NCBI RefSeq assembly: GCF_007994135.1
Contig: NZ_VLKF01000001.1
Coordinates: 3,782,001-3,846,000 of the forward strand
Length of the DNA stretch: 64,000 nucleotides
DNA from: Modestobacter roseus
GTDB lineage: Bacteria; Actinomycetota; Actinomycetes; Mycobacteriales; Geodermatophilaceae
Direction: 5' to 3'
Both the position numbers and the translations under genes were made by a program. Below are positions 1-64,000 of this stretch, piece by piece. How positions within the stretch are numbered: position 1 is the first letter of the stretch; every line of letters starts with the position of its first letter. The notes beneath the pieces were generated by a model. It saw only the letters and a list, made by a program, of their open reading frames with translations, ran no database searches and was not told the DNA's origin.

Positions 1-915
1 CCGGTCCCGGCGGGCGCCGACCTGGAGATCCCCGGCCTGACCCCGCTGTTCATCCCGAACTCCGAGTTCTACCGGATCGACACCGCCCTCCGGGTGCCGA
101 CGATCGACCCGGCCGGATGGCAGCTGGAGGTCCGCGGGATGGTCGACCGGCCCTTCACGCTCACCTACGACGAGCTCATGGAGCTGCCGCAGATCGAGGC
201 CGACGTCACCCTGACCTGCGTCTCCAACGAGGTCGGCGGGGACCTGGTCGGCAACGCGCGCTGGCAGGGGGTGCCGCTGCGGGCGCTGCTCGAGCGCGCC
301 GGGGTGCAGCAGGGCGCCACCCAGCTGCTGGGCCGCTCGGTCGACGGGTTCACCGCGGGCTTCCCCACGATCACCGCGCTCGACCTGGAGGAGGCGATGG
401 TGGCGGTCGGGATGAACGGTGAGCCGCTGCCGGCCGCGCACGGGTTCCCGGCCCGGCTCGTCGTCCCCGGGCTCTACGGCTACGTGTCGGCGACCAAGTG
501 GCTGTCCGCCATCGAGCTCACCGACTGGGACGTCGACGGCTACTGGATCCCGCGCGGCTGGGCCAAGGAGGGGCCGATCAAGACGGCGTCGCGGATCGAC
601 GTGCCCCGCCCCGGGAGCGCCGTGGCCGCCGGGCGGCAGGTGATCGCCGGCGTCGCCTGGGCGCCCACCCGGGGGATCGAGGGCGTGGAGGTCCGCGTCG
701 ACGACGGCCCGTGGCAGCAGGCCGAACTGGCCGAGCGGCTCGACGTCGACTGCTGGCGGCAGTGGTACCTGCCGTGGGACGCGACCCCGGGCCGGCACGT
801 CATCGCCGCCCGGGCCACCGACGGCGCCGGTGAGGTGCAGACCGACGAGCGCACCCCGGTGGCCCCGGACGGCGCCTCGGGGTACCCGGTCATCGAGGTC
901 GTCGTCGCCGACTGA
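1..915 (+). CDS. Molybdopterin-dependent oxidoreductase, sulfite oxidase family (C-terminal part)
   Basis: The frame is open from base 1, so the N-terminus lies outside the window; 304 residues are visible. The first part is an oxidoreductase molybdopterin-binding domain: the motif LTCVSNEVGG holds the Cys (visible residue 73) that in this family ligates molybdenum, followed by NARWQGVPL. The last ~110 residues form the Ig-like Mo-co dimerisation domain (GVAWAPTRGIEGVEVRVDDG). Family members oxidise or reduce small oxyanions or sulfoxides; the substrate cannot be told from this fragment. In actinobacteria such proteins often have N-terminal membrane helices, which could lie upstream here. A strong hairpin follows the stop. 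Confidence 0.9.
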   Translation, partial: PVPAGADLEIPGLTPLFIPNSEFYRIDTALRVPTIDPAGWQLEVRGMVDRPFTLTYDELMELPQIEADVTLTCVSNEVGGDLVGNARWQGVPLRALLERAGVQQGATQLLGRSVDGFTAGFPTITALDLEEAMVAVGMNGEPLPAAHGFPARLVVPGLYGYVSATKWLSAIELTDWDVDGYWIPRGWAKEGPIKTASRIDVPRPGSAVAAGRQVIAGVAWAPTRGIEGVEVRVDDGPWQQAELAERLDVDCWRQWYLPWDATPGRHVIAARATDGAGEVQTDERTPVAPDGASGYPVIEVVVAD

Positions 916-965
916 CCCTGCCGCGCCCGGCTCAGCCCTGCGGTCGCTGTACCGGCCGGGCCCCT

Positions 966-1011
966 CAGCTCTCGGCGCCGAAACCTGGACAGGTTTCGGC
1001 GCCGAGAGCTG
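966..1011. terminator. Bidirectional hairpin between convergent genes
   Basis: Perfect 22-bp inverted repeat (966-987 and 990-1011) with only 2 nt between the arms and no T tract. It sits between two convergent stops, so it most likely ends transcription from both sides. Other long perfect hairpins occur at convergent gene ends in this window. Confidence 0.75.
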
Positions 1012-1023
1012 CGAACGGAGGGG

Positions 1024-2055
1024 TCAGCCGGGGCTGTTGCGCTCCACCCGGTCCAGCAGGTCGCCCAGCGCCGCGTTCACCTCGTCGGCGTGCGTCGTGT
1101 TCACCATGTGCCCGGCGCCGTCCACCAGGACCAGCCGGGCCTGCTCACCGATCTGCTCCGCCATCCGCGGCGCGGAGTGGGTGGGGATCGTGCGGTCCTC
1201 GCGGCCGGCCAGGACCAGGACCGGCACGGAGCGCAGCACGCCGATCGCGGGCCGCTGGTCGTAGGAAGCCAGGCTGCGCACATAGGCCGACACGACCCCC
1301 ACCGGGGTCTCCTGCCACATCTCGGACGACGCCCGCACCGCCGACTCGGGCGGGTCGCCGGCGAAGAGCTGCCAGCGGAGGACGCGCTGGCCGAGGCGGG
1401 TGCGGACCGGGCGCAGCGAGCCGACCAGCGGAGCCGCGGACCACAGCAGCCAGGCACCCGCGGTGGACAGGCCGGTGCGAGCCCGTGCGGTGACCGGGGT
1501 GCTGGCCCGCTCGGCGCCGTCGAGCGGTGCGGCGCGGGTGCTCAGCAGCGCGACGCCGGTGATCCGGGTGCCGAACAGCTCGGGCCGCTCGGCGGCCAGC
1601 GCGAGCACGGCCATGCCGCCCATCGAGTGTCCGGCGACCACGACGGGACCGTCGCCGCCCAGCTGGTCGACGAGCTGGCCCAGGTCGTGGCCCAGCTCCG
1701 CCACGGTCGCCCCGCGCCCGCCGGCCCAGCCGCTGGAGCCGTGACCTCGCTGGTCGTAGCGGACGACGCGGGCACGGCGGCGCAGCGCGGTCCACTGGGG
1801 CTCGTACATCTCCCCCGAGACGCCGATGCCGTGCACGAGCACCACCGTGGGCGCGGCGACGTCGTCGGCGACCTCGACGTGCAGCCGCACCCCGTCGTCG
1901 GTCCGGACGGCCGGCGGCGACCCGTTCCGCCGACGGGCCACCCGCCGGGCGTGCGCCCGGCGGGTGGCCAGGCCGACGGCGATCCCGGCGGTGGACAGCG
2001 CGATGGCGCCGCTCCGCAGTCGCGGACCGGCGCCATCGAGGTCGAACGAGATCAC
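1024..2055 (-). CDS. Alpha/beta-fold hydrolase
   Basis: A 343-residue alpha/beta hydrolase. HGIG (75-78) is the oxyanion-hole motif, GHSMGG carries the nucleophile Ser144, and Asp287 (AGREDRTIP) and His316 (GAGHMVN) complete the triad. Residues 17-32 are hydrophobic and may anchor the protein. The substrate is unknown; sequence neighbours of this kind are annotated as esterases or non-haem peroxidase-like hydrolases. The GTG start overlaps the stop of the upstream membrane protein gene by four bases (GTGA), so the two are translationally coupled. Confidence 0.85.
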   Translation of the reverse strand: MISFDLDGAGPRLRSGAIALSTAGIAVGLATRRAHARRVARRRNGSPPAVRTDDGVRLHVEVADDVAAPTVVLVHGIGVSGEMYEPQWTALRRRARVVRYDQRGHGSSGWAGGRGATVAELGHDLGQLVDQLGGDGPVVVAGHSMGGMAVLALAAERPELFGTRITGVALLSTRAAPLDGAERASTPVTARARTGLSTAGAWLLWSAAPLVGSLRPVRTRLGQRVLRWQLFAGDPPESAVRASSEMWQETPVGVVSAYVRSLASYDQRPAIGVLRSVPVLVLAGREDRTIPTHSAPRMAEQIGEQARLVLVDGAGHMVNTTHADEVNAALGDLLDRVERNSPG

Positions 2056-2663
2056 TCCGCCAGGCTGATCTCGGAGGCCTGGACGTAGTAGTCGCCGGTC
2101 TCCAGCTGCTCCGCGGGCTGGTACAGCTGCAGGTCGGCCAGGAACTCCTCGTCGATCTGCTCCAGCGTCCCGCTGAAGCTGACCGTGTCGCCCTCCTGGA
2201 CCTCGAACGGGGACTCCGAGTCGTCGGAGCCGCCGAACGGCTGCAGCCGGACCATGATCGTCTGGCCGGCCTCCGGGCCGACGAAGAACGCCTCGTCGGC
2301 GACGACGGCCTGCACCTGCACGGTGTTCGCCTCGACCGGCTCACCGACGCTCGCGCTCAGGTCGACGTCCGGTGCGAGCGCGTCGAGGTCGCCGATCAGC
2401 ACGACGCCGAGGCCGATGTCGGTGCCGGACGTGGGGGAGGCCGTCTCGGTCTCCGTGCTGACCTCCGTCTCCGTCGCGACGGTGGTCTCCTCGACCACGC
2501 TGCTCGCGCTCGGGTCGACGTCGTCGTCGTCACCGGTGAACTCGGCGATCAGCCACCAGGCGAGCAGGGCGGCGATCAGCGCGGCCAGCAGGATCCAGGG
2601 CCAGACCGGCCGCTTCTTCGCCGCGGCGACGGTCGCGCCGGTGTCTCGTCGTGGAGTGGTCAT
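2052..2663 (-). CDS. Membrane-anchored hypothetical protein
   Basis: Predicted 203 residues from the ATG at 2663; the frame stays open to 2762, but the upstream residues are not protein-like. A short basic N-terminus (AAAKKRPVWPW) precedes one transmembrane helix, then an acidic Asp/Thr/Glu/Ser-rich linker (four Asp in a row, then ETEVSTETETASPT), then a compact domain of about 115 residues with alternating beta-like segments (VVLIGDLDALAP, DTVSFSGTLEQIDEEF, GDYYVQASEI). It is probably displayed outside the membrane. No known domain was recognised. It is the first gene of a two-gene unit with the hydrolase downstream. Confidence 0.75.
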   Translation of the reverse strand: MTTPRRDTGATVAAAKKRPVWPWILLAALIAALLAWWLIAEFTGDDDDVDPSASSVVEETTVATETEVSTETETASPTSGTDIGLGVVLIGDLDALAPDVDLSASVGEPVEANTVQVQAVVADEAFFVGPEAGQTIMVRLQPFGGSDDSESPFEVQEGDTVSFSGTLEQIDEEFLADLQLYQPAEQLETGDYYVQASEISLAE

Positions 2664-2806
2664 CAGGGGGCTGTCCTCAGGGTCGGTGACGGGTGTGCTC
2701 CCCCGACGTGCCCACTGACCCCGCACCCACCCGGTCGTCCGGGCGATGTCACCGGACTGCAACGTCCGATGCGGTCACGGGCCGGTGCCACGGGTACGGC
2801 GGTCGG

Positions 2807-4282
2807 ATGACCCAACGACTCCAGTCCCGGGACCCGGTCGAGGTCCAGCAGGCCCCCGGTCGCTTCGGCGTCCGCGCGCTCCTCGGACTGGTCGCGCTGC
2901 TGGTCGGCGCCGTCCCCTTCCTGGCGCTGTGGCTGCTGGTGGAGGAGAACTGGTCGCCGCTGGCCGCCCTCGACGGGGACGTCGCCGCCGACCTCAACGA
3001 CCTGGTCAGCGACTCGCCGCTGGTCGTGAGCGTGCTGCGCGGCGTGACCGACCTCGGCGGCGCCGGCGTCTCGGTGCTGGTGACGACGCTGGCGACGCTC
3101 TTCCTGCTGATCCGCCGGCACCGGCGCCTGGCGGCCTTCGTCGCCGTCTCCGGGATCGGCCTGGCCGTGCTCGTGCCGCTGACCAAGTACATCGCCGACC
3201 GGGCCCGGCCCGTGGTCGACAACCCGGTGGTCGACACCCCGAGCAACGCCAGCTTCCCCAGCGGGCACGCGATGACGGCCGTGGTGACCTGGGGGGTGTT
3301 GCTGCTCGTGCTGCTGCCGCTGGTGCGGCGCGGGCTGCGGCCGTGGCTGATCGCCGGCTTCACGCTGCTCGTCGTCCTGATCGGGTTCACCCGGCTGGCC
3401 CTCGGCGTGCACTTCGTCTCCGACGTGCTCGCCGGCTGGGCGCTCGGGGTCGCCTGGCTGGCGGTCACCACCATGGCCTTCCGCGGGTGGCAGCACGACC
3501 GCCACCAGCACAGCGACGAGCCGATGGACCCCCTGGACGTCGATCCCGCCGAGGTGCCGAGGCCGGCGCCCACGCACCAGGCGGTGCTGCCCGCGGGGCG
3601 GACGACGGTGCTCCGGCTGGCCGGCGTGGCCGTCGCGCTGTTCCTCGCGCTGTCCGGGCTGGGCCTGCTGGTCACCCGGGTGCTCGACGACACCGGGCTG
3701 GGCCGGTTCGACCGCAGCGTCGCCGCCTGGTTCGTCGACCAGCGCACCGACACGCTCACCGCGGCGGCGGAGGCGGTCGGCACGCTGTCGGGCACCCGGG
3801 CGGTCATCGCGGTGGGCCTGACGCTGGCCGTCCTGTCCCTGGCGGTCCTCGGCAGCTGGCGCCCCGTCGTGTTCGTCCTGGTCACGATCGCCGGGGAGGT
3901 GGGGCTCTACTTCGTCATCGGGCTGGTGGTGGGCCGGGTGCGGCCCGACGTCGTCGACCTGACCGAGGGGCTGCCGGCCGGCGCCGCCTGGCCGTCCGGC
4001 CACGCCGCGGCGGCCGCCGCGATCTACGGGGCCCTGGCCGCCCTGGTCATCTGCACCGGCACCGGCCGCGGGCGGTGGGCGGTGCTGGCGGTCCCCCTCC
4101 TGCTCGCGCCGGCGATCGGCGTCAGCCGGGTCTACGTCGCGGCGCACTACCCGACCGACGTCGTCGCCGGGCTGCTGCTGGGCGGGCTGTGGGTCGTCGC
4201 CTGTGCCTGGGCCTTCCGGCTACGGGACCTGCGGGACGTCCCGCGGCCGGCCACCCGGCAGCGACTGGGGAGCCGGGCATGA
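2807..4282 (+). CDS. Twin-domain PAP2 phosphatase
   Basis: A 491-residue membrane protein with two PAP2 (type 2 phosphatidic acid phosphatase) modules in tandem. Module 1 shows KYIADRARP, PSGHAM and TRLALGVHFVSD; module 2 shows GRVRPD, PSGHAAAAAAIYG and SRVYVAAHYPTD. Each module keeps the PSGH and the later His-x3-Asp of the acid-phosphatase active site, so both may be active; module 2 lacks the leading Lys of motif 1. Likely substrates are lipid phosphates such as phosphatidate or undecaprenyl diphosphate. The ATG at 2807 was chosen because residues before it are not protein-like. Its stop overlaps the next start (ATGA). Confidence 0.88.
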   Translation: MTQRLQSRDPVEVQQAPGRFGVRALLGLVALLVGAVPFLALWLLVEENWSPLAALDGDVAADLNDLVSDSPLVVSVLRGVTDLGGAGVSVLVTTLATLFLLIRRHRRLAAFVAVSGIGLAVLVPLTKYIADRARPVVDNPVVDTPSNASFPSGHAMTAVVTWGVLLLVLLPLVRRGLRPWLIAGFTLLVVLIGFTRLALGVHFVSDVLAGWALGVAWLAVTTMAFRGWQHDRHQHSDEPMDPLDVDPAEVPRPAPTHQAVLPAGRTTVLRLAGVAVALFLALSGLGLLVTRVLDDTGLGRFDRSVAAWFVDQRTDTLTAAAEAVGTLSGTRAVIAVGLTLAVLSLAVLGSWRPVVFVLVTIAGEVGLYFVIGLVVGRVRPDVVDLTEGLPAGAAWPSGHAAAAAAIYGALAALVICTGTGRGRWAVLAVPLLLAPAIGVSRVYVAAHYPTDVVAGLLLGGLWVVACAWAFRLRDLRDVPRPATRQRLGSRA

Positions 4283-5157
4283 AGCGCTGGATCGTCCGCG
4301 GACTGCTGGGGCTGCTCACGGTGCTCGTGCTGCTCATCGGCTACGGCACCCTGATCGAGCCGCGACTCGTCCTGGACGAGGAGCAGGAGAGCGTCGAGAT
4401 CCCCGGGCTGGCCGCCGGGGCGCCGCCGATCGAGGTCGCCGTCCTGGCCGACATGCAGATCGGCATGTGGTGGGGCAACCCCGGCATGAGCGCCCGCGCG
4501 ATCGCGCGGGCGGTGGAGGCCGAGCCCGACGTGGTGCTGCTGGGCGGCGACTTCGTCTACCACGCCGGCCCGGACGTCGAGCCCGAGGTCGAGACGGCGC
4601 TGGAGGTGCTGGCACCGCTGCTGGAGTCCGGGATCCCGACCTACGCCGTGCTCGGCAACCACGACTACGCGAGCGGCGCCGCCGAGGAGCTGACCGCCGC
4701 CCTGGAGGGCGCCGGCGTCCCGGTCCTGCTCAACGAGTCGGAGCCGGTGCCCGGCACCGGGGACGACCCGCTGCACGTGGTCGGGGTCGGCCCGGTGCGC
4801 CCCGGCCTGGTCGACGTCGACCAGGCCCTGGCCGGGCTGCCCGAGGCGGCGCCCCGGGTGGTGCTGATGCACAACCCGGCGTCGTTCCCCGAGATGCCGG
4901 CCGGCAGCGCTCCGCTCACCGTGGCCGGGCACACCCACTGCGGGCAGATCGCGCTGCCGGGCCTGCCGAACTGGTCCTACCTCGGGCTCACCGAGGAGGA
5001 GGAGATCGTCGTCGACGGCTGGGCGCCGGAGGGCTACGGGGCCGACGGCAACGCGCTGTTCGTCACCTGCGGCATCGGCTTCAGCGTCGTGCCGGTGCGG
5101 ATCAACGCCCCGCCGCAGGTGGTCTTCTTCGAGCTGACCCCGCCGACGCAGGAGTGA
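4279..5157 (+). CDS. Membrane-anchored metallophosphoesterase
   Basis: 292 residues: an N-terminal helix (residues 7-24) followed by a calcineurin-like phosphoesterase domain. Dinuclear metal ligands are visible: Asp58 (LADMQIG), Asp91 (GGDF), Asn127-His128 (GNHDY), His198 (LMHNP) and His218/His220 (GHTHCG). It belongs to the YaeI/YkuE-like group of membrane-attached phosphoesterases, some of which cleave the pyrophosphate of UDP-lipids. The 4-nt overlap with the PAP2 gene suggests that the two enzymes work together on lipid phosphates at the membrane; that link is inference. Confidence 0.88.
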   Translation: MKRWIVRGLLGLLTVLVLLIGYGTLIEPRLVLDEEQESVEIPGLAAGAPPIEVAVLADMQIGMWWGNPGMSARAIARAVEAEPDVVLLGGDFVYHAGPDVEPEVETALEVLAPLLESGIPTYAVLGNHDYASGAAEELTAALEGAGVPVLLNESEPVPGTGDDPLHVVGVGPVRPGLVDVDQALAGLPEAAPRVVLMHNPASFPEMPAGSAPLTVAGHTHCGQIALPGLPNWSYLGLTEEEEIVVDGWAPEGYGADGNALFVTCGIGFSVVPVRINAPPQVVFFELTPPTQE

Positions 5158-5167
5158 TGGCGCGGCG

Positions 5168-5596
5168 TCAGTCGGTGAGCTGACGGAGGATGCGCTCCAG
5201 CGTCGCCCGGTCCTCGTCGGTGAGCCGGGCGAACAGCTCGGTCGAGTCGGCGGCCCGCGCCTGCTCGACCTCCCGGTGCACGGTGCGGCCGGCGTCGGTG
5301 GCCACCAGCACCACGGCCCGCCGGTCCCGGGGGTCGGCGGTGCGCTCGACGAGCCCGCGCTCGGCCAGGCCGTCGGCGACCTCCGTCGCCGAACGCGGCG
5401 CGATCCGGAGCGCCTCGGCCAGTTCGGAGAGCCGGACGCCGTCCCGCGCGCAGACCACCCGCAGCGCCCGGGCCTGGTGCGGGGAGAGGTCCCAGGGGGC
5501 GAGCGTGGCGGTGAACCGGCGACGCAGCGTGCGGGCCACCCGCACGAGCAGGTCGCCCAGGGGCGCCGTCCCGCCTTCCCGCACGCCGTCGCCCAT
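5168..5596 (-). CDS. MarR family transcriptional regulator
   Basis: 142 residues with the MarR winged helix: LSPHQARALRVV, the recognition helix region LSELAEALRIAPRSATEVADGLAERGLV, and the wing DPRDRRAVVLVATDAGR. The start at 5596 is supported by a -10 hexamer TAGTGT (5609-5604) exactly 7 nt before the ATG, with no Shine-Dalgarno, so the transcript is probably leaderless. It is divergent from the ABC exporter gene, and two dyads fill the gap, so it most likely represses both itself and the exporter. Confidence 0.88.
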   Translation of the reverse strand: MGDGVREGGTAPLGDLLVRVARTLRRRFTATLAPWDLSPHQARALRVVCARDGVRLSELAEALRIAPRSATEVADGLAERGLVERTADPRDRRAVVLVATDAGRTVHREVEQARAADSTELFARLTDEDRATLERILRQLTD

Positions 5597-5618
5597 GGCG
5601 GGAACACTACCGGGAGAG

Positions 5619-5648
5619 GTGTGGTTACCACACCGTGAGGTAACCTCA
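5619..5648. promoter_or_regulatory. Two MarR operator dyads
   Basis: Dyad 1 is GTGTGGTTACCACAC (5619-5633; 7-bp arms, 1-nt centre). Dyad 2 is TGAGGTAACCTCA (5636-5648; 6-bp arms, 1-nt centre). Both centre on GGTWACC and are 16 bp apart centre to centre, about one and a half helical turns. Dyad 1 lies where the -35 of the leaderless marR promoter would be, and dyad 2 sits just before the exporter start. Confidence 0.65.
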
Positions 5649-5669
5649 GCAAACCTCGGACAGAGAGGG

Positions 5670-7538
5670 GTGGTCGCCATCGACGACACCTTCCAGCCCG
5701 GCCGCGGTGGCGGGCGATCCGGCGGGCGGCCCGACCCGGCCGACCGCGCCCAGCTCGAGCGCGCGCCGGTGAGCTGGCGCCGGGTGGCCGGGCTCTTCCG
5801 CCCCCACCGCACGCAGCTCGCCACCGTCATGGCGCTCATCGTGGCCAGCTCCACCGTCGCCCTGGCCACGCCGTTCCTCGTCCGGCTGGTGATCGACGAC
5901 GCGATCCCGGCCCAGGACGTCCCGCTGCTGGCCTGGGCCGTGGCCGGCATGGTCGCGGTCACCGCGGTGACCGCCGTCCTCGGGGTGCTGCAGACCTGGC
6001 TGTCGACCACCGTCGGCCAGCACGTGATGCACGGCCTGCGGACGTCGGTCTTCACCCACCTGCAGCGCCAGTCGCTCGGCTTCTTCACCCGCACCAAGGG
6101 CGGGGAGGTGCAGTCGCGGCTGACCAACGACATCGGCGGCATGCAGTCGGTGGTCACCACCACCGCCACGTCGTTCGCCGCCAACGCCACCACGGTCATC
6201 GGCACGGTGATCGCGATGGTCGCGCTGAGCTGGCGCCTCTCGCTGTTGTCGCTGATCGTGCTGCCCCCGGCGATCTGGCTGACCCGCAAGGTCGCCCGGA
6301 TGCGCCGCACCATCACCGCGCAGCGGCAGCGGCACCTCGCCGACCTGCACTCCCAGGTCGAGGAGGGGCTCAGCGTGAGCGGTGTGCTGCTCGGCAAGAC
6401 CCTCGGCGCCGGCCCCGCCCAGTCGGCCCGGTTCGCCACCACGTCCGACGACCTGGTCGGGCTGGAGGTCCGCTCGCAGCTGGCCGGCCGCTGGCGGATG
6501 GCCACGATGAGCATCGTCTTCGCCGGCATCCCGGCGCTCATCTACCTGGCGGCGGGCCTGCCCGCGACGTCGGGCGGCATGACCATCGGCACGCTGGTCG
6601 CCTTCACCACGCTGCAGGGCGCGCTGTTCCGCCCGCTGATGGGCCTGCTGGACATCGGCGTCTCGCTGACCGCCTCGATGGCGCTGTTCAGCCGGGTGTT
6701 CGAGTACCTCGACCTGCCGGTCGACATCGACGACCCGGCGTCCCCGGTGCCGCTGGGTGACGGGCGCGGCGGCGGCATCAGGGGTGAGGTGCGGTTCTCC
6801 CACGTCGGCTTCCGCTACGCCGACGGGCACCGCGACGCGCTCGCCGACGTCGACCTGGCCGTCCCGGCCGGCGCGACGCTGGCGCTGGTGGGGGAGACCG
6901 GCTCGGGGAAGAGCACGCTCGCCTCGCTGGTCGCCCGGCTCAACGACCCGACCACCGGCCGGGTCACCATCGACGGGGTCGACGTCCGGGACGTGGCGCT
7001 GGCCGACCTGGCCCGCACCGTCGGCGTCGTGGCCCAGGAGACCTACCTGCTGCACGGCACGATCGCCGAGAACCTGCGGCACGCCAAGCCCGGTGCCACC
7101 GACGCCGAGCTGGTCGAGGCCGCCCGCCGGGCGCAGGTGCACGAGGTGATCGCCGCCCTGCCCGACGGCTACGACACCGTGGTCGGCGCGCGCGGGCACC
7201 GGTTCTCCGGCGGGGAGAAGCAGCGGCTGGCGATCGCCCGCACGCTGCTGCGCGACCCGCGGGTGCTGGTGCTCGACGAGGCGACCAGCGCGCTGGACAA
7301 CGGCACCGAGCGGGCCGTGCAGGCGGCGCTGGACGAGGCCAGCCGGGGCCGGACGACGATCACCATCGCGCACCGGCTCTCCACCGTGCGGAACGCCGAC
7401 CTGATCGCGGTGCTCTCCGGTGGGCGCGTGGTCGAGCAGGGCACGCACGAGGAGCTGCTGGCCCTGGGGGGGCGCTACGCCGCGCTGGCGGGCGCCGCCG
7501 AGCGCCAGGCGGTGCTGGCGGTCGCCGCCGCCGAGTGA
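5670..7538 (+). CDS. ABC exporter, fused permease and ATPase
   Basis: 622 residues from the GTG at 5670. An N-terminal ABC type 1 transmembrane domain (six helices, about residues 40-330) is followed by a nucleotide-binding domain with Walker A GETGSGKS (about 408-415), signature SGGEK (about 513), Walker B VLVLDEAT, and the H-loop AHRLST. It is a half-transporter of the MsbA/LmrA type and must dimerise. The substrate is unknown; control by a MarR repressor suggests a drug or toxic small molecule. The purine-rich GAGAGGG abuts the GTG, closer than usual for a ribosome site, so the exact start is uncertain. A hairpin follows the stop. Confidence 0.88.
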   Translation: MVAIDDTFQPGRGGGRSGGRPDPADRAQLERAPVSWRRVAGLFRPHRTQLATVMALIVASSTVALATPFLVRLVIDDAIPAQDVPLLAWAVAGMVAVTAVTAVLGVLQTWLSTTVGQHVMHGLRTSVFTHLQRQSLGFFTRTKGGEVQSRLTNDIGGMQSVVTTTATSFAANATTVIGTVIAMVALSWRLSLLSLIVLPPAIWLTRKVARMRRTITAQRQRHLADLHSQVEEGLSVSGVLLGKTLGAGPAQSARFATTSDDLVGLEVRSQLAGRWRMATMSIVFAGIPALIYLAAGLPATSGGMTIGTLVAFTTLQGALFRPLMGLLDIGVSLTASMALFSRVFEYLDLPVDIDDPASPVPLGDGRGGGIRGEVRFSHVGFRYADGHRDALADVDLAVPAGATLALVGETGSGKSTLASLVARLNDPTTGRVTIDGVDVRDVALADLARTVGVVAQETYLLHGTIAENLRHAKPGATDAELVEAARRAQVHEVIAALPDGYDTVVGARGHRFSGGEKQRLAIARTLLRDPRVLVLDEATSALDNGTERAVQAALDEASRGRTTITIAHRLSTVRNADLIAVLSGGRVVEQGTHEELLALGGRYAALAGAAERQAVLAVAAAE

Positions 7539-7580
7539 CAGCTCAGCGGGCTCTCCTGCTGGGGTGGGCCCGCTGAGCTG
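7539..7580. terminator. Bidirectional hairpin
   Basis: Perfect 13-bp arms (CAGCTCAGCGGGC at 7539-7551 and its complement at 7568-7580) with a 16-nt loop, between the convergent exporter and SDR genes. The first arm begins at the last base of the exporter stop region. No T tract follows. Confidence 0.65.
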
Positions 7581-7594
7581 GCACTGGGCGAAGG

Positions 7595-8431
7595 TCAGCC
7601 CCGGGTGCCGCCGTGCGCGGCCTTGGAGACGGCGTCCCACTCCCGCCACTCGGCCAGCCGGGACTCGTAGTCCGCGGTGGCGATGGCCAGCGGGGCCTCG
7701 CCGAAGAAGACCCGCAGCGGCGGGTGCTCGGCGTCCACCACCGCCAGGACGGCGGCGCGGGTGGCCACCGGGTCGCCCGGCGTCCCGCCCAGGCGCTGGC
7801 GGCGCTGCTCGGCGGCCTTCTCGCGGTACTCGTCGTAGGCCGGGTTCGGGGTGGCGTGCTTGGCCGAGGCGCCGCCCCAGTCGGTGGAGTAGCCGCCCGG
7901 CTCGATGAGGGTGACCTTGATGCCGAAGTCGGCGACCTCGGCGGCGAGCGACTGGGTCAGCGCCTCCAGCGCCCACTTCGAGGCGTTGTAGATGCCGATG
8001 TTCGGGAACGCCGAGATGCCGCCGATGCTGGACACCTGCAGCACGTGCCCGGAACCCTGCGCGCGCATGAACGGCAGCGCGGCCTGGGTGATCCACAGCG
8101 CGCCGAACACGTTGGTCTCGAACTGCGCCCGGGCTTCGGCCTCGGAGATCTCCTCGATCATCCCGAACTGGCCGTAGCCGGCGTTGTTCACCACGACGTC
8201 CAGCGAGCCGAAGTGGTCGTGGGCCTGCCGGACGGCGGCCACGGCCGCCTCCCGGTCGTCGACGTCCAGCCTGATCGGCAGGACGGCGTCGCCGAAGCGC
8301 TGCACCAGGTCGTCCAGGGTCGAGGTGTCGCGGGCGGTGGCGGCCACCCGGTCACCGCGTTCGAGGGCCGCGATCGACCACTCCTTGCCGAAACCGCGCG
8401 ATGCGCCGGTGATGAACCAGGTCCTGGCCAT
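7595..8431 (-). CDS. SDR family oxidoreductase
   Basis: 278-residue classical short-chain dehydrogenase. TGASRGFG (8-15) binds the nucleotide, NNAG (82-85) is the structural motif, and Ser134/135, Tyr148 and Lys152 (YNASK) form the catalytic set. Arg34 (TARD) after the second strand points to NADP(H). The substrate is not identifiable. The ATG has a good Shine-Dalgarno (GAGGAG). The gene stands alone, divergent from the old yellow enzyme gene across about 200 bp; the two could share a redox role. Confidence 0.88.
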   Translation of the reverse strand: MARTWFITGASRGFGKEWSIAALERGDRVAATARDTSTLDDLVQRFGDAVLPIRLDVDDREAAVAAVRQAHDHFGSLDVVVNNAGYGQFGMIEEISEAEARAQFETNVFGALWITQAALPFMRAQGSGHVLQVSSIGGISAFPNIGIYNASKWALEALTQSLAAEVADFGIKVTLIEPGGYSTDWGGASAKHATPNPAYDEYREKAAEQRRQRLGGTPGDPVATRAAVLAVVDAEHPPLRVFFGEAPLAIATADYESRLAEWREWDAVSKAAHGGTRG

Positions 8432-8638
8432 GGAGATCTCCTCGCTCGAGCGGACGTCTGGCAGTCGTCAGCACCCCGCGCACCCCAGGTGTTCCGGGCG
8501 GCCCCGAGCGCTGGCACTCGCCGTCGTCGGCGGTGTCGTCCTGCTGGTCGGTGCGGGGGCGCAGCTGACGGGAGTGAGCCTCACCGCAGTCGTCCCCACG
8601 CCGGAATGGTCGGCCGGGGCAACGACCTTGCTCCCGGC

Positions 8639-9721
8639 ATGGACCTGTTCTCCCCCGTGATGCTGGGCGACCTCGAGCTCGCCAACCGCGTCGTGATGGC
8701 CCCGCTCACCCGCATGCGCGCCGGCTCCTCCGGCGTCCCGAACGACCTGCTCGTCGAGCACTACGCCCAGCGGGCCTCGATCGGGCTGATCATCACCGAG
8801 GGCACCTACCCGCGGTTCGAGTCGCAGGCGTTCGTCGGCCAGCCCGGCATCGTCACCGACGAGCAGGCCGCCGGCTGGGCCCGGGTCGCCGAGGCGGTCC
8901 ACGCCCGCGGCGGGCGGATCGTCATGCAGCTGATGCACGGCGGCCGGGTCACCCACGCCGACGTCAACGGCGGCCGCCGGGTCGAGGCGCCCAGCGCCAT
9001 CGCGATCGAGGGCGCCGGGCACACGGAGCAGGGCAAGCAGGCCTACCCGGTGCCGCACGCGCTCACCGTCGAGGAGGCGGCGCAGGTCCGTGACGACTTC
9101 GTCGCCGCGGCCCGGCGGGCCGTCGCGGCCGGCCTGGACGGCGTGGAGGTGCACGGCGCCAACGGCTACCTGCTGCACGAGTTCCTCTCCCCGGCGTCCA
9201 ACCAGCGCGACGACGTCTACGGCGGCTCGCCGGAGAACCGCGCCCGGTTCGTCGTCGAGGTCGTGACCGCGGTGGCCGAGGCGGTCGGTGCCGGCAAGGT
9301 CGGCCTGCGGATCTCGCCCGAGCACAACATCCAGGACGCGCTGGAGACCGACCGGGACGACGTCCGGGCCACCTACGGCAGCCTGCTCGACCAGCTGGCT
9401 CCGCTGGGCCTGGCCTACCTGTCGATCCTGCACGCCGAGCCGGCCGGTGACCTGGTGCAGGAGCTGCGGCGGCGGTTCGGCGGGCCGCTGGTCGCCAACA
9501 GCGGTTTCGGCACGGTCACCACCCGCGCCGAGGCGGTCGCGCTGATCGAGGCGGCGCACGCCGAGGCCGTGGCGGTCGGCCGGATGGCCATCGCCAACCC
9601 CGACCTGGTGGCGCGCTGGCAGGGCGAGCACCCGGAGAACGAGCCGAACCCGCTGACCTTCTACGCGGCCGGCGCGGAGGGCTACACCGACTACCCGACC
9701 CTGGTGGCGTCCCCGAGCTGA
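8639..9721 (+). CDS. Alkene reductase, old yellow enzyme family
   Basis: 360-residue FMN-dependent TIM-barrel enzyme. MAPLTRMRA (Thr24) contacts the flavin, the conserved HGANGYLLHEFLSP segment (His ~171, Asn ~174) binds the enone oxygen, and GSPENRARF and AVAVGRMAIANPDL line the FMN site. The family reduces activated C=C bonds of enones, nitroalkenes and nitrate esters with NADPH. It is of NemA/classical length. The ATG at 8639 begins the canonical MDLFSPVMLG; an in-frame ATG some ten codons upstream is possible but the residues do not fit the family. Confidence 0.9.
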   Translation: MDLFSPVMLGDLELANRVVMAPLTRMRAGSSGVPNDLLVEHYAQRASIGLIITEGTYPRFESQAFVGQPGIVTDEQAAGWARVAEAVHARGGRIVMQLMHGGRVTHADVNGGRRVEAPSAIAIEGAGHTEQGKQAYPVPHALTVEEAAQVRDDFVAAARRAVAAGLDGVEVHGANGYLLHEFLSPASNQRDDVYGGSPENRARFVVEVVTAVAEAVGAGKVGLRISPEHNIQDALETDRDDVRATYGSLLDQLAPLGLAYLSILHAEPAGDLVQELRRRFGGPLVANSGFGTVTTRAEAVALIEAAHAEAVAVGRMAIANPDLVARWQGEHPENEPNPLTFYAAGAEGYTDYPTLVASPS

Positions 9722-9734
9722 CGTTCCCCACCGC

Positions 9735-9783
9735 TGTGCACTGGTCGTCGATCCGCGCCACGCGGACCGACGACCAGTGCACA
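9735..9783. terminator. Bidirectional hairpin
   Basis: Perfect 16-bp arms (TGTGCACTGGTCGTCG at 9735-9750 and its complement at 9768-9783) between the convergent OYE and EAL genes. The right arm continues into ACAACGGCG, the same outer sequence found in the hairpin at 14879-14936, so the two belong to one intergenic repeat family. Confidence 0.65.
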
Positions 9784-9828
9784 ACGGCGTGCGCGCCCGG
9801 CAGGGGTCGGCCGGCTGAACCGTGACGG

Positions 9829-11043
9829 TCAGCCGGCTCGGACCGGACGGGTCGCCGGCGGGACCAGCGCGGTGCCGGCGTCGACCAGGACGTCGGCCGG
9901 GCCCGGCCGGCCGAACAACCAGCCCTGCCCGCCGTCGACGCCGAGGTCGGTCAGCACCGCCCGCTCGGCCTCGGTCTCCACGCCCTCGGCGATGACGCAC
10001 ACCCCCGAGCTGTGCGCGAAGGCGACCAGCGACTGGGCGAGCCGGGCCAGCACCGGGTCGGTGTCCAGGCCGCTGACGATGCTGCGGTCCATCTTGATCA
10101 CGTCCGGGGCGGTGGTGACGATGTGCCGCAGGCTGCTGAACCCGGCGCCGACGTCGTCGATGGCCAGCCGCAGGCCGTCGGCGCGCAGCGGTTCCAGTGC
10201 GGTCAGCAGCGCCGGGTAGTCGTGCACCGGCGAGTGCTCGGACAGCTCCAGCACGACCCGGTGCAGCGGCAGGCCGGCCAGCAGCTCCCGGCAGGCCGGC
10301 GTCAGGAGCGTCTGCGGGGAGACGTTCATCGACACGTAGCCGCTGACCTGGCCCAGCAGCGCGGCTGCGCCGGCCAGCGCCAGCAGCTCCAGCCGGTCGC
10401 CCTCGCCGATGGTGTGCGCCTCGTCGAAGACGACGTCGGGGGTGCGCGCCCACTCGGTGGGGAAGCGGGACAGCGCCTCGGCGCCGGTGCGGGTGCCGCT
10501 GGCCAGGTCGACGATCGGCTGCAGGACGACGTCGGGGCCGCCGCGGTCCATCAGCGGGCCGAGCCGCCCGGCGATCTCGGCGTGCAGCTGCTCGCGTCGG
10601 ACCTGCGGCTCGATCACCAGCGCGGCGGCCTCGGCGAGCACCTCCATCAACGCCAGGTCCCGGGGCGAGACCTCCGGGTCGCCCGCCAGCCCGAACGCGC
10701 AGAAGGTGCCGTAGACCGTGCCGTCGCTGAGCACGACCGGCACGCTCACGTGCCCGCGGATCGGCGGCAGGCCGGCGGGCATGCGCCGCACCGCGTCGGG
10801 GACGTCGCGCACGTCGGGCATCACGCGGGGGAGGAGCCCGTCGAGGACGGCCAGGCAGAAGCCGTCCTCGCGCGGGCCGGCGTAGCCGTCGACCAGTCCG
10901 GGGACGTCGGCCGAGACGACCTGCAGAGTGCGGGTGCCCTCGTCGATCCGGCTGAGGAACGCCGCGCTGAGATCGAGCTTCCGGCGCGCCGTGTCGAGCA
11001 GCCCGGCGATCTGCCGCTCCGCTTCCGTGCGTTCGCGTGCCAC
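9829..11043 (-). CDS. GAF-EAL cyclic-di-GMP phosphodiesterase
   Basis: About 404 residues: a GAF-like sensor domain (first ~150), then an EAL domain. Catalytic and metal residues appear in order: AEAL (EAL), MNVSPQTL (Asn), LELSEHS (Glu), AIDDVGAGFSSL (Asp-Asp), IKMDRSIV (Lys) and IAEGVETEAE (Glu). None is missing, so it should hydrolyse c-di-GMP to pGpG. No GGDEF domain is present. The GTG at 11043 was preferred because AGAGGGGAG lies about 6 nt upstream; the frame is open to an ATG at 11133, so a start 30 codons earlier is possible. It is monocistronic. Confidence 0.85.
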   Translation of the reverse strand: MARERTEAERQIAGLLDTARRKLDLSAAFLSRIDEGTRTLQVVSADVPGLVDGYAGPREDGFCLAVLDGLLPRVMPDVRDVPDAVRRMPAGLPPIRGHVSVPVVLSDGTVYGTFCAFGLAGDPEVSPRDLALMEVLAEAAALVIEPQVRREQLHAEIAGRLGPLMDRGGPDVVLQPIVDLASGTRTGAEALSRFPTEWARTPDVVFDEAHTIGEGDRLELLALAGAAALLGQVSGYVSMNVSPQTLLTPACRELLAGLPLHRVVLELSEHSPVHDYPALLTALEPLRADGLRLAIDDVGAGFSSLRHIVTTAPDVIKMDRSIVSGLDTDPVLARLAQSLVAFAHSSGVCVIAEGVETEAERAVLTDLGVDGGQGWLFGRPGPADVLVDAGTALVPPATRPVRAG

Positions 11044-11148
11044 CCGCACTCCCCTCTGGACTGTGGTCTCCCTCTCACGCAAGGTAGGGGACGGACGCCG
11101 CTGACGGACCATCCAGTTCCGGTGATCACCCACAGGGGTGGCGGCGCG

Positions 11149-11811
11149 TCAGTCCTCCAGCAGGCCGGCCTCGTGGGCGAGGATCGCGGCCTGGGTGCGG
11201 TTGGCCAGGTCCAGCTTGGTGAGCAGCCGGGACACGTAGGTCTTCACCGTCGCCTCGCTGACGAACAACCGCCCGGCCACCTCGGCGTTGGAGTCGCCGC
11301 TGCCCAGCAGCGCCAGCACCTCCCTCTCCCGGTCGGTGAGCGTGCCGACCCGGCGCAGCGCCTCGGCCCGCCGGGGCGCGGTCCGGCGGTGCACGTAGGA
11401 GTCGATCAGCGTCGTGGTGACCGCCGGGGAGAGCGTCGCCGTCCCGTCGGCGACCGCGCGCACCGCGGCGGCGATCTCCCGGGGCGGGGTGTCCTTGAGC
11501 AGGAAGCCCGCCGCGCCGGCGGCGAGCGCGGCGTAGACGTACTCGTCCTGGTGGAACGTGGTGAGGACGGCGACCTGCGGTGGCTGGGGGAGCGCCAGCA
11601 GCTGCTCGGTCGCGGCCAGCCCGTCGAGCACCGGCATCCGGACGTCGATCAGCACGACGTCGGGCCGCAGCTCCTCCGCTGCTCGCACCGCCGCGGCGCC
11701 GTCCCCGGCCTCCCCGACCACCTCGAAGCCGCCCGAGGACTCCAGCACCGTGCGCAGCCCGAACCGCACCAGCTCCTCGTCGTCCACGAGGAGCACCCGC
11801 ACGGCGGTCAT
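11149..11811 (-). CDS. LuxR/NarL-type response regulator
   Basis: 220 residues. Receiver domain: acidic pocket VDDEE (10-14), phospho-acceptor Asp56 (LIDVRMP), switch Thr in LTTF, Lys in FLLKD. The C-terminal LuxR helix-turn-helix reads LTDREREVLALLGSGDSNAEVAGRLF then VSEATVKTYVSRLLTKL. The start overlaps the kinase stop by 4 nt, so the pair is co-translated. The adjacent divergent ABC exporter (13137-14860) is the likely target, as in many actinobacterial antibiotic-sensing loci; that is inference. Confidence 0.9.
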   Translation of the reverse strand: MTAVRVLLVDDEELVRFGLRTVLESSGGFEVVGEAGDGAAAVRAAEELRPDVVLIDVRMPVLDGLAATEQLLALPQPPQVAVLTTFHQDEYVYAALAAGAAGFLLKDTPPREIAAAVRAVADGTATLSPAVTTTLIDSYVHRRTAPRRAEALRRVGTLTDREREVLALLGSGDSNAEVAGRLFVSEATVKTYVSRLLTKLDLANRTQAAILAHEAGLLED

Positions 11812-12959
11812 GCGGGCAGCTCGGCGTCGATGCAGAAGCCGCCGTCCAGCCGGGGTTCGGCCGTCAGCCGGCCGCCGAGGGTGCGCACCCGCTCACCCAA
11901 CCCCACCAGGCCGTACCCGTCACCGTCCGCGGGCTGTGGCGGCCGGGTCGGTGCGCCGTTGACCACCCGCAGGCGCAGCCGCGCAGGCCCGCGCTCCACG
12001 GCCACCTGCACCCGGGCGCCGGGGGCGTGCTTGCCGGCGTTGGTCAGCGCCTCCTGGGCGATCCGGTAGGCGGCCCGGCCCACGGCGGGGTCGAGGGCCG
12101 GGTCGATGGCGACGTCGGCCGGGACGGTGAGCGTCACGTCCATGCCGGCTTCCCGCGCCTGGTCGACCAGCCGAGGCAGGTCCGCCAGCTCCGGCTGCGG
12201 GCCGAGCGGCGCGTCGTCGTCGACGTCCTCGGCGCGCAGCACGCCGACCATCTGCCGCAGCTCGGCCAGTGCCCGGCGTCCGGCGCCCTGCACCTGCCCG
12301 GCCAGCAGCTCGACCCGCTCTGCGTCGTGGGCGGCGAGCTCGATGGCGCCGGCCTGCAGCACCATCAGGCTCACCCGGTGTCCGACGGCGTCGTGCATCT
12401 CCCGGGCGATCCGGGTGCGCTCGGAGACCACGGCCTCGCGGGCGAGCAGTTCCCGCTCCGCCTCGGCCCGCTCGGCGCGCTCGCGCAGCACCCCGAGCAG
12501 CTGCTCGCGGGTGCGTTGCCAGATGCCGAGGGCGGCGGGGAGGGCGACGATCGCCCCGGTGGCCGCGGCGACGATCGTCCAGCCGCCGACGGTGATCGGG
12601 TCCGCGACGACGGCGATCGCCACGGCGCCGCCGAGCCCGGCGGCGCCCCGGACCCACCAGGAGCCGCTGTAGCGGCCGACGGCGTAGCTGGCCAGCAGCC
12701 ACGGCGCGGTGGGGGAGAAGCCGAGCGCGGCCGACGCGGCGCACACCGCGAAGGGGATCGCGGGTTGCGTCCGGCGGACGAGCAGCAGGGCGAGCGCCAT
12801 CAGCGCGGTGATGGCAGCGACGGCGGCCAGGTCCAGCGTCGTCGGGTCCAGGGTGCCGAAGCCGCTCCCGGTCAGTGCCACGCCCAACCCGGCGAGCAGC
12901 ACCTCCAGCGCGACGCCACGCGCGGTGAGCCCCGGCCAGATGCGCTCGCGGACCCCCAT
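11808..12959 (-). CDS. Sensor histidine kinase, HisKA_3 (NarL partner)
   Basis: 383 residues. Five to six hydrophobic helices fill residues 15-145, then a coiled segment rich in Arg/Glu, then the HisKA_3 dimerisation motif ERTRIAREMHDAVGH with phospho-acceptor His189, and a HATPase domain (AYRIAQEALTNAGKHA; DGYGLVGLGERV). There is almost no extracellular loop, typical of intramembrane-sensing kinases next to ABC exporters. The ATG at 12959 follows a TACGCT hexamer (12972-12967) by 7 nt with no ribosome site, so the operon is probably leaderless. Confidence 0.88.
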   Translation of the reverse strand: MGVRERIWPGLTARGVALEVLLAGLGVALTGSGFGTLDPTTLDLAAVAAITALMALALLLVRRTQPAIPFAVCAASAALGFSPTAPWLLASYAVGRYSGSWWVRGAAGLGGAVAIAVVADPITVGGWTIVAAATGAIVALPAALGIWQRTREQLLGVLRERAERAEAERELLAREAVVSERTRIAREMHDAVGHRVSLMVLQAGAIELAAHDAERVELLAGQVQGAGRRALAELRQMVGVLRAEDVDDDAPLGPQPELADLPRLVDQAREAGMDVTLTVPADVAIDPALDPAVGRAAYRIAQEALTNAGKHAPGARVQVAVERGPARLRLRVVNGAPTRPPQPADGDGYGLVGLGERVRTLGGRLTAEPRLDGGFCIDAELPA

Positions 12960-13136
12960 GCCCCGGAGCGTAGGGGCCGGTGGACGCGAAGGGATCGCTC
13001 GCGCGTCGAGGCCCGGCGTCCTCTTTCGGATGACCCGGTCGCGCCGACCGGCGCGCCAGGTCGCGGCCTCCGGCCGACGCGCTGACCAGCGGTCCCCCCG
13101 CAGATTGGGGTCCCACACCGATCCCTGGAGGCACTC

Positions 13137-14075
13137 ATGATCTCGGTCAGCGGACTGACCAAGCGCTACGGCGGGCGCACCGTCGTCGACGACGTCACCT
13201 TCACCCTGGAGCCCGGCACGGTGACCGGCTTCCTCGGCCCGAACGGCGCCGGCAAGACGACCACCATGCGGATGATGACCGGGCTGATCCCGGTGACCGC
13301 GGGCTCCGCGACGATCGACGGCCGGCCCTACGCCGAGCTGCCCAACCCGGGCGCCGTCGTCGGCACCCTGCTCGACGCCTCCGCGGTGCACCCGGGCCGC
13401 ACCGGCCGGGCGCACCTCGGGCTGCACGCCACCGCCGTCGGGGTCGACTCCCGGCGGGTCGACGAGGTGCTGGAGCTGGTCGGGCTCGCCGACGCGGCCC
13501 GACGCCGGGTGGGCGGCTACTCGCTGGGGATGCGGCAGCGGCTGGGCATCGCGGCGGCGCTGCTCACCGCCCCGCCGGTGCTGGTCTTCGACGAGCCGGC
13601 GAACGGGCTGGACCCTGACGGCATCCGGTGGTTGCGAGGTCTGCTGCGCGGTCACGCCGCGCGCGGCGGCACGGTGCTGCTCTCCTCCCACCTGCTCGGC
13701 GAGGTCGAGCACGCCGTCGACCGGCTGCTGGTGATCGGCGGCGGGCGGATCGTCGCCGACGGCCCGGTCGGCTCGCTGCTCGGCGACAGCGGCACCGCGG
13801 TGCGGTCGGTCGACCCCCGAGGTCTGGCTGTCGCGCTGCGGGCCCGGGAGTTCCACGTGGAACGCCAGGACGACGGCGTGCTGGTCGTGACGGGTGCCGA
13901 CCCGGCCACCGTCGGCGCCGTCGCCGCCGAGGCCGGCGTTGCGCTGATCGACCTGCACCCGGTGCAGCGCGGCCTCGAGGACCTGTTCTTCCAGCTCACG
14001 GACGACGCCGGAGCTGCCCACGCCCCCACCCCCGCCCCCGCCCCCGCCCCCGTCCCCGTCCCCGCTGAGCACTGA
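13137..14075 (+). CDS. ABC transporter ATP-binding protein
   Basis: 312 residues, single nucleotide-binding domain of the drug/antibiotic (DrrA/BcrA-like) class: Walker A GPNGAGKT (34-41), signature SLGMRQR, Walker B VLVFDEPANGLD, and H-loop SSHLL. The C-terminus ends in an unusual Pro-rich tail of repeated Ala-Pro and Val-Pro pairs (HAPTPAPAPAPVPVPAEH), encoded by an imperfect CCCCCG repeat at 14025-14061 that may vary in length. Good ribosome site (TGGAGG). The permease follows after 11 nt. Divergent from the kinase/regulator pair. Confidence 0.88.
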   Translation: MISVSGLTKRYGGRTVVDDVTFTLEPGTVTGFLGPNGAGKTTTMRMMTGLIPVTAGSATIDGRPYAELPNPGAVVGTLLDASAVHPGRTGRAHLGLHATAVGVDSRRVDEVLELVGLADAARRRVGGYSLGMRQRLGIAAALLTAPPVLVFDEPANGLDPDGIRWLRGLLRGHAARGGTVLLSSHLLGEVEHAVDRLLVIGGGRIVADGPVGSLLGDSGTAVRSVDPRGLAVALRAREFHVERQDDGVLVVTGADPATVGAVAAEAGVALIDLHPVQRGLEDLFFQLTDDAGAAHAPTPAPAPAPVPVPAEH

Positions 14076-14086
14076 GGAGACCTGAG

Positions 14087-14860
14087 ATGACCGCGAGCTC
14101 GAACACGATGATCCTGGACGCCGCCACCCCGGTGCGGCCGACCGTCCAGTCCACCCGCGCCTCGCTGCCGACGCTCGTCGGCCTGGAGGTGCGCAAGACG
14201 CTGACCACCCGCTCCGGGCGGATGCTCGCCCTCGCCGCCGCGCTGGCCGGGCCGGCCGGCATGGGCCTGCTGGAGGCGACCGGCGACGGGTACCTCGACG
14301 TCACCGGCCCGTTCGCCGTGGTGGGCGTCATGACCGGCCTGCTGCTGCTGGCCCTGGGGGTGCTCAGCACCGCCGGCGAATGGACCCACCGGACCGCCCA
14401 GACCACCTACCTTCTCGTCCCGCAGCGCGGCCGGGTGCTGGCGGCGAAGACCGCGGCGATGGCGCTGCTGGGCGCGGGCCTCACGGTGGTGTCGGCGGGG
14501 CTGTCGTGGCTGGTCCTCGCCGGGCTGGCCGATGCCGCCGTCTCCTGGGACGGCGCCACCCAGGCGGCGCTGACCGCGGTGGGGGCCGGGATGGCGTTCG
14601 CACTGGTCGGTGTGGGCGTCGGTGCGGCGACCGCGAACGCGCCGGCGGCGCTGACCGGCCTCTACCTCGCGATCCTCGGCCTGATGCAGATCATCCGCGC
14701 CTGGGACCGGCAGATCGCCGACGCCGTCGACCCCGCACAGGCGGTGCTGCGGTTCGGTCGGGGTGACGCCGAGGTGGCCTCGCTGCTGACCATGGGCGGC
14801 TGGGTGCTCGCCGCACTCGTCGCTGGCTGGGTGCTCAGCCGGCGGCGTCCGGTGCAGTGA
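14087..14860 (+). CDS. ABC transporter permease
   Basis: 257 residues with about six predicted membrane helices, for example LALAAALAGPAGMGLL, AVVGVMTGLLLLALGVLS, AMALLGAGLTVVSAGLSWL and AALTAVGAGMAFALVGVGVG. An N-terminal cytosolic stretch of about 30 residues precedes the first helix. It is an ABC-2-like permease that pairs with the upstream ATPase as an exporter. A family hairpin lies just after its stop. Confidence 0.82.
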   Translation: MTASSNTMILDAATPVRPTVQSTRASLPTLVGLEVRKTLTTRSGRMLALAAALAGPAGMGLLEATGDGYLDVTGPFAVVGVMTGLLLLALGVLSTAGEWTHRTAQTTYLLVPQRGRVLAAKTAAMALLGAGLTVVSAGLSWLVLAGLADAAVSWDGATQAALTAVGAGMAFALVGVGVGAATANAPAALTGLYLAILGLMQIIRAWDRQIADAVDPAQAVLRFGRGDAEVASLLTMGGWVLAALVAGWVLSRRRPVQ

Positions 14861-14878
14861 TCCCGCAGTGCCCGTCCC

Positions 14879-14936
14879 GCCGTTGTGCGCTGGACGTCGG
14901 TCTCCCGGTGGGAACCCGCGGTCAGCGCACAACGGC
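14879..14936. terminator. Bidirectional hairpin
   Basis: Perfect 14-bp arms (GCCGTTGTGCGCTG at 14879-14892; complement at 14923-14936) with a 30-nt loop, between convergent permease and TetR genes. It shares the core TTGTGCRCTGG with the hairpin at 9735-9783. Confidence 0.65.
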
Positions 14937-14958
14937 GCGTGCGGCTGTCCCGCTGACC

Positions 14959-15597
14959 TCAGGCGGGGCGCGCGTCGTCGTCGTCCGGTGCCGGGCGGTG
15001 CCAGCCCCGCTGGACCGAGGCGCGGGCGCGCTCGGCGTCGTCGCCGGAGGCGGTGAAGAGCGCGCACAGCAGCAGCGGGCCGTGGTCGAGGGTCTCCCGC
15101 GGCAGTGGGCCGGTGGCCACGAGCGAGACCAGCCCGTGGCCGATCGCCCAGCTCTGGATCGCCAGGTCCAGCGGGGCGACGTCGGCGCCGAACCGCCCGG
15201 CGTCCCGCCCGCGGCGGGCGGCCCGGACCAGCTCCTCCAGGGTCGCGTCGGCGGCCGGCAGGTCCTCCAGGTCGACGCTGGCGTCGAACATCACCCGGTA
15301 GAGGTCCGGGTGGGTGAGGGCGTGGTCCAGGTAGGCCGCGCACAGGGCGGTCAGGTCGCGCACCGGGTCGGCCGTCGTGGCGACCGTCGCGAACCGGGCG
15401 CCCAGCCGGGTGAAGCCCTCCTGCCGCAGCGCCTGCCACAGGCCGTCCATCCCGTCGAAGTGCGTGTAGACGGCCATGGTCGAGACCCCGGTGCCGGCGA
15501 CCAGCGAGCGCAGGGTGATCGGCTCGCGGGCCCGCAGCATGGCGGCCGCCCGCTCGATGAGCAGGGTGCGGACCGCCGGGTCCTTCGGGCGCGCCAC
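14959..15597 (-). CDS. TetR family transcriptional regulator
   Basis: 212 residues from GTG 15597. The N-terminal TetR helix-turn-helix reads ITLRSLVAGTGVSTMAVYTHF, followed by the DGMDGLWQAL hinge; the C-terminal part is a WHG-like ligand domain ending in an acidic PDDDDARPA tail. The usual ATG at 15618 was rejected because TACCGT (15610-15605) lies exactly 7 nt before the GTG with no ribosome site, pointing to a leaderless start. It is divergent from the Rid-family gene, which may be a target. Confidence 0.85.
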   Translation of the reverse strand: MARPKDPAVRTLLIERAAAMLRAREPITLRSLVAGTGVSTMAVYTHFDGMDGLWQALRQEGFTRLGARFATVATTADPVRDLTALCAAYLDHALTHPDLYRVMFDASVDLEDLPAADATLEELVRAARRGRDAGRFGADVAPLDLAIQSWAIGHGLVSLVATGPLPRETLDHGPLLLCALFTASGDDAERARASVQRGWHRPAPDDDDARPA

Positions 15598-15677
15598 GGA
15601 CTGGACGGTACATGCCATAACGCTGCTATGTTGTCGCGCAGCCCGGATCGGCCGGGCCTGTGGAGCGAGGAGTCAGC

Positions 15678-16085
15678 ATGGCCATCACCCTGACCAATCC
15701 GGCCGGACTGCCGGCGCCCGACGTCTACCACCAGGTGTCGGTGGCGACCGGGTCGCGGCAGGTGTTCGTCGCCGGGCAGGTCGCCGTCGACGCCACGGGC
15801 GAGAAGGTCGGCGTGGGCGACTTCGCCGCCCAGGTCGCGCAGGCCTACCGCAACGCCGGCACCGCCCTGGCCGCGGCCGGGGCGACCTTCGCCGACGTCG
15901 CGACGATGACCGTCTTCGTCGTCGACTGGACGCTGGACAAGATGCCGGCCTTCCTCGAGGGCGTGGCCCGGGCCTCCGCCGACCTCGGGGTCACCCCGGC
16001 GGCTCCGGCGTCGCTGATCGGCGTCTCGGTGCTCTTCGACCCGGACTTCCTGGTCGAGGTGCAGGTCACCGCCGTCCTGGACTGA
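15678..16085 (+). CDS. Rid (YjgF/YER057c/UK114) family protein
   Basis: 135 residues matching the trimeric Rid fold (YHQVSVATGSRQVFVAGQVAVDATG; QVAQAYRNAGTALAAAGATFADVATMTVFV; DFLVEVQVTAVL). The Arg that RidA uses to bind the imine carboxylate is not at its usual place: the segment reads TPAAPASLIGVSVLF. It is therefore probably a non-deaminase Rid subgroup member of unknown substrate. GAGGAG lies 6 nt before the ATG at 15678. Its 3' end overlaps the convergent aztA gene by 20 nt. Confidence 0.82.
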   Translation: MAITLTNPAGLPAPDVYHQVSVATGSRQVFVAGQVAVDATGEKVGVGDFAAQVAQAYRNAGTALAAAGATFADVATMTVFVVDWTLDKMPAFLEGVARASADLGVTPAAPASLIGVSVLFDPDFLVEVQVTAVLD

Positions 16086-16728
16086 CGGCGGGGGCGTCGA
16101 CGACGCGGCCCTGGTCGAGCGCCAGCACGGCGTCGGCGTGTGCCACCGCGGCGTCCTCGTGCGTCGCGTGCAGCACCACCGCACCCCGCTCGGCCTCGGC
16201 GCGCAGCGCCGCCAGCAGCGCCTCCTGCGTCACCGCGTCGACGCCGGCGGTGGGCTCGTCGACGAGCAGCACGTCGGCACGGGCCACCAGCCCCTGGGCG
16301 ACGAGCGCCCGCTGCCGCTGCCCGCCGGAGACCGCGGACAGCGGCCGGCCCAGCAGCGGGGTGAGCCCCAGCCGCTCCGCGCAGGCGGCGACCAGGTCCC
16401 GGTCGGACCGGCGGAGCCGCCGCCACGGCCCGCGGTCGCGCCAGCGGCCCATGGCCAGGGTGTCGGCGACCGTCAGCGGCAGGTGGGCGCTGACCGCGCT
16501 GCGCTGGGGCACGTACGCCACGCTGGTGCCGCGGCGGCGCTCGACCCGGCCGGCCGTCGGGGGGAGCACGCCGGCGAGCACGTCGAGCAGGGTCGACTTC
16601 CCGGCGCCGTTGGGGCCCACCAGCGCCGTCACCGCGCCGGCCGGCAACTCGGCCGTCACGCCGTCGAGCGCGACGGTGCTGCCGCGGCGGACGGTCAGGT
16701 CCCGGACGGCCAGGAGCTCGGTGGTCAC
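16066..16728 (-). CDS. aztA: Zinc ABC transporter ATP-binding protein AztA
   Basis: 220 residues: Walker A GPNGAGKS (38-45), Q-loop YVPQRS, signature SGGQRQR, Walker B VLLVDEPTAGVD, H-loop LHATHEDAAVAHAD. It belongs to the Mn/Zn (ZnuC-like) ATPases. The divergent genes encode a matching permease, an AztC-type binding protein and AztD-type chaperones, so AztA fits better than ZnuC. The GTG start follows TAGCCT (16740-16735) by 6 nt, preceded by TG (extended -10), with no ribosome site; it is probably leaderless and controlled by the Zur-like box shared with aztB. Confidence 0.85.
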   Translation of the reverse strand: MTTELLAVRDLTVRRGSTVALDGVTAELPAGAVTALVGPNGAGKSTLLDVLAGVLPPTAGRVERRRGTSVAYVPQRSAVSAHLPLTVADTLAMGRWRDRGPWRRLRRSDRDLVAACAERLGLTPLLGRPLSAVSGGQRQRALVAQGLVARADVLLVDEPTAGVDAVTQEALLAALRAEAERGAVVLHATHEDAAVAHADAVLALDQGRVVDAPAVSPGRR

Positions 16729-16734
16729 TGACCC

Positions 16735-16769
16735 AGGCTAACAATGATGAGAACGGTTCCCAGTATCGT
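16735..16769. promoter_or_regulatory. Zur-like box and divergent leaderless promoters of aztA and aztB
   Basis: The dyad TGAGAACGGTTCCCA (16748-16762) is a 7-1-7 palindrome with two mismatched pairs. To its right TATCGT (16764-16769) lies 8 nt before the aztB GTG; to its left TAGCCT (16740-16735) lies 6 nt before the aztA GTG. A protein bound to the dyad would cover the -35/-10 spacer of aztB and the -35 of aztA. The genes served are zinc uptake genes, and the same box recurs at 19728, so the binder is most likely Zur. Confidence 0.7.
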
Positions 16770-16777
16770 TCCCGGTT

Positions 16778-17593
16778 GTGGCCTGGCTGACCGACCCGTT
16801 CCTGCTCCCGTTCATGCAGCGGGCGCTGCTGGGCGGCGTGCTCGCCGCGGTCACCTGCGCGGTGGTCGGCACCTGGGTCGTCGTCCGGGGGATGGCCTTC
16901 CTCGGTGAGGCGCTCGCCCACGGCATGCTGCCCGGGGTCGCGGTGGCGGTGCTCGCCGGCTGGCCGCCGCTGGTGGGTGCCGCGGTGAGCGCCGGGGTGA
17001 TGAGCGTCGGGGTCGGCGTGGTGTCCCGGCGGGCCGGCCTGTCCCACGACACGGCCATCGGGCTGCTCTTCGTCGGCATGCTCTCGCTCGGGATCGCCAT
17101 CGTCTCCCGGTCGCGTTCCTTCGCCACCGACGTCACGGCGATCCTCTTCGGTGACGTCCTGGGCATCCGGGCCGCCGACCTGTGGCTGCTCGCGGTCGCC
17201 CTGGTCGTCCTGATCGGGGCGACCGCGCTGCTGCACCGGCCCTTCGTCGCGCTGTCCTTCGATCCACGCACCGCGGCCACCCTCGGGCTGCGCCCCCGCG
17301 CGGCGCACGTGGCCATGGTGCTGCTGGTGACGGCGGCGGTCGTCACGTCCTACCAGGCGATCGGCACCCTGCTGGTCGTCGCGCTGCTGCTGGCGCCCGC
17401 TGCCGCGGCCCGCCAGTGGACCGCCCGGTTGCCCTCGACCATGGCGCTCGGGGCGCTGTTCGGCGCCGTGGCCGTGCTCGCCGGCCTGCTCCTGTCCTGG
17501 CACGCCGGCACCGCCGGTGGTGCCTCCATCGCCTTCTCCGCGGTCGCGCTGGTGGCCCTCTCGGTCACCGCGCGCGCCGTCGTCCCCCGCTGA
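16778..17593 (+). CDS. aztB: Zinc ABC transporter permease AztB
   Basis: 271 residues, eight or so hydrophobic helices, ABC-3 family (ZnuB-like): LLGGVLAAVTCAVVGTWVVVRGMAFLGEALAHG, then GLLFVGMLSLGIAIVSR, then VTAAVVTSYQAIGTLLVVALLLAPAAAA. The first conserved segment with GEALAHG is the family hallmark. The GTG start has no ribosome site and lies just after the Zur-like promoter, consistent with leaderless translation. It begins the aztB / aztD-like / aztC operon. Confidence 0.88.
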   Translation: MAWLTDPFLLPFMQRALLGGVLAAVTCAVVGTWVVVRGMAFLGEALAHGMLPGVAVAVLAGWPPLVGAAVSAGVMSVGVGVVSRRAGLSHDTAIGLLFVGMLSLGIAIVSRSRSFATDVTAILFGDVLGIRAADLWLLAVALVVLIGATALLHRPFVALSFDPRTAATLGLRPRAAHVAMVLLVTAAVVTSYQAIGTLLVVALLLAPAAAARQWTARLPSTMALGALFGAVAVLAGLLLSWHAGTAGGASIAFSAVALVALSVTARAVVPR

Positions 17594-17614
17594 ACCCGAT
17601 CTCTGGAGCCCTCC

Positions 17615-18820
17615 GTGTCCCGTCCGCCCCGCTTCGCCCTGAGTGCCCTGACCTGCGTGCTGCTGCTCGCCGGCTGCGGCTCCGACGCCGTCGAGCCCTC
17701 CAGCGCGGGCGCGGCGCCGACCACCGGGGGGCACGGCTACGTCGAGGGCGCCGCCGAGCTGACCGAGCCGCAGCTGCAGCTGGCCTACCTCGACGACGCG
17801 GGCTCGGTGCGCGCCGTCGACCTGCTCACCGAGGAGTCGGCCGAGCTGGGTGACGTGGGCGGCGTCGCGGCGGTCGCCACCGACGGCCGTTTCCTGTTCG
17901 CGGCCTCCGAGCCCGACGGCGAGCTCACCGTCGTCGACACCGGCACCTGGACCGTCGACCACGGCGACCACGTGCACTACTACCGGGCCCCGGCCCGGGT
18001 GGTCGGCACGCTGGACTGGTCCGGCGGCGTCCGGGCGGCCTCGTCGGAGACCCTCACCGCGCTGTTCTCCCCGGACACCGGCGCCGGGCTCGTGCTCGAC
18101 CGCACGGCGCTGGGCGACGGCGAGCTGACCGAGGTCGCCCGGGTGGACGCCGAGCCGCACGACGGCGCCCTGGTGCCGCTGGGCAACCGGCTGGTCGCCA
18201 CCACGGCCGGGTCCGTCGTGGCCCTGGACGCCGACGGCGAGCAGCTGCCCGGGGCCGAGACCGAGTGCGCCGAGCCGCGCGGTGGGCACGCCACCCGGGT
18301 CGGGGTGGTCGTCTCCTGCGCCGACGGCGCGGTGCTGGCCACCGGCACCGAGGACGGCGTGGCCTTCGAGCGCATCCCCTACCCCGAGCCGGTGGCCGAC
18401 GAGGACCGGGCTGCCGCGTTCGCCAACCGCGCGGGCCGCCCGTCGGTGGCCGCGCCGGCGGGGCAGCGCGGCGTGTGGGTGCTGGACAGCCGGGCGCGCA
18501 CCTGGCAGCTGGTGCCCACCGACACCCCCTGGGTGCACGCGGTGGCCGCCGACGACGCCGAGGACCGGGTGGTCGGGGTCGACACGGCGGGCCGGGTCGT
18601 CGTCCTCACCCCCGAGGACGGCGCGATCGTGGCGACCGAGCAGCTGCTGCCGGTCGACCGGCTCGACGAGGTCGACCTGCAGGTGGACGCCGACCGGGCC
18701 TACGTGAACGTGCCGGGCGGCGACCGGCTGGTCGAGGTGGACTACGCCGACGGCGCGCGGCTGGCCCGCTCGTTCCCGACCGAGGTCGCGCCGGCGCACC
18801 TCGCGGAGACCGGGCTGTGA
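17615..18820 (+). CDS. AztD-like zinc metallochaperone lipoprotein (paralogue 1)
   Basis: 401 residues. Lipobox LLLAGC, then a short linker with GHGYVEG, then a beta-propeller-like body of repeated strands. A His cluster HGDHVHYY and a Cys-x(7)-His motif (ECAEPRGGHA, with a second Cys after VVVS) are candidate zinc ligands. AztD proteins hand zinc to the binding protein AztC in the periplasm; here it would act at the outer face of the membrane. It lies between aztB and aztC and overlaps aztC by 4 nt (GTGA). Compared with the second AztD gene it has the HGDH cluster but has lost the His-His-Gly motif. Confidence 0.75.
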   Translation: MSRPPRFALSALTCVLLLAGCGSDAVEPSSAGAAPTTGGHGYVEGAAELTEPQLQLAYLDDAGSVRAVDLLTEESAELGDVGGVAAVATDGRFLFAASEPDGELTVVDTGTWTVDHGDHVHYYRAPARVVGTLDWSGGVRAASSETLTALFSPDTGAGLVLDRTALGDGELTEVARVDAEPHDGALVPLGNRLVATTAGSVVALDADGEQLPGAETECAEPRGGHATRVGVVVSCADGAVLATGTEDGVAFERIPYPEPVADEDRAAAFANRAGRPSVAAPAGQRGVWVLDSRARTWQLVPTDTPWVHAVAADDAEDRVVGVDTAGRVVVLTPEDGAIVATEQLLPVDRLDEVDLQVDADRAYVNVPGGDRLVEVDYADGARLARSFPTEVAPAHLAETGL

Positions 18821-19713
18821 GGCGCGTGGCCGGGCTGCTCCTCGCAGCGCTGCTCCTCACCGGTTGTGGTGGCGCCGCGGCCGGTGACCGGCCGCTGGTG
18901 GTGGTCACCACGAACATCCTGGGCGACGTCGTCGGCGAGCTGGTGGGGGACCAGGCCGAGGTGGTCACGCTCATGCAGCCCGGCGCCGATCCGCACTCGT
19001 TCGAGGTGTCGGCGCAGGAGGCGGCCCGGATGCGCGCCGCGGACCTCCTGGTCGCCAACGGCCTGGGGCTGGAGGAGGGGGTGCTGACCCACGTCGACGC
19101 CGCCCGGGAGGACGGCGTCCCGGTCGTGGAGGCGGGGGAGTTCGTCGAGCCGGTCGAGTGGACCACCGAGGACGCCTCCGGGGTCGACCCGCACTTCTGG
19201 ACCGACCCGCAGCAGGTGCGGGCCGTCGTCGACGGGGTGGGCGGGGCGCTGGCCGACGTCGACGGTCTGGACGCCGACCAGCTGGCCGCCGACGTCGCCC
19301 GGTACCGCGCGGAGGTCGCCGAGCTCGACGCGGAGCTGGCGGCGGAGTTCGCGCAGATCCCCGCGGAGCGCCGGGCCCTGGTCACCAACCACCACGTGTT
19401 CGGCCACCTCGCCGCGCGGTACGGCTTCACGGTGGTGGGCGCGGTGATCCCCAGCGGTACCACGCTGGCCTCGCCCAGCGCCAGCGACCTCGACGAGCTG
19501 GCCACCGCGGTCCGCGAGGCCGGGGTCCGCACGGTCTTCGCCGACTCCTCGCAGCCCGACCGGCTGGCCCAGGTGATGGCGGAGCAGGCCGGCCTCGACG
19601 TCGCCGTCGTCCCGCTGTTCACCGAGTCGCTGACCGCCGACGGGGGTGGCGCGGACACCTACCTGGAGATGATGCGGGCCAACACCGCGGACATCGTCGA
19701 CGGGCTCCGCTGA
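18817..19713 (+). CDS. aztC: Zinc ABC transporter substrate-binding protein AztC
   Basis: 298 residues with lipobox LLLTGC. It belongs to cluster A-I metal-binding proteins. Expected zinc ligands fall at His60 (GADPHSF), His126 (DPHFWTD), His192/193 (NHHVFGH) and Asp280 (GGADTY), which matches AztC spacing. The long His-rich loop of ZnuA is absent, as in AztC, which relies on AztD for loading. The GTG overlaps the upstream stop. It completes the aztB operon; the ATPase is divergent. Confidence 0.88.
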   Translation: MRRVAGLLLAALLLTGCGGAAAGDRPLVVVTTNILGDVVGELVGDQAEVVTLMQPGADPHSFEVSAQEAARMRAADLLVANGLGLEEGVLTHVDAAREDGVPVVEAGEFVEPVEWTTEDASGVDPHFWTDPQQVRAVVDGVGGALADVDGLDADQLAADVARYRAEVAELDAELAAEFAQIPAERRALVTNHHVFGHLAARYGFTVVGAVIPSGTTLASPSASDLDELATAVREAGVRTVFADSSQPDRLAQVMAEQAGLDVAVVPLFTESLTADGGGADTYLEMMRANTADIVDGLR

Positions 19714-19727
19714 CCCAGTGTTGGAAA

Positions 19728-19749
19728 TGAGAATCGTTATCAGTAGGGT
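19728..19749 (+). promoter_or_regulatory. Zur-like box and leaderless promoter of aztD
   Basis: TGAGAATCGTTATCA (19728-19742) is followed by TAGGGT (19744-19749), 7 nt before the ATG at 19757. Aligned with the aztB promoter, the two read TGAGAA-CG/TC-GTT, then CAGTA, then GTTCC at the same spacing. The gene therefore has its own zinc-responsive promoter rather than depending on read-through from aztC. Confidence 0.7.
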
Positions 19750-19756
19750 TCCTGTC

Positions 19757-20998
19757 ATGAACTCTGCGCGTCTGTCCGCTCCGACCCGCCTGGCGATGCT
19801 GGGCGCGGTCGGTCTCCTCGTCGCCGGTTGCTCCAGCTCCGGCGACACCGACTCCGAGGCCTCGTCCGGCGAGGTCTCCCCGGCCGCCTCCGTCGAGGAG
19901 GTGTCGGCCGCGCAGCCCCGCGTGGTGCTCACCTACGACGGCGGCGTCCTGGTGCTCGACGCCGACACCCTCGAGGTCGTCGGCGACCACGAGAAGGGCG
20001 GCTTCCTCCGGGTCAACGCCGCCGGTGACGGCCGGCACGCCCTGCTCACCACCGACGAGGGCTTCCAGGTGATCGACGCCGGCGTCTGGACCGACGGCGG
20101 CACCTCCTACGCCGGCGAGTCCGAGCTGACCGACGACGTCTTCGCCGCCGACACCGCCGGGCACGTCGTCGTCCACGGCGACCGCACGGTGCTGTTCGCC
20201 GACGGCACCGGCGACATCACCTCCTTCGAGACCGCCGCCCTGCGCAGCTCCGAGGGTCTGCCGGAGACCGAGGAGTGGACGTCGGAGGCCGCCCACCACG
20301 GCGTCGCCATCGAGCTCGAGGACGGCCGCATGCTGTCCACCCTCGGCAACGAGGACGGGCGCAGCGGCGTCCGCGTGCTCGACCCCGCCGGTGAGGAGAC
20401 CGCCCGCAACGAGGAGTGCCCGGGCGTGCACGGCGAGGGCACCGTGGCCGGCGAGGTCGCCGTCTTCGGCTGCGACGACGGCGTGCTGGTCTTCGACGGC
20501 GAGTTCACCAAGCTCCCCGCCCCCGACGAGTACGGCCGCACCGGCAACATCTTCACCACCGAGTCCTCGCCGGTCGCGCTGGGCGACTACAAGAGCGACC
20601 CGGACCTGGAGGGCTACCTGCTCTCCGACATCGCGCTGGTCGACACCGCGGCCGGCACCCTGACGATCGTCCCGCTGCCCGAGGGCGTGCAGTACACCTT
20701 CCGCGACCTGGCCCGCGGCCCGCGGGACGAGGCGGTCGTGCTCGGCTCGGACGGTGGCCTGCACCTGTTCGACGAGGAGTCCGGTGAGCTGCTGGAGAGC
20801 TTTCCGGTGATCGACGCCTGGGAGGGCCCGGCCGAGTGGCAGGACCCGCACCCGGCGCTGAAGGTCGTCGACGGGATCGCCTACGTCACCGAGCCGGCCG
20901 CGAACGCGGTGCACGCGGTCGACCTGGCCACCGGCGAGGTGCTGGCCACCGGCGAGCTCGACGTCACCCCGAACGAGATCGCCGTCGTCACCGGCTGA
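19757..20998 (+). CDS. aztD: Zinc metallochaperone AztD (lipoprotein)
   Basis: 413 residues. Signal peptide with lipobox LLVAGC, then a low-complexity Asp/Ser/Glu linker, then a propeller-like repeat protein. Motifs typical of AztD are present: AAHHGVAIELEDGR, ECPGVHGEG followed by FGCDDGVLVFDG, and the C-terminal HAVDLATGEV. The HGDH cluster of the upstream paralogue is absent. Its role would be to bind zinc outside the membrane and pass it to AztC. It has its own Zur-like promoter and a strong terminator after the stop. Confidence 0.8.
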   Translation: MNSARLSAPTRLAMLGAVGLLVAGCSSSGDTDSEASSGEVSPAASVEEVSAAQPRVVLTYDGGVLVLDADTLEVVGDHEKGGFLRVNAAGDGRHALLTTDEGFQVIDAGVWTDGGTSYAGESELTDDVFAADTAGHVVVHGDRTVLFADGTGDITSFETAALRSSEGLPETEEWTSEAAHHGVAIELEDGRMLSTLGNEDGRSGVRVLDPAGEETARNEECPGVHGEGTVAGEVAVFGCDDGVLVFDGEFTKLPAPDEYGRTGNIFTTESSPVALGDYKSDPDLEGYLLSDIALVDTAAGTLTIVPLPEGVQYTFRDLARGPRDEAVVLGSDGGLHLFDEESGELLESFPVIDAWEGPAEWQDPHPALKVVDGIAYVTEPAANAVHAVDLATGEVLATGELDVTPNEIAVVTG

Positions 20999-21011
20999 CC
21001 CCGACCACCTC

Positions 21012-21050
21012 CGATCGCCCGGGCCGGCACCTCGCCGGCCCGGGCGATCG
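21012..21050. terminator. Bidirectional hairpin after aztD
   Basis: Perfect 17-bp GC-rich arms (21012-21028 and 21034-21050) with loop ACCTC, between the convergent aztD and aldo/keto reductase genes, 13 nt after the aztD stop. Confidence 0.8.
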
Positions 21051-21055
21051 CCGTC

Positions 21056-22087
21056 TCAGCGGCGGCGGGCTGCCGGGGTGAGCGCGGGCGTCGTCCACAT
21101 GTTGTCGCCGACGTTGATCGTGTGGCCGGGCGGGACGATCGCGTCGATCCGGTCGAGGACGTCGTCCGACAGCTCGACGTCGTCGGCGGCCAGGTAGGAC
21201 TCCAGGTGGTCCATCGTCCGCGGCCCGACGATCGCCGAGGTCACCGCCGGGTGCCGGACGACGAAGGCGATGGCCAGCTGCACCAGTGTCAGCCCGGACT
21301 CGTCGGCGAGCGCGCCGAGGGCGTCGGCGGCGTCCAGCTTCGCGGCGTTCGCCGGGTTCGCGGCGTCGTAGACCCCGGGGAAGCGCTGCGCCCGGCCGAC
21401 CGAGCCCGGGCCGCTGACCTCCTGGCCCTTGCGGTACTTGCCGGACAGCCAGCCGCCGGCCAGCGGGCTGTAGCTGAGCACGCCCATGCCGTACCGCTGG
21501 GCGGTGGGCAGGACGTCGACCTCCACGGCGCGGGTCAGGATCGAGTACGGCGGCTGCTCGGTGCGGAACCGCTCCCGGCCGCGGCGCTCGGCGGTCCACT
21601 GCGCCTCGACGATCTCCGACGCCGGCACGGTGGAGGCGCCGAAGGCCCGGATCTTGCCGGCGTGCACCAGGTCGGACAGTGCGCCCAGGGCCTCGTCGAC
21701 GTCGGTGGCCGGGTCGAGCCGGTGCAGCTGGTAGAGGTCGATCCAGTCGGTGCCGAGGCGGCGCAGCGAGTTCTCCACCGCCTCGGTGATCCAGCGCCGG
21801 GACATCCCGCGCTGGTTCGGGTCCTGCCCGAACGGCAGGCCGACCTTGGTGGCCAGGACGACGCCGTCGCGCCGTCCGCCGGCCAGGGCCTTGCCGACGA
21901 CCTCCTCGGACTCGCCGCCGGAGTAGACGTCGGCGGTGTCGATGAACGTGATCCCGGCGTCGAGGGCGCGGTGGACGATCCGCACGCCCTCGTCGTGGTC
22001 GGGGTTGCCGACGGCGCCGAACATCATGGCGCCGAGGCAGAGCTGGCTGACGGACATGCCGGTCCGGCCCAGGGGTCGCTGTTCCAC
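21056..22087 (-). CDS. Aldo/keto reductase
   Basis: 343 residues, AKR TIM barrel. Asp50 (FIDTADVY), Tyr55, Lys81 (LATKVG) and a His in YQLHRLDP form the catalytic tetrad; the C-terminal AIVGPRTMDHLE segment binds NADPH. It resembles the YajO/Tas-like group, whose substrates are loosely defined aldehydes and ketones. The GTG at 22087 has the ribosome site GAGGAG. It is divergent from a TetR gene, with two operator-like dyads between them, so it is probably the regulated target. Confidence 0.9.
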   Translation of the reverse strand: MEQRPLGRTGMSVSQLCLGAMMFGAVGNPDHDEGVRIVHRALDAGITFIDTADVYSGGESEEVVGKALAGGRRDGVVLATKVGLPFGQDPNQRGMSRRWITEAVENSLRRLGTDWIDLYQLHRLDPATDVDEALGALSDLVHAGKIRAFGASTVPASEIVEAQWTAERRGRERFRTEQPPYSILTRAVEVDVLPTAQRYGMGVLSYSPLAGGWLSGKYRKGQEVSGPGSVGRAQRFPGVYDAANPANAAKLDAADALGALADESGLTLVQLAIAFVVRHPAVTSAIVGPRTMDHLESYLAADDVELSDDVLDRIDAIVPPGHTINVGDNMWTTPALTPAARRR

Positions 22088-22123
22088 GGGGTGCTCCTCG
22101 GTCTGGGTAGGCTGTGCCCGAAA

Positions 22124-22163
22124 CGGACAGCCTGTCCGCTCACCGTAACGGACACCCTTTCCG
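22124..22163. promoter_or_regulatory. Paired TetR operator dyads
   Basis: CGGACAGCCTGTCCG (22124-22138) is a perfect 7-1-7 palindrome. A second, imperfect copy CGGACACCCTTTCCG (22149-22163) lies 25 bp away centre to centre and 11 nt before the TetR start. They fill the divergent gap between the aldo/keto reductase and TetR genes, fitting autoregulation plus control of the reductase. Confidence 0.7.
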
Positions 22164-22174
22164 GTTAGGAAGTC

Positions 22175-22714
22175 ATGCCTCCCAGAAGAGCGGATGCCGA
22201 GCGCAACCGGGGCCGGATCCTCGAGGTCGCGCGAGCCGGGTTCGCCGAAGGCGCTGTGCTCTCCATGGCTGAGATCGCCCGCCGCGCCGACGTCGGCATG
22301 GCGACGCTCTACCGGAACTTCCCGGGCCGGCAGGACCTGCTGGAGGCGCTGTACACCGACCAGGTCGACGCCGTCTGCGCCGCGGCCGCCTCGCCGGAGG
22401 GCGAGACCGCGGGTGAACGGCTGCTCGCCTGGGTGCTCCGGTTCGCCGAGTTCTTCGCCAGCAAGCACCAGATCGCCGCCGAGCTGCTCGCCCAGGCGGA
22501 GGGGCCGGGGCCGGTGCTGGACCGCAGCCGGGAGCGGGTGCTCGCCGCCGGCCGGCCACTGCTGGCCGCCGCGCAGGAGGCGGGGGAGATCCGCGGTGAC
22601 CTGACCCTGGAGCAGGTGCTCGACATGGTCATCGCGGTCAGCGCGATCCACGGCGACCCCGAGTACTCCCGCCCGATCCTGGCCACCGCTCTGGACGGTC
22701 TGCGCGTCAGCTGA
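22175..22714 (+). CDS. TetR family transcriptional regulator
   Basis: 179 residues. The N-terminal DNA-binding domain reads RGRILEVARAGFAEG then MAEIARRADVGMATLYRNFPGRQDLLEALY, the classic TetR helix-turn-helix. The rest is a helical ligand domain of unknown specificity. A short purine run AGGAAG precedes the ATG. The position beside two CGGACA dyads suggests that it represses itself and the divergent aldo/keto reductase. Confidence 0.9.
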   Translation: MPPRRADAERNRGRILEVARAGFAEGAVLSMAEIARRADVGMATLYRNFPGRQDLLEALYTDQVDAVCAAAASPEGETAGERLLAWVLRFAEFFASKHQIAAELLAQAEGPGPVLDRSRERVLAAGRPLLAAAQEAGEIRGDLTLEQVLDMVIAVSAIHGDPEYSRPILATALDGLRVS

Positions 22715-22716
22715 GG

Positions 22717-23700
22717 TCAGGCCTCCGGCGTTGCCGCGGGCAGGCGGAGCCGGACCGCGGTACCCGCGCCGAGCCGGCTGTCGGCGGCGACCGTGCCGCC
22801 GTGCCGCTCCACCACCGCCCGGACCAGGGGCAGCCCGAGCCCGCTGCCGGGCACCCGGCGGGCCCGCGGGCTGCGGTACAGCTCCTCCCAGACGTGCGGC
22901 AGGTCGGTGGGGTCGATGCCCGCGCCGGTGTCGGCGACCTCGATGAGCACAGACCCGGCGGTCTCCCGGGCCCGCACCTCCACCGTCCCGCCGGTCGGCG
23001 TGTACTTGACCGCGTTGTCGACCAGGTTGACCACGGCGAGCGAGAGCAGGTCGTAGTCCCCCCGCACCGGCGGCAGCGGCCACGGCGCGCGGGGCAGGTC
23101 CAGCCGGATGTCCCGTCCCGCGGCGTCCGGTTGCTCACCGACGACCTCCACCGCCTCGGTCAGGAGTGCGGAGACGTCGACCGGTTCGGAGTCGAGCGAG
23201 CCGGTCTGCACCTCGGCGATCTTGCGCAGGTCCGCGGTCAGCCGGCTGAGCCGGAGCAGCTGCTCCCCGATGCTGCCCAGCGCCGTGTGCAGGTCGGCGC
23301 CGGGCTCGGCGGCCGCGGCGTTCGCGACGGCGGCGCGCATCGCGGTGAGCGGGTTCTTCAGTTCGTGGTCCAGCCGGGAGAGCAGGAGCCGCCGGTCCGC
23401 GGCGGCGGCCTCGGCCTGGTCCACGACGACCTGTCGCCGGTGCCGCTGCCGCTCCCAGGCCCCGGCCACGACGACGCCGGCGAGCAGGCTCAGCGCGAGG
23501 CCGGCCGCCAGCAGCCAGTCGCTCCGCAGCGCACTCCCCTGGACGCCGACCCGGGGGTCGCCGAGCGTGCCGGTGTGGGCCGCGATCTCGGCGGCGATCC
23601 CGAGCAGTGCCGGCAGCCCGGCGAGCAGTCCGGCCCCGATCCAGCCCCCGGGCGGGCGGCGGCGAGGAGCCCGGCGGGCTGGGCGGCGCGGCTCAGGCAC
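22717..23700 (-). CDS. Sensor histidine kinase (HisKA type)
   Basis: 327 residues. Two hydrophobic helices (about 21-40 and 63-82) flank a short external loop; then HisKA with the H-box RLDHELKNPLTAMR, N-box NLVDNAVKYT, G1 DTGAGI and G2 GSGLGLP. It is the partner of the OmpR-type regulator whose gene overlaps its start by 8 nt. The sensed signal is unknown; the external loop has only about 25 residues. Confidence 0.88.
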   Translation of the reverse strand: MPEPRRPARRAPRRRPPGGWIGAGLLAGLPALLGIAAEIAAHTGTLGDPRVGVQGSALRSDWLLAAGLALSLLAGVVVAGAWERQRHRRQVVVDQAEAAAADRRLLLSRLDHELKNPLTAMRAAVANAAAAEPGADLHTALGSIGEQLLRLSRLTADLRKIAEVQTGSLDSEPVDVSALLTEAVEVVGEQPDAAGRDIRLDLPRAPWPLPPVRGDYDLLSLAVVNLVDNAVKYTPTGGTVEVRARETAGSVLIEVADTGAGIDPTDLPHVWEELYRSPRARRVPGSGLGLPLVRAVVERHGGTVAADSRLGAGTAVRLRLPAATPEA

Positions 23701-24400
23701 GTTCGACGGGGGCGGAGAAGCGGTAGCCCATCCCGGGCACCGTGGTGATCAGCGTCGGGTTCGCAGCGTCGTCCTCCAGCACCCGGCGCAGCTCGGCCAC
23801 CCGGGTGTCGACCGCGCGGGCGCTGCTCTGGTAGGTCCAGCCCCAGACCGCCTCCAGCAACCGTTCCCGGGACAGCAGCTCGTCCGGGTGGGTCATGAAG
23901 TAGCCGAGCAGCACGGTCGCGCGCGGCGTCAGCACCACTTCGTGGTCGTCCCGGTGCACGCGCTGGGAGGCGCGGTCGAGCACCACGCTGCCCGCCCGCA
24001 GCCGTTGCGCCCCGGTCAGTGACGGGCCGTCGCCGCCCGGGCCGCGGCGCAGCACCGCGCGGATCCGGGCGACCAGCTCCTGCGGGTCGAACGGCTTGTT
24101 GAGGTAGTCGTCGGCGCCCTCCTCGAGGGCCATCGCGCGCTCGGCCGACTCCCCGACCTGGGTGAGCAGGATGACCGGCAGCGCGCCGTGCTCCTTCCGC
24201 ACGCGACGCAGCACCGCACGCCCGTCCAGCCCGGGCAGCAGCACGTCGAGGACCAGCAGGTCCGGGACGGCGGAGCCGAGCAGCTCCAGGGCGCTCTCGC
24301 CGTCCCGGGCGACCCGCACGTCGAAGCCCGCCCGGCTGAGGAACGGGGTCAGGTTGTCGGTGATCGCCGGTTCGTCGTCGACGAGCAGCACGCTCGGCAT
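23693..24400 (-). CDS. OmpR-type response regulator
   Basis: 235 residues. Receiver: DDE (8-10), phospho-acceptor Asp52 (VLDVLLPG), LLTQ, and KPF. The C-terminal winged helix (VVLTPRATVLLGYFMTHPDELLSRERLLEAVWG; ARAVDTRVAELRRVLEDD; TVPGMGYRF) binds DNA. A GGGGGAGGAG ribosome site precedes the ATG. It forms an operon with the downstream kinase. The upstream DUF4232 lipoprotein gene reads in the same direction 16 nt away but has its own promoter. Confidence 0.9.
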   Translation of the reverse strand: MPSVLLVDDEPAITDNLTPFLSRAGFDVRVARDGESALELLGSAVPDLLVLDVLLPGLDGRAVLRRVRKEHGALPVILLTQVGESAERAMALEEGADDYLNKPFDPQELVARIRAVLRRGPGGDGPSLTGAQRLRAGSVVLDRASQRVHRDDHEVVLTPRATVLLGYFMTHPDELLSRERLLEAVWGWTYQSSARAVDTRVAELRRVLEDDAANPTLITTVPGMGYRFSAPVERA

Positions 24401-24416
24401 CGGTCTCCTCCCCCGC

Positions 24417-25079
24417 TCAGCGGTAGGCCTGCTGCTGGATCGTGCCGCCCTGGCACACCGGGCCGAGGCTCCACGCCAGCGCCAGCGGCTCGGTCTCGTC
24501 CGGCGGGATGACCGACAGCGTCGTCGGCTCGGGCTGGCACGGCCCGGAGTCGGCGTCGGCGGCGCCGGGGATGACGGCCCAGGTCAGCTCGGACGTCGTG
24601 GTGCCGCCGGGCCCCACGGTGACCGTCGCCGGTGCCGGCGGTGACACCCGGTCCTGCTCGGTGGCCAGGTGCTGCTGGTACTCGTCGATCAGCTGGACGC
24701 CGCCGTACCCACGGACGTGACAGGTCGAGCCGCTGATGTTGCGCAGTTCGATCTGCGCGTGCCGGTGGCCGGCCGAGGAGTCCTCGGTCACCAGGCGGCC
24801 GACGAGGTCGCCGGAGTGGCAGCGCTCCACCGCGGGCGATGTTCCCCCGTCGCCTGCGGGAGCCGGTGGGGACGAGCTCGTGGTCGGCGTCGTCGACCCC
24901 GCCGGTGCGGGGGACCCGTCGGGCGACGTCGCCGTCGGTGCACCGGTGCGGGTGGGCGGACCACCGGTGGACGAGGTGTCGTCCGTGGCGGTGACGCTGC
25001 CCTCGAACGAGCAGCCGGCGAGCACGAGCCCGCACCCGGCGACGACCAGCGCGCGCAGCACGGGCCGGGCCGAGATCAC
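24417..25079 (-). CDS. DUF4232 domain lipoprotein
   Basis: 220 residues. Signal peptide with lipobox LVLAGC, a Ser/Thr/Pro/Gly-rich linker (about 25-80), then a DUF4232 domain with paired Cys (VERCHSGDL, STCHVRGYGGVQL, GPCQPE, GPVCQGG). The function of the domain is unknown; it is common in secreted actinobacterial proteins. The GTG follows TAGGGT (25091-25086) by 6 nt with no ribosome site, so it is probably leaderless. It may be co-transcribed with the two-component genes downstream. Confidence 0.82.
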   Translation of the reverse strand: MISARPVLRALVVAGCGLVLAGCSFEGSVTATDDTSSTGGPPTRTGAPTATSPDGSPAPAGSTTPTTSSSPPAPAGDGGTSPAVERCHSGDLVGRLVTEDSSAGHRHAQIELRNISGSTCHVRGYGGVQLIDEYQQHLATEQDRVSPPAPATVTVGPGGTTTSELTWAVIPGAADADSGPCQPEPTTLSVIPPDETEPLALAWSLGPVCQGGTIQQQAYR

Positions 25080-25106
25080 GGGCCCACCCTAGGCCGGTTG
25101 GGCTCC

Positions 25107-25847
25107 TCAACCAGCCGGGTGGCTGGACCGCAGCCGCGCGAAGACGACGATGTTGTCCTCGTAGCTGCGGGTCTGCGCATCGAAGGCTCCTCCACAGGTG
25201 ATCAGCCGGAGCCCGGCGTGGTCGAGGTCGCCGTAGACGGCGTCCGTGGGGAAGTCGTCCTTGTCGTACTGGCCGACGTCGGTGACGGCGAAGACGGCGA
25301 CGGTGCCGTCGGCCCGGGTCACGTCCACCTCGTCGCCGGGGCGCATGCTGCCCAGGTCGTAGAAGACGCCCTTCCCGTACTCGGCGGCGTCGATGTGCCC
25401 CAGGATCACGGCCGGCCCCAGCTCGCCGGGTGTGGGCGAGTAGCGGTACCAGCCCGGCGTCCGGACCTGCGACAGCGGCGGCACCTCGACCGTGCCGTCG
25501 GGGTTGAGGCCGAGCTCGACCAGGTCGTGGTGCACGCCCAGGCGGGGCACGTCCAGCACCGTGGGGGTCGAGGCCGGCAGGACCGGCCCGGTCGACGCGC
25601 TGGTGGTCTGCGGACTGGTGCTGTCCGGGGCCCTACCGGACCCGGGTGCGCCGGACGTCGGGGCGGCGGTCGGTGCGGAGGAGGTCAGCGACGCCGGTGG
25701 CTCGGCTGCCTGCTCCTGGGATGCGGCGCCGCACCCGAACAGCACCGCCGCCAGGACGGCGAGCAGCGCGGCGAGGAGGCCGGCGACCCGGCCGGGCCGG
25801 CGGGGTGCGTCCCCGCCGGCCCGGGCCGGCCGGAGCTGAGCGGGCAT
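25107..25847 (-). CDS. Class E/F-like sortase
   Basis: 246 residues. An N-terminal hydrophobic helix (about 21-40, ending in FGCG) anchors it, then a Ser/Thr/Pro linker, then the sortase barrel. The triad is His151 (GHIDAAEYGKG), Cys218 (LITCGG) and Arg227 (TRSYEDN). Sortases join secreted proteins to the cell wall or cleave a sorting signal. The gene starts 1 nt after the stop of the upstream secreted protein gene, its most likely substrate. The ATG at 25847 was chosen over an upstream open frame that runs into that gene. Confidence 0.85.
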   Translation of the reverse strand: MPAQLRPARAGGDAPRRPGRVAGLLAALLAVLAAVLFGCGAASQEQAAEPPASLTSSAPTAAPTSGAPGSGRAPDSTSPQTTSASTGPVLPASTPTVLDVPRLGVHHDLVELGLNPDGTVEVPPLSQVRTPGWYRYSPTPGELGPAVILGHIDAAEYGKGVFYDLGSMRPGDEVDVTRADGTVAVFAVTDVGQYDKDDFPTDAVYGDLDHAGLRLITCGGAFDAQTRSYEDNIVVFARLRSSHPAG

Positions 25848-25848
25848 C

Positions 25849-26442
25849 TCAGTGGGCGTCCGGCAGGGTGGTGGCGGCGGTCCGGCGGCGCCGGAGGGCC
25901 ACGGCCCCGAACGCGCCGGCCGCAGCCAGCGACGCCGCGCCGGCACCCAGCAGACCGGCGTCCTCGATCCCGCCGGTGGCGCCACCCCCGGTGTCCGCGG
26001 CGCCCGTCGGCACCTGGCTGACCTGACCGCCAGTGCCGGCCTGGCCGCTGGAGCCCGAGCTGCTGTCGATGGTGAGCGCCAGGGTGTAGTCGCCGGCGTC
26101 GGTGGTCTGCACGTCGATCCGGTAGGTGCCGGTGGCCGGCAGCTTCGTCGTCACGTCCTCCTGCTGCTCGGTCATGCCGGTGTGCAGCGGGGTGCCGTCC
26201 GGCCCGACGAGCGTCCACCGCTCCGTGTCGGAGCTGCGGGTGAAGTGGACGGTGGCGGTCTGCCCGGCGTCGGCGTCGAGGGTGTAGCTGTCCTCGCCGC
26301 CCGCGGCCAGGGAGCCGGAGACCGACTGCGACGTCCCGCCGGCCGGGAACTGGATCTCGGTCGCGTCGGCGGCGGCAGCCATGCCGACCCCGGTGCCGAC
26401 CGTCAGGAAGATCGTGGCGGCGGTGATGAACGTGCCTCGCAT
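25849..26442 (-). CDS. Secreted protein with C-terminal anchor, probable sortase substrate
   Basis: 197 residues. Signal peptide (MRGTFITAATIFLTVGTGVGMAAAA region), a beta-sandwich domain of about 100 residues resembling bacterial pre-peptidase C-terminal-like domains (GEDSYTLDADAGQTATVHF; TGTYRIDVQTTDAGDYTLAL), then a Ser/Gly linker, QVPTGAADTGGG, a hydrophobic helix and the basic tail RRRRTAA. That tripartite end is a sorting signal in layout, but it has no LPxTG; VPTGA or DTGGG may stand in. The ATG at 26442 has the ribosome site GAGGAG. It is co-transcribed with the sortase gene. Confidence 0.78.
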   Translation of the reverse strand: MRGTFITAATIFLTVGTGVGMAAAADATEIQFPAGGTSQSVSGSLAAGGEDSYTLDADAGQTATVHFTRSSDTERWTLVGPDGTPLHTGMTEQQEDVTTKLPATGTYRIDVQTTDAGDYTLALTIDSSSGSSGQAGTGGQVSQVPTGAADTGGGATGGIEDAGLLGAGAASLAAAGAFGAVALRRRRTAATTLPDAH

Positions 26443-26457
26443 GCTGTCTCCTCGGAT

Positions 26458-26488
26458 GTCGTTGGTGCCTGCAACTCGCACCAACGAC
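26458..26488. promoter_or_regulatory. Inverted repeat upstream of the sortase-substrate gene
   Basis: Perfect 11-bp arms GTCGTTGGTGC (26458-26468) and its complement (26478-26488) with a 9-nt centre, 16 nt before the ATG at 26442. It could be a 5' leader hairpin or an operator; the sequence does not decide. Confidence 0.45.
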
Positions 26489-26664
26489 GCTAGGGAGCCG
26501 GTGTGGCCCGGCCGTGGCGCCGACGTCGCAGTCCCGGCATGCCGTGTCACGGATCCGACACACCCTCACGGCGATCGCCCGGCCGCTGCCCGGAGCCGTC
26601 AGGCGCCGTCCGAGCGGGTGTGGACGGCGGGCCGGTGAGGGCCCGCCTCCGCTACCGTCCGCTC

Positions 26665-27120
26665 ATGTCACCGGCATCGAGGGCGACAGCTGCCTCCGTC
26701 GCTGCGGCCCTGCTCGCCCTCGCTGGGTGCAGCAGTTCTGCCGCACCCGAGCTGGCCGCGTTCGACCGTCCCGCGACGACGGAGGACGCCGTCCCCGACG
26801 GCGTCCAGCTGCCTGCGGAGCTGGGCGAGCTCCGCTACATCGGTGAGGTGGAGGGCTCCGCCGTCTACGCCGCGCGGGGCCCGGCCGACCACCCCTGGTG
26901 TGTCGTCGCGCTGACGGGGTCCGTCGAGGACGGCGACTGGGTGCTGGGTGCGTCGTGCGCGGACGACGCGGAGTTCGACCGGCGCGGGGTCTGGGTCGCG
27001 GTGGGCGGCGCGGAGGTCGAGCGGGGCACCGCCGTACTCCTCCCGGACGACTTCTCCGGGGAGCTGGAGGACGGCTGGCAGGTCGCCGGGCCGAACCTCG
27101 CCGAGCCGGTCGGGTCGTAG
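26665..27120 (+). CDS. Hypothetical lipoprotein
   Basis: 151 residues. Signal peptide with lipobox LALAGC at about residue 21, then a small domain with two Cys (HPWCVVALTG; GASCADD) that may pair. No domain was recognised. The ATG at 26665 follows TACCGT (26653-26658) by 6 nt with no ribosome site, so it is probably leaderless; this rules out the longer frame from 26503. Small lipoproteins of this pattern are widespread in Geodermatophilaceae-like genomes. Confidence 0.75.
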   Translation: MSPASRATAASVAAALLALAGCSSSAAPELAAFDRPATTEDAVPDGVQLPAELGELRYIGEVEGSAVYAARGPADHPWCVVALTGSVEDGDWVLGASCADDAEFDRRGVWVAVGGAEVERGTAVLLPDDFSGELEDGWQVAGPNLAEPVGS

Positions 27121-27128
27121 GCCTCGGC

Positions 27129-27779
27129 TCAGCCGCGGCGGCCGAGGAGGTAGCCGACCCAGACGCCGAGCAACGTGAGCAGGCCGCCGCCGGCGGCGCC
27201 GACCAGCAGGGGCTTGGCCTCCGCCGGCACCCAGCCGGTCGTCGGCCGCATGCGCCCGGTGATGGTCGCGTACTGCTCGGGCCCGGTGGACGTTCCCGCG
27301 GAACCGTCTGCGGCCAGTGGCGCCACCTCGGCGACCACGTTGGGCTCGGTCAGCTCCTGGTCGATGGCGGCGAAGAACTGCCCGGCCATCCGCTTGGCGA
27401 CCCCGGTGATCATCCGCTGCCCCACACCCGCCACGGCCCCGCCGACCACGGCGTCCGCCGAGTACGTCAGCTCGGTGCCATCGCCGGAGGGCACCAGCTT
27501 GATCTGCACCGTCGCCCGCACCGACCCCGGCCCGCCCGAACCGCTGGCGTGCATCACGTACGACGACGGGAACGTGAGGTCGCTCAGCCGCACCTCACCG
27601 GCGTACTTCCCGCGGATCGCGCCCACGCCGGCCGAGACGACCATCGTGTAGCTGTCCTCGCCCACCTGCTGCAGCGACTCGCACCCGGGGATCGTCCGCG
27701 CCAGCACCGCCGGGTCGGTGATCACCGACCACACCTGCTCCGGCGCCGCCGAGAGCACCGCACTGCCGTCCAGGTTCAC
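27129..27779 (-). CDS. CoxG-like SRPBCC protein (molybdenum hydroxylase accessory)
   Basis: 216 residues. SRPBCC fold: MNLDGSAVLSAAPEQVWSVI, then GCESLQQVGEDSYTMVVSAGVGAIRGKYAGEV, as in carbon monoxide dehydrogenase subunit G. A C-terminal helix (LLVGAAGGGLLTLLGVWVGYLL) should anchor it in the membrane. In Oligotropha CoxG recruits CO dehydrogenase to the membrane; here it would recruit the related hydroxylase encoded upstream. It lies 10 nt after the large-subunit gene, last in the operon. Confidence 0.85.
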   Translation of the reverse strand: MNLDGSAVLSAAPEQVWSVITDPAVLARTIPGCESLQQVGEDSYTMVVSAGVGAIRGKYAGEVRLSDLTFPSSYVMHASGSGGPGSVRATVQIKLVPSGDGTELTYSADAVVGGAVAGVGQRMITGVAKRMAGQFFAAIDQELTEPNVVAEVAPLAADGSAGTSTGPEQYATITGRMRPTTGWVPAEAKPLLVGAAGGGLLTLLGVWVGYLLGRRG

Positions 27780-27789
27780 GCCAGGTCCC

Positions 27790-30207
27790 TCATGCCATCG
27801 CTCCAGTCGCGTCGGGAGAAGAGTTGATCACGCGCTCGGTGTCCGAGCGCACCAGGTCGTACAGCTCCGTCGGCGAGATCGGCATCGCCGCGATCCGCCG
27901 TCCCACCGCGTCCTCGATCGCCGAGGCGATGGCCGCCGACCCCGGGATGACGCCGGCCTCGCCGGCGCCCTTGATGCCCAGCGCGTTCAGCGGCGACGGG
28001 GTCTCCTGGTGGTCGATCACCACCGGCGGCACCTCGCTCGCGTAGGGCATGAGGAAGTCCATGAACGAGGCGTTGGTCAGCTGCCCGTCGCGGTCGTAGG
28101 CCATCCGCTCGTACAGCGCCCCGCCCACGCCCTGCGCCACCCCGCCGTGCACCTGGCCCTCGACGATCATCGGGTTCACCACGTTGCCGCAGTCGTGCAC
28201 CACCGAGTACTGCACGATCTCGATCTCCCACGTCGCCGGGTCGATCTCCACCTCCGCTGCGTGCGCGCCGGAGGCGAACGTCGAGCGCAGCGGCGAGTAG
28301 TAGTCGGTGTGCTCCAGCCCCGGTGCGTCGCCCTCGGCCACCGGCGGCTTCGAGTCGTCGCCCGGCCCGGCGAACTGGGTGGCCTGCCGCGCCGCCTCGT
28401 CGAAGGCGTACCGCAGCGGGTTGGACAGCACCGCCACCGTGCGCAGCGGGATCGTCGCCCCCGGCGTCCCCTTGACCCCGATCAGGCCCTCGTCGATCTC
28501 CAGGTCGGCCGGGTCGACCTCCAGCACGTCGGCGGCGATCCGCAGCGCCTTCTCCCGCACCCCGCGCGCCGCCTGGGCGACCGCGTTGCCGCTGACCACC
28601 GCGGCCCGCGAGGCGAAGGTGCCCACCGCATAGCCGAACCGCCGGGTGTCGCCGGTGGTCACCTCGACGTCCTCGATCGGCACGCCGAGCTCGGCCGCCG
28701 CCAGCTGGGCGAACACCGTCTCGTGCCCCTGCCCCTGCGACGTCAGCCCGGTGGAGACCAGCACCTTCCCGCTGCCCAGCACCTGCACGTGCGCGCCCTC
28801 GTACGGCCCCGGCCCGGTGCCCTCCACGTAGGGGGCCAGCCCGATCCCGCGCAGCTTCCCGCGCTCCTCGGCCTCCGCCCGGCGCTCGCCGAAGCCGTCC
28901 CAGTCGGCCAGCGCCCGCAGCTTGTCCATCATCCCCGGGTAGTCGCCGGAGTCGTAGACCAGCGGCCGGCCGTCCTGGAAGGTCAGGCCCCAGTCGTAGG
29001 GGAACTGGTCGGGCTGGATGAGGTTGCGCATCCGCACCTCCAGCCGGTCCAGCCCGCGCTCCTGCGCGATCCGGTCCATCGCCCGCTCCATCGCGAAGCA
29101 GCCCTGCGGGCGCCCGGCCCCGCGGTACGGCGTGACGATGACGGTGTTGGTGTAGACGCTGTTCACCACCGCCCGGTAGACCGGGATGTCGTAGGGCCCG
29201 AGCAGCTGGGTCGCGGTGTTGATCGGCACGATGATCCCGTAGGGCGTGTACGCGCCGTGGTCGTGCCAGACCAGGACGTCGAGGGCGGTGATCCGGCCGT
29301 CGTCGTCGTAGCCGATGGTGATCTCCTGGCGCTGCTGCCGCTCGTGCGCGCTGGAGATGAAGTGCTCGCGCCGGTCCTCGGTCCACTTCACCGGGTGCCC
29401 GAGCAGCCGGGCGGCCATCGGCACCAGCAGCTCCTCCGGCCACGGGTGCACGATCTTCACGCCGAACCCGCCGCCCACGTCCGGGGCGATGACCTCGACC
29501 TTCTCCATCGACAGCTGCAGCTTCGCCGCGATCGCCGCCCGCACCGACGTCGACGCCTGGGTGCTCGAGTACACGCGCAGCGAGGAGTCGGCGTCGTCCC
29601 AGCGCGCGTGCACGCCCTTGCCCTCCATCGGCATGGAGGCGCTGCGCTCGAAGTACTGGGTGAAGGAGAGCGTGTGCGTGCTCGCGGCCAGCGCCGCCTC
29701 GACGTCGCCGGTCTCCTGGTGGTGCCGCGCGGCGATGTTGTCCGGGACGTCGGGGTGGACGACGGCGTCGGCCCGCTCGGCGGCGTCGACCCCGACCACC
29801 ACCGGGAGCTCCTCCCAGGTGATCGAGATCCGGTCCGCGGCGTCCTCGGCGACGTACCGGTCGGTGGCCACCACCATCACCACCGGCTCGCCCACGTGCC
29901 GCGCGACGTCGCGCACCAGCGGGTAACCGGTGCGCGGGGCGGTGAGCTGCGGGTGGGGGATGAGCACCGGCAGCGGCTCGGCCATCGGGCCGGTGAGGTC
30001 CTCGTAGGTGTAGATCGCCAGCAGCCCGTCGACGTCCAGGGCGTCGGCGACGTCGATGTCCACCACGCGCGCGTGCGCGTAGGGGCTGCGGACGAAGGCT
30101 GCGGCGTAGGCGCCGGAGTCGATGTCGTCGAGGTAGCGGCCCTTGCCGACGATCAGCCGGGCGTCCTCGCGCCGGCGCACCGGCTCGCCGAAGAACTTCG
30201 TGGTCAC
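27790..30207 (-). CDS. Molybdenum hydroxylase large subunit, form II CoxL / xanthine dehydrogenase family
   Basis: 805 residues. Aldehyde oxidase/xanthine dehydrogenase family molybdopterin-binding subunit: GKGRYLDDI at the start, GGGFGVKI, PYRGAGRPQG at about residue 358, and GEAGVIPG near the C-terminus with the conserved Glu. The active-site loop reads YRGAGR, the form II type. It lacks the AYxCSFR of true (form I) CO dehydrogenases, so it should not be called a CO oxidiser. Family members hydroxylate N-heterocycles or aldehydes. The GTG overlaps the small-subunit stop by 4 nt. Operon order is FAD, Fe-S, Mo, CoxG. Confidence 0.9.
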   Translation of the reverse strand: MTTKFFGEPVRRREDARLIVGKGRYLDDIDSGAYAAAFVRSPYAHARVVDIDVADALDVDGLLAIYTYEDLTGPMAEPLPVLIPHPQLTAPRTGYPLVRDVARHVGEPVVMVVATDRYVAEDAADRISITWEELPVVVGVDAAERADAVVHPDVPDNIAARHHQETGDVEAALAASTHTLSFTQYFERSASMPMEGKGVHARWDDADSSLRVYSSTQASTSVRAAIAAKLQLSMEKVEVIAPDVGGGFGVKIVHPWPEELLVPMAARLLGHPVKWTEDRREHFISSAHERQQRQEITIGYDDDGRITALDVLVWHDHGAYTPYGIIVPINTATQLLGPYDIPVYRAVVNSVYTNTVIVTPYRGAGRPQGCFAMERAMDRIAQERGLDRLEVRMRNLIQPDQFPYDWGLTFQDGRPLVYDSGDYPGMMDKLRALADWDGFGERRAEAEERGKLRGIGLAPYVEGTGPGPYEGAHVQVLGSGKVLVSTGLTSQGQGHETVFAQLAAAELGVPIEDVEVTTGDTRRFGYAVGTFASRAAVVSGNAVAQAARGVREKALRIAADVLEVDPADLEIDEGLIGVKGTPGATIPLRTVAVLSNPLRYAFDEAARQATQFAGPGDDSKPPVAEGDAPGLEHTDYYSPLRSTFASGAHAAEVEIDPATWEIEIVQYSVVHDCGNVVNPMIVEGQVHGGVAQGVGGALYERMAYDRDGQLTNASFMDFLMPYASEVPPVVIDHQETPSPLNALGIKGAGEAGVIPGSAAIASAIEDAVGRRIAAMPISPTELYDLVRSDTERVINSSPDATGAMA

Positions 30208-30716
30208 CGGGCCGCCTCGCGCATCGTCTCGGCCGCGCGGTGGCAGGCCTTCTTGATGTTGGCGTAGCCGGTGCAGCGGCACAGGTTGCCGCCGACCAGC
30301 TCGTCGACCTCGTCGTCGGAGATCGGCACCGACGCGTCCCGGGCGTCCAGACCCGCGGCGATCGTGGTCAGGAAGCCCGGGGTGCAGAAGCCGCACTGCA
30401 GGGCGTGGCACTCGCGGAACGCCTCCTGGACCGGGTGCAGCACCTCCCCGCCCTGGTGGTCGGGCCGGCTGAGGCCCTCGACGGTGGTCACCTCGTGCCC
30501 GTCGACCTGCACGGCGAGCACCAGGCAGGAGCGGGTCGCCTCGCCGTCGACCAGCACCGTGCAGGCCCCGCACACCCCGTGCTCGCAGCCGACGTGCGTG
30601 CCGGTCAGCCCGAACTCGTGCCGCAGGACGTCGGACAGCAGCCACCGCACCGGTACGGATGCTTCACGTGCAACACCGTTCACGGTGACGGTGATCTGCC
30701 GGGTCTGCTCGGTCAT
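30204..30716 (-). CDS. Molybdenum hydroxylase small (2Fe-2S) subunit
   Basis: 170 residues. Plant-type ferredoxin cluster ligands Cys44, Cys49, Cys52 and Cys64 ([16 protein letters not shown] then SC), and the second cluster ligands Cys108, Cys111, Cys146 and Cys148 ([16 protein letters not shown]). This is the usual two-cluster CoxS layout that passes electrons from the molybdenum centre to FAD. It overlaps both neighbours by 4 nt. Confidence 0.92.
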
Positions 30717-31588
30717 CGCTGCTCCGTCCGGGAGGCTGCCTCGGCCGCGGCGTCGGCCAGGGTGCGGGCGGTCAGCGTGGCCACCAGCAGCCTGCGGTAG
30801 TCGGCGCTGGCGTGCAGGTCGCCGTCCGGCTCGACCAGGCCGCGGGCCAGCTCGCCGGCCGCCGTCCAGTCGGCGGTGTCGACCGGCTGACCGCCGACCG
30901 CGTCGGTCAGGTCGTGCACCTCGGGCACCAGCCCCACCGACAGGTAGGCGGCGCGCGCCGCGGCGACCCGGCGGTCGGCGTCCAGGGTGACGACGACGGC
31001 CGCGCCGCACACCGCGTAGTCGCCCTTGCGCCGGGCGATCTCGGCGAACGCCGTTCCCGAACGCTCCGGCAGGGCGGGGAAGAACGCCTCGGTGACGACG
31101 GCGGGCCCGTGCACCGAGGTCTCCAGCGGCCCGACGAAGAAGTCGCGCCAGCCGATGGTCTCCGGCCCGCCCGGGGTGGCGACCGTGACGGACCCGTCCG
31201 TCAGCGCCAGCACCGCGGTCATCTCCCCCGAGGGGTCGGCGTGCGCGATCGAGCCGACCGTCGTCCCCCGGTTCCGGATCGCCGGGTGGGCCACGTTCGC
31301 CGTCGCCCGGGCCAGCAGCGGCTGGACGGCGGCGGCCTCGGCCGAGGCCAGCAGCGACGCGTGCCGCACCAGGGCCCCCACCCGGACGCCGTCGGCGCCG
31401 GCCTCGATCCGGTCCAGCCCGGGCACCCGGTTGATGTCGACCAGCGTGGTGGGCGCGGCCAGGCGCATGGACAGCAGCGGCAGCAGGGACTGGCCGCCGG
31501 CGAGCACCTTGGCGCCCTCGGTGTCGAGCAGGCGCAGCGCCTCCTCGACCGACGACGGGTCGGCGTAGCCGAACGGGGCGGGCTTCAC
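30713..31588 (-). CDS. Molybdenum hydroxylase medium (FAD) subunit
   Basis: 291 residues, CoxM-like. The FAD-binding motifs are [14 protein letters not shown] (36-49) and [14 protein letters not shown] (with GT before it), followed by the CoxM C-terminal domain. It accepts electrons from the Fe-S subunit. First gene of the operon; the GTG start at 31588 has GGAGG about 12 nt upstream. The 158-nt gap to the divergent fdrA-like gene holds two copies of the shared element described at 31657-31738. Confidence 0.9.
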
Positions 31589-31656
31589 CGGCTGCGGTCA
31601 CCTCCGGGTGCAGATGTGGAAGGCGTCACTCTGTCACCGCCGTCCCGCGAGGCGGA

Positions 31657-31673
31657 AGTACCTCAGTGCTAAA
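31657..31673 (+). promoter_or_regulatory. Third copy of the AGTACYTCA element, on the hydroxylase side
   Basis: AGTACCTCAGTGCTAAA (31657-31673) matches the element at 31704-31720 at most positions (AGTAC, TCA, GCT, A). Its complement reads GGTACTTCCGCC toward the FAD-subunit gene, so it may serve the divergent hydroxylase operon. It is weaker than the other two copies. Confidence 0.5.
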
Positions 31674-31703
31674 TCTTCGTTGCGCCCGCCGGGTGGCCGG
31701 AGA

Positions 31704-31738
31704 AGTACTTCACCGCTGAGACATCCCTCCGGTAGCGT
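31704..31738 (+). promoter_or_regulatory. Shared regulatory element and leaderless promoter of the fdrA-like operon
   Basis: AGTACTTCACCGCTGAG (31704-31720), then 12 nt, then TAGCGT (31733-31738), then 8 nt to the GTG at 31747. TTCACC could be the -35 (18-nt spacer), with the symmetrical AAGTACTT overlapping it. The carbamate kinase promoter (40518-40484) has the same element, the same 12-nt gap and a TAGGGT -10, which is strong evidence for a common regulator. Confidence 0.75.
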
Positions 31739-31746
31739 CCCGCAGG

Positions 31747-33216
31747 GTGACCCCCACCCACGTCTCCCTGCGCAGTGGCGTCTATGCCGACTCGGTGCGG
31801 TTGATGCAGGTCAGCCGAGAGATCGGTGCCCGCGACGGGGTCAGCGCCGTCCTGGTCGCGATGGCCACGCCGCTCAACCTCGAGCTGGCCGCCGGCATGG
31901 GCCTGGCGCCCGACGGCGGCGCCCAGCCCGACCAGCTGCTCATCGCGCTCCGCGCCACCGACGACGCCGAGCTGACCGCCGCGGTCGCCGCCGTCGAGGC
32001 CGCGCTCACCGCCCGCGAGGACCGCGGCTCGGCCCAGGCGATCCCCGCCCGCACCGTGGGTGCGGCCCTCGCCGACGCGGCCGACCCGGCGCTGGCCATC
32101 GTCAGCGTCCCCGGGCAGTACGCGGTCGCCGAGGCCGCCGACGCGATCGCCGCCGGCCGCAGCGTGCTGGTGTTCAGCGACGGCGTGCCGGTCGAGCACG
32201 AGGTCGCCCTCAAGCGGGCCGCGCACGAGGCCGGCGTGCTGGTCATGGGCCCCGACTGCGGCACCGCGATCGTCTCCGGCGTCGCGCTGGGCTTCGCCAA
32301 CGTCGTCCGCCGCGGCCCGGTCGGCCTGGTCGCCGCCAGCGGCACCGGCGCCCAGCAGGTCAGCTGCCTGCTCGACGCCGCCGGCGTCGGCGTCTCGCAC
32401 GTGCTCGGCGTCGGCGGCCGCGACCTGTCGACGGCGGTCGGCGGGCTGGCCACCCTCGACGCGCTCGCCGCCCTGGACGAGGACCCGGCCACCGAGCGGG
32501 TGCTGCTGGTCTCCAAGCCGCCGGCGCCCGAGGTCGCCGAGCGGGTGCAGCAGGCTGCCGCGCAGCTCTCGACGCCGGTCCGCTCGGCCGCGCTGTCGCC
32601 GGAGTCGCCCGACCTCACGGCCGCCGTCGAGGCGCTGCTCGGTGATCTCGGCGTCGCCGTCCCCGAGTGGCCCGCCCGGCCCGGCGCCGCCGACGCCGTC
32701 CCGCCCGGTGCGGTCCTCAAGGGCTTCTACTCCGGCGGCACCCTCGCCGACGAGGCGATGCTGATCGCCGCCCCCGCGCTGGGCGACGTCCGCTCCAACA
32801 CCCCGCTGCGGCCCGAGCTCGACCTCGACACGGGGCAGGGCACGGACCTGCGGGCGACCGGCCACGTCGTCGTCGACTTCGGCGACGACGCGCTGACCGT
32901 CGGCCGCGCGCACCCGATGATCGACCCGACGCTGCGGCTGGAGGCGATCGCGGCCCTGGCGCAGAGCGGTGAGCCGGCGGTCCTGCTGCTCGACGTCGTC
33001 CTCGGCCACGGCGCCGACCCCGACCCGGCCGCTGCCCTCGCTCCCGCGCTGCAGGCCGCGGGCCTGCCGGTCGTCGTCGCGCTGGTCGGCACCGAGGCCG
33101 ACCCGCAGGGCTGGTCGCGGCAGGCCGACGCCCTCGCCGAGGCCGGCGCCGCGGTCTACGCCAGCAACGCCCAGGCCACCCGGTACGCCCTCGACCTGAT
33201 CGGAGAGCACGCGTGA
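31747..33216 (+). CDS. FdrA-like protein, putative transcarbamoylase subunit (AllF-like)
   Basis: 489 residues of the FdrA / acyl-CoA synthetase-like family (YADSVRLMQVSREI at the start; GVLVMGPDCGTAI at about 165; AASGTGAQQ; NTPLRPELDL; VLLLDVVLGHGADPDPAAAL). In E. coli FdrA (AllF) with AllG and AllH forms oxamate carbamoyltransferase, which splits oxalurate with phosphate to oxamate and carbamoyl phosphate. Here the AllG-like gene follows with a 4-nt overlap; no AllH (DUF2877) gene is seen. The start is set by the leaderless promoter just upstream. The substrate is unknown. Confidence 0.82.
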   Translation: MTPTHVSLRSGVYADSVRLMQVSREIGARDGVSAVLVAMATPLNLELAAGMGLAPDGGAQPDQLLIALRATDDAELTAAVAAVEAALTAREDRGSAQAIPARTVGAALADAADPALAIVSVPGQYAVAEAADAIAAGRSVLVFSDGVPVEHEVALKRAAHEAGVLVMGPDCGTAIVSGVALGFANVVRRGPVGLVAASGTGAQQVSCLLDAAGVGVSHVLGVGGRDLSTAVGGLATLDALAALDEDPATERVLLVSKPPAPEVAERVQQAAAQLSTPVRSAALSPESPDLTAAVEALLGDLGVAVPEWPARPGAADAVPPGAVLKGFYSGGTLADEAMLIAAPALGDVRSNTPLRPELDLDTGQGTDLRATGHVVVDFGDDALTVGRAHPMIDPTLRLEAIAALAQSGEPAVLLLDVVLGHGADPDPAAALAPALQAAGLPVVVALVGTEADPQGWSRQADALAEAGAAVYASNAQATRYALDLIGEHA

Positions 33217-34616
33217 ACCCGCTGCTGTCGGCCGCGCCCGCGATCGTCGCCGCGGGGGTCGAGGTCTTCTCCGCCGCCGTCCGGGCCCAGGGCGCGTCGG
33301 TCACCGACGTCGACTGGCGCCCGCCGGGCTTCGGCGCCGCCGCCGACCTCGCCCAGCTGGCCCTCGACCGGCGCCGCGCCGCGGCCAACCGGACGGCGGT
33401 CGAGCGGCTGCTCGCCGCCGGTTCGCACCTGGTCGACGTCCGGCCGGCCCGGGAGGTGCTCGACCTCGGCGACCGCATGCTGCTGCACTCCGGCCCCCCG
33501 CTGACCTGGGAGACGGCGTCCGGCCCGATGCGCGGCGCGCTCATCGGAGCCTGCCTGTTCGAGGGCTGGGCGTCGTCGGTCGAGGACGCCGAGCGGGTCC
33601 TCGCCGCCGGCGAGATCACGCTGGACTCCTGCCACCACCACCGCGCGGTCGGCCCGATGGCCGGGGTGACCAGCCCGTCGATGTGGATGTGGTGCCTGAC
33701 CGACCCCGTCCACGGCGGGCAGGCGTTCTGCAACCTCAACGAGGGCCTGGGCAAGGTGCTGCGCATGGGCGCCTTCAACGACGAGGTGCTCACCCGGCTG
33801 GCCTGGATGCGCGACGTCCTCGGCCCGCTGCTGCAGCAGGCCGTCCGCTCGCGCCCGGAGCCGCTCGACGTCAAGGCCGTGCTCGCGCAGATGCTGCAGA
33901 TGGGCGACGAGGGGCACAACCGCAACCGGGCCGGCTCGCTGATGACGCTGCGCGAGCTGTCCCCGGCGATCGTCGCCGTCGACGCGCCGTCGGCCGACAT
34001 CGCCGCCGCGCTGGCCTTCATCGGCGGCAACGAGCACTTCTTCCTCAACCTGGGCATGCCGTCGGCGAAGCTCGCGCTGGACGCCGCCCGCGACGTCCCC
34101 GGCTCGACGATGGTCACCGTGATGTCGCGGAACGGCACCGAGTTCGGCATCCAGACCGCCGGCACCGGCGACCGCTGGTTCACCGGCCCGGCGAACACCC
34201 CGGTCGGCCTGTTCCTCGGCGACTACGGCCCGGACGACGCCAACCCCGACATCGGCGACTCGGCGATCATGGAGACCTACGGCATCGGCGGGTTCGCCAT
34301 GGCGGCGGCGCCGGCGATCGTCCGGTTCGTCGGCGGCACCGTTCCCGACGCCCTGGCGACGACGGAGCGGATGTACCAGCTCACCCTGGCCGAGAACCCG
34401 GCGATGCAGATCCCGATCCTGGGCTTCCGCGGCTCACCGACCGGGATCGACGTCCTGCAGGTGGCACGCACCGGCTGGCTGCCGCAGATCAACACCGGCA
34501 TGGCCGGCCGGGTCGCCGGCACCGGCCAGGTCGGCGCCGGCCTGGTGCAGCCGCCGCAGCAGTGCTTCGAGCAGGCGCTGACCGCGCTGGCCGAGGAGTC
34601 CCGCGCGGCGGGGTGA
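33213..34616 (+). CDS. DUF1116 protein, putative transcarbamoylase subunit (AllG-like)
   Basis: 467 residues, DUF1116 (YlbE/AllG) throughout: GMCLFEGWA-like segment GACLFEGWASSVEDAE, CHHHRAVGPMAGVTSPSMWMW, FCNLNEGLGKVLRMGA, LAQMLQMGDEGHNRN, MSRNGTEFGIQ, RWFTGPANTPVGLFL. The CHHHxxVGPMAG motif is highly conserved in the family and may be catalytic. It overlaps the fdrA-like gene (GTGA). Together they would form the core of an AllFG-type carbamoyl-transferring enzyme. Last gene of this two-gene operon. Confidence 0.85.
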   Translation: MNPLLSAAPAIVAAGVEVFSAAVRAQGASVTDVDWRPPGFGAAADLAQLALDRRRAAANRTAVERLLAAGSHLVDVRPAREVLDLGDRMLLHSGPPLTWETASGPMRGALIGACLFEGWASSVEDAERVLAAGEITLDSCHHHRAVGPMAGVTSPSMWMWCLTDPVHGGQAFCNLNEGLGKVLRMGAFNDEVLTRLAWMRDVLGPLLQQAVRSRPEPLDVKAVLAQMLQMGDEGHNRNRAGSLMTLRELSPAIVAVDAPSADIAAALAFIGGNEHFFLNLGMPSAKLALDAARDVPGSTMVTVMSRNGTEFGIQTAGTGDRWFTGPANTPVGLFLGDYGPDDANPDIGDSAIMETYGIGGFAMAAAPAIVRFVGGTVPDALATTERMYQLTLAENPAMQIPILGFRGSPTGIDVLQVARTGWLPQINTGMAGRVAGTGQVGAGLVQPPQQCFEQALTALAEESRAAG

Positions 34617-34712
34617 CCCCTTCCGCCACGATGGCCATGTTGGCGGGACGGCGGCTCGGGTAGTCGGGTGCGCACGTGACCACCCGGGGTCGCACCGACG
34701 GAAGGGACGTCC

Positions 34713-34979
34713 ATGGCCAGCTGCGAGGTCTGCGGGAACGACTACCGGCTCAGCTTCGAGGTGCACGCCGCGGGCGCGGTGCACACCTTCGACAGCTTCG
34801 AGTGCGCGATCCACGCGCTGGCGCCGGTGTGCGAGCACTGCGGGGTGAAGGTGGTCGGGCACGGGGTCGAGGCCGACGGTGTGTTCTTCTGCTGCGCCTC
34901 CTGTGCACGCATGCACGGATCGCCGGACAGCGCCGCCGAGCTGGTCGACCACGCCGGCCGGGCACCGGACGAGCGCTGA
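34713..34979 (+). CDS. Small cysteine-rich zinc-ribbon-like protein
   Basis: 88 residues with eight Cys: Cys4/Cys7 (CEVC), Cys31, Cys40/Cys43 (CEHC), and Cys60/61/64 (FFCCASCARMHG). The pairs look like two zinc knuckles or a treble-clef/metallothionein-like fold; DSFECAIHAL is reminiscent of TRASH-like metal-sensing domains. The function is unknown; zinc or copper binding is likely. GAAGGGA is a plausible ribosome site. The acyltransferase gene begins 2 nt after its stop. Confidence 0.8.
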   Translation: MASCEVCGNDYRLSFEVHAAGAVHTFDSFECAIHALAPVCEHCGVKVVGHGVEADGVFFCCASCARMHGSPDSAAELVDHAGRAPDER

Positions 34980-34981
34980 CC

Positions 34982-35665
34982 GTGGACGCCTACCCCGTCG
35001 TCCGTGCCCTGGCGCGGCCCCTGGTCCTCGGCATGTTCCGGCCCCGCGTGGAGGGCATCGAGCACCTCCCGGCGACCGGGCCGGTGATCCTGGCCGGCAA
35101 CCACCCCTCCACCCTCGACCAGTTCTTCCCGCCGCTGCTCACCCGGCGGCGGGTGACCTACCTGGCCAAGAACGAGTTCTTCACCCGTCCCGGACTGTCC
35201 GGTCGGGCGCTGCGCTGGCTGATGGAGAGCATCGGCATGGTCCCCCTGGACCGCGGGGGCGCCAACGCGGCGGACGCGGCCCTGCGCCGAGGCGGCCAGG
35301 TGCTCGGCGAGGGTGGCCTGCTGGGCATCTACCCGGAGGGCACCCGGTCGCCCGACGGCCGGCTGCACCGCGGCAAGACCGGCGTCGCGCGACTGGCGCT
35401 GGCCACCGGGGCCCCCGTCGTCCCGGTGGCCGTCATCGGCAGCTATGCGCTGTACCCGGCGGGGGCTCGGTGGCCCCGGCCCGGGCGGGTGACCGTCCGG
35501 TTCGGCGAGCCGATGGACTTCTCGGCGGAGCCCGCCGACGACCCCGCCGTCCTCCGCCGGATCACCGACCAGGTCATGGCCGAGCTCCAGCGGCTCTCCG
35601 GTGACGAGTACGTCGACCGGTACGCAGCCGACGTCAAGGCCGAGATCCGGGGACGCGCTGCCTGA
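34982..35665 (+). CDS. 1-acyl-sn-glycerol-3-phosphate acyltransferase family protein
   Basis: 227 residues, PlsC family: NHPSTLD (His41, Asp46; the HX4D catalytic motif), FFTRP, GMVPLDR, IYPEGTRS (117-123) and VPVAVIGSYALYP. It would acylate lysophosphatidate or a related lipid at the inner face of the membrane. The GTG at 34982 begins right after the stop of the Cys-rich gene, so translation is probably coupled. No ribosome site of its own. Confidence 0.88.
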   Translation: MDAYPVVRALARPLVLGMFRPRVEGIEHLPATGPVILAGNHPSTLDQFFPPLLTRRRVTYLAKNEFFTRPGLSGRALRWLMESIGMVPLDRGGANAADAALRRGGQVLGEGGLLGIYPEGTRSPDGRLHRGKTGVARLALATGAPVVPVAVIGSYALYPAGARWPRPGRVTVRFGEPMDFSAEPADDPAVLRRITDQVMAELQRLSGDEYVDRYAADVKAEIRGRAA

Positions 35666-35673
35666 CCGCCGGG

Positions 35674-36252
35674 TCAGCTGGCAGGCGCCTGCGCGAGCAG
35701 TTCACGCACCCCGGCCTCGAGCGTCGCCTGCGCGTGCGCCGGGTCGGCGAGGTAGCCGGCGACCATCGCCCCGTCGCGCAGCACCAGCCAGCGCCGAGCC
35801 GCGTCGGCCGGGTCGGGGTGCCCGACCGTGGCGAAGGCCGTCCGCACGCCGTCCTCCAGCCACTCCCGGTGGGCGCGCACCGCACGCCGTACCGGGCTGG
35901 CCGGATCGGGGTACTCGGCGGCGGCGTTGATGAAGGCGCAGCCGCGGAAGCCGACGCCGCACACCGTGTCGCCGACCATCGCGGTCAGGGCGTGCAGCCA
36001 GCGTGCCGCCTCGGCCGCCCCGGTCGGGACGACGCCGGCCCGGTCGCGGACCGCCCGGTCGACGCCGTGCAGGTAGGCGACCACCAGGTCCTCCTTGCCG
36101 GGGAAGTGCCGGTAGAAGGTCGCCCGGGTCACGGAGGCCTCCGCGATCACCCGGTCGACCCCGACGGCGCGCAGCCCCTCGGCGTAGAAGAGCGTCGACG
36201 CGGTGCGCAGCAGTCGTTCCCGGGCCTCCGACGTCGGCGCTGCGGTGGTCAT
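35674..36252 (-). CDS. TetR family transcriptional regulator, probable regulator of ohr
   Basis: 192 residues. TetR N-terminus RERLLRTASTLFYAEGLRAVGVDRVIAEASVTRATFYRHFPGKEDLV; the C-terminal domain holds two Cys (TVCGVGFRGCAFINAA) in the motif of the LmrA/YxaF-like TetR subgroup, which could sense oxidants. TACCGT (36265-36260) lies 7 nt before the ATG at 36252, deciding the start over the GTG three codons upstream. Divergent from the Ohr gene with a dyad between them. Confidence 0.88.
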   Translation of the reverse strand: MTTAAPTSEARERLLRTASTLFYAEGLRAVGVDRVIAEASVTRATFYRHFPGKEDLVVAYLHGVDRAVRDRAGVVPTGAAEAARWLHALTAMVGDTVCGVGFRGCAFINAAAEYPDPASPVRRAVRAHREWLEDGVRTAFATVGHPDPADAARRWLVLRDGAMVAGYLADPAHAQATLEAGVRELLAQAPAS

Positions 36253-36315
36253 GGTGAGCACGGTAACCCGGTGGTTGACGCCCGACCCGGGTCGTGGTGG
36301 ACTCGTCCCGAGAGG

Positions 36316-36331
36316 CAGAACGACCGTTCTG
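36316..36331. promoter_or_regulatory. TetR operator dyad in front of ohr
   Basis: CAGAACGACCGTTCTG (36316-36331) is a perfect palindrome of 7-bp arms with a 2-nt centre. It lies just before TACTAAT (36334-36340), the likely -10 of the Ohr gene, and upstream of the divergent TetR start. Confidence 0.7.
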
Positions 36332-36362
36332 TCTACTAATCCGACACCGGGAGGCCAGTCCC

Positions 36363-36785
36363 ATGGCTGCCGTCTACACCGCCATCGCCACCGCCACGGG
36401 TGAGGGCCGCAACGGCCACACCCGCACTTCCGACGGATCGGTCGACCTCGACCTCAAGGTCCCCACCGAGATGGGGGGCCCCGGTGGCGGCGCGAACCCC
36501 GAGCAGCTCTTCGCCGCGGGCTACGCCGCCTGCTTCCACGGTGCCCTGAAGGTGGTGGCCCGCAACCAGAAGGTCTCCTTCACCGACTCCGCGGTCACGG
36601 CCGAGGTGGGCATCGGCCCGAACGACGCCGGCGGGTTCGCTCTCGAGGTCGCCCTGCACGTCGAGCTCGGCGGTGTCGACCAGGCGGCGGCCGAGCAGCT
36701 GGTGCAGGCCGCCCACCAGGTGTGCCCCTACTCCAACGCCACCCGCGGCAACATCCCGGTGACCCTGCAGACGACCGTCGCCTGA
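36363..36785 (+). CDS. Organic hydroperoxide resistance protein (Ohr/OsmC family)
   Basis: 140 residues. OsmC/Ohr fold with the two redox Cys: Cys57 (GYAACFHGAL) and Cys121 (HQVCPYSNATRGN); Arg/Glu residues that activate the peroxidatic Cys are in NPEQLFAAGYAAC. The N-terminal VYTAIATATGEGRNG is typical of Ohr rather than OsmC. It reduces organic and fatty-acid hydroperoxides using lipoylated proteins. Ribosome site GGGAGG. Its regulator appears to be the divergent TetR instead of the usual MarR-type OhrR. Confidence 0.92.
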   Translation: MAAVYTAIATATGEGRNGHTRTSDGSVDLDLKVPTEMGGPGGGANPEQLFAAGYAACFHGALKVVARNQKVSFTDSAVTAEVGIGPNDAGGFALEVALHVELGGVDQAAAEQLVQAAHQVCPYSNATRGNIPVTLQTTVA

Positions 36786-36790
36786 GGGTG

Positions 36791-36816
36791 AGGTGGGGGC
36801 CGAGCGGCCCCCACCT
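36791..36816. terminator. Bidirectional hairpin
   Basis: Perfect 11-bp arms AGGTGGGGGCC (36791-36801) and complement (36806-36816), loop GAGC, flanked by CTGAGG/CCTCAG that extends the stem. It lies between the convergent ohr and SDR genes. Confidence 0.75.
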
Positions 36817-36819
36817 GCC

Positions 36820-37632
36820 TCAGCGGGTCAGCGTCCCGAGGTCGATCGGGAGCTGGATGCCGGTGACGTGCCGGGCCTCGTCGGAGGCCAGCCAGGCGAC
36901 CGCGTTCGCGATGTCCTCCGGCTGGGAGACGGGGTCGGGCAGCGTCTGCATGAAGATCGGTCCCAGTGTCGCGGCGTGCTGGGTGATCAGCGGCTGGAGG
37001 TCGTCGACCGTCATCCCGGTGGCGACACCGTGCGGGTGGATGGTGTTGACCCGGATGCCGTGCTGCCCGAGCTCGTTGGCCATCGACCGGGCCAGCCCGA
37101 CCACGCCGTGCTTGGTCGCCGCGTAGTGCCCCAGGAAGGGCAGTCCGCGCAGGCCGGCCACCGAGCTGGTGATGATGATCGAGCCGCCGGTGCCCTGCTC
37201 GATGAGCAGCGGCACGGTGGCCTTCGCGGTGAAGAAGACGCCGGTCAGGTTGGTGTCGATCGTCTCCTGCCACTGCTCGACGGAGATCTCCCAGGACGGG
37301 TTGGCCGAGCAGATGCCGGCGTTGGCGATCACCACGTCGAGCCGCCCCAGCTCGGCGACGCCCTCCTGCACGGCCGCGCTCAGTCCGGCGAAGTCCCGGA
37401 CGTCGGCCTCGCGGGCCACCACCCGCCGGCCCTGCTCCTCCACCAGCCGCGCGGTCTCGGCCAGGTCGTCGGGGGTCGGGCCGGGGTAGGCCGTCGTCCC
37501 CGCGGACTTGTTGACGTCGATCGCGATGACGTCGGCGCCCTCGCGGGCCAGGCGGACGGCGTGCGCCCGGCCCTGCCCGCGGGCGGCTCCGGTGATCAGG
37601 GCGACCTTGCCCTCGAGTCGGCGTGCGCTCAT
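36820..37632 (-). CDS. Mycofactocin-coupled-type SDR oxidoreductase
   Basis: 270 residues. TGAARGQGRAHAVRLAREGADVIAIDV at the N-terminus is the signature of the mycofactocin-coupled SDR group, whose tightly held NAD is recycled by the peptide-derived redox cofactor mycofactocin. NAG, Ser (ITSSVAGLRG), Tyr and Lys (YAATKHG) complete the active site. The substrate is probably an alcohol; no mft genes are in the window. ATG at 37632 with GGAGGAG. Divergent from a TetR gene with a palindrome between them. Confidence 0.88.
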   Translation of the reverse strand: MSARRLEGKVALITGAARGQGRAHAVRLAREGADVIAIDVNKSAGTTAYPGPTPDDLAETARLVEEQGRRVVAREADVRDFAGLSAAVQEGVAELGRLDVVIANAGICSANPSWEISVEQWQETIDTNLTGVFFTAKATVPLLIEQGTGGSIIITSSVAGLRGLPFLGHYAATKHGVVGLARSMANELGQHGIRVNTIHPHGVATGMTVDDLQPLITQHAATLGPIFMQTLPDPVSQPEDIANAVAWLASDEARHVTGIQLPIDLGTLTR

Positions 37633-37657
37633 CAGCAGCTCCTCCGGTCGGCTTCGT

Positions 37658-37670
37658 TGCACTCAGTGCA
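37658..37670. promoter_or_regulatory. Operator dyad between SDR and TetR genes
   Basis: TGCACTCAGTGCA (37658-37670), a perfect 6-1-6 palindrome, 26 nt upstream of the SDR start and about 60 nt upstream of the TetR start. A further half-site (CAGTGTG) follows. It fits a site for the divergent TetR. Confidence 0.6.
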
Positions 37671-37731
37671 GTGTGAGCGTCGTCACCGTAGCCCTGATCG
37701 CCGCGTCGTGGGACTCGTTACCGTGCGCTCC

Positions 37732-38307
37732 GTGCCCGACGTCTCCCTCCGCGAGCAGCACCGCCTGGCCAGCTGGCGCGCCCTGCAGGCGGCCGCCGTC
37801 CGGCTGGTGGGGGAGCGTGGCTTCGCTGCCGTCACCGTCGACGACGTGGCGGGGGCGGCGGGCGTCTCCCGGCGGACCTTCTTCAACCACTTCCCGACCA
37901 AGGCCGCGGCCCTGTTCGACCCCGACCCGGACGACGCCGCGCGTCTCGACCAGTTGCTCGCCGCCGCCGACGGGGAACCGGACCTGTGGGCCGCCCTGCG
38001 CGGGGTCTGGCTCGGTTTCCTCGACGGGGCGCAGGCGCTGCAACTCGCCGCGGTCCGCCGGCAGCTGGTGGACGACCCGGAGCTGGCCGCCTACGTCCGC
38101 TCGGCGTACCGGTTCGTCGAGGACGCGATGGAGCGCTGGGCATCCCGGCGCCAGGCCGCCGACCCGTTCACCTCGTCGCTCGCGGTGCACGCCGCCGGCG
38201 CCGCGGTCGCCACCGCCTTCGGCACCTGGTCGCCCCGGGACGACCCGGCGGGCTTCCTGCCCGCCGTCGCCCGGGGCTTCGACGCCCTGGCGCCGGCTTT
38301 CCGCTGA
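37732..38307 (+). CDS. TetR family transcriptional regulator
   Basis: 191 residues. N-terminal helix-turn-helix: RLVGERGFAAVTVDDVAGAAGVSRRTFFNHFPTKAAAL. Mycofactocin-associated TetR proteins have a very similar RTFFNYF segment, in line with the neighbouring SDR. TACCGT (37719-37724) lies 7 nt before the GTG at 37732 with no ribosome site, so this start was chosen over a GTG three codons earlier. Probable repressor of the divergent SDR. Confidence 0.87.
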   Translation: MPDVSLREQHRLASWRALQAAAVRLVGERGFAAVTVDDVAGAAGVSRRTFFNHFPTKAAALFDPDPDDAARLDQLLAAADGEPDLWAALRGVWLGFLDGAQALQLAAVRRQLVDDPELAAYVRSAYRFVEDAMERWASRRQAADPFTSSLAVHAAGAAVATAFGTWSPRDDPAGFLPAVARGFDALAPAFR

Positions 38308-38332
38308 CCTCCGGTTCGCTCCTCCCGCCTGC

Positions 38333-38390
38333 TGATCACGGGGCTGTCGCCGCCGAACGGCTGCACGCCCCGGCAACAGCCCCATGATCG
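38333..38390. terminator. Bidirectional hairpin
   Basis: Arms TGATCACGGGGCTGT (38333-38347) and ACAGCCCCATGATCG (38376-38390), paired but for one C-A position and a terminal wobble, with a 28-nt loop. It lies between the convergent TetR and amidohydrolase genes. Confidence 0.6.
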
Positions 38391-38406
38391 ACGAGGGCGC
38401 GGGGGA

Positions 38407-39510
38407 CTACGCCTTGATGATCGCCGCGACCGGGCCGCCGCCGCTCGGGCCCTGGTGCACCGCGGCCACCGACACGAACACCGCCGGGTCGCCGGTCACC
38501 GACGCGGCCACGCCGCCGACGGTGGCCTTGATCTGCCGGTGCCAGAAGACGTCGGAGTCGTCGAGCATCGCGTTCCGCCGGCCGCGCACGTAGCCGGTCG
38601 GGTCGGCCTCGCACTTGAGGAAGACGTTGACCAGCCGGTCGCCCAGGTCGCTGACGTGCGGCCGCTCGGGCAGCTCCATCCCCGCCTCGCGGATGGCGTC
38701 CCAGATGCCGTCCTGGTCGAGGGCGTCCTTCATCACCGAGTGGCCGATCCGGTAGGCGCCACCGTGGCCGCGGGCGTTGCCGACGACGACGATCTGCGCC
38801 CGGTCCAGCTCCACGCCCGACGAGCAGGACGCGACCGCGCTGAACAGCGACAGGTCGCGCATGACCTGCTCCTGCGTCGGCATCTCGATCTCGCCCAGCG
38901 CCACCGCGATGCCCAGCGCCGTCGTGCCGTTGGACAGGTCCATCGACCCGTGCGGCTCGTCGTAGTAGGTGTCCTCGCCGCGGGACTTCGCCTCGCGGAT
39001 CGTCTCGATCGTCAGCAGCGGCGTCTTGGTCTGCACGTAGTGGACGTCGGCCGGGTCGGTGATGCCCGCGGCCGCCATCGCCCGGCGCACGCCCTCGGCG
39101 ACCTTCTCCACCATGGCGATCCGGCCGATGTCCTCGGGGTTCAGCACCTCGCTCATCGCGTACCCGACGGTCAGCCGCGGCTCGTCGGTCTTCCCCACCG
39201 CCTCCTCCGGCAGCGTGGCGAAGATCGTCGCGTGCGGGCTGATCACGCCGTCGGTGCCGCCGGACCAGACGATCGGGATGTCCCCGACCTCCTCCTTGCT
39301 CCGCGAGCCCTTCTCCAGCAGCACCTCGCGGAAGGCCCGGTCGGCGATGATCCGGGTGTAGTCGTTGACCCCGCCGTTGCCCTCGGTCTTGCCGATGACG
39401 GCGACGACCCGGTCGGCCTCCATGACGCCGTCGTCGATCAGCTTGGCGAGCTCGGAGGCGTCGCTCACGTTGTGCAGCGGGACCTTGCGGACCTCGATCG
39501 GTGCGGGCAC
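38407..39510 (-). CDS. Ring-opening amidohydrolase (cyanuric acid hydrolase / barbiturase family)
   Basis: 367 residues, the usual length. The family has three homologous domains each giving a Ser-Lys pair; here Lys41 ([14 protein letters not shown]), Ser83 ([12 protein letters not shown]), Lys162 (VQTKTPLL), Ser230/231 (ASCSSGVEL), Lys299 (FLKCEAD) and Ser356 (HQGPSGGGP) are all in place. Characterised members open cyanuric acid or barbiturate at an amide bond; substrate choice cannot be read from these motifs. GTG start with AGGAGA upstream. It lies 9 nt downstream of carbamate kinase in one operon, which suggests a ureido product that ends as carbamoyl phosphate. Confidence 0.9.
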
Positions 39511-39519
39511 GGCTTTCTC

Positions 39520-40476
39520 CTATGCGGTGAGGACGGTGCCGACGCCGTCACCGGCGACGGCGTCGGAGATGTGTTCCAGGGACGTGACGACGGCGCGGGC
39601 GCCGGCCCGGCGGTCGACGAAGCGGAGCGCGGCCTCGACCTTCGGGCCCATGCTGCCCCGGGCGAACTGACCGGCGGCGGCGTGCGCCCGGAGCTCGGCG
39701 ACGGTGACCCGGCCCAGCGGCCGCGCGGCCGGCGTGCCGAAGTCGACCATCACGTGCGGGACGTCGGTGGCGATGACGAGCGTGTCGGCGCCCACGTCGG
39801 CGGCGAGCAGGGCCGCGGTCAGGTCCTTGTCGATGACCGCCTCGACGCCGCGCAGCGCGCCGCCGTCCCGGCCGTCGTCGACCACCGGCACGCCGCCGCC
39901 CCCGGCGCAGACGACGACGAAGCCGGCCCCGGCCAGCGCACGGATCGCCGCGACGTCGACCACCGCCAGCGGTTCCGGCGAGGCGACGACGCGCCGCCAG
40001 CCGCGTTCCCCGCGGTCCTCCCAGACCTGGCCCAGCCCGATGAAGTGCTGCGCGCGCTCTCGCGGCAGGTGGCGGCCGACGGGCTTGGTCGGGGACCGGA
40101 AGCCGGGGTCGGCCGCGTCGACCAGCGTGCGGGTGACCAGGGCGGCGGTGCGCTGCGGCAGCCCGCGGGCGGCGAGCGCGGCGTCCAGCTCGTCGGCCAC
40201 GGTGAAGCCGATCGTGGCCTGGGTCTGGGCCACGTTCCAGTCCAGCGGCACCGGGGGCACCTCGTGTGCGGCGAGCTCGTTCTTGACCAGCAGGTTCCCC
40301 ACCTGCGGGCCGTTGCCGTGGGTGACCACGACCTCGACCCCGGTCGCGACGACGGCGGCCAGGTGTCCGGCGGCGACGGCGATCGCGTCGCGCTGCGCAC
40401 CGGGGGTGGCCGACCCGTCGGGGCCGGTCATCGCATTGCCGCCCAGGGCGACGACCACGCGGCGGGGAGGGGTCAC
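39520..40476 (-). CDS. arcC: Carbamate kinase
   Basis: 318 residues. Amino acid kinase family with VVALGGNAM (8-16), THGNGPQVGNLL (52-63), TSPTKPVG-like FRSPTKPVG, the PEPLAVVD segment and a C-terminal GSMGPKVEAALRF. It makes ATP, CO2 and ammonia from carbamoyl phosphate and ADP, as in arginine or allantoin fermentation. No arginine deiminase or ornithine transcarbamylase is nearby; the carbamoyl donor is more likely the FdrA/DUF1116 enzyme, whose promoter is nearly identical. GTG start, leaderless (TAGGGT 7 nt upstream). First gene of the operon. Confidence 0.9.
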   Translation of the reverse strand: MTPPRRVVVALGGNAMTGPDGSATPGAQRDAIAVAAGHLAAVVATGVEVVVTHGNGPQVGNLLVKNELAAHEVPPVPLDWNVAQTQATIGFTVADELDAALAARGLPQRTAALVTRTLVDAADPGFRSPTKPVGRHLPRERAQHFIGLGQVWEDRGERGWRRVVASPEPLAVVDVAAIRALAGAGFVVVCAGGGGVPVVDDGRDGGALRGVEAVIDKDLTAALLAADVGADTLVIATDVPHVMVDFGTPAARPLGRVTVAELRAHAAAGQFARGSMGPKVEAALRFVDRRAGARAVVTSLEHISDAVAGDGVGTVLTA

Positions 40477-40483
40477 CCGCCGG

Positions 40484-40518
40484 ACCCTAGCGGTCCGGTG
40501 CCTTAGCGGTGAAGTACC
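40484..40518 (-). promoter_or_regulatory. Shared regulatory element and leaderless promoter of the carbamate kinase operon
   Basis: Read on the minus strand: GGTACTTCACCGCTAAG (40518-40502), 12 nt, TAGGGT (40489-40484), 7 nt, GTG at 40476. Element, 12-nt gap, -10 class and start spacing all match the fdrA-like promoter at 31704-31738. TTCACC is again placed as a -35 with an 18-nt spacer. Confidence 0.75.
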
Positions 40519-40523
40519 TGCGG

Positions 40524-40952
40524 TCAGGCGGCGGCGACGAGCGCGGCGTCCTCGGCCGGCGGCACGGCGAACTGGTCGGTGACGGCGGCGGCGAGCCGGG
40601 CGTCCCGCTGCAGCGGGGGCAGCGGCGGGAGGGCGGGCAGCTCGGAGGGGAGCAGCACCCGGATCTCCTCCGCCTCGGCGGCGGTGACGTCCTCGGCCAG
40701 GGCGTCGTCCTCATCGTCGTCCGCGGTGACGGCGTCGCCGGTGACTGCGTTCCCGGTGACGGTGTCCTCGGTGACGGCCTCCGCTGTCGCGTCGACGTCC
40801 GCGAGCGGCTCGGGCACGACGTCGTCCCAGTGCTCGGCGAGGTCCGCGATCACGTGCATGGCCTCGTCGTGCAGCTGCTCGACGTACGCGCGCCCGGCAG
40901 CGGCCATCTCCTCGAAGGGAACGGGTTCCCCGGTGCTCTGCAGATCGGTCAC
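40524..40952 (-). CDS. Hypothetical acidic protein with Val-Thr repeat
   Basis: 142 residues, not recognised. Residues 55-80 carry a degenerate five-residue repeat (TAEAVTEDTVTGNAVTGDAVT) encoded by a GGTGACNGNG-type DNA repeat at about 40730-40790, followed by an Asp/Glu run (DDDEDDALAED). The N-terminal ~50 residues look helical (EEMAAAGRAYVEQLHDEAMHVIADLAEHWDD). The gene reads toward the carbamate kinase operon but ends just before its promoter. Codon use is like the neighbours. GTG start; no clear ribosome site. Confidence 0.6.
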   Translation of the reverse strand: MTDLQSTGEPVPFEEMAAAGRAYVEQLHDEAMHVIADLAEHWDDVVPEPLADVDATAEAVTEDTVTGNAVTGDAVTADDDEDDALAEDVTAAEAEEIRVLLPSELPALPPLPPLQRDARLAAAVTDQFAVPPAEDAALVAAA

Positions 40953-41004
40953 GCCGGTGTTCTCGGCAGTCCCGGGGCGGACTGTTACCCCCGGGTTCCG
41001 TTAC

Positions 41005-41832
41005 TCAACGTCGCCAGAAGTCGAAACGGTCCCGGCCGGGGCGGAAACCCGCCTGCTCGACGACGTCGACCGCCAGGTCGAAGCGCTGCCCGACCAGGTG
41101 CGGCTGGTGGGCGTCGCTGCCGAAGCTCACCGCGTCGCCGCCCTCCTCGCGGTACCAGCGCAGCAGCTCCACCGACCACAGCGGGCTGGTGGTGTTCACC
41201 TCGAGCGCCCGGCCGCTGCCGGCCAGCGCCCGGAAGACCGCCCGGTACTCCTCCTCGAACGCCGCCTCCGGGTAGGCGTCCCGCCCCCCGGGCCAGTAGC
41301 GACGCGGGTAGTCGCAGTGGGCGAGCACCTGGAAGACGTCGCTGGCCTCGATCATCCCCACCATCTCGGTGAGGTAGCGGCGCATCGTGCCGACCACGTC
41401 GACCCCCGGTGCGTGCAGCAGCCGGTTGACCCCCATCAGCCGGCCGTCGACGGGCAGGGAGTGCAGCGAACCCAGGATGCGGTCGACCGGGGACGCGCTC
41501 AGGTGCGCCGCGACGCTCGCCCCGAACAGGTGCGGCTCGCCGGCCTCCACCCCGGACCACACGCGCAGCTGGGGGAAGCGCTGCCGGGCCTCCCAGATCG
41601 TCTCGGCGTACAGGTCGACGTCGATCGGCAGCTGGTTGGCCGGGTGCCGGTCGGTGAGGCCCTGGGCCGTGGCCCGGTCGGCGGCGTCCCAGACGGTGAA
41701 GTCCAGGTGCTCGGTGAAGGCGATCGCGGGCAGGCCGATCTCGACGGCGCGCGCGCAGGCCCGCAGGAGCGAGGCCCGTGGCCCGGTGTCCCAGGAGAAC
41801 TCGCTGTGCACGTGGTTGTCCGGCGGCAGCAT
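41005..41832 (-). CDS. PHP domain phosphoesterase (histidinol-phosphatase-like)
   Basis: 275 residues. Metal ligands of the PHP fold: His7 and His9 (DNHVHSEFSWD), Glu and His in AFTEHLDF, Glu in WSGVEAGEP, His in ILGSLHSLP, AHCDYPRR, and the C-terminal SFGSDAHQP. Family members are histidinol-phosphate phosphatases or other phosphoesterases; no his gene is nearby, so the substrate is open. The ATG at 41832 begins the canonical motif. Divergent from recQ across 79 nt. Confidence 0.85.
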   Translation of the reverse strand: MLPPDNHVHSEFSWDTGPRASLLRACARAVEIGLPAIAFTEHLDFTVWDAADRATAQGLTDRHPANQLPIDVDLYAETIWEARQRFPQLRVWSGVEAGEPHLFGASVAAHLSASPVDRILGSLHSLPVDGRLMGVNRLLHAPGVDVVGTMRRYLTEMVGMIEASDVFQVLAHCDYPRRYWPGGRDAYPEAAFEEEYRAVFRALAGSGRALEVNTTSPLWSVELLRWYREEGGDAVSFGSDAHQPHLVGQRFDLAVDVVEQAGFRPGRDRFDFWRR

Positions 41833-41911
41833 CAGACGCCATCCAACCGTCCGTCCACAGTCACCGCACACCGGGTCCCGTTGTCGGTACCAGCGCCTAC
41901 CGTGCGGAGGC

Positions 41912-44158
41912 ATGAGCACCATTGCGCCGCCGAGCACCGACCTGGCAGACGAGGCCCTCGGGGTGCTGCGCGAGCTCACCGGCCGATCGGACGCCGTCTT
42001 CCGCGAGGGGCAGGACGCCGCGGTCGCCGCGCTGGTCGAGCGACAGCAGCGCGCGCTGGTCGTGCAGCGCACCGGCTGGGGCAAGTCGGCGGTCTACTTC
42101 GTCTCCACCGCGTTGCTCCGCCGCCGCGGGGCCGGGCCGACGCTGCTGGTCAGTCCGCTGCTCGCGCTCATGCGCGACCAGGTCGCGGCCGCCGCCCGGG
42201 CCGGCATCAAGGCGGTGGAGATCTCCAGCTCGAACGTCACCGAGTGGGACGACGTGAACGCCCGGCTCGCCGCCGACGACGTCGACGTCCTGCTGGTCTC
42301 CCCGGAGCGGCTGACCAACCCGCGGTTCCGTGACGAGCAGCTCCCCGGCCTGGTCGAGCGCTGCGGGCTGCTCGTCGTCGACGAGGCGCACTGCGTCTCC
42401 GACTGGGGGCACGACTTCCGCCCCGACTACCGGCGCATCCGCGACCTGCTGGGGCAGCTGGCCCCGGGCACCCCGGTGCTCGCCACGACGGCGACGGCGA
42501 ACGAGCGGGTGGTCGCCGACGTCGCCGAGCAGCTGGGCGCCGGTGGCGTCGAGGTCACCACCGTGCGCGGGCCGCTGGCCCGCGACTCCCTGCGCCTGGG
42601 CGTGCTGCGGCTGGACACCGACCGCGCCCGGCTGGCCTGGCTCGCCGCCCACCTCGGCGACCTGCCGGGCAGCGGCATCGTCTACACGCTCACCGTGGCC
42701 GCGGCCGAGGAGACGGCCGCGCTGCTGCGCGACGCCGGGTACGACGTCCGCGCCTACACCGGCCGGCTGGACGACGCCGACCGCAAGGACGCCGAGGAGG
42801 CGCTGCGGGAGAACCGGGTGAAGGCGCTGGTCGCCACCTCGGCGCTGGGCATGGGCTTCGACAAGCCCGACCTGGGGTTCGTCGTCCACCTGGGCGCGCC
42901 GTCGTCGCCGGTCAGCTACTACCAGCAGGTCGGCCGCGCGGGCCGCGCGGTCGAGCACGCCGACGTCCTGCTGCTCCCCGGGCCGGAGGACATCGCGATC
43001 TGGCAGTGGTTCGCCACCTCCTCGATGCCGCGGGAGGACCACGCGGCCGCAGTCCTCACCGCCATGGCCGATGGCAAGGCCTGGTCGGTGGCGCGGTTGG
43101 AGACCGTCGCCGACGTCCGCCGTTCCCGGTTGGAGCTGCTGCTCAAGGTGCTGGCCGTCGACGGCGCGGTCGAGCGGGTGCAGGGCGGGTGGCGGTCGAC
43201 CGGCGTCCCGTGGGTCTACGACGCCGACCGGTACTCCCGGGTCACCGCCACCCGGGAGGCCGAGCAGCGGTCGATGCTCAGCTACGCCAGACCCGTGGAC
43301 GCCGCGGAGTGCCGGATGGCCTTCCTGCAGGAGGCGCTGGACGACCCGACCGCGGCCCCCTGCGGCCGCTGTGACGTCTGCGCCGGCCCCTGGTACGCGA
43401 CCGACGTCCCGGCCGGTGCCGCCGAGGCTGCCTCGGCCCGGCTCGACCGGCCCGGGGTGGAGCTGGCGCCCCGCGCCCAGTGGCCCACCGGCGCCGACCG
43501 GCTCGGTGTCGAGGTGAAGGGGAAGATCGCGCCGGCCGAGCAGATCACCACCGGCCGCGCCGTCGCCCGGCTGACCGACCTCGGGTGGGGGCAGAAGCTC
43601 CGCTCCCTGCTCGGCGACGACGGTGTGGGCGGCGTGGCGACCCTGGCCGACGACGTCGAGGCGCCTCCGCTGGAGGAGGACCCGGACGCCGCGTACGACG
43701 TGAGCCACCGGGTCATCCGCCCGGGGCTGCCCAACGACGCACCGCCGGACGAGGAGCTGCTGAAGGCCTGCGGCCGGGTGCTCGGCGCCTGGGACTGGGC
43801 GCAGCGACCCGGTGCTGTGGTGGCCATGCCGTCGCGCCGGCGGCCCGCGCTGGTCACCGGCGTGGCCGAGGGGCTCGCCCGGATGGGCCGGCTGCCGTAC
43901 CTCGGCTCGCTGGACCTCGCGCACGGCGGGCCGACCGGCGGCCCGGGCGGCAACAGCGCCTTCCGGCTGGCCGGCGTCTGGCAGCGGATCGTCGTCGGCC
44001 CCGGACTCCGGGACCGGTTGGCGGACGTCGGGGACGCGCCCGTGCTGCTGGTCGACGACCTCGCCGACTCCCGGTGGACGATGACCGTCGCCGGGCGCGA
44101 GCTGCGCCTGGCCGGTGCCGGGTCGGTGCTGCCGTTCGTGCTGGCCCTCTCTGCCTGA
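41912..44158 (+). CDS. recQ: RecQ-type DNA helicase with C-terminal phosphoribosyltransferase-like domain
   Basis: 748 residues. Helicase motifs: Walker A QRTGWGKSA (52-60), DEAHCVSDWGHDFRPDY (157-173), ATTATANERV, and VGRAGR in the second RecA domain. A zinc knuckle follows (ECRMAF; CGRCDVC). The last ~150 residues resemble a phosphoribosyltransferase fold (VLLVDDLADSRWTMTVAGRELR, with its PRPP-loop-like VDDLADS), a fusion common in actinobacterial RecQ. TACCGT (41898-41903) is 8 nt before the ATG; GCGGAGG lies between, too close for a normal ribosome site, so the start is probably leaderless. The DNA repair neighbour AlkB follows. Confidence 0.9.
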   Translation: MSTIAPPSTDLADEALGVLRELTGRSDAVFREGQDAAVAALVERQQRALVVQRTGWGKSAVYFVSTALLRRRGAGPTLLVSPLLALMRDQVAAAARAGIKAVEISSSNVTEWDDVNARLAADDVDVLLVSPERLTNPRFRDEQLPGLVERCGLLVVDEAHCVSDWGHDFRPDYRRIRDLLGQLAPGTPVLATTATANERVVADVAEQLGAGGVEVTTVRGPLARDSLRLGVLRLDTDRARLAWLAAHLGDLPGSGIVYTLTVAAAEETAALLRDAGYDVRAYTGRLDDADRKDAEEALRENRVKALVATSALGMGFDKPDLGFVVHLGAPSSPVSYYQQVGRAGRAVEHADVLLLPGPEDIAIWQWFATSSMPREDHAAAVLTAMADGKAWSVARLETVADVRRSRLELLLKVLAVDGAVERVQGGWRSTGVPWVYDADRYSRVTATREAEQRSMLSYARPVDAAECRMAFLQEALDDPTAAPCGRCDVCAGPWYATDVPAGAAEAASARLDRPGVELAPRAQWPTGADRLGVEVKGKIAPAEQITTGRAVARLTDLGWGQKLRSLLGDDGVGGVATLADDVEAPPLEEDPDAAYDVSHRVIRPGLPNDAPPDEELLKACGRVLGAWDWAQRPGAVVAMPSRRRPALVTGVAEGLARMGRLPYLGSLDLAHGGPTGGPGGNSAFRLAGVWQRIVVGPGLRDRLADVGDAPVLLVDDLADSRWTMTVAGRELRLAGAGSVLPFVLALSA

Positions 44159-44174
44159 GGTTGTCCACAGCTTT

Positions 44175-44205
44175 TCGAACAGCTGTGCGAAAACTGCGCT
44201 AGCGT
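44175..44205 (+). promoter_or_regulatory. LexA-like SOS box and leaderless promoter of the alkB-like gene
   Basis: TCGAACAGCTGTGCGA (44175-44190) matches the actinobacterial LexA box CGAAC-N4-GTTCG with one mismatch (GTGCG). TAGCGT (44200-44205) follows, 6 nt before the ATG at 44212. LexA bound here would block the promoter, so DNA damage should induce this gene. Confidence 0.7.
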
Positions 44206-44211
44206 CGCATC

Positions 44212-44841
44212 ATGACGCTCGCGCACCAGCCGTCCATGTGGGACGTCGCCGACGAGCCGGAGATCACCCACCTCGACGGCCGGGTCGTCCGCCACCAGCT
44301 CAGCGGCGGCGCCTGGGTCGATCACCTGCCCGGCTGGGTGGAGGGGTCCGACGCGGTGCTCGACGTCCTGCTGGGCGACATCGGCTGGCGGGCCGACCGG
44401 CGGCAGATGTACGACCGGGAGGTCGCCGTTCCCCGCCTGTTGCGGTGGTACGGCGGTGACGAGCAACTGCCGCACCCCCTGCTCACCGACGCGCGGCGCA
44501 GCCTGAACCACCACTACGGACCCGAGCTCGGAGAGCCGTTCGTCAGCGCGGGGATGTGCCTCTACCGCGACGGGCGCGACAGCGTCGCCTGGCACGGCGA
44601 CCGCATCGGCCGCAGCAGGACGGAGGACACGATGGTCGCGATCGTGTCCTTCGGGTCCCCACGCCCGCTGCTGCTGCGACCGGTCGGCGGAGGGGAGAGC
44701 CTGCGCTTCCCACTCGGGCACGGAGACCTCGTGGTGATGGGCGGCTCCTGCCAGCGCACGTGGGAGCACTGCATCCCGAAGACGACGAAGGCGGTCGGAC
44801 CGAGGGTCAGCGTCCAGTTCCGCCCCCGCGGGGTGGCCTGA
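44212..44841 (+). CDS. AlkB-like 2-oxoglutarate/Fe(II) dioxygenase
   Basis: 209 residues. The Fe(II) ligands are His128 and Asp130 (VAWHGDRIGR) and His186 (WEHCIPK); Arg198 and Arg204 (GPRVSVQFRP) bind 2-oxoglutarate and substrate. LNHHYGPELGEPFVSAGMCLYRDG is the nucleotide-recognition lid region of AlkB/ALKBH2-type enzymes. It would remove alkyl lesions from DNA or RNA bases. A LexA-like box covers the promoter, unlike the Ada control of E. coli alkB. Follows recQ by 53 nt. Confidence 0.9.
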   Translation: MTLAHQPSMWDVADEPEITHLDGRVVRHQLSGGAWVDHLPGWVEGSDAVLDVLLGDIGWRADRRQMYDREVAVPRLLRWYGGDEQLPHPLLTDARRSLNHHYGPELGEPFVSAGMCLYRDGRDSVAWHGDRIGRSRTEDTMVAIVSFGSPRPLLLRPVGGGESLRFPLGHGDLVVMGGSCQRTWEHCIPKTTKAVGPRVSVQFRPRGVA

Positions 44842-45242
44842 GCGGCGTCCTCCCAGCTCAGGAGCGCCATCAGGTCTTCGGTGGACCCCCGGGGACCCCC
44901 CGGTTTGCAGGGCCCTCTGAGGGCGTGTAATGTCTTCCATGCACCGAGCGAGAACGGACCGGGCCGCAAGGCCTGGGAAACCGCCGGCCGAACCCCCTGA
45001 GGGTGAGCCGCTGCGGAGCTCGATGTACTGTGGGAACACCGCCGCGAACGATGGCCGAAGCAATTCGGTCGGGTTTCGTGCGCGTCCGCTCCTTGAGAAC
45101 TCAACAGCGTGCCGAAAGTCAGTGCCATATAGTTAAACCCCCATTCGGCTGGGTCGCCTTCGGGTGGTCTGGTTGGGGATTCCTTTGGTTGATTGACATC
45201 GAGAGTGCTAGCTCTCGGTTCTCAGCCGTGGGTTGAATTCAT
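44842..45242 (+). other. rRNA operon promoter and leader region
   Basis: No gene. The best promoter is TTGCAG (44905-44910), a 17-nt spacer, and TAATGT (44928-44933), giving a leader of about 300 nt. A weaker second -10 candidate TACTGT lies at 45026-45031. The TTGAGAACTCAACAGCGTG segment (45091-45109) is the actinobacterial rrn antitermination/processing element; a related copy sits before 23S (47164-47180). GAGAG/CTCTC at 45204-45216 makes a small hairpin just before 16S. Confidence 0.7.
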
Positions 45243-50446
<5,204 letters not shown>

Positions 50447-50476
50447 ACCATCCAGCCTTTTCTTGCAAAATGTTGT

Positions 50477-50507
50477 CTCGCGTCCACTGTGCAGCTCTGA
50501 AACGACG
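50477..50507 (+). promoter_or_regulatory. 23S processing stem, right arm
   Basis: Complement of 47159-47189 (see there). It separates 23S from 5S and contains CTCGCGTCCACTGTGCAG. Confidence 0.8.
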
Positions 50508-50545
50508 AGCCCCCCGTAACAAGGGGTGGCCGATAGTTTCACAGT

Positions 50546-50662
50546 GTTACGGCGGTCATGGCGAAAGGGAAACGCCCGGTCTCATTCCGAACCCGGAAGC
50601 TAAGCCTTTCAGCGCCGATGGTACTGCCCGGGGGACCGGGTGGGAGAGTAGGACGCCGCCGG
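50546..50662 (+). rRNA. rrf: 5S ribosomal RNA
   Basis: About 117 nt. GTTACGGCGGTCATGGCG at the 5' end pairs with CGCCGCCGGAC at the 3' end; internal AACGCCCGGTCTCATTCCG and GAACCCGGAAGCTAAGCC are conserved 5S sequences. Last gene of the rrn operon. Confidence 0.96.
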
Positions 50663-50672
50663 ACAATCTTTC

Positions 50673-50712
50673 CCGAAACGGGGTCACAGCTCACGCTGTG
50701 GCCCCGTTTCGG
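50673..50712 (+). terminator. rRNA operon terminator
   Basis: 17-bp arms (50673-50689 and 50696-50712, one G-T pair) with a 6-nt loop, stem CCGAAACGGGG plus TCACAG, starting 11 nt after 5S. Confidence 0.85.
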
Positions 50713-51082
50713 CATTCCAGGGGACGCCCCTCGACCGAGCCGGGCGCTGTCGGCACGGAACTCCATCCTCTTCGAGCTCCATTCTCTTCGATGTGGACGA
50801 AGGTCCCGGCCTGGGACGCGGGGCGGGATCTGCCGGCGCCGCGGCAAGGGTCAAGCCCCTCCTTGGCGGGGCGGGGCAGCGGCCCCGTGGGAGCGGTGAC
50901 AACCTCCCCTGCTCGTCCGACCACCGGTTCGGCATCCGCGATCTTGGTCGCGGTAGTCCCGATCCACGGTCATGTCAACGTCACCGTGACGGAAGGGTGG
51001 TCGACGGGCCTCGTGAACGGGGTGCGCAACGCCGGTGGCCGGTCACCTCGGGTGACCGGCCACCAGCGTCAGCGAGCGTGGA
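50713..51082. other. Gene-free stretch with tandem repeat and hairpin
   Basis: No supported gene. A 16-nt imperfect tandem repeat CTCCATYCTCTTCGA lies at 50761-50791. A short plus-strand stretch near 50940-51020 translates to AILVAVVPIHGHVNVTV, which recalls the N-terminus of MGT-type glycosyltransferases but ends within 20 codons; it may be a remnant or chance. A terminator hairpin closes the stretch. Confidence 0.55.
51034..51064. terminator. Terminator hairpin of the GntR/ABC operon
   Basis: Perfect 14-bp arms GGTGGCCGGTCACC (51034-51047) and complement (51051-51064), loop TCG, 19 nt past the stop of the minus-strand permease gene. Confidence 0.75.
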
Positions 51083-51784
51083 TCAGGGAACGGCTCGACG
51101 TAGTCCCGTCCAGGACAGGCCGGCCAGTGCGACCGCAGCCAGCGCCGGCAGCACGAGCGTGTACTCGTAGACGGTCCGGTCGACCAGCCAGCTGCCGACG
51201 GCGGGCCATGTGCCGAGTCCGGTGACGACGATGGCGAAGATCCCCAGCAGCACCAGCGTCCCGATGGCCAGCATCCACATACCGCTCGCACCCCAGCGCT
51301 TCAGGACGACGCCGATCGCCATGCCCAGGAACGCGCAAGCCAGCATGGGGAGTGCGTAGACGACGACTTGCAGCGCGGGGTTGCCGACCTCGATCGGCCC
51401 GGGTGCCCAGAAGGGCAGGCCGATCCCCCAGCCCGCTGTGGCGCTCTCGATCGACTGCAGAACGGTCAGCAGGACGCCGTACCCCAGTGCTTGCCCGGCG
51501 GCCACGAGGGCGGTGCCGAGGTAGAACGTGCGCCGGCTGATGCTCACGCCCATGGCGAACGGGAACATCTGGGTGACCCCCTGGGCGAACACCACCAGCA
51601 CGGTGATGTAGAGCGACGCCAGGCCACCGGTGAAGCCTTCCCCGCCGGAGACACTCTCGAGGTCACCGAGGGCCCACACGGCGAGGTTGATCGCGAAGCT
51701 GATACCGACGACCAGCCAGGGGATGCCCAGGATGACCAGTGGGTGGACGAGGTGCATGCGGGCCGTGGCAAGGGTGCGGTTCAC
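51083..51784 (-). CDS. ABC transporter permease of the GntR operon
   Basis: 233 residues with about six hydrophobic helices (LVILGIPWLVVGISFAINLAVWAL, SLYITVLVVFAQGVTQMF, ALVAAGQALGYGVLLTVL, ALPMLACAFLGMAIGVVL, MWMLAIGTLVLLGIFAIVV). No conserved permease motif was recognised; it pairs by position with the upstream ATPase (4-nt overlap). YtrA-type operons encode such exporters, often induced by cell-wall-active agents. Confidence 0.8.
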   Translation of the reverse strand: MNRTLATARMHLVHPLVILGIPWLVVGISFAINLAVWALGDLESVSGGEGFTGGLASLYITVLVVFAQGVTQMFPFAMGVSISRRTFYLGTALVAAGQALGYGVLLTVLQSIESATAGWGIGLPFWAPGPIEVGNPALQVVVYALPMLACAFLGMAIGVVLKRWGASGMWMLAIGTLVLLGIFAIVVTGLGTWPAVGSWLVDRTVYEYTLVLPALAAVALAGLSWTGLRRAVP

Positions 51785-52698
51785 CGGGAGACCTCCTCGA
51801 AGGCAGTGTTGGCCTGGGTGTCCGGTGTCCCGGTGGCGGCTCTGCTCAGCGCGACGACGAGCTGCTGGATCGATGTCGGCTCGACGGTCAGCCCCAGCTC
51901 GGTGGCCGCATGCCGGTCGGTCACGGAACGGAGCTGGACCACGACCCGGGCGTGTCCGGCCACAGCCTCCCGGCGCAGCACGCGGTGATCGGCGACGAAA
52001 CGGGCGACGATGTCTGCGGGCCCGGCCACCGTCAGCGCGGTGGCGCGGAGCGACTCGGCGTCCGCGTCCAGCAGGACCCGGCCCCGGTCGATGAGCACGA
52101 TGTGCTCGAGCAGGTCGCTGATCTCCTCGATCAGGTGGGTGGAGAGCACGACGGTCCGTGGGTGCTCGGCGTAGTCGGCCAGCAGGCGGTCGTAGAACAG
52201 CTGCCGGGCCACGGCGTCGAGCCCGAGGTACGGCTCGTCGAACAGCGTCACCGGGGCCCGCGACGCGAGCCCGAGGACGATCCCCACGGCCGAGGTCATG
52301 CCCCGGGAGAGCTTCTTGACCGGCCGCTTGCGCGGCAGCTCGAAGTCGTCGAGCAGTTGCTCGGCCAGGTCGCGGTCCCAGCTCGGGTAGAGCGTCGCCG
52401 CCACCTCGACGGCGTCCCGCACCCGGAAGTGGTCCGGGTAGCGCTGGCTCTCCTTGATGAAGCAGATCCGGCTGAGCACCGCGTCGTTCTCGTAGGGCCG
52501 CCCGCCGAGCACCTCCACCTGCCCGGACGTCGGCACCCGGTGGCCGGTGAGCAGCTGCATCAGGGTCGTCTTGCCGGCGCCGTTGCGGCCGAGCAGCCCG
52601 GTGATGGTGTCCGCCTGGAAGGCGACCGAGACGTCGCTCAACGCGGTGTGCCCCCGGAACCGCATGGTGACCCGGTCCAGGGTGGCGGCGCCGGTCAT
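51781..52698 (-). CDS. ABC transporter ATP-binding protein of the GntR operon
   Basis: 305 residues. Walker A GRNGAGKT, Q-loop region ICFIKESQRYP, a signature of the unusual form LSRGMTSAVGI (Arg in place of the second Gly-type residue, as in YtrB-like ATPases), Walker B VTLFDEPYLGLD, and STHLIEE as H-loop. The C-terminal ~70 residues form an extra domain seen in YtrB-like proteins. It overlaps the regulator upstream and the permease downstream by 4 nt each, so the three genes are one coupled operon. Confidence 0.88.
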   Translation of the reverse strand: MTGAATLDRVTMRFRGHTALSDVSVAFQADTITGLLGRNGAGKTTLMQLLTGHRVPTSGQVEVLGGRPYENDAVLSRICFIKESQRYPDHFRVRDAVEVAATLYPSWDRDLAEQLLDDFELPRKRPVKKLSRGMTSAVGIVLGLASRAPVTLFDEPYLGLDAVARQLFYDRLLADYAEHPRTVVLSTHLIEEISDLLEHIVLIDRGRVLLDADAESLRATALTVAGPADIVARFVADHRVLRREAVAGHARVVVQLRSVTDRHAATELGLTVEPTSIQQLVVALSRAATGTPDTQANTAFEEVSR

Positions 52699-53057
52699 GA
52701 CCGGACCGTCCGTTCCCGCAGCATGGCGGCGATCTCGGGCACGCTGATCCCGACCTTCTCGGCCTCGACCAGCAACGGCGTCAGGTACTGGTCGGCGAAC
52801 TCGCTGCGCCGCCGCTTCAGCAGCTGCTCGCGGGCACCGGTGGCGACGAACATCCCCACTCCTCGTCTCTTGTAGAGGACCCCGTCAGTGACCAGCTGGT
52901 TCAAGCCCTTGGCCGCCGTGGCGGGGTTGATGCGGTGGAACGCGGCCAGCTCGTTGGACGAGGGGGCCTGGCTCTCCTCAGGGAGGGAGCCGTCGACGAT
53001 CGCGTCCTCCAGTTGGGTCGCGATCTGACGGAAGATCGGGCCGGCGTCGTCGTTCAC
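52695..53057 (-). CDS. GntR family regulator, YtrA type
   Basis: 120 residues: an N-terminal winged helix (PIFRQIATQLEDAIVDGSLPE, SSNELAAFHRINPATAAKGLNQLVTDGVLYKRRGVGMFV) and a short C-terminal helical dimerisation tail instead of a full ligand domain, which defines the YtrA subfamily. It should repress its own operon. A 24-nt near-perfect dyad lies 40 nt upstream. GTG start. Confidence 0.88.
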   Translation of the reverse strand: MNDDAGPIFRQIATQLEDAIVDGSLPEESQAPSSNELAAFHRINPATAAKGLNQLVTDGVLYKRRGVGMFVATGAREQLLKRRRSEFADQYLTPLLVEAEKVGISVPEIAAMLRERTVRS

Positions 53058-53354
53058 GTCGTCCCGGCACCAACGAGACGAGCCTGACGGCTCGTTGGTT
53101 CGTTACTCATGTAATGAACCATAGAGCCCGCTGTGCGAGTGGCACAAGAGGTGGCTGCGCCGTTGAGCGCGGTGCCGGTGCGGTAGGCGCTGTCCCGCGG
53201 CGCCCCGGCGCACCCGGCGGCGAAGATCACAACGAGGCGGGGGTGTCGCGACCTCCACAGCGGTACGAGATCGGCCGATGACTGCGGTACCAACTGATCT
53301 CATCTCGGGAGCATCCCGGGGTGATCGCTGGCCCCCTCCTTCCTGCGCCGCAGC
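53058..53354. promoter_or_regulatory. Control region of the GntR operon with a 24-nt operator dyad
   Basis: GGTTCGTTAC-TCAT-GTAATGAACC (53097-53120) has 10-bp arms with one mismatch and fits a GntR/YtrA operator. A second inverted repeat ACGAGCC-TGAC-GGCTCGT (53078-53095), nested in CCAACGAG/CTCGTTGG (53070-53098), overlaps it on the transcript side. No gene is seen in the rest up to the chemoreceptor start. Confidence 0.65.
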
Positions 53355-54918
53355 GTGCGCACGAAGCTCATCGCCGCCTTCCTCGGCGTCGCCGCCGTGA
53401 TGGTGGCGCTGGGCCTGACCAACGTGGGGCAGATGGGCTCCATCCACGGCCAGGTGGAGGACCTCTCGGCCCGCGACGTCCGGCCCCTGGCCGACCTGCA
53501 GCAGCTCACCGACGACTTCCAGTCCTACTCGGTGCACGGCCTGGTCGCCGGTCTGAGTGCCGCCAGCGGCGACCTGACCACCGCGCAGCTGCAGGCCGGC
53601 CTCCAGGTCGAGTCGAAGCAGGCCACCGACGCCGCGATCGAGGCGCTGGTCTCGCACGTCCCCGTGGAGTTCGGCGGCGCGGCCGACGCCATCGCCGCAC
53701 AGTGGGTGGACATGGTCGAGAAGGACGCGACCTACCAGGCCGGCCTGCAGGCCGGGCGGCCCGACGCCAAGGTCCTCGGTGACGCGGCCACCGCCGCCTA
53801 CCTCGAGCTGCAGGCGCAGGTCGGCGAGCTAGCCGACGCCCTGGTCGCCGACGAGGAGGCCAGTCGCCAGACGATCGGCGACAGCTTCTCCTCCGCGGAG
53901 ACGTCGACCTTGGTCATGCTCGCCGTCGGCGTCCTGCTCGCGGTCGGGGCTCGGGTGGTTCATCGCCCGGGACATCCGCTGCCGGATCGAGCCGGTCCGC
54001 GCGGCCGCCGATGCGCTGGCGCGGGGCGACCTGACGCACCGCATCGAGGGCACCTCCGAGGACGAGCTCGGCCAGCTCAGCGGCGCGCTCTCCCAGGGTC
54101 TCGCGCGGATCCGGGAGATGGTGGCCGACGTGATCGGCTCGGCGGGCTCGATGACCGGGCTGGTCCGCGACCTGACCACCGCGACGGCCGACGTCGTCGA
54201 GGCCTCGCGCACCGGAGTGGGGCACGCGCACTCGGTCTCCGGGACCGCCCGGTCGGTCTCCGGCAACGTCGCCCAGCTGGCCACCGGCGCCGAGGAGATG
54301 ACCGCCTCCATCCGGGACATCTCCCGTTCCGCCCAGCAGGCCGCCGAGGTCGCCGACGACGCCGTCCGGATCGTCGCCAGCACCAACGACACGCTCAACC
54401 AGCTCGGCAACTCCTCGGCCGAGATCGGCAACGTCATCAAGGTGATCACCGGCATCGCCGAGCAGACCAACCTGCTGGCGCTCAACGCCACGATCGAGGC
54501 AGCCCGCGCCGGCGAGCTGGGCAAGGGCTTCGCCGTCGTCGCCACCGAGGTCAAGGAGCTGGCGCAGGAGACCGCCAAGGCCACCGAGGACGTGTCGATG
54601 CGGATCCAGGCGATCCAGGCCGACTCCGGTCAGGCGGTGCAGGCGATCGCGCGGATCGGTGACACCGTGGGGCAGATCAACGAGCTGCAGGCGACCATCG
54701 CCGCGGCCGTCGAGCAGCAGACCGCGGCCGCGGCCGAGATCGACCGCAACATCGGCGTCGCCGCGGAGGGCAGCCGGGACATCGCCTCCGGTGCCGCGGC
54801 GGTCACGGGGTCCGCCGAGAGCGGCGCCCAGCGGATCGAGTCCACCCGCAGCATCGCCGACCAGCTGGCCGGCCGAGCCGCGGACCTGGAGAGCCGGGTC
54901 GCGCAGTTCGTCGTCTGA
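53355..54918 (+). pseudogene. Methyl-accepting chemotaxis protein with a +1 frameshift
   Basis: Two frames together make one receptor of about 520 residues. Frame A (53355 to ~53946) gives a short N-terminus, helix 1 (LIAAFLGVAAVMVALGLTNV), a four-helix-bundle-like ligand domain and helix 2 ([14 protein letters not shown]). Frame B (from ~53946) continues LGWFIARDI, a HAMP domain, and the signalling domain with the hairpin tip [20 protein letters not shown]. The switch falls at a GGGG run (53946-53949); removing one G joins the frames exactly. Either the gene is broken, or the run is a sequencing error or a slippage site. The GTG at 53355 follows an in-frame stop, so no longer N-terminus is possible. 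Confidence 0.82.
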
Positions 54919-54925
54919 CGCGCTC

Positions 54926-54961
54926 CCGTCGCGGGGTCTGGCGCGCCGGACCCCGCGACGG
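54926..54961. terminator. Bidirectional hairpin
   Basis: 13-bp perfect arms CCGTCGCGGGGTC (54926-54938) and complement (54949-54961), extendable by three pairs to a CGCG loop, between the convergent chemoreceptor and anti-sigma genes. Confidence 0.75.
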
Positions 54962-54966
54962 CGTCG

Positions 54967-55716
54967 TCAGCGGCCGAGCTCGCCCCGGGCGACCGAGACG
55001 CCGGAGTGGGTCGGGTCGCCGTCCAGCGGTTCGATCGAGACGTCGACGACCGGGTACTCGGCCAGGTCGACCCCGTCGGGCAGCGGCAGGGACGTCGCGC
55101 CGTCGGTGACCACGCCGACCTGGACCATCCCCGAGACGTCGGGCCGCAGCAGCCAGACCTCGTAGTAGCCGTCGGCGGGCGCCGGGGCGGCGAGCTCCAC
55201 CTGCAGCGAGCGGTGGCCGCCGGCCTCGCGCACCTCGGCCCGGCCGGAGGCCTCGACGCCGTCCAGCGGGTCCAGCCCGGCCGTGGCGACCACGGTGCCG
55301 TCACCGTCACCGTCGCGGAGCACGGCCACGGCGCCGGCGCCGACCACCCCGCCCACCAGCAGCGCGGCGGCCACCGCGAGCCAGCGGCGGGCCGGTGCGC
55401 CCCGCCGGCGCAGCGGCACCACGTCGGCACCGGAGGAGGCGGCCGGCAGCGGCTGGACGTGGTTCGGCGGGGGCACGGAGGCCGGGGTGGCCTCGACCCC
55501 CGTAGCCGCGGCGATGGCGGCCCAGACGCCCGGCGGCGGCTGCACGGGTGCACCGGGTGCCGCGAGCGCGGGGACGGCGAGGACGTCGACGCTGCGCTGC
55601 AGTGAGGCGACCTCGGCCTGGCACTCGGCGCAGTCCGCCAGGTGCGCCTCGTCGTTGGGCGGCAATGGCTCGCGGAGCGCGGCCAGCGCCAGCTGCTCAG
55701 GATCGCAGTGCGGCAC
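54967..55716 (-). CDS. Anti-sigma factor, RskA-like
   Basis: 249 residues. An N-terminal anti-sigma zinc-finger-like segment (DEAHLADCAECQAEV with His-x3-Cys-x2-Cys) inhibits the sigma factor; a membrane helix (RRWLAVAAALLVGGVVGAGAVAVL, about 110-133) follows, then an external RskA domain (GYYEVWLLRPDVSGMVQVG; PVVDVSIEPLDGDPTHSG). Its start overlaps the sigma gene by 20 nt. It would hold the sigma factor at the membrane until cleaved on a signal, as RskA does to SigK. Confidence 0.9.
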   Translation of the reverse strand: MPHCDPEQLALAALREPLPPNDEAHLADCAECQAEVASLQRSVDVLAVPALAAPGAPVQPPPGVWAAIAAATGVEATPASVPPPNHVQPLPAASSGADVVPLRRRGAPARRWLAVAAALLVGGVVGAGAVAVLRDGDGDGTVVATAGLDPLDGVEASGRAEVREAGGHRSLQVELAAPAPADGYYEVWLLRPDVSGMVQVGVVTDGATSLPLPDGVDLAEYPVVDVSIEPLDGDPTHSGVSVARGELGR

Positions 55717-56344
55717 CGTCCACCTCCAACCGGTCTCGCAGGCGCTCCAGGGTGCGCCTGATGTGGCTCTTCACGGTGCCCAGCGGGATGCCGGTGCGGG
55801 CCGCGATCTGTGCGTGGGTCAGGTCTTCGAAGAATGCGAGCTCGATGATGCTTCGTTGCGGCTGGCCGATCCGGTTCAACTCGCCCAGCAGGAGCACCCG
55901 GTCGGCCACCTCGGCGGCCAGCTCGCTGCCCGGTGCCGCGGTCGGCGCGGAGCGGGCCTCGCTCGCGGCCGCCTCGGTGGAGCGGCGCTGCCGTTCGCGC
56001 TTGGCCCACGTGTCGGCGATCTTGTGCCGGCAGACGCCGACCAGCCACGCGGGCAGCGGTCCCTGCTGCGGGGAGTAGCCCGCCCGGCCGGTCCAGGCGC
56101 TGATGAAGACCTGCTGGGTGACGTCCTCGGCGTCGGGACCCGGGCCGAAGGCGCGCACCGCCATGCCGTGCACCTGTGCCGCCCACCGCTCGTAGGCCCA
56201 GGCGAGGGCCTGCTCGTCGCCAGCGGCGAAGCGCCGGGCGACCTCGGCGTCGTCCGGCTCGACGCCCTGCTGCGCCGAGCCCTGGGTGGTGGGCACGTCA
56301 GCGACCGTACCGAGGTCGGGCAGCCGGGCGGCGAGGAGGCTCAT
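55697..56344 (-). CDS. ECF RNA polymerase sigma factor, SigK-like
   Basis: 215 residues. Region 2: FAAGDEQALAWAYERWAAQVHGMAVRAFG, PDAEDVTQQVFISAW; region 4: LNRIGQPQRSIIELAFFEDLTHAQIAARTGIPLGTVKSHIRRTLERLRDRL. The ATG overlaps the sortase stop by 4 nt. Its operon is DUF4397, sortase, sigma, anti-sigma. Conserved TGCATCC sequences about 62 nt upstream of both DUF4397 genes could be its -35 element, which would make the system self-activating. A truncated copy of its first nine codons lies at 58056-58081 at the edge of a tandem duplication. Confidence 0.9.
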   Translation of the reverse strand: MSLLAARLPDLGTVADVPTTQGSAQQGVEPDDAEVARRFAAGDEQALAWAYERWAAQVHGMAVRAFGPGPDAEDVTQQVFISAWTGRAGYSPQQGPLPAWLVGVCRHKIADTWAKRERQRRSTEAAASEARSAPTAAPGSELAAEVADRVLLLGELNRIGQPQRSIIELAFFEDLTHAQIAARTGIPLGTVKSHIRRTLERLRDRLEVDGAALRS

Positions 56345-57030
56345 GGCAGCGGTTGGGCAACGACGACCACGTTGTCGCGGTAGCTGCGCGTCTCGGCGTC
56401 GAACGGGCCGCCGCAGGTGACCAGCACCAGCCGGGGCGGCCCCTCGCGGTTGAAGATCGAGTCCAGCGGCAGGGCCTGCTTGGTGATCAGCTCGCGGGAG
56501 ACCACCTGCCAGCGGGTCTCCGCGCCGGTCGCGCCGGTGACCACCACGACGTCGCCGGTCTGCGCGTCGCGCAGCGGGAACAGAGCGCCCAGGCCCTGTT
56601 CGCGGTCGTCGACGTGTCCGGCGAGGACCGCGGAGCCCTCGTCCCCGGGAACCGGGCCGAAGCGGTACCAGCCGACGCGGTCCACGTCCTCGGGCAGCTC
56701 CATCTGACCGTCCGGGGAGACGCCCACCGGGTCCAGGGGCGCGTCCACCCCCTGGGCCGGGAGGCTGACCCGGACCGGCGCCGGCACCGGCGCGGGCGGC
56801 GTGGGCGCGGCGTCCCGGGTGGGGACCGGCGGGAAGGCCGGCGCAGACGCCGTCGGCGGCGCCGCCCCCGAGGGGGACGGCACCGCCGACGGCGGTGGTG
56901 CGTCGAGGGCCTGCTCCACCGTGCTGCCCGTGGCCGGGTCGGGCCGGGTGACCGCCCAGGCGACCGGTGTCCCGATCGCCAGGGTCAGCCCCAGGACCAT
57001 CCCGGCCACGGGCGCGCGCACGGTGGGCAT
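56341..57030 (-). CDS. Class E/F-like sortase, copy A
   Basis: 229 residues. N-terminal helix (VAGMVLGLTLAIGTPVAWAV), long Pro/Ala/Ser linker (about 35-85), sortase barrel with His139 (AGHVDDREQGLG), Cys206 (LVTCGG) and Arg215 (TRSYRDN). It would process or anchor the DUF4397 protein encoded 17 nt upstream in the same operon. Its protein is identical to copy B at 58078-58767. The stop overlaps the sigma start by 4 nt. Confidence 0.87.
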   Translation of the reverse strand: MPTVRAPVAGMVLGLTLAIGTPVAWAVTRPDPATGSTVEQALDAPPPSAVPSPSGAAPPTASAPAFPPVPTRDAAPTPPAPVPAPVRVSLPAQGVDAPLDPVGVSPDGQMELPEDVDRVGWYRFGPVPGDEGSAVLAGHVDDREQGLGALFPLRDAQTGDVVVVTGATGAETRWQVVSRELITKQALPLDSIFNREGPPRLVLVTCGGPFDAETRSYRDNVVVVAQPLP

Positions 57031-57047
57031 CCTCGGCTGCGGGTCGG

Positions 57048-57866
57048 TCAGACCCGGCTGGTGGCGTACTTGCGGGCGGCGAAGGCCGCGCCGGCGAGGC
57101 CGACGACGGTCAGGCCGACCAGCGGTGCCGGGATGCCCTCGTCAGCGGCCAGGCCGGCCGAGCCACCGGGGACGCCGGTCGGGGCGGAGGCCCCGGCCTG
57201 CACGGTCTGGGTGGCGAGCTCGTAGCCGGCCTCCTCCGAACCCCAGGCGTAGACGATGGTGTTCGCGCCCTCGGCCACCGTCACGTCGGCCGGGCCGATC
57301 GCCACGGTGTCGGTGTCGGCGACGACCACGTCGGCGCTCACCGATCCGGCGGGGACGGTCAGCGACTCCTCGTTCGGGTTGGTCAGCCCGTCGATGACGA
57401 CCTCGCCACCGGCCCGGACGTCGACGGCGGGCGCCGCGGCCACGTGGCGCACGGTGAGCCGGCCCTCGCCCGCGGGCACCGCGGAGGTGTCGTTGACGAA
57501 CGGGGTCAGCGCCGGCTCGCCGGCCTCGGTGAGGTGGGCGACCACCGTGGCGTTCGCGCCGGCCGGCACCGCGACGTCCATCGCCTCCAGCAGCGGGTCG
57601 CCGGAGGCGTCCGCGGCGTCGGCCGGGTAGAGCGCCAGGTCGTAGTCGCCGGCGGGCAGCTCGAGCGGGCCGGCCAGGGTGCCCGGCTCGAAGTCGTCGA
57701 TCAGCCGCTCGCCGTTGGCGTACACGTCGACCGGGAGGTCCGGGACGCCGTGCAGCACCGAGACGGTCGCGGTGTGCGAGTCGGCCAGCGCGGGCGTGGC
57801 CGCGAAGAGCAGGGCGAACGCGCCGGTGGCGCCGGCGGTCAGGGCGATCGGGCGGGACTTGTTCAC
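57048..57866 (-). CDS. DUF4397 secreted protein, copy A
   Basis: 272 residues. A signal peptide (IALTAGATGAFALLFAATPALA), two DUF4397 immunoglobulin-like repeats (VSVLHGVPDLPVDVYANGE and LTVRHVAAAPAVDVRAGGE), a VPGG stretch, then a C-terminal helix (PLVGLTVVGLAGAAFAARKY) and basic end. That end has a sorting-signal layout without LPxTG. GTG start 57866 with GGAAGGA upstream. First gene of the sigma operon. It differs from copy B mainly between residues 40 and 85. Confidence 0.85.
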   Translation of the reverse strand: MNKSRPIALTAGATGAFALLFAATPALADSHTATVSVLHGVPDLPVDVYANGERLIDDFEPGTLAGPLELPAGDYDLALYPADAADASGDPLLEAMDVAVPAGANATVVAHLTEAGEPALTPFVNDTSAVPAGEGRLTVRHVAAAPAVDVRAGGEVVIDGLTNPNEESLTVPAGSVSADVVVADTDTVAIGPADVTVAEGANTIVYAWGSEEAGYELATQTVQAGASAPTGVPGGSAGLAADEGIPAPLVGLTVVGLAGAAFAARKYATSRV

Positions 57867-57927
57867 GGTGACGTTCCTTCCGTTGGAGTGGACTGTCACC
57901 CCGTTCTTCCGGCCCGCCCCCGCTCTT

Positions 57928-57950
57928 GGATGCACCGCATCTCGGATGCA
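57928..57950 (-). promoter_or_regulatory. Two TGCATCC motifs, candidate ECF promoter of the sigma operon
   Basis: On the minus strand TGCATCC occurs at 57950-57944 and 57934-57928, 16 bp apart, the nearer one 62 nt before the GTG at 57866. The same heptamer lies 61 nt before the copy B start. It is a candidate -35 for the SigK-like factor (mycobacterial SigK prefers CCATCC). No clear -10 was seen. Confidence 0.45.
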
Positions 57951-58055
57951 CTCGTCGTGCGATCCGCAGGTCGAGCTGCGCGACGGTGGCGTCTGCGTGC
58001 GGGGGAGACGCGCAGCACCGGGCCGGTGGGCACGTGAGTGCCCGTGCGGGTGCCC

Positions 58056-58081
58056 GGCAGTCGGGCGGTGAGGAGGCTCAT
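58056..58081 (-). pseudogene. Remnant of the sigma gene 5' end
   Basis: Directly after sortase copy B, the minus strand reads MSLLTARLP, matching the sigma start MSLLAARLP (56344) with the same 4-nt overlap, then departs. It marks the duplication edge and shows that copy B once preceded, or was copied from, a sigma gene. Confidence 0.75.
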
Positions 58082-58767
58082 GGCAGGGGTTGGGCAACGA
58101 CGACCACGTTGTCGCGGTAGCTGCGCGTCTCGGCGTCGAACGGGCCGCCGCAGGTGACCAGCACCAGCCGGGGCGGCCCCTCGCGGTTGAAGATCGAGTC
58201 CAGCGGCAGGGCCTGCTTGGTGATCAGCTCGCGGGAGACCACCTGCCAGCGGGTCTCCGCGCCGGTCGCGCCGGTGACCACCACGACGTCGCCGGTCTGC
58301 GCGTCGCGCAGCGGGAACAGGGCGCCCAGGCCCTGTTCGCGGTCGTCGACGTGTCCGGCGAGGACCGCGGAGCCCTCGTCCCCGGGAACCGGGCCGAAGC
58401 GGTACCAGCCGACGCGGTCCACGTCCTCGGGTAGTTCCATCTGACCGTCCGGGGAGACGCCCACCGGGTCCAGGGGCGCGTCCACTCCCTGGGCCGGGAG
58501 GCTGACCCGGACCGGCGCCGGCACCGGCGCGGGCGGCGTGGGCGCGGCGTCCCGGGTGGGGACCGGCGGGAAGGCCGGCGCAGACGCCGTCGGCGGCGCC
58601 GCCCCCGAGGGGGACGGCACCGCCGACGGCGGTGGTGCGTCGAGGGCCTGCTCCACCGTGCTGCCCGTGGCCGGGTCGGGCCGGGTGACCGCCCAGGCGA
58701 CCGGTGTCCCGATCGCCAGGGTCAGCCCCAGGACCATCCCGGCCACGGGCGCGCGCACGGTGGGCAT
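58078..58767 (-). CDS. Class E/F-like sortase, copy B
   Basis: 229 residues, identical in protein to copy A (His139, Cys206, Arg215), with a few silent base changes. It follows DUF4397 copy B by 17 nt and ends in the sigma remnant, so this operon has no sigma or anti-sigma genes of its own. Confidence 0.87.
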   Translation of the reverse strand: MPTVRAPVAGMVLGLTLAIGTPVAWAVTRPDPATGSTVEQALDAPPPSAVPSPSGAAPPTASAPAFPPVPTRDAAPTPPAPVPAPVRVSLPAQGVDAPLDPVGVSPDGQMELPEDVDRVGWYRFGPVPGDEGSAVLAGHVDDREQGLGALFPLRDAQTGDVVVVTGATGAETRWQVVSRELITKQALPLDSIFNREGPPRLVLVTCGGPFDAETRSYRDNVVVVAQPLP

Positions 58768-58784
58768 CCTCGGCTGGGGGTCGG

Positions 58785-59603
58785 TCAGACCCGGCTGGTG
58801 GCGTACTTGCGGGCGGCGAAGGCCGCGCCGGCGAGGCCGACGACGGTCAGGCCGACCAGCGGTGCCGGGATGCCCTCGTCAGCGGCCAGGCCGGCCGAGC
58901 CACCGGGGACGCCGGTCGGGGCGGAGGCCCCGGCCTGCACGGTCTGGGTGGCGAGCTCGTAGCCGGCCTCCTCCGAACCCCAGGCGTAGACGATGGTGTT
59001 CGCGCCCTCGGCCACCGTCACATCGGCCGGGCCGATCGCCACGGTGTCGGTGCCGGCGACGACCACGTCGGCGCTCACCGATCCGGCGGGGACGGTCAGC
59101 GACTCCTCGTTCGGGTTGACCAGCCCGTCGATGACGACCTCGCCACCGGCCCGGACGTCGACGGCGGGCGCCGCGGCCACGTGGCGCACGGTGAGCCGGC
59201 CCTCGCCCGCGGGCACCGCGGAGGTGTCGTTGACGAACGGGGTCAGTGCGGGCTCGCCGGCCTCGGTCAGGTGGGCGACCACCGTGGCGTTCGCGCCGGC
59301 CGGGATCTCCACGTCGTCGACGCTGATCGCGACCTCGGCGGACTCCGGGTCGGCGCCGGCCGGGTAGACCGTCAGGTCGTAGTCGCCGGCGGGCAGCTCG
59401 AGCGGGCCGGCCAGGGTGCCGGCGGTGAAGTCGGAGATGAGCTCTTCGCCGTTGGCGTAGACGTCGACCGGGGTGTCCGGGATGCCGTGCAGGACCGAGA
59501 CGGTCGCGGTGTGCGAGTCGGCCAGCGCGGGCGTGGCCGCGAAGAGCAGGGCGAACGCGCCGGTGGCGCCGGCGGTCAGGGCGATCGGGCGGGACTTGTT
59601 CAC
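58785..59603 (-). CDS. DUF4397 secreted protein, copy B
   Basis: 272 residues, same layout as copy A: signal peptide, two DUF4397 repeats, VPGG, C-terminal helix and basic tail. The first domain differs (GEELISDFTAGT, YPAGADPESAEVAISVDDVEIPAG against GERLIDDFEPGT, YPADAADASGDPLLEAMDVAVPAG), while residues after about 90 are almost identical. GTG start with GGAAGGA. TGCATCC lies 61 nt upstream. Confidence 0.85.
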   Translation of the reverse strand: MNKSRPIALTAGATGAFALLFAATPALADSHTATVSVLHGIPDTPVDVYANGEELISDFTAGTLAGPLELPAGDYDLTVYPAGADPESAEVAISVDDVEIPAGANATVVAHLTEAGEPALTPFVNDTSAVPAGEGRLTVRHVAAAPAVDVRAGGEVVIDGLVNPNEESLTVPAGSVSADVVVAGTDTVAIGPADVTVAEGANTIVYAWGSEEAGYELATQTVQAGASAPTGVPGGSAGLAADEGIPAPLVGLTVVGLAGAAFAARKYATSRV

Positions 59604-59663
59604 GGTGACGTTCCTTCCGTTGGGGTGGACTGTCACCGCTCCCTGTGCCCGGTTCCCCCACAT

Positions 59664-59670
59664 GGATGCA
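59664..59670 (-). promoter_or_regulatory. TGCATCC motif upstream of DUF4397 copy B
   Basis: Single TGCATCC on the minus strand (59670-59664), 61 nt before the GTG at 59603, outside the duplicated block. Its retention at the same distance in otherwise different flanking DNA supports a promoter role. Confidence 0.45.
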
Positions 59671-59688
59671 GGCCGAGACCGATCCGTT

Positions 59689-60831
59689 TCATTCGGCCAG
59701 CCCGCGGCCCAGCGCGTCGAGGTCAGCCGGGGTCGCGTCGAGGTGCGGCGACACCCGCAGCACCGGACTGCTCAGCTCCGAGCGGGCGCGCTCCCGGCCG
59801 ACGGCAGTGACGACGATGCCGTGCTCGACCCGCAGCCGCTGCACGGTCCCCCGGACGTCGACGCCGTCCGGGGGACGCAGGGTGGTGATCGCCGTCGGCT
59901 CGTCCCGGGGCTCGACCACCGCCCAGCCGCCGCACCCGTCCAGCCGCTCGCGGGTGGCGCGGCCCAGCGCCGCCAGCCGCTCGCGCACCCGGTGCGGACC
60001 CGCGGCCAGGTGCTCGCCGATCGCCAGCACCAGGCCGACGCGGCCGGCGATGTGCGCCTCGCGGGACTCGTACCACCGGGCGTGGTCGACGCCCACGCCG
60101 CCGTCGTCGTACAGCTCGGGGGCGGTCTGGAGGGTCATCTGCGCGGTGACCGACGGCCGCATCGCCAGGAACCCGACGCCTCGCGGGCCGGCCAGCCACT
60201 TGCGCGAGGTGCCGTAGGCGACGTCGGCGGGCAGGTCGCAGTCGACCTGGCCGAGGGCCTGCGCCAGGTCGAGCACCAGCGGGACGCCGAGGGCCCGGCA
60301 GACCGCCGCGATCTCCCGGGCGGGCTGGACGACGCCGCGGTGGCTGGCGACCACGGTGAGGTGGACCAGGGCGGGCGGGTCTGCCCGCAGCGCCCGCTCG
60401 ACCCCGTCGACGTCGGCTCGGCCCAGGTCGTCGGCGGGCAGCAGCACCGGGGTCAGCCCGGCCGCGGTGAACGCGGTGACGGTGTGCCAGTACTCGTTGG
60501 GGAAGAGGGCCACGGTGCTGCCGGCCGGCAGCCGCCACCCGGCCAGCAGGGTGCGCAGCGAGTCCTGGGCGCTCTCGGTGAAGGCGACGTCGGCGGCGGC
60601 CATCCCGACCAGCCCGCCGAGCACCGACCGGCCCTGCTGCAGCAACCCCTCGGCGGCTGCCTCGGCCACGTACCCGCCGAGCTCCGCCTCGTGCCGGGCG
60701 TGCCGCGCCACCGCCTCCAGCACCGCGGTGCTCTGCCGGCTGCACGCCGCGTTGTCCAGGTGCACGCCCGCGGGGCGGGGGCGGGCCGCGCGCCAGGCGT
60801 CGCCGAGATCGGGGTGGGGGAGATCGCTCAC
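59689..60831 (-). CDS. PLP-dependent aminotransferase class V enzyme, EgtE-like
   Basis: 380 residues, cysteine desulfurase/kynureninase fold. HLDNAACSRQS begins the fold; VLDLAQALGQVDCDLP contains the PLP-binding Asp and Gln; Lys ~210 in TSRKWLAGPRGVGFLA binds PLP. That last segment and the overall length resemble EgtE, the C-S lyase of ergothioneine synthesis, but no egtABCD genes are in the window, so this could be a paralogue. TAGCGT (60844-60839) is 7 nt before the GTG at 60831: probably leaderless. Confidence 0.8.
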   Translation of the reverse strand: MSDLPHPDLGDAWRAARPRPAGVHLDNAACSRQSTAVLEAVARHARHEAELGGYVAEAAAEGLLQQGRSVLGGLVGMAAADVAFTESAQDSLRTLLAGWRLPAGSTVALFPNEYWHTVTAFTAAGLTPVLLPADDLGRADVDGVERALRADPPALVHLTVVASHRGVVQPAREIAAVCRALGVPLVLDLAQALGQVDCDLPADVAYGTSRKWLAGPRGVGFLAMRPSVTAQMTLQTAPELYDDGGVGVDHARWYESREAHIAGRVGLVLAIGEHLAAGPHRVRERLAALGRATRERLDGCGGWAVVEPRDEPTAITTLRPPDGVDVRGTVQRLRVEHGIVVTAVGRERARSELSSPVLRVSPHLDATPADLDALGRGLAE

Positions 60832-61089
60832 CCCGGGAACGCTAGGGCAGCCGCGGGGGTGGGCGACCGGTCCACCGGCAGGCCACTGGCGCACCCGCCC
60901 CGGCGGAGGGCGCCCGGGCGCCGTCTGGTTGCATCCGCACAGCTGAGGTGCGCGACCGCAGCCCACGGACCCCCGTCCGGGTGGGCTTCCCGGACCGAGG
61001 AGTGCCTTCGGCGCGGCCGGGTAGGGAGCCCGGGACGCGCTGCCGGCACACGGGGTGGCAGAGGACCGGCAGGACGGAGAACCGCAGGC

Positions 61090-62064
61090 ATGGACGGGGC
61101 AGCAGGACCCGGGGTGCACCGCGCGCTCGTCGCCTCCGCCGATGCCGACCTGGTCGACGGCGCGGTCGCCTTCGTCACCGCGGGACTCGCGGCCGGTCAG
61201 CCGGTGGTGGTCGTCAGCGCCGACCCCACCGCGACCCTGCTGCAGAAGGAGCTGGGCGACCGGCCGGAGGTCTCCTGGGTCGCCTGGGCCGACGTGTACG
61301 GCAACGGCCCGGCCGCGGCCATCACCGCCGTCCGCCGGCTCGGCGGGCAGCACCGCACCGGCGACGGCGGGGTCGTCCGGGTGGTGCTCGAGCCGCTGCC
61401 CGGCCCCGATCCGGAGACCTGGCGCGAGTGGCAGCGCTACGACGCGGTGCTGGACCACTCGCTGACCGAGGCCGCCGAGCTGGGCGAGGACGGCCTGGTG
61501 GTGCTGTGCCTCGTCGACACCCGCCGGGTGCCGGAGCCGCTCGTGGCCGCCGCGGTCGCCACCCACCCCTTCGTCGTCGTCGACGGCGAGCTTCGTCGCA
61601 ACCCCGACCACGTCGATCCCGCCGAGTACCTCACCTCGCTGCCGATCCCGCCCGAGCCGCTGGAGGAGACCGAGCCGCTGGTCCGCGCCGACGGCGTGCG
61701 CGACCTGCGCGGGCTCCGCCGTGACCTGGCGGTCCGTGCTGCCGCGGCCGAGCTGCCCCCCGGATCGGAGCCGGCGCTGGAGGACTTCCTGCTCGCCGTC
61801 GACGAGATGACCACCAACGCGCTGCGGCACGGCCGGCCCCCGGTCGACCTGCGGCTGTGGGTCGACGCCGACCGCCTGGTCTGCACCGTCACCGACCGGG
61901 GCGCCGGACTGCAGGACCCCTTCGCCGGCTACGGACCGGCGCACGGCGACGATCTCTCCCTCGGCGGGATGGGGCTGTGGCTGGCCCGCCAGCTGTGCGA
62001 TCACGTCGACATCACCCCCACCGACGAGGGGGTCCGGGTGCGGCTGACCACCGTGCTGCGGTGA
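61090..62064 (+). CDS. MEDS-HATPase sensor/anti-sigma-type regulator
   Basis: 324 residues. The N-terminal ~170 residues form a MEDS domain (HRALVASADADLVDGAVAFVTAGLAAGQPVVVV), a ligand-sensing fold found with methanogen/methylotroph signalling and with anti-sigma factors. The C-terminal part is a GHKL ATPase of the RsbW type (FLLAVDEMTTNALRHG; VTDRGAGLQDPF; LGGMGLWLARQLCD). It may be a serine kinase acting on an anti-anti-sigma factor, not encoded nearby. It overlaps the next gene (GTGA). Confidence 0.85.
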   Translation: MDGAAGPGVHRALVASADADLVDGAVAFVTAGLAAGQPVVVVSADPTATLLQKELGDRPEVSWVAWADVYGNGPAAAITAVRRLGGQHRTGDGGVVRVVLEPLPGPDPETWREWQRYDAVLDHSLTEAAELGEDGLVVLCLVDTRRVPEPLVAAAVATHPFVVVDGELRRNPDHVDPAEYLTSLPIPPEPLEETEPLVRADGVRDLRGLRRDLAVRAAAAELPPGSEPALEDFLLAVDEMTTNALRHGRPPVDLRLWVDADRLVCTVTDRGAGLQDPFAGYGPAHGDDLSLGGMGLWLARQLCDHVDITPTDEGVRVRLTTVLR

Positions 62065-62543
62065 GCGACCGGGACCGCGACCCGGAGGGCCGGGCGCGCA
62101 ACGCCCGACCCCGGGACGCCCTGGGCCGGCCGCTTCCTCACGGCGCGGTCGGCGAGCCACGGGCACCCGAGGGCGTCGTGCGGGAACCCGCACGGTCGCT
62201 GGCCGAGGCGCAGCAGCTGCTGGACGCCGGCCGGCCCTTCCACGCCCACGAGGTGCTGGAGGACGCCTGGAAGTCCTGCCCGGACGACGAGCGCGACCTC
62301 TGGCGCGGACTGGCCCAGCTGGCGGTCGGGCTCACCCACGCGGCGCGCGGCAACGCCACCGGGGCGGCCACCCTGCTCGGCCGCGGGGTGCGCTCGCTGT
62401 CGCCGGCCACGGACGCCGCGCACCGGCACGGGGTGGACGACGTCGGGCTGGCCGCCTGGGCGACCCGGCTCGCGGCCGCCGCCGAGGCGGGTCGGCCACT
62501 CGACCTGACCCCGCCGCGGCTCACGCTGGGACCGGCCCGGTGA
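62061..62543 (+). CDS. DUF309 domain protein
   Basis: 160 residues. A disordered N-terminal third rich in Arg, Asp and Pro is followed by a DUF309 helical domain (QQLLDAGRPFHAHEVLEDAWKSC, LWRGLAQLAVGLTHAARGNATGAATLLGRG). The family is of unknown function; the conserved FHAHEVLE may bind a metal. It overlaps both neighbours by 4 nt, so it is translated from the same message as the MEDS regulator and the lyase. Confidence 0.82.
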   Translation: MSDRDRDPEGRARNARPRDALGRPLPHGAVGEPRAPEGVVREPARSLAEAQQLLDAGRPFHAHEVLEDAWKSCPDDERDLWRGLAQLAVGLTHAARGNATGAATLLGRGVRSLSPATDAAHRHGVDDVGLAAWATRLAAAAEAGRPLDLTPPRLTLGPAR

Positions 62544-63736
62544 GCGCGCCCGACACGGTCTCCTCCGATGGGGTCTCCTTCGATGCCGTCTCGTTCGATG
62601 CGCTGAGCGAGGACTCGCTGCGCGCCGCCGGCAGCCTGAAGTGGACGAAGTACGGCACCGCGATCGGGGCGTTCGTCGCCGAGATGGACGTCGGCACGGC
62701 GCCGGTCGTGACCCGGGCGCTGCACGAGGCCGTCGACGCCGCCGCGTTCGGGTACCTGCCGGCCGCCGTCCAGCAGGACCTGGCGGCGGCCTGTGCCCGG
62801 TGGCAGGCCGAGCGCTACGGCTGGGCGGTGCCCGCCGCGCGGGTGGCGCCGCTGGCCGACGTCGTCGCCGGGCTGACCGCCGCGATCGACCACTTCACCC
62901 CGCCCGGCGCGCCCGTGGTGCTGCCGACGCCGGCGTACATGCCGTTCCTGCGGGTGCCCGGGGAGCGGGGCCGCGAGGTCGTGCAGGTGCCGATGGTGCC
63001 CGGCGCCGACGGCCGGCCGACGTACGACCTGGCGGGGATCGACCGGGCGCTGGCCGGCGGCGGGCTGTTCGTGCACGTCAACCCGCACAACCCGCTCGGC
63101 CGGGTGTTCACCGAGGCCGAGCAGCTGGGCCTGGCCGAGGTGGTGGCGCGACGGGGCGCTCGGGTGTTCGCCGACGAGATCCACGCACCCCTGGTCTACC
63201 GGGGCCAGGCGCACCGGCCCTACGCCTCGCTGTCCCCGGTCACCGCCGGGCACACGGTCACCGCGACGTCGGCGTCCAAGGCGTGGAACCTGCCGGGACT
63301 CAAGTGCGCGCAGCTGCTGCTCAGCAACGACGCCGACGCCGCGCGCTGGGCCGAGGTGGGGGAGCGGCCCGAGCACGGGTGCTCGACCCTCGGCGCCATC
63401 GCGAACACCGTGGCGTTCACCGAGGGCGGTCCGTGGCTGGACGAGGTCCTGCACCACCTGGACGGCAGCCGCCGGATGCTCGCCGACCTGCTCGCCGAGC
63501 ACCTGCCCCGGGTGCGGTACACCCCGCCCGAGGGCACCTACCTGGCCTGGCTCGACTGCCGGGAGCTCGGCGTGGCCGAGCCGCTGGGGGAGTTCTTCCG
63601 CCGGGAGGCCGGGGTCGCGCTGATCGACGGCACCGAGTGCGGCGCCGCGGGGGCGGGGCACGTCCGGCTCACCCTGGCCACGCCGCGCCCGGTGCTGCGC
63701 GCCATCGTGCAGCGGATGGCCGCCGCGGTCGGCTGA
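62540..63736 (+). CDS. MalY/PatB-like aminotransferase (probable cystathionine beta-lyase)
   Basis: 398 residues, class I/II fold. SLKWTKYG and AEMDVGTAP are MalY/PatB hallmarks; HNPLGRVF, FADEIHAPLVY and Lys ~246 in SASKAWNLPGLKCA bind PLP. Such enzymes cleave C-S bonds in cystathionine or cysteine conjugates. It is coupled to the DUF309 gene (GTGA). With the EgtE-like enzyme divergent from this operon, the end of the window holds two possible C-S lyases. Confidence 0.88.
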   Translation: MSAPDTVSSDGVSFDAVSFDALSEDSLRAAGSLKWTKYGTAIGAFVAEMDVGTAPVVTRALHEAVDAAAFGYLPAAVQQDLAAACARWQAERYGWAVPAARVAPLADVVAGLTAAIDHFTPPGAPVVLPTPAYMPFLRVPGERGREVVQVPMVPGADGRPTYDLAGIDRALAGGGLFVHVNPHNPLGRVFTEAEQLGLAEVVARRGARVFADEIHAPLVYRGQAHRPYASLSPVTAGHTVTATSASKAWNLPGLKCAQLLLSNDADAARWAEVGERPEHGCSTLGAIANTVAFTEGGPWLDEVLHHLDGSRRMLADLLAEHLPRVRYTPPEGTYLAWLDCRELGVAEPLGEFFRREAGVALIDGTECGAAGAGHVRLTLATPRPVLRAIVQRMAAAVG

Positions 63737-63793
63737 CCCCCGTCCGAGGGTTCGAGCTGGCCGTTCGCGCCTGCGAGCGGGGATCATGGGCGG

Positions 63794-64000
63794 GTGCCCG
63801 AGTTGCCCGAGGTGGAGGCGCTGGCGGCGTTCCTGCGGGAGCACGCCGTCGGCCGGACCGTGACGCGGCTGGACCTGGCGGCGGTCCAGGCGATCAAGAC
63901 CTTCGACCCGCCGCTGTCCTCGCTCGCCGGGCTGGAGGTCACCGGGGCCACCCGGCACGGCAAGTTCCTCGACCTCGACGTCTCCGGCCTGCACCTCGTC
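63794..64000 (+). CDS. Fpg/Nei family DNA glycosylase (N-terminal part)
   Basis: The frame runs to the window edge; 69 residues visible. MPELPEVEAL holds the catalytic N-terminal Pro (after Met removal) and Glu of the Fpg/Nei family, and RHGKFLDLDVSG contains the conserved Lys of the beta-hairpin. It excises oxidised bases and cuts the strand. Whether it is Fpg or Nei cannot be told without the C-terminal half. The GTG start follows the lyase stop by 57 nt. Confidence 0.9.
   Translation, partial: MPELPEVEALAAFLREHAVGRTVTRLDLAAVQAIKTFDPPLSSLAGLEVTGATRHGKFLDLDVSGLHLV

Follow-up and report, generated by a model that had tools for sequence, protein, structure and literature searches.

Two operons of opposite orientation in the 64,000-nucleotide stretch of DNA analysed here (the window), fdrA-allG and carbamate kinase-barbiturase, are preceded by the same dyad-symmetric element, which is conserved in relatives, precedes genes assigned to one pathway and co-occurs with a gene of the MarR family. 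This element is probably the operator of an autoregulated MarR-family repressor of the pathway genes; we infer the binding by this MarR protein, the repression and the ligand sensed. A MarR dimer would bind the dyad (consensus AnnTAYYTCASYGCTRARRnA) and block RNA polymerase at leaderless promoters until a pathway intermediate releases it, for which barbiturate or ureidomalonate are guesses. The regulon would comprise an NCS2 nucleobase permease, a molybdenum hydroxylase, barbiturase, HyuAB, an amidase, AllF/AllG and carbamate kinase.

The shared element and its distribution

The proximal putative operator of fdrA-allG, AGTACTTCACCGCTGAG (31704-31720, plus strand; core TTCACCGCTGAG, 31709-31720), is followed after 12 nt by the putative -10 TAGCGT (31733-31738) and, 8 nt further on, by the GTG at 31747. 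Upstream of the carbamate kinase gene (cbk), GGTACTTCACCGCTAAG (40518-40502, minus strand; core TTCACCGCTAAG, 40513-40502) is followed after 12 nt by the putative -10 TAGGGT (40489-40484) and after 7 nt by the GTG at 40476. The paired arrangement described in an earlier note on this DNA (element, 12 nt, TAGNGT, 7-8 nt, GTG) was read directly at both exact copies, and relatives keep the element upstream of fdrA and of cbk, together with a TANNGT before the former and a TAGGGT or near-match before the latter. A third copy, AGTACCTCAGTGCTAAA (31657-31673, plus strand; core CTCAGTGCTAAA, 31662-31673), is the putative distal operator of the fdrA/coxM intergenic region. It is real, with two mismatches to the earlier pattern, but the description of it as weaker has to be corrected: in a 10-genome alignment it forms the longest conserved block, and the most strongly conserved one of the region upstream of fdrA.

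Both the exact 17-mer and the arrangement of element, -10 and start are present twice in the window, whereas 200 first-order Markov copies of it contained neither. Taken alone, the count obtained with the loose pattern is weak, because the 3 matches found in the window at up to 3 mismatches (0.70 expected) were also reached in 4 of 100 shuffles. In the whole genome, the two window copies are the sole exact matches to the 17-mer, and the next-best match, with one mismatch, lies outside the window at C1:3776614, immediately before hyuA. Allowing up to 3 mismatches gave 106 genome-wide matches versus 16 for the reversed-pattern control; of those with 3 mismatches, the one beside hyuA was inspected individually. 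Many of these 3-mismatch matches resemble TTCACCGCCGAG, a kind of sequence to which coding bias could give rise.

The element is a dyad with the core YTCASYGCTRAR, found at 11 places in the whole genome (6 intergenic, 5 in coding genes) and at 0 with the reversed-pattern control. When the search for copies unrelated to ureide genes, proposed in the earlier note, was run on this core, all six intergenic copies were found to precede genes assigned to one pathway, an assignment that for the amidase and nmrA rests partly on the operator itself. In the relative G020, the amidase and nmrA genes share one cluster with hyuAB. The five intragenic cores (460119, 529775, 2335830, 3688896 and 4467792) were set aside as chance occurrences after reading, 460119 being judged by eye.

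In relatives, too (Geodermatophilaceae; genus apparently Modestobacter), fdrA, carbamate kinase and hyuA are preceded by copies. Family loci totalling 962,078 bases, selected around pathway and pucR genes, were scanned with a weight matrix, which returned 72 sites scoring at least 20, many of which had trained the matrix; 71 lie upstream of pathway genes and the remaining one precedes marR. Among named records, namely the best 80 of 551 matches, a site was present upstream of fdrA in 15/15 loci of Klenkia, Modestobacter, Geodermatophilus and Blastococcus versus 0/65 other loci. Scanning of the order-level clusters for a weaker form of the element yielded none. The palindromes of G080 (L227, L231) are part of a short tandem array, and that of G084 (L226) lies within repetitive-looking sequence. 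Core distribution and conservation in relatives strongly support the earlier proposal of one regulon for both operons, which seems to span seven transcription units or more.

A MarR-family gene as candidate regulator

The earlier note saw no obvious regulator in the window; indeed, the candidate lies outside it, and a MarR-family gene (C1:3770175-3770732), second in an nmrA-marR operon 11 kb before the window, can now be proposed. Judging from sequence comparisons, its product is most likely the missing regulator, because the element precedes marR or its operon in 43 of 50 loci and follows the presence of marR. The protein carries the domains PF12802 (E 1.7e-14) and PF01047 (E 4.9e-9) and matches the MarR-family PDB chains 8ylf and 8ylh (E 1.5e-36 and 2.8e-36), as well as chain 2fbk (E 1.3e-15), named MarR family, which we take to be HucR. 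A single-sequence structure model was poor (mean pLDDT 46) and was left unused.

A one-mismatch copy of the element precedes the nmrA-marR operon, 11 kb outside the window, and scores 16.1 versus 31-33 for the window sites of this genome. With marR-upstream sites left out of the building of the matrix, the element was found before marR or the nmrA-marR operon in 30/30 loci at a score of at least 14 and in 13/20 further loci; the other seven of this second set have no site within 1.3 kb upstream of marR. The gene order in G020 is hyuB-nmrA-marR-element-amidase.

The element also follows the gene. We compared the 60 genomes of G000-G068 in which the upstream region of fdrA, cbk or hyuA was read, with a site threshold of 18 and marR presence taken as a match of at least 78% identity (the weaker matches of G041 and G051 being scored as absent). 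The element was found at fdrA, cbk or hyuA in 50 of the 51 genomes with a marR orthologue and in 0 of the 9 without one, where the best score was 7.0; the cbk count omits two unplaced loci (G010, G041), and the Fisher value of 6.8e-10 takes no account of relatedness and does not serve as a probability, these genomes being related and not independent. Three of the marR-absent genomes belong to core groups and retain pathway genes: G030 (100% complete; fdrA, cbk and hyuA read), G041 (99%; fdrA only) and G019 (70%; fdrA and cbk). Against the MarR assignment, exact cores occur in marR-less genomes as well; the 12 read score from 7.0 to 18.1, none reaching 20, and 7 of them lie inside a long reading frame and 5 where no frame was called.

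A winged-helix domain, an operator at its own operon, palindromic promoter sites and co-occurrence of gene and sites, all of which mark an autoregulated MarR repressor, were thus found, with G049 and G004 as exceptions to the co-occurrence. G049 has marR and no site at fdrA or cbk in the scored bases, a strong copy lying about 450 bp upstream of fdrA; G004 has no marR match, yet a perfect palindrome lies between its pucR and permease genes. In G003 and G012 marR is present and the amidase site absent. Our literature search found no paper joining the MarR family with barbiturate, uracil and a repressor, and none on the chains 8YLF and 8YLH.

Geometry of the putative operators and other explanations for the element

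At fdrA, cbk, hyuA, the amidase and nmrA, a putative -10 box lies 6-8 nt before the start codon without room for a ribosome site. This TANNGT spacing, seen in this genome and in relatives, supports the leaderless promoters that had been claimed. The dyad centres lie at -32.5 (fdrA), -31.5 (cbk), -27.5 (amidase), -16.5 (hyuAB) and -15.5 (nmrA-marR) from the start codons. The dyad covers the -35 region at fdrA-allG and carbamate kinase-barbiturase, and the spacer or -10 at the amidase, hyuAB and nmrA-marR. As these centres, at about -15 to -33 from five starts, fall within the core promoters, the position of the dyad suggests repression. By eye, the permease operator appears to be placed downstream of the start site, whereas that of the divergent cox promoter is perhaps upstream of the -35. 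The operator geometry is therefore not uniform.

That a PucR-family regulator (C1 ~1088255-1090196) binds the element and activates the regulon, formerly our leading explanation, now appears rather improbable. The pucR gene adjoins allH and, in this genome, the permease gene. Indeed, allH and pucR are adjacent in 18/18 family pucR loci checked, that of the window's own genome not counted, and in order-level relatives pucR sits in the same cluster, beside the permease and allH-fdrA. The perfect palindrome between pucR and permease, CTCAGCGCTGAG in the window's genome, is also present in the marR-less G004, and sites of known PucR-type regulators are often inverted repeats of 17-24 bp (PMC7652997). 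However, the sites do not follow this regulator: in 26 order-level or basal loci no site scores above 15.0 despite pathway genes and often PucR, and G030 retains PucR and targets with no element at fdrA, cbk and hyuA, and on these grounds we demoted it. G040 also has PucR without an exact CTCAGCGCTRAR genome-wide, in a genome where the pathway genes are absent too; conversely, G013 has elements and no PucR match at the strict threshold of E 1e-60. In the window's genome, no site is found in the allH-pucR intergenic region. Finally, according to PMC7652997 the PucR proteins studied activate (B. subtilis PucR does both), whereas sites here cover the -35, spacer or -10 at five promoters. No paper linking Geodermatophilaceae with PucR was found in our literature search.

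We consider it very unlikely that the element is a promoter motif, such as the -35 of an alternative sigma factor, and no operator. It does lie 12 nt before a conserved -10 at fdrA and cbk and contains TTCACC, a passable -35; but it is dyad-symmetric, overlaps the -10 at hyuA and nmrA, is 8 nt from the -10 at the amidase, and at the permease lies between a possible -10 and the start codon, a variable spacing that counts against a sigma-factor box, which would hold it fixed. Least likely of all is binding by a TetR protein (35674-36261 or ~37740-38307) or another nearby regulator: both TetR genes lie between the two operons, but they were dropped as poorly conserved, with homologues in 2/20 fdrA-context and 3/30 barbiturase-context loci for the first and 1/20 and 2/30 (one being the window's own) for the second, whereas nearly every family genome that has the pathway retains the element.

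The proposed pathway and its relation to known systems

The genes placed under the presumed MarR operator allow a reading of the pathway. On the plus strand, fdrA (31747-33216; Ligase_CoA), an allF homologue whose best NCBIfam match, an FdrA subfamily, reaches 397 bits, below the cut-off of 433, is followed by allG (33213-34616; PF06545, oxamate carbamoyltransferase subunit AllG, E 1.9e-93). With AllH (C1:1086927; above cut-off), encoded beside pucR 2.7 Mb away, all three AllFGH subunits are encoded. Divergently from fdrA, on the minus strand, lie genes for coxM-like FAD (30713-31588), coxS-like iron-sulphur (30204-30716) and coxL-like molybdopterin (27790-30207; PYRGAGR motif) subunits of a molybdenum hydroxylase and for a coxG-like protein (27129-27779; PF06240), which has a homologue in 15/20 fdrA-context loci. 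The divergent neighbour of fdrA is coxM here and the permease in relatives.

Also on the minus strand, the carbamate kinase (39520-40476; AA_kinase; PRK12352 above cut-off, the arcC equivalog below its own) is indeed encoded with a ring-opening amidohydrolase (38407-39510), as the earlier note held, and the substrate class of the latter can be sharpened to barbiturase-like. Sequence similarity places this enzyme nearer to barbiturase than to cyanuric acid hydrolase: it is 80.5% identical to PDB 5hwe, 'Barbiturase' (E 2.2e-189, versus 1e-94 to 3e-68 for cyanuric acid amidohydrolase chains), and shares with it an Asn at the position of Azorhizobium Arg188. Against this call count the Gln that its barbiturase subgroup has at that position, according to PMC4051656, and the NCBIfam name CyanAcHdlAtzD, above cut-off.

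These assignments suggest a route from uracil via barbiturate to ureidomalonate, followed by an AllFGH-type transcarbamylase and carbamate kinase; that it is specifically a uracil/barbiturate route is our inference. In its full form, an energy-conserving oxidative pyrimidine pathway under one MarR repressor, the proposal is tentative, and we hold it somewhat less probable than its negation. The NCS2 permease would import uracil, the cox-like molybdenum enzyme (annotated CO dehydrogenase) would hydroxylate it to barbiturate, and barbiturase would open the ring to ureidomalonate, an oxalurate analogue longer by one carbon. AllFGH could phosphorolyse ureidomalonate to malonamate and carbamoyl phosphate, from which carbamate kinase would make ATP, the amidase freeing malonate; one MarR repressor would release all units once a pathway intermediate appears. 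The literature search found no paper joining barbiturase, cyanuric acid hydrolase and carbamate kinase, and an earlier description of the neighbourhood is possible.

A visual match between two promoters has thus grown into a defined regulon for which a candidate repressor, its operator sequence and assayable genes can be named. It gives a regulatory ground for reading vaguely or perhaps wrongly annotated genes (the cox-like 'CO dehydrogenase', 'cyanuric acid hydrolase', FdrA, AllG, HyuAB) as one pathway, and opens the fate of ureidomalonate to direct testing.

In the oxidative pyrimidine pathway, uracil is converted to barbiturate and then to ureidomalonate, barbiturase and ureidomalonase being its enzymes. 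It shares a barbiturase-like enzyme and a molybdenum hydroxylase with the genes described here, but in these transcarbamylase and carbamate kinase would replace or accompany ureidomalonase. Homologues of AllF, AllG and AllH and a carbamate kinase are shared with the oxamic transcarbamylase system of E. coli, allFGH (PMC11326118), whereas here the genes adjoin barbiturase, molybdenum hydroxylase and a nucleobase permease, with allH 2.7 Mb away beside pucR. As with the PucR-type regulators (B. subtilis PucR, C. glutamicum GabR; PMC7652997), a pucR gene, linked to allH, lies in the cluster of relatives; but PucR does not follow the element here, and the members studied mostly activate. Close to our candidate are the autoregulated MarR-family catabolic repressors, including HucR of Deinococcus (PMC5487221), with which it has in common the winged-helix domain, palindromic promoter sites, a site at its own operon and catabolic targets, with the difference that a single regulator seems to control seven or more dispersed units here.

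The operator and its distribution

Reading the sequence directly, we confirmed the two element copies, upstream of fdrA (allF homologue; 31704-31720, plus) and of cbk (carbamate kinase; 40502-40518, minus), and their spacing, exactly as the earlier note gave them. The 17-mer has no other exact match in the genome (4.5 Mb), and was absent from all 200 simulated copies of the window. Alignment of 115 sites from relatives, taken upstream of fdrA, cbk, hyuA and the amidase gene, gives a core, YTCASYGCTRAR, with two-fold symmetry, and a T three bases before it that is 99% conserved. The symmetry is clearest in a perfect palindrome elsewhere in the window's genome, CTCAGCGCTGAG. Upstream of fdrA, the conserved islands of a ten-genome alignment are two element copies, the -10 and the start codon, and the longest is the distal copy (31657-31673), which the earlier note had taken for a weak third one. 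At hyuA (L009, 12663-12679), a weaker second copy with three mismatches precedes the operator by 49 nt, a two-site arrangement resembling that of fdrA.

The core occurs at 11 places in the genome, five of them within coding genes. The six intergenic ones lie between the cox genes and fdrA-allG (window 31662 and 31709), before carbamate kinase-barbiturase (40502), before hyuAB (C1:3776614, on the contig), before the amidase gene (C1:3532335, with -10 TAGCGT and a leaderless GTG) and between pucR and an NCS2 permease gene (C1:1090271). A one-mismatch copy precedes nmrA-marR. The cbk promoter is confined to a very short gap, since an acidic 142-aa protein without a Pfam match (40524-40952, minus) ends 5 bases before its operator; this protein had no homologue at E 1e-12 among 50 context loci.

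Among the best 80 of 551 fdrA matches, the upstream site accompanies every one of the 15 records named as Klenkia, Modestobacter, Geodermatophilus or Blastococcus, and is absent from the other 65, which include a divergent MAG labelled Geodermatophilaceae. A weight-matrix scan of 962,078 bases of family loci, which were picked around pathway and pucR genes and partly also used to build the matrix, gave 72 sites at score 20 or above, of which 71 are upstream of pathway genes. The regulon and its operator are well supported.

Member genes and a proposed pathway

Within the window, the proposed products are AllF, AllG, carbamate kinase, a barbiturase-like enzyme and a cox-like molybdenum hydroxylase; HyuAB, the amidase and the NCS2 permease lie beyond it. 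No account of this regulon turned up in the open-licence papers searched. Its membership changes, as indicated by the patchy amidase site: of the genus's 21 genomes with an amidase locus read, 17 have it (G003, G004, G012 and G019 do not), as does G025, and it occurs in 0/8 genomes of other genera. Among family models, the permease matches RutG best (below cut-off). Its gene either took its operator along when it moved or acquired it again: it stands behind pucR with a perfect operator in the window's genome (L156, 10272-11775), G004, G008, G009 and G015, and opposite fdrA in other genera. In G057, a perfect palindrome (L258, about 5222) precedes a gene that adjoins a transporter-like one and reads as a CaiB-type CoA-transferase, both judged by eye. 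It resembles one in the clusters of order-level genomes, and is perhaps a further member in G057.

The coxL-like subunit (27790-30207, minus) contains PYRGAGR, which we take to be the form II motif, and its gene stands under a shared operator alongside those for the permease, barbiturase and AllFG. It could act as a hydroxylase of nucleobases; NCBIfam names it aerobic CO dehydrogenase (NF040766). The barbiturase-like product (38407-39510, minus) is a cyanuric acid amidohydrolase for NCBIfam, above cut-off, and its closest solved structure (5hwe, 80.5% identical) is named barbiturase.

allH lies beside pucR (C1:1086927), and no element site was found before it in the window's genome. This divergent pair (L156, 6895-10196; C1:1086894-1090195) is kept in 18/18 other family pucR loci checked. 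Among these, G040 retains it although fdrA, barbiturase and hyuA have no match there, and so has AllH without AllFG.

The barbiturase product, ureidomalonate, is the one-carbon-longer analogue of oxalurate. Oxalurate is converted by E. coli AllFGH to oxamate and carbamoyl phosphate, according to PMC11326118, and from this analogy we hypothesize a barbiturase/AllFGH pathway.

A MarR-family candidate regulator

The 72nd site led us to a candidate regulator, as it lies directly before a MarR-family gene in G026. The GTG of the orthologue in the window's genome (C1:3770175-3770732) overlaps the nmrA stop, so the copy that precedes nmrA is expected to control both genes. A site scoring at least 14 lies upstream of marR or nmrA in all 30 loci with the closest orthologues (nmrA just before marR in 25) and in 13 of another 20. 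In G010, G013 and G020, the amidase gene and its operator adjoin marR.

The element is present at fdrA, cbk or hyuA in 50 of 51 genomes with marR, whereas none of the nine without marR has it at these genes. In the sole exception, G049, a copy is about 450 bp upstream of fdrA. G019 (only 70% complete), G030 and G041 (read at fdrA alone) keep pathway genes, with neither marR nor the element at the genes read. G047, G061 and G065, without fdrA and barbiturase, have no marR match and no exact TAYYTCASYGCTRAR; G040 has no marR match and no exact CTCAGCGCTRAR. Against MarR, however, G004 keeps the palindrome at the permease with no marR match, and 12 exact cores were read in MarR-less genomes (scores 7.0 to 18.1), seven inside a long reading frame. 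The assignment is good but circumstantial.

Relative to the leaderless start codon, the dyad centre is at -32.5 (fdrA), -31.5 (cbk), -27.5 (amidase), -16.5 (hyuA) and -15.5 (nmrA), in all five cases within the core promoter. In several genomes, the operator upstream of nmrA or marR lies between a TTGAC and the -10. Such positions suit a repressor and not the usual activator, and the bound regulator likely represses. MarR proteins commonly control their own expression, bind palindromes within promoters and are released from them by a compound of the pathway (PMC5487221).

Follow-up and report, generated by a model that had tools for sequence, protein, structure and literature searches.

Class F sortases are known from Actinobacteria such as Propionibacterium acnes and Actinoplanes missouriensis. 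Their roles are unknown, and A. missouriensis deleted for all four showed no phenotype (PMC13251363). A second point of comparison is provided by the SigK-RskA pairs (ECF19), in which the genes for an ECF sigma factor and an RskA_C anti-sigma factor overlap. SigK pairs control the surface antigens MPT70/MPT83 (PMC7509140). In concerted evolution of tandem paralogues, finally, the flanks are closest within a genome, and a retained segment is closest between species by form. The locus described here lies on the minus strand of the window, a stretch of 64,000 nucleotides from the soil/stone bacterium Modestobacter roseus. It is known in kind, as a case of concerted evolution around a protected segment, and unusual in detail: the unit concerned consists of a bacterial surface protein and a sortase, its forms stand in reversed order, and there are signs of import. 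We consider it probable that tandem units of a DUF4397 gene and a class F-like sortase gene evolve in concert, by conversion or unequal exchange, around a lasting segment with two forms, and that they belong to a probably imported, self-regulated operon.

In the direction of transcription, intact egtE is followed by copy B of the DUF4397 gene, copy B of the sortase gene, nine codons of a sigma gene and an egtE remnant; then come copy A of the DUF4397 gene, copy A of the sortase gene, the ECF sigma gene and the gene for an RskA-type anti-sigma factor. We call the segment type of copy B form E and that of copy A form R.

59692-60828, minus strand: intact egtE, for a PLP enzyme of ergothioneine biosynthesis; neighbour on the upstream side (TIGR04343, 451 bits against a cut-off of 400)
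58788-59603, minus strand: DUF4397 surface protein, copy B, the upstream copy with the E-type segment (PF14344, 110.9 bits; AlphaFold model; groups with the E-type copies of four relatives)
59304-59483, minus strand: E-type variable segment of copy B, codons ~41-100 (clustered block mismatches; fixed E/R differences)
58078-58767, minus strand: sortase, copy B (PF04203, 63.5 bits; protein identical to copy A; catalytic H139, C206 and R218)
58055-58081, minus strand: first nine sigma codons, a remnant after sortase B (sequence comparison)
57966-58028, minus strand: frameshifted remnant of the egtE 3' end (nearer to clade X egtE, defined below, than to the intact egtE of the genome)
57906-57933, minus strand: predicted ECF promoter GCATCC-N16-CGGAAG before copy A (motif conservation; genome scan)
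57051-57866, minus strand: DUF4397 surface protein, copy A, the downstream copy with the R-type segment (PF14344, 107.5 bits; groups with R-type copies)
57567-57746, minus strand: R-type variable segment of copy A, codons ~41-100 (codon comparison; trees; fixed differences)
56341-57030, minus strand: sortase, copy A (PF04203; class F as best NCBIfam match; catalytic residues)
55697-56344, minus strand: ECF sigma factor, its start overlapping the stop of sortase A (TIGR02937, 77 bits against a cut-off of 42.9)
54967-55716, minus strand: RskA-type anti-sigma factor (PF10099 RskA_C, 54.1 bits against a cut-off of 29.4)

The sequence-only reading had described a repeated block at an offset of 1737 bp, and copy-to-copy comparison confirmed it: positions 56319-57900 recur at 58056-59637, over 1,582 nt with 63 mismatches. 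A single 208-nt stretch of the DUF4397 gene holds 47 of these mismatches, and none of 2,000 permutations was as clustered. As had been read, the two sortases are identical in protein, their five codon differences all being synonymous, and nine sigma codons end copy B (MSLLTARLP versus MSLLAARLP). To this we add the frameshifted egtE 3' end behind the sigma remnant; the duplication unit, marked by the sigma remnant, took in the 3' end of egtE as well. Near-identical repeats are prone to assembly error, and an assembly fault, chimera or false duplication could in principle produce such a locus. A collapsed or chimeric assembly is unlikely here because the copies differ at many positions and the DUF4397 and sortase copies are divided by unique sequence, in an assembly of two contigs with a completeness of 99.8%. 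Independent tandem pairs also occur in four other assemblies, and we attach hardly any probability to an error of this type.

Both sortase copies match PF04203 well above its threshold (63.5 versus 26.6 bits) and keep the catalytic H139, C206 and R218. Like the class F sortases of Actinobacteria, they have class F as their best NCBIfam match (NF033748) together with the catalytic H/C/R residues. The score of 128.2 bits falls below the curated cut-off of 166, and we therefore use the label 'class F-like'. A further difference is that the sortase gene of the window lies together with a DUF4397 gene and the genes of an ECF sigma factor and its anti-sigma factor. From gene order alone, our guess is that the sortase acts on the DUF4397 protein, a membrane-anchored substrate that it would process at the cell surface. 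DUF4397 and sortase were not found together in any paper in a literature search.

The two DUF4397 copies clear the PF14344 gathering threshold of 30.6 bits by a wide margin. The protein is predicted to begin with a signal peptide, to fold into two Ig-like beta-sandwich domains and to end in a membrane helix with a basic tail. In the AlphaFold model the helix spans residues 257-269, where model confidence is low. A structure comparison found the model to resemble the extracellular domains of PepT1 and PepT2 (Z 14-16). This likeness reflects the common two-Ig-domain fold and says nothing on function. Solved structures searched by sequence gave no DUF4397 relative. A hydrophobic stretch and a basic tail are present at the C-terminus of all 38 DUF4397 proteins compared, and LPXTG, which in an LPXTG-type substrate would stand directly before the helix, is absent from each of these 38 tails. 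A conserved P-x-G-V motif occurs farther upstream of the helix in 34 of the 38. We also observed that SAPxGVPxG is conserved in the DUF4397 tails of the window copies and of loci L128-L176, in a region upstream of the membrane helix that is predicted to be disordered. It is possible that SAPxGVPxG serves as a non-standard sorting motif.

The DUF4397 copies have the same length and differ in 33 codons. The earlier reading had them nearly identical except for residues of about 40-85; the localised variation stands and its range has to be extended to take in the densest part, since the amino-acid differences occupy residues 41-100, are densest at 83-100 and include lone changes at 162 and 184. 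In the AlphaFold model the variable segment sits in the first Ig-like domain, and its densest part corresponds to the loop 82-92 and the strand 93-100. For trees and identities we defined the segment as codons 37-105, a stretch of only 207 nt. Over these codons copy B shares 89-92% identity with the sortase-side copies of four other Modestobacter genomes (G016-G019) but 77% with copy A. Both forms of the segment are found in other species at 86-92% nucleotide identity. All five E copies are set apart from all five R copies by 18 fixed differences, which lie only in codons 37-105.

Phylogenies of the segment and of the remainder of the gene disagree. The segment tree unites the E copies from five species in a single clade (0.999), separate from the R copies, and in it copy A joins the other copies of G016-G019 and the single genes of Modestobacter G006, G002 and G021, Geodermatophilus and Blastococcus. 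In the C-terminal tree, the two window copies pair with each other (1.0), as do the two copies of G019 (0.993). AU tests rejected the pairing of the window copies for the 207-nt segment (p = 7e-6) and the E clade for the C-terminal part (p = 0.02). Paralogues are thus closer than orthologues over the converted tract, and the tree switches abruptly between this tract and the retained segment. Synonymous divergence between copies A and B follows the same division, with a dS of 0.24 in the segment, 0.035 in the C-terminal part and 0.026 in the sortase (Fisher p = 2e-5), that is, about seven-fold higher in the segment than elsewhere. Because selection at the protein level alone would not raise dS, the segment is old, and the flanks, with the sortase, were levelled recently.

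These results bear on the view that, after a recent tandem duplication, one surface segment changed rapidly in an adaptive or antigen-like way. The majority of segment differences do alter an amino acid, as such a history would have it. Against it stand the raised synonymous divergence of the segment, for which we rejected recent duplication with adaptive change, the occurrence of both forms in other species, and the segment and C-terminal trees with their AU tests. In addition, dN/dS is 0.35 within E, 0.40 within R and 0.83 between E and R, which indicates purifying selection within the forms and is in keeping with a past divergence in protein between two forms that are now conserved, rather than with ongoing hypervariation. 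No silent donor cassettes for antigenic variation were found, and DUF4397 has only two copies in the genome. With two conserved forms and no donor cassettes, antigenic variation was rejected too, and we regard adaptive change after a recent duplication as extremely improbable. The sequence-only reading had proposed recent duplication or gene conversion with a variable segment, perhaps antigen-like or ligand-specific. Conversion holds; recent duplication does not hold for the segment, since E and R are older than at least five species and it is the flanks that were levelled recently. The antigen-like option is not supported, and a ligand-specific difference between the two fixed forms is possible.

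Separately, we observed a third segment type (EELxxDF...PAGxDPxS) in the other Modestobacter species, namely G005, G009, G022, G015, G007, G001, G003, G004 and G008. By this comparison the variable segment would have at least three conserved types in Modestobacter.

The named relatives belong to Modestobacter, Geodermatophilus and Blastococcus, and a DUF4397 match was present in 18 of 18 good Modestobacter genomes. Among 112 Geodermatophilaceae genomes, tandem DUF4397 pairs are limited to the window genome and G016-G019. In each of these four relatives an E copy and an R copy stand side by side, with a single full sortase; between the tandem copies of G018 and G019 there is a sortase fragment of ~39 codons. 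The split between segment and flanks recurs in G016-G019, where the sortase between the copies is lost or a fragment, with a flank dS between the tandem copies of 0.05 in G017 and 0.04 in G019, a levelling like that in the window, and of 0.20 in G016 and 0.16 in G018, where it is less marked. We propose that the flanks are levelled again and again, by gene conversion or unequal exchange, and that selection for two different domain faces, to which the conservation of both forms points, keeps the E and R segments apart. The pattern suggests two lasting roles and not antigen-like variation.

Gene order sets the window genome apart. In G016-G019 the R copy is upstream and the E copy lies beside the sortase, whereas the window genome has E and then R. 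Conversion alone does not explain this reversal together with the intact second sortase, and re-duplication or the import of a form is also needed. Either of two routes would make E and R swap places: a re-duplication with a later deletion, or a newly made duplicate that took up one form by import. The reversed order gives weight to a different history, in which the DUF4397-sortase unit was freshly duplicated, independently of the pair in the relatives, and one copy then gained the other segment form when a short tract recombined in from a different strain or species. The second sortase is complete and has a dS of only 0.026. The junction holds a clade X-like egtE remnant and a sigma remnant, which the relatives lack between their copies, and there is support for gene exchange among Modestobacter lineages here. 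Such a tract, however, must end near the same codons as the E/R boundary of four other species, and G016-G019 also combine levelled flanks with a divergent segment, all of which conversion explains alike. We therefore treat fresh duplication as a possible but clearly less probable account than concerted evolution around the lasting segment.

Concerted evolution at this locus was probably accompanied by import. Clade X comprises Modestobacter G016-G019, G006 and G002. The sigma codons and the frameshifted egtE end with its promoter region resemble clade X, by up to 96% over 68 nt, and the whole spacer between the copies is 74-78% identical to clade X egtE ends versus 63.8% to the genome's own egtE end. 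The intact EgtE is 72-78% identical to that of every Modestobacter, and clade X members share ~91% among themselves. The sigma and sortase genes of the window genome fall with clade X, and their grouping with its rpoB neighbours was rejected (sigma p = 0.02, sortase p = 7e-5). For egtE (p = 0.025) and rpoB (p = 0.029) it is the grouping with clade X that was rejected, and the anti-sigma tree decides neither for nor against import. Because the DUF4397-sortase-sigma block and the egtE remnant are clade X-like and egtE and rpoB are not, there is moderate support for the view that homologous recombination brought this block in, with a clade X relative as donor; the direction follows from the egtE remnant being of clade X type.

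The regulatory genes recall the SigK-RskA pairs in the overlap of an ECF sigma gene with an RskA_C anti-sigma gene. The sigma factor differs from SigK in scoring 104 bits with the SigK model, far under the cut-off of 226, and in having a target that is read from a motif alone. This motif, GCATCC-N16-CGGAAG before copy A, is the sole perfect match in the 4.5-Mb window genome. Of 40 loci from several Actinobacteria, 15 have an exact copy ahead of their DUF4397 gene, against 16 exact matches overall in 913 kb. A genome scan for more targets with one mismatch allowed showed no excess (17 matches versus 30 for a control pattern). The motif is thus a candidate single-target ECF promoter, and we infer that the sigma factor, held by the RskA-type anti-sigma factor, would switch on its own operon from it. 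In each of the five tandem genomes the promoter motif is matched better before the R copy than before the E copy. Because the second half of the promoter has been lost from copy B, the two forms may be expressed differently as well.

The cassette of DUF4397, sortase, ECF sigma and RskA-type anti-sigma genes also occurs in Geodermatophilaceae, Agromyces, Labedella, Kocuria, Tessaracoccus, Pseudonocardia and others. We tentatively suggest, with rather low confidence, that class F-like sortases have DUF4397 proteins as their dedicated partners, in a surface module that regulates itself and sorts by the non-standard motif SAPxGVPxG, and that in one Modestobacter clade the DUF4397 protein split into two forms with distinct binding faces, shielded from a conversion that is otherwise active. 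Class F sortases are without a known physiological role, and a conserved cassette with a single surface partner and a predicted single-target promoter would make one directly testable. The E/R pair, for its part, would offer a clean natural bacterial case in which conversion levels all but one domain segment.

Other cassette layouts were seen as well. In Cryobacterium (L164-L173), two DUF4397 stretches lie near each other, downstream of sigma/anti-sigma, and no sortase was detected. In some Modestobacter genomes a second and more divergent DUF4397 gene, ~60% identical, lies ~8-23 kb from the main cassette. These second genes are:

L063, 14453-15277: second DUF4397 gene
L067, 3278-4114: second DUF4397 gene
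L060, 1562-2284: second DUF4397 gene
L061, 1652-2413: second DUF4397 gene

In G005 the second DUF4397 gene has a sortase of its own.
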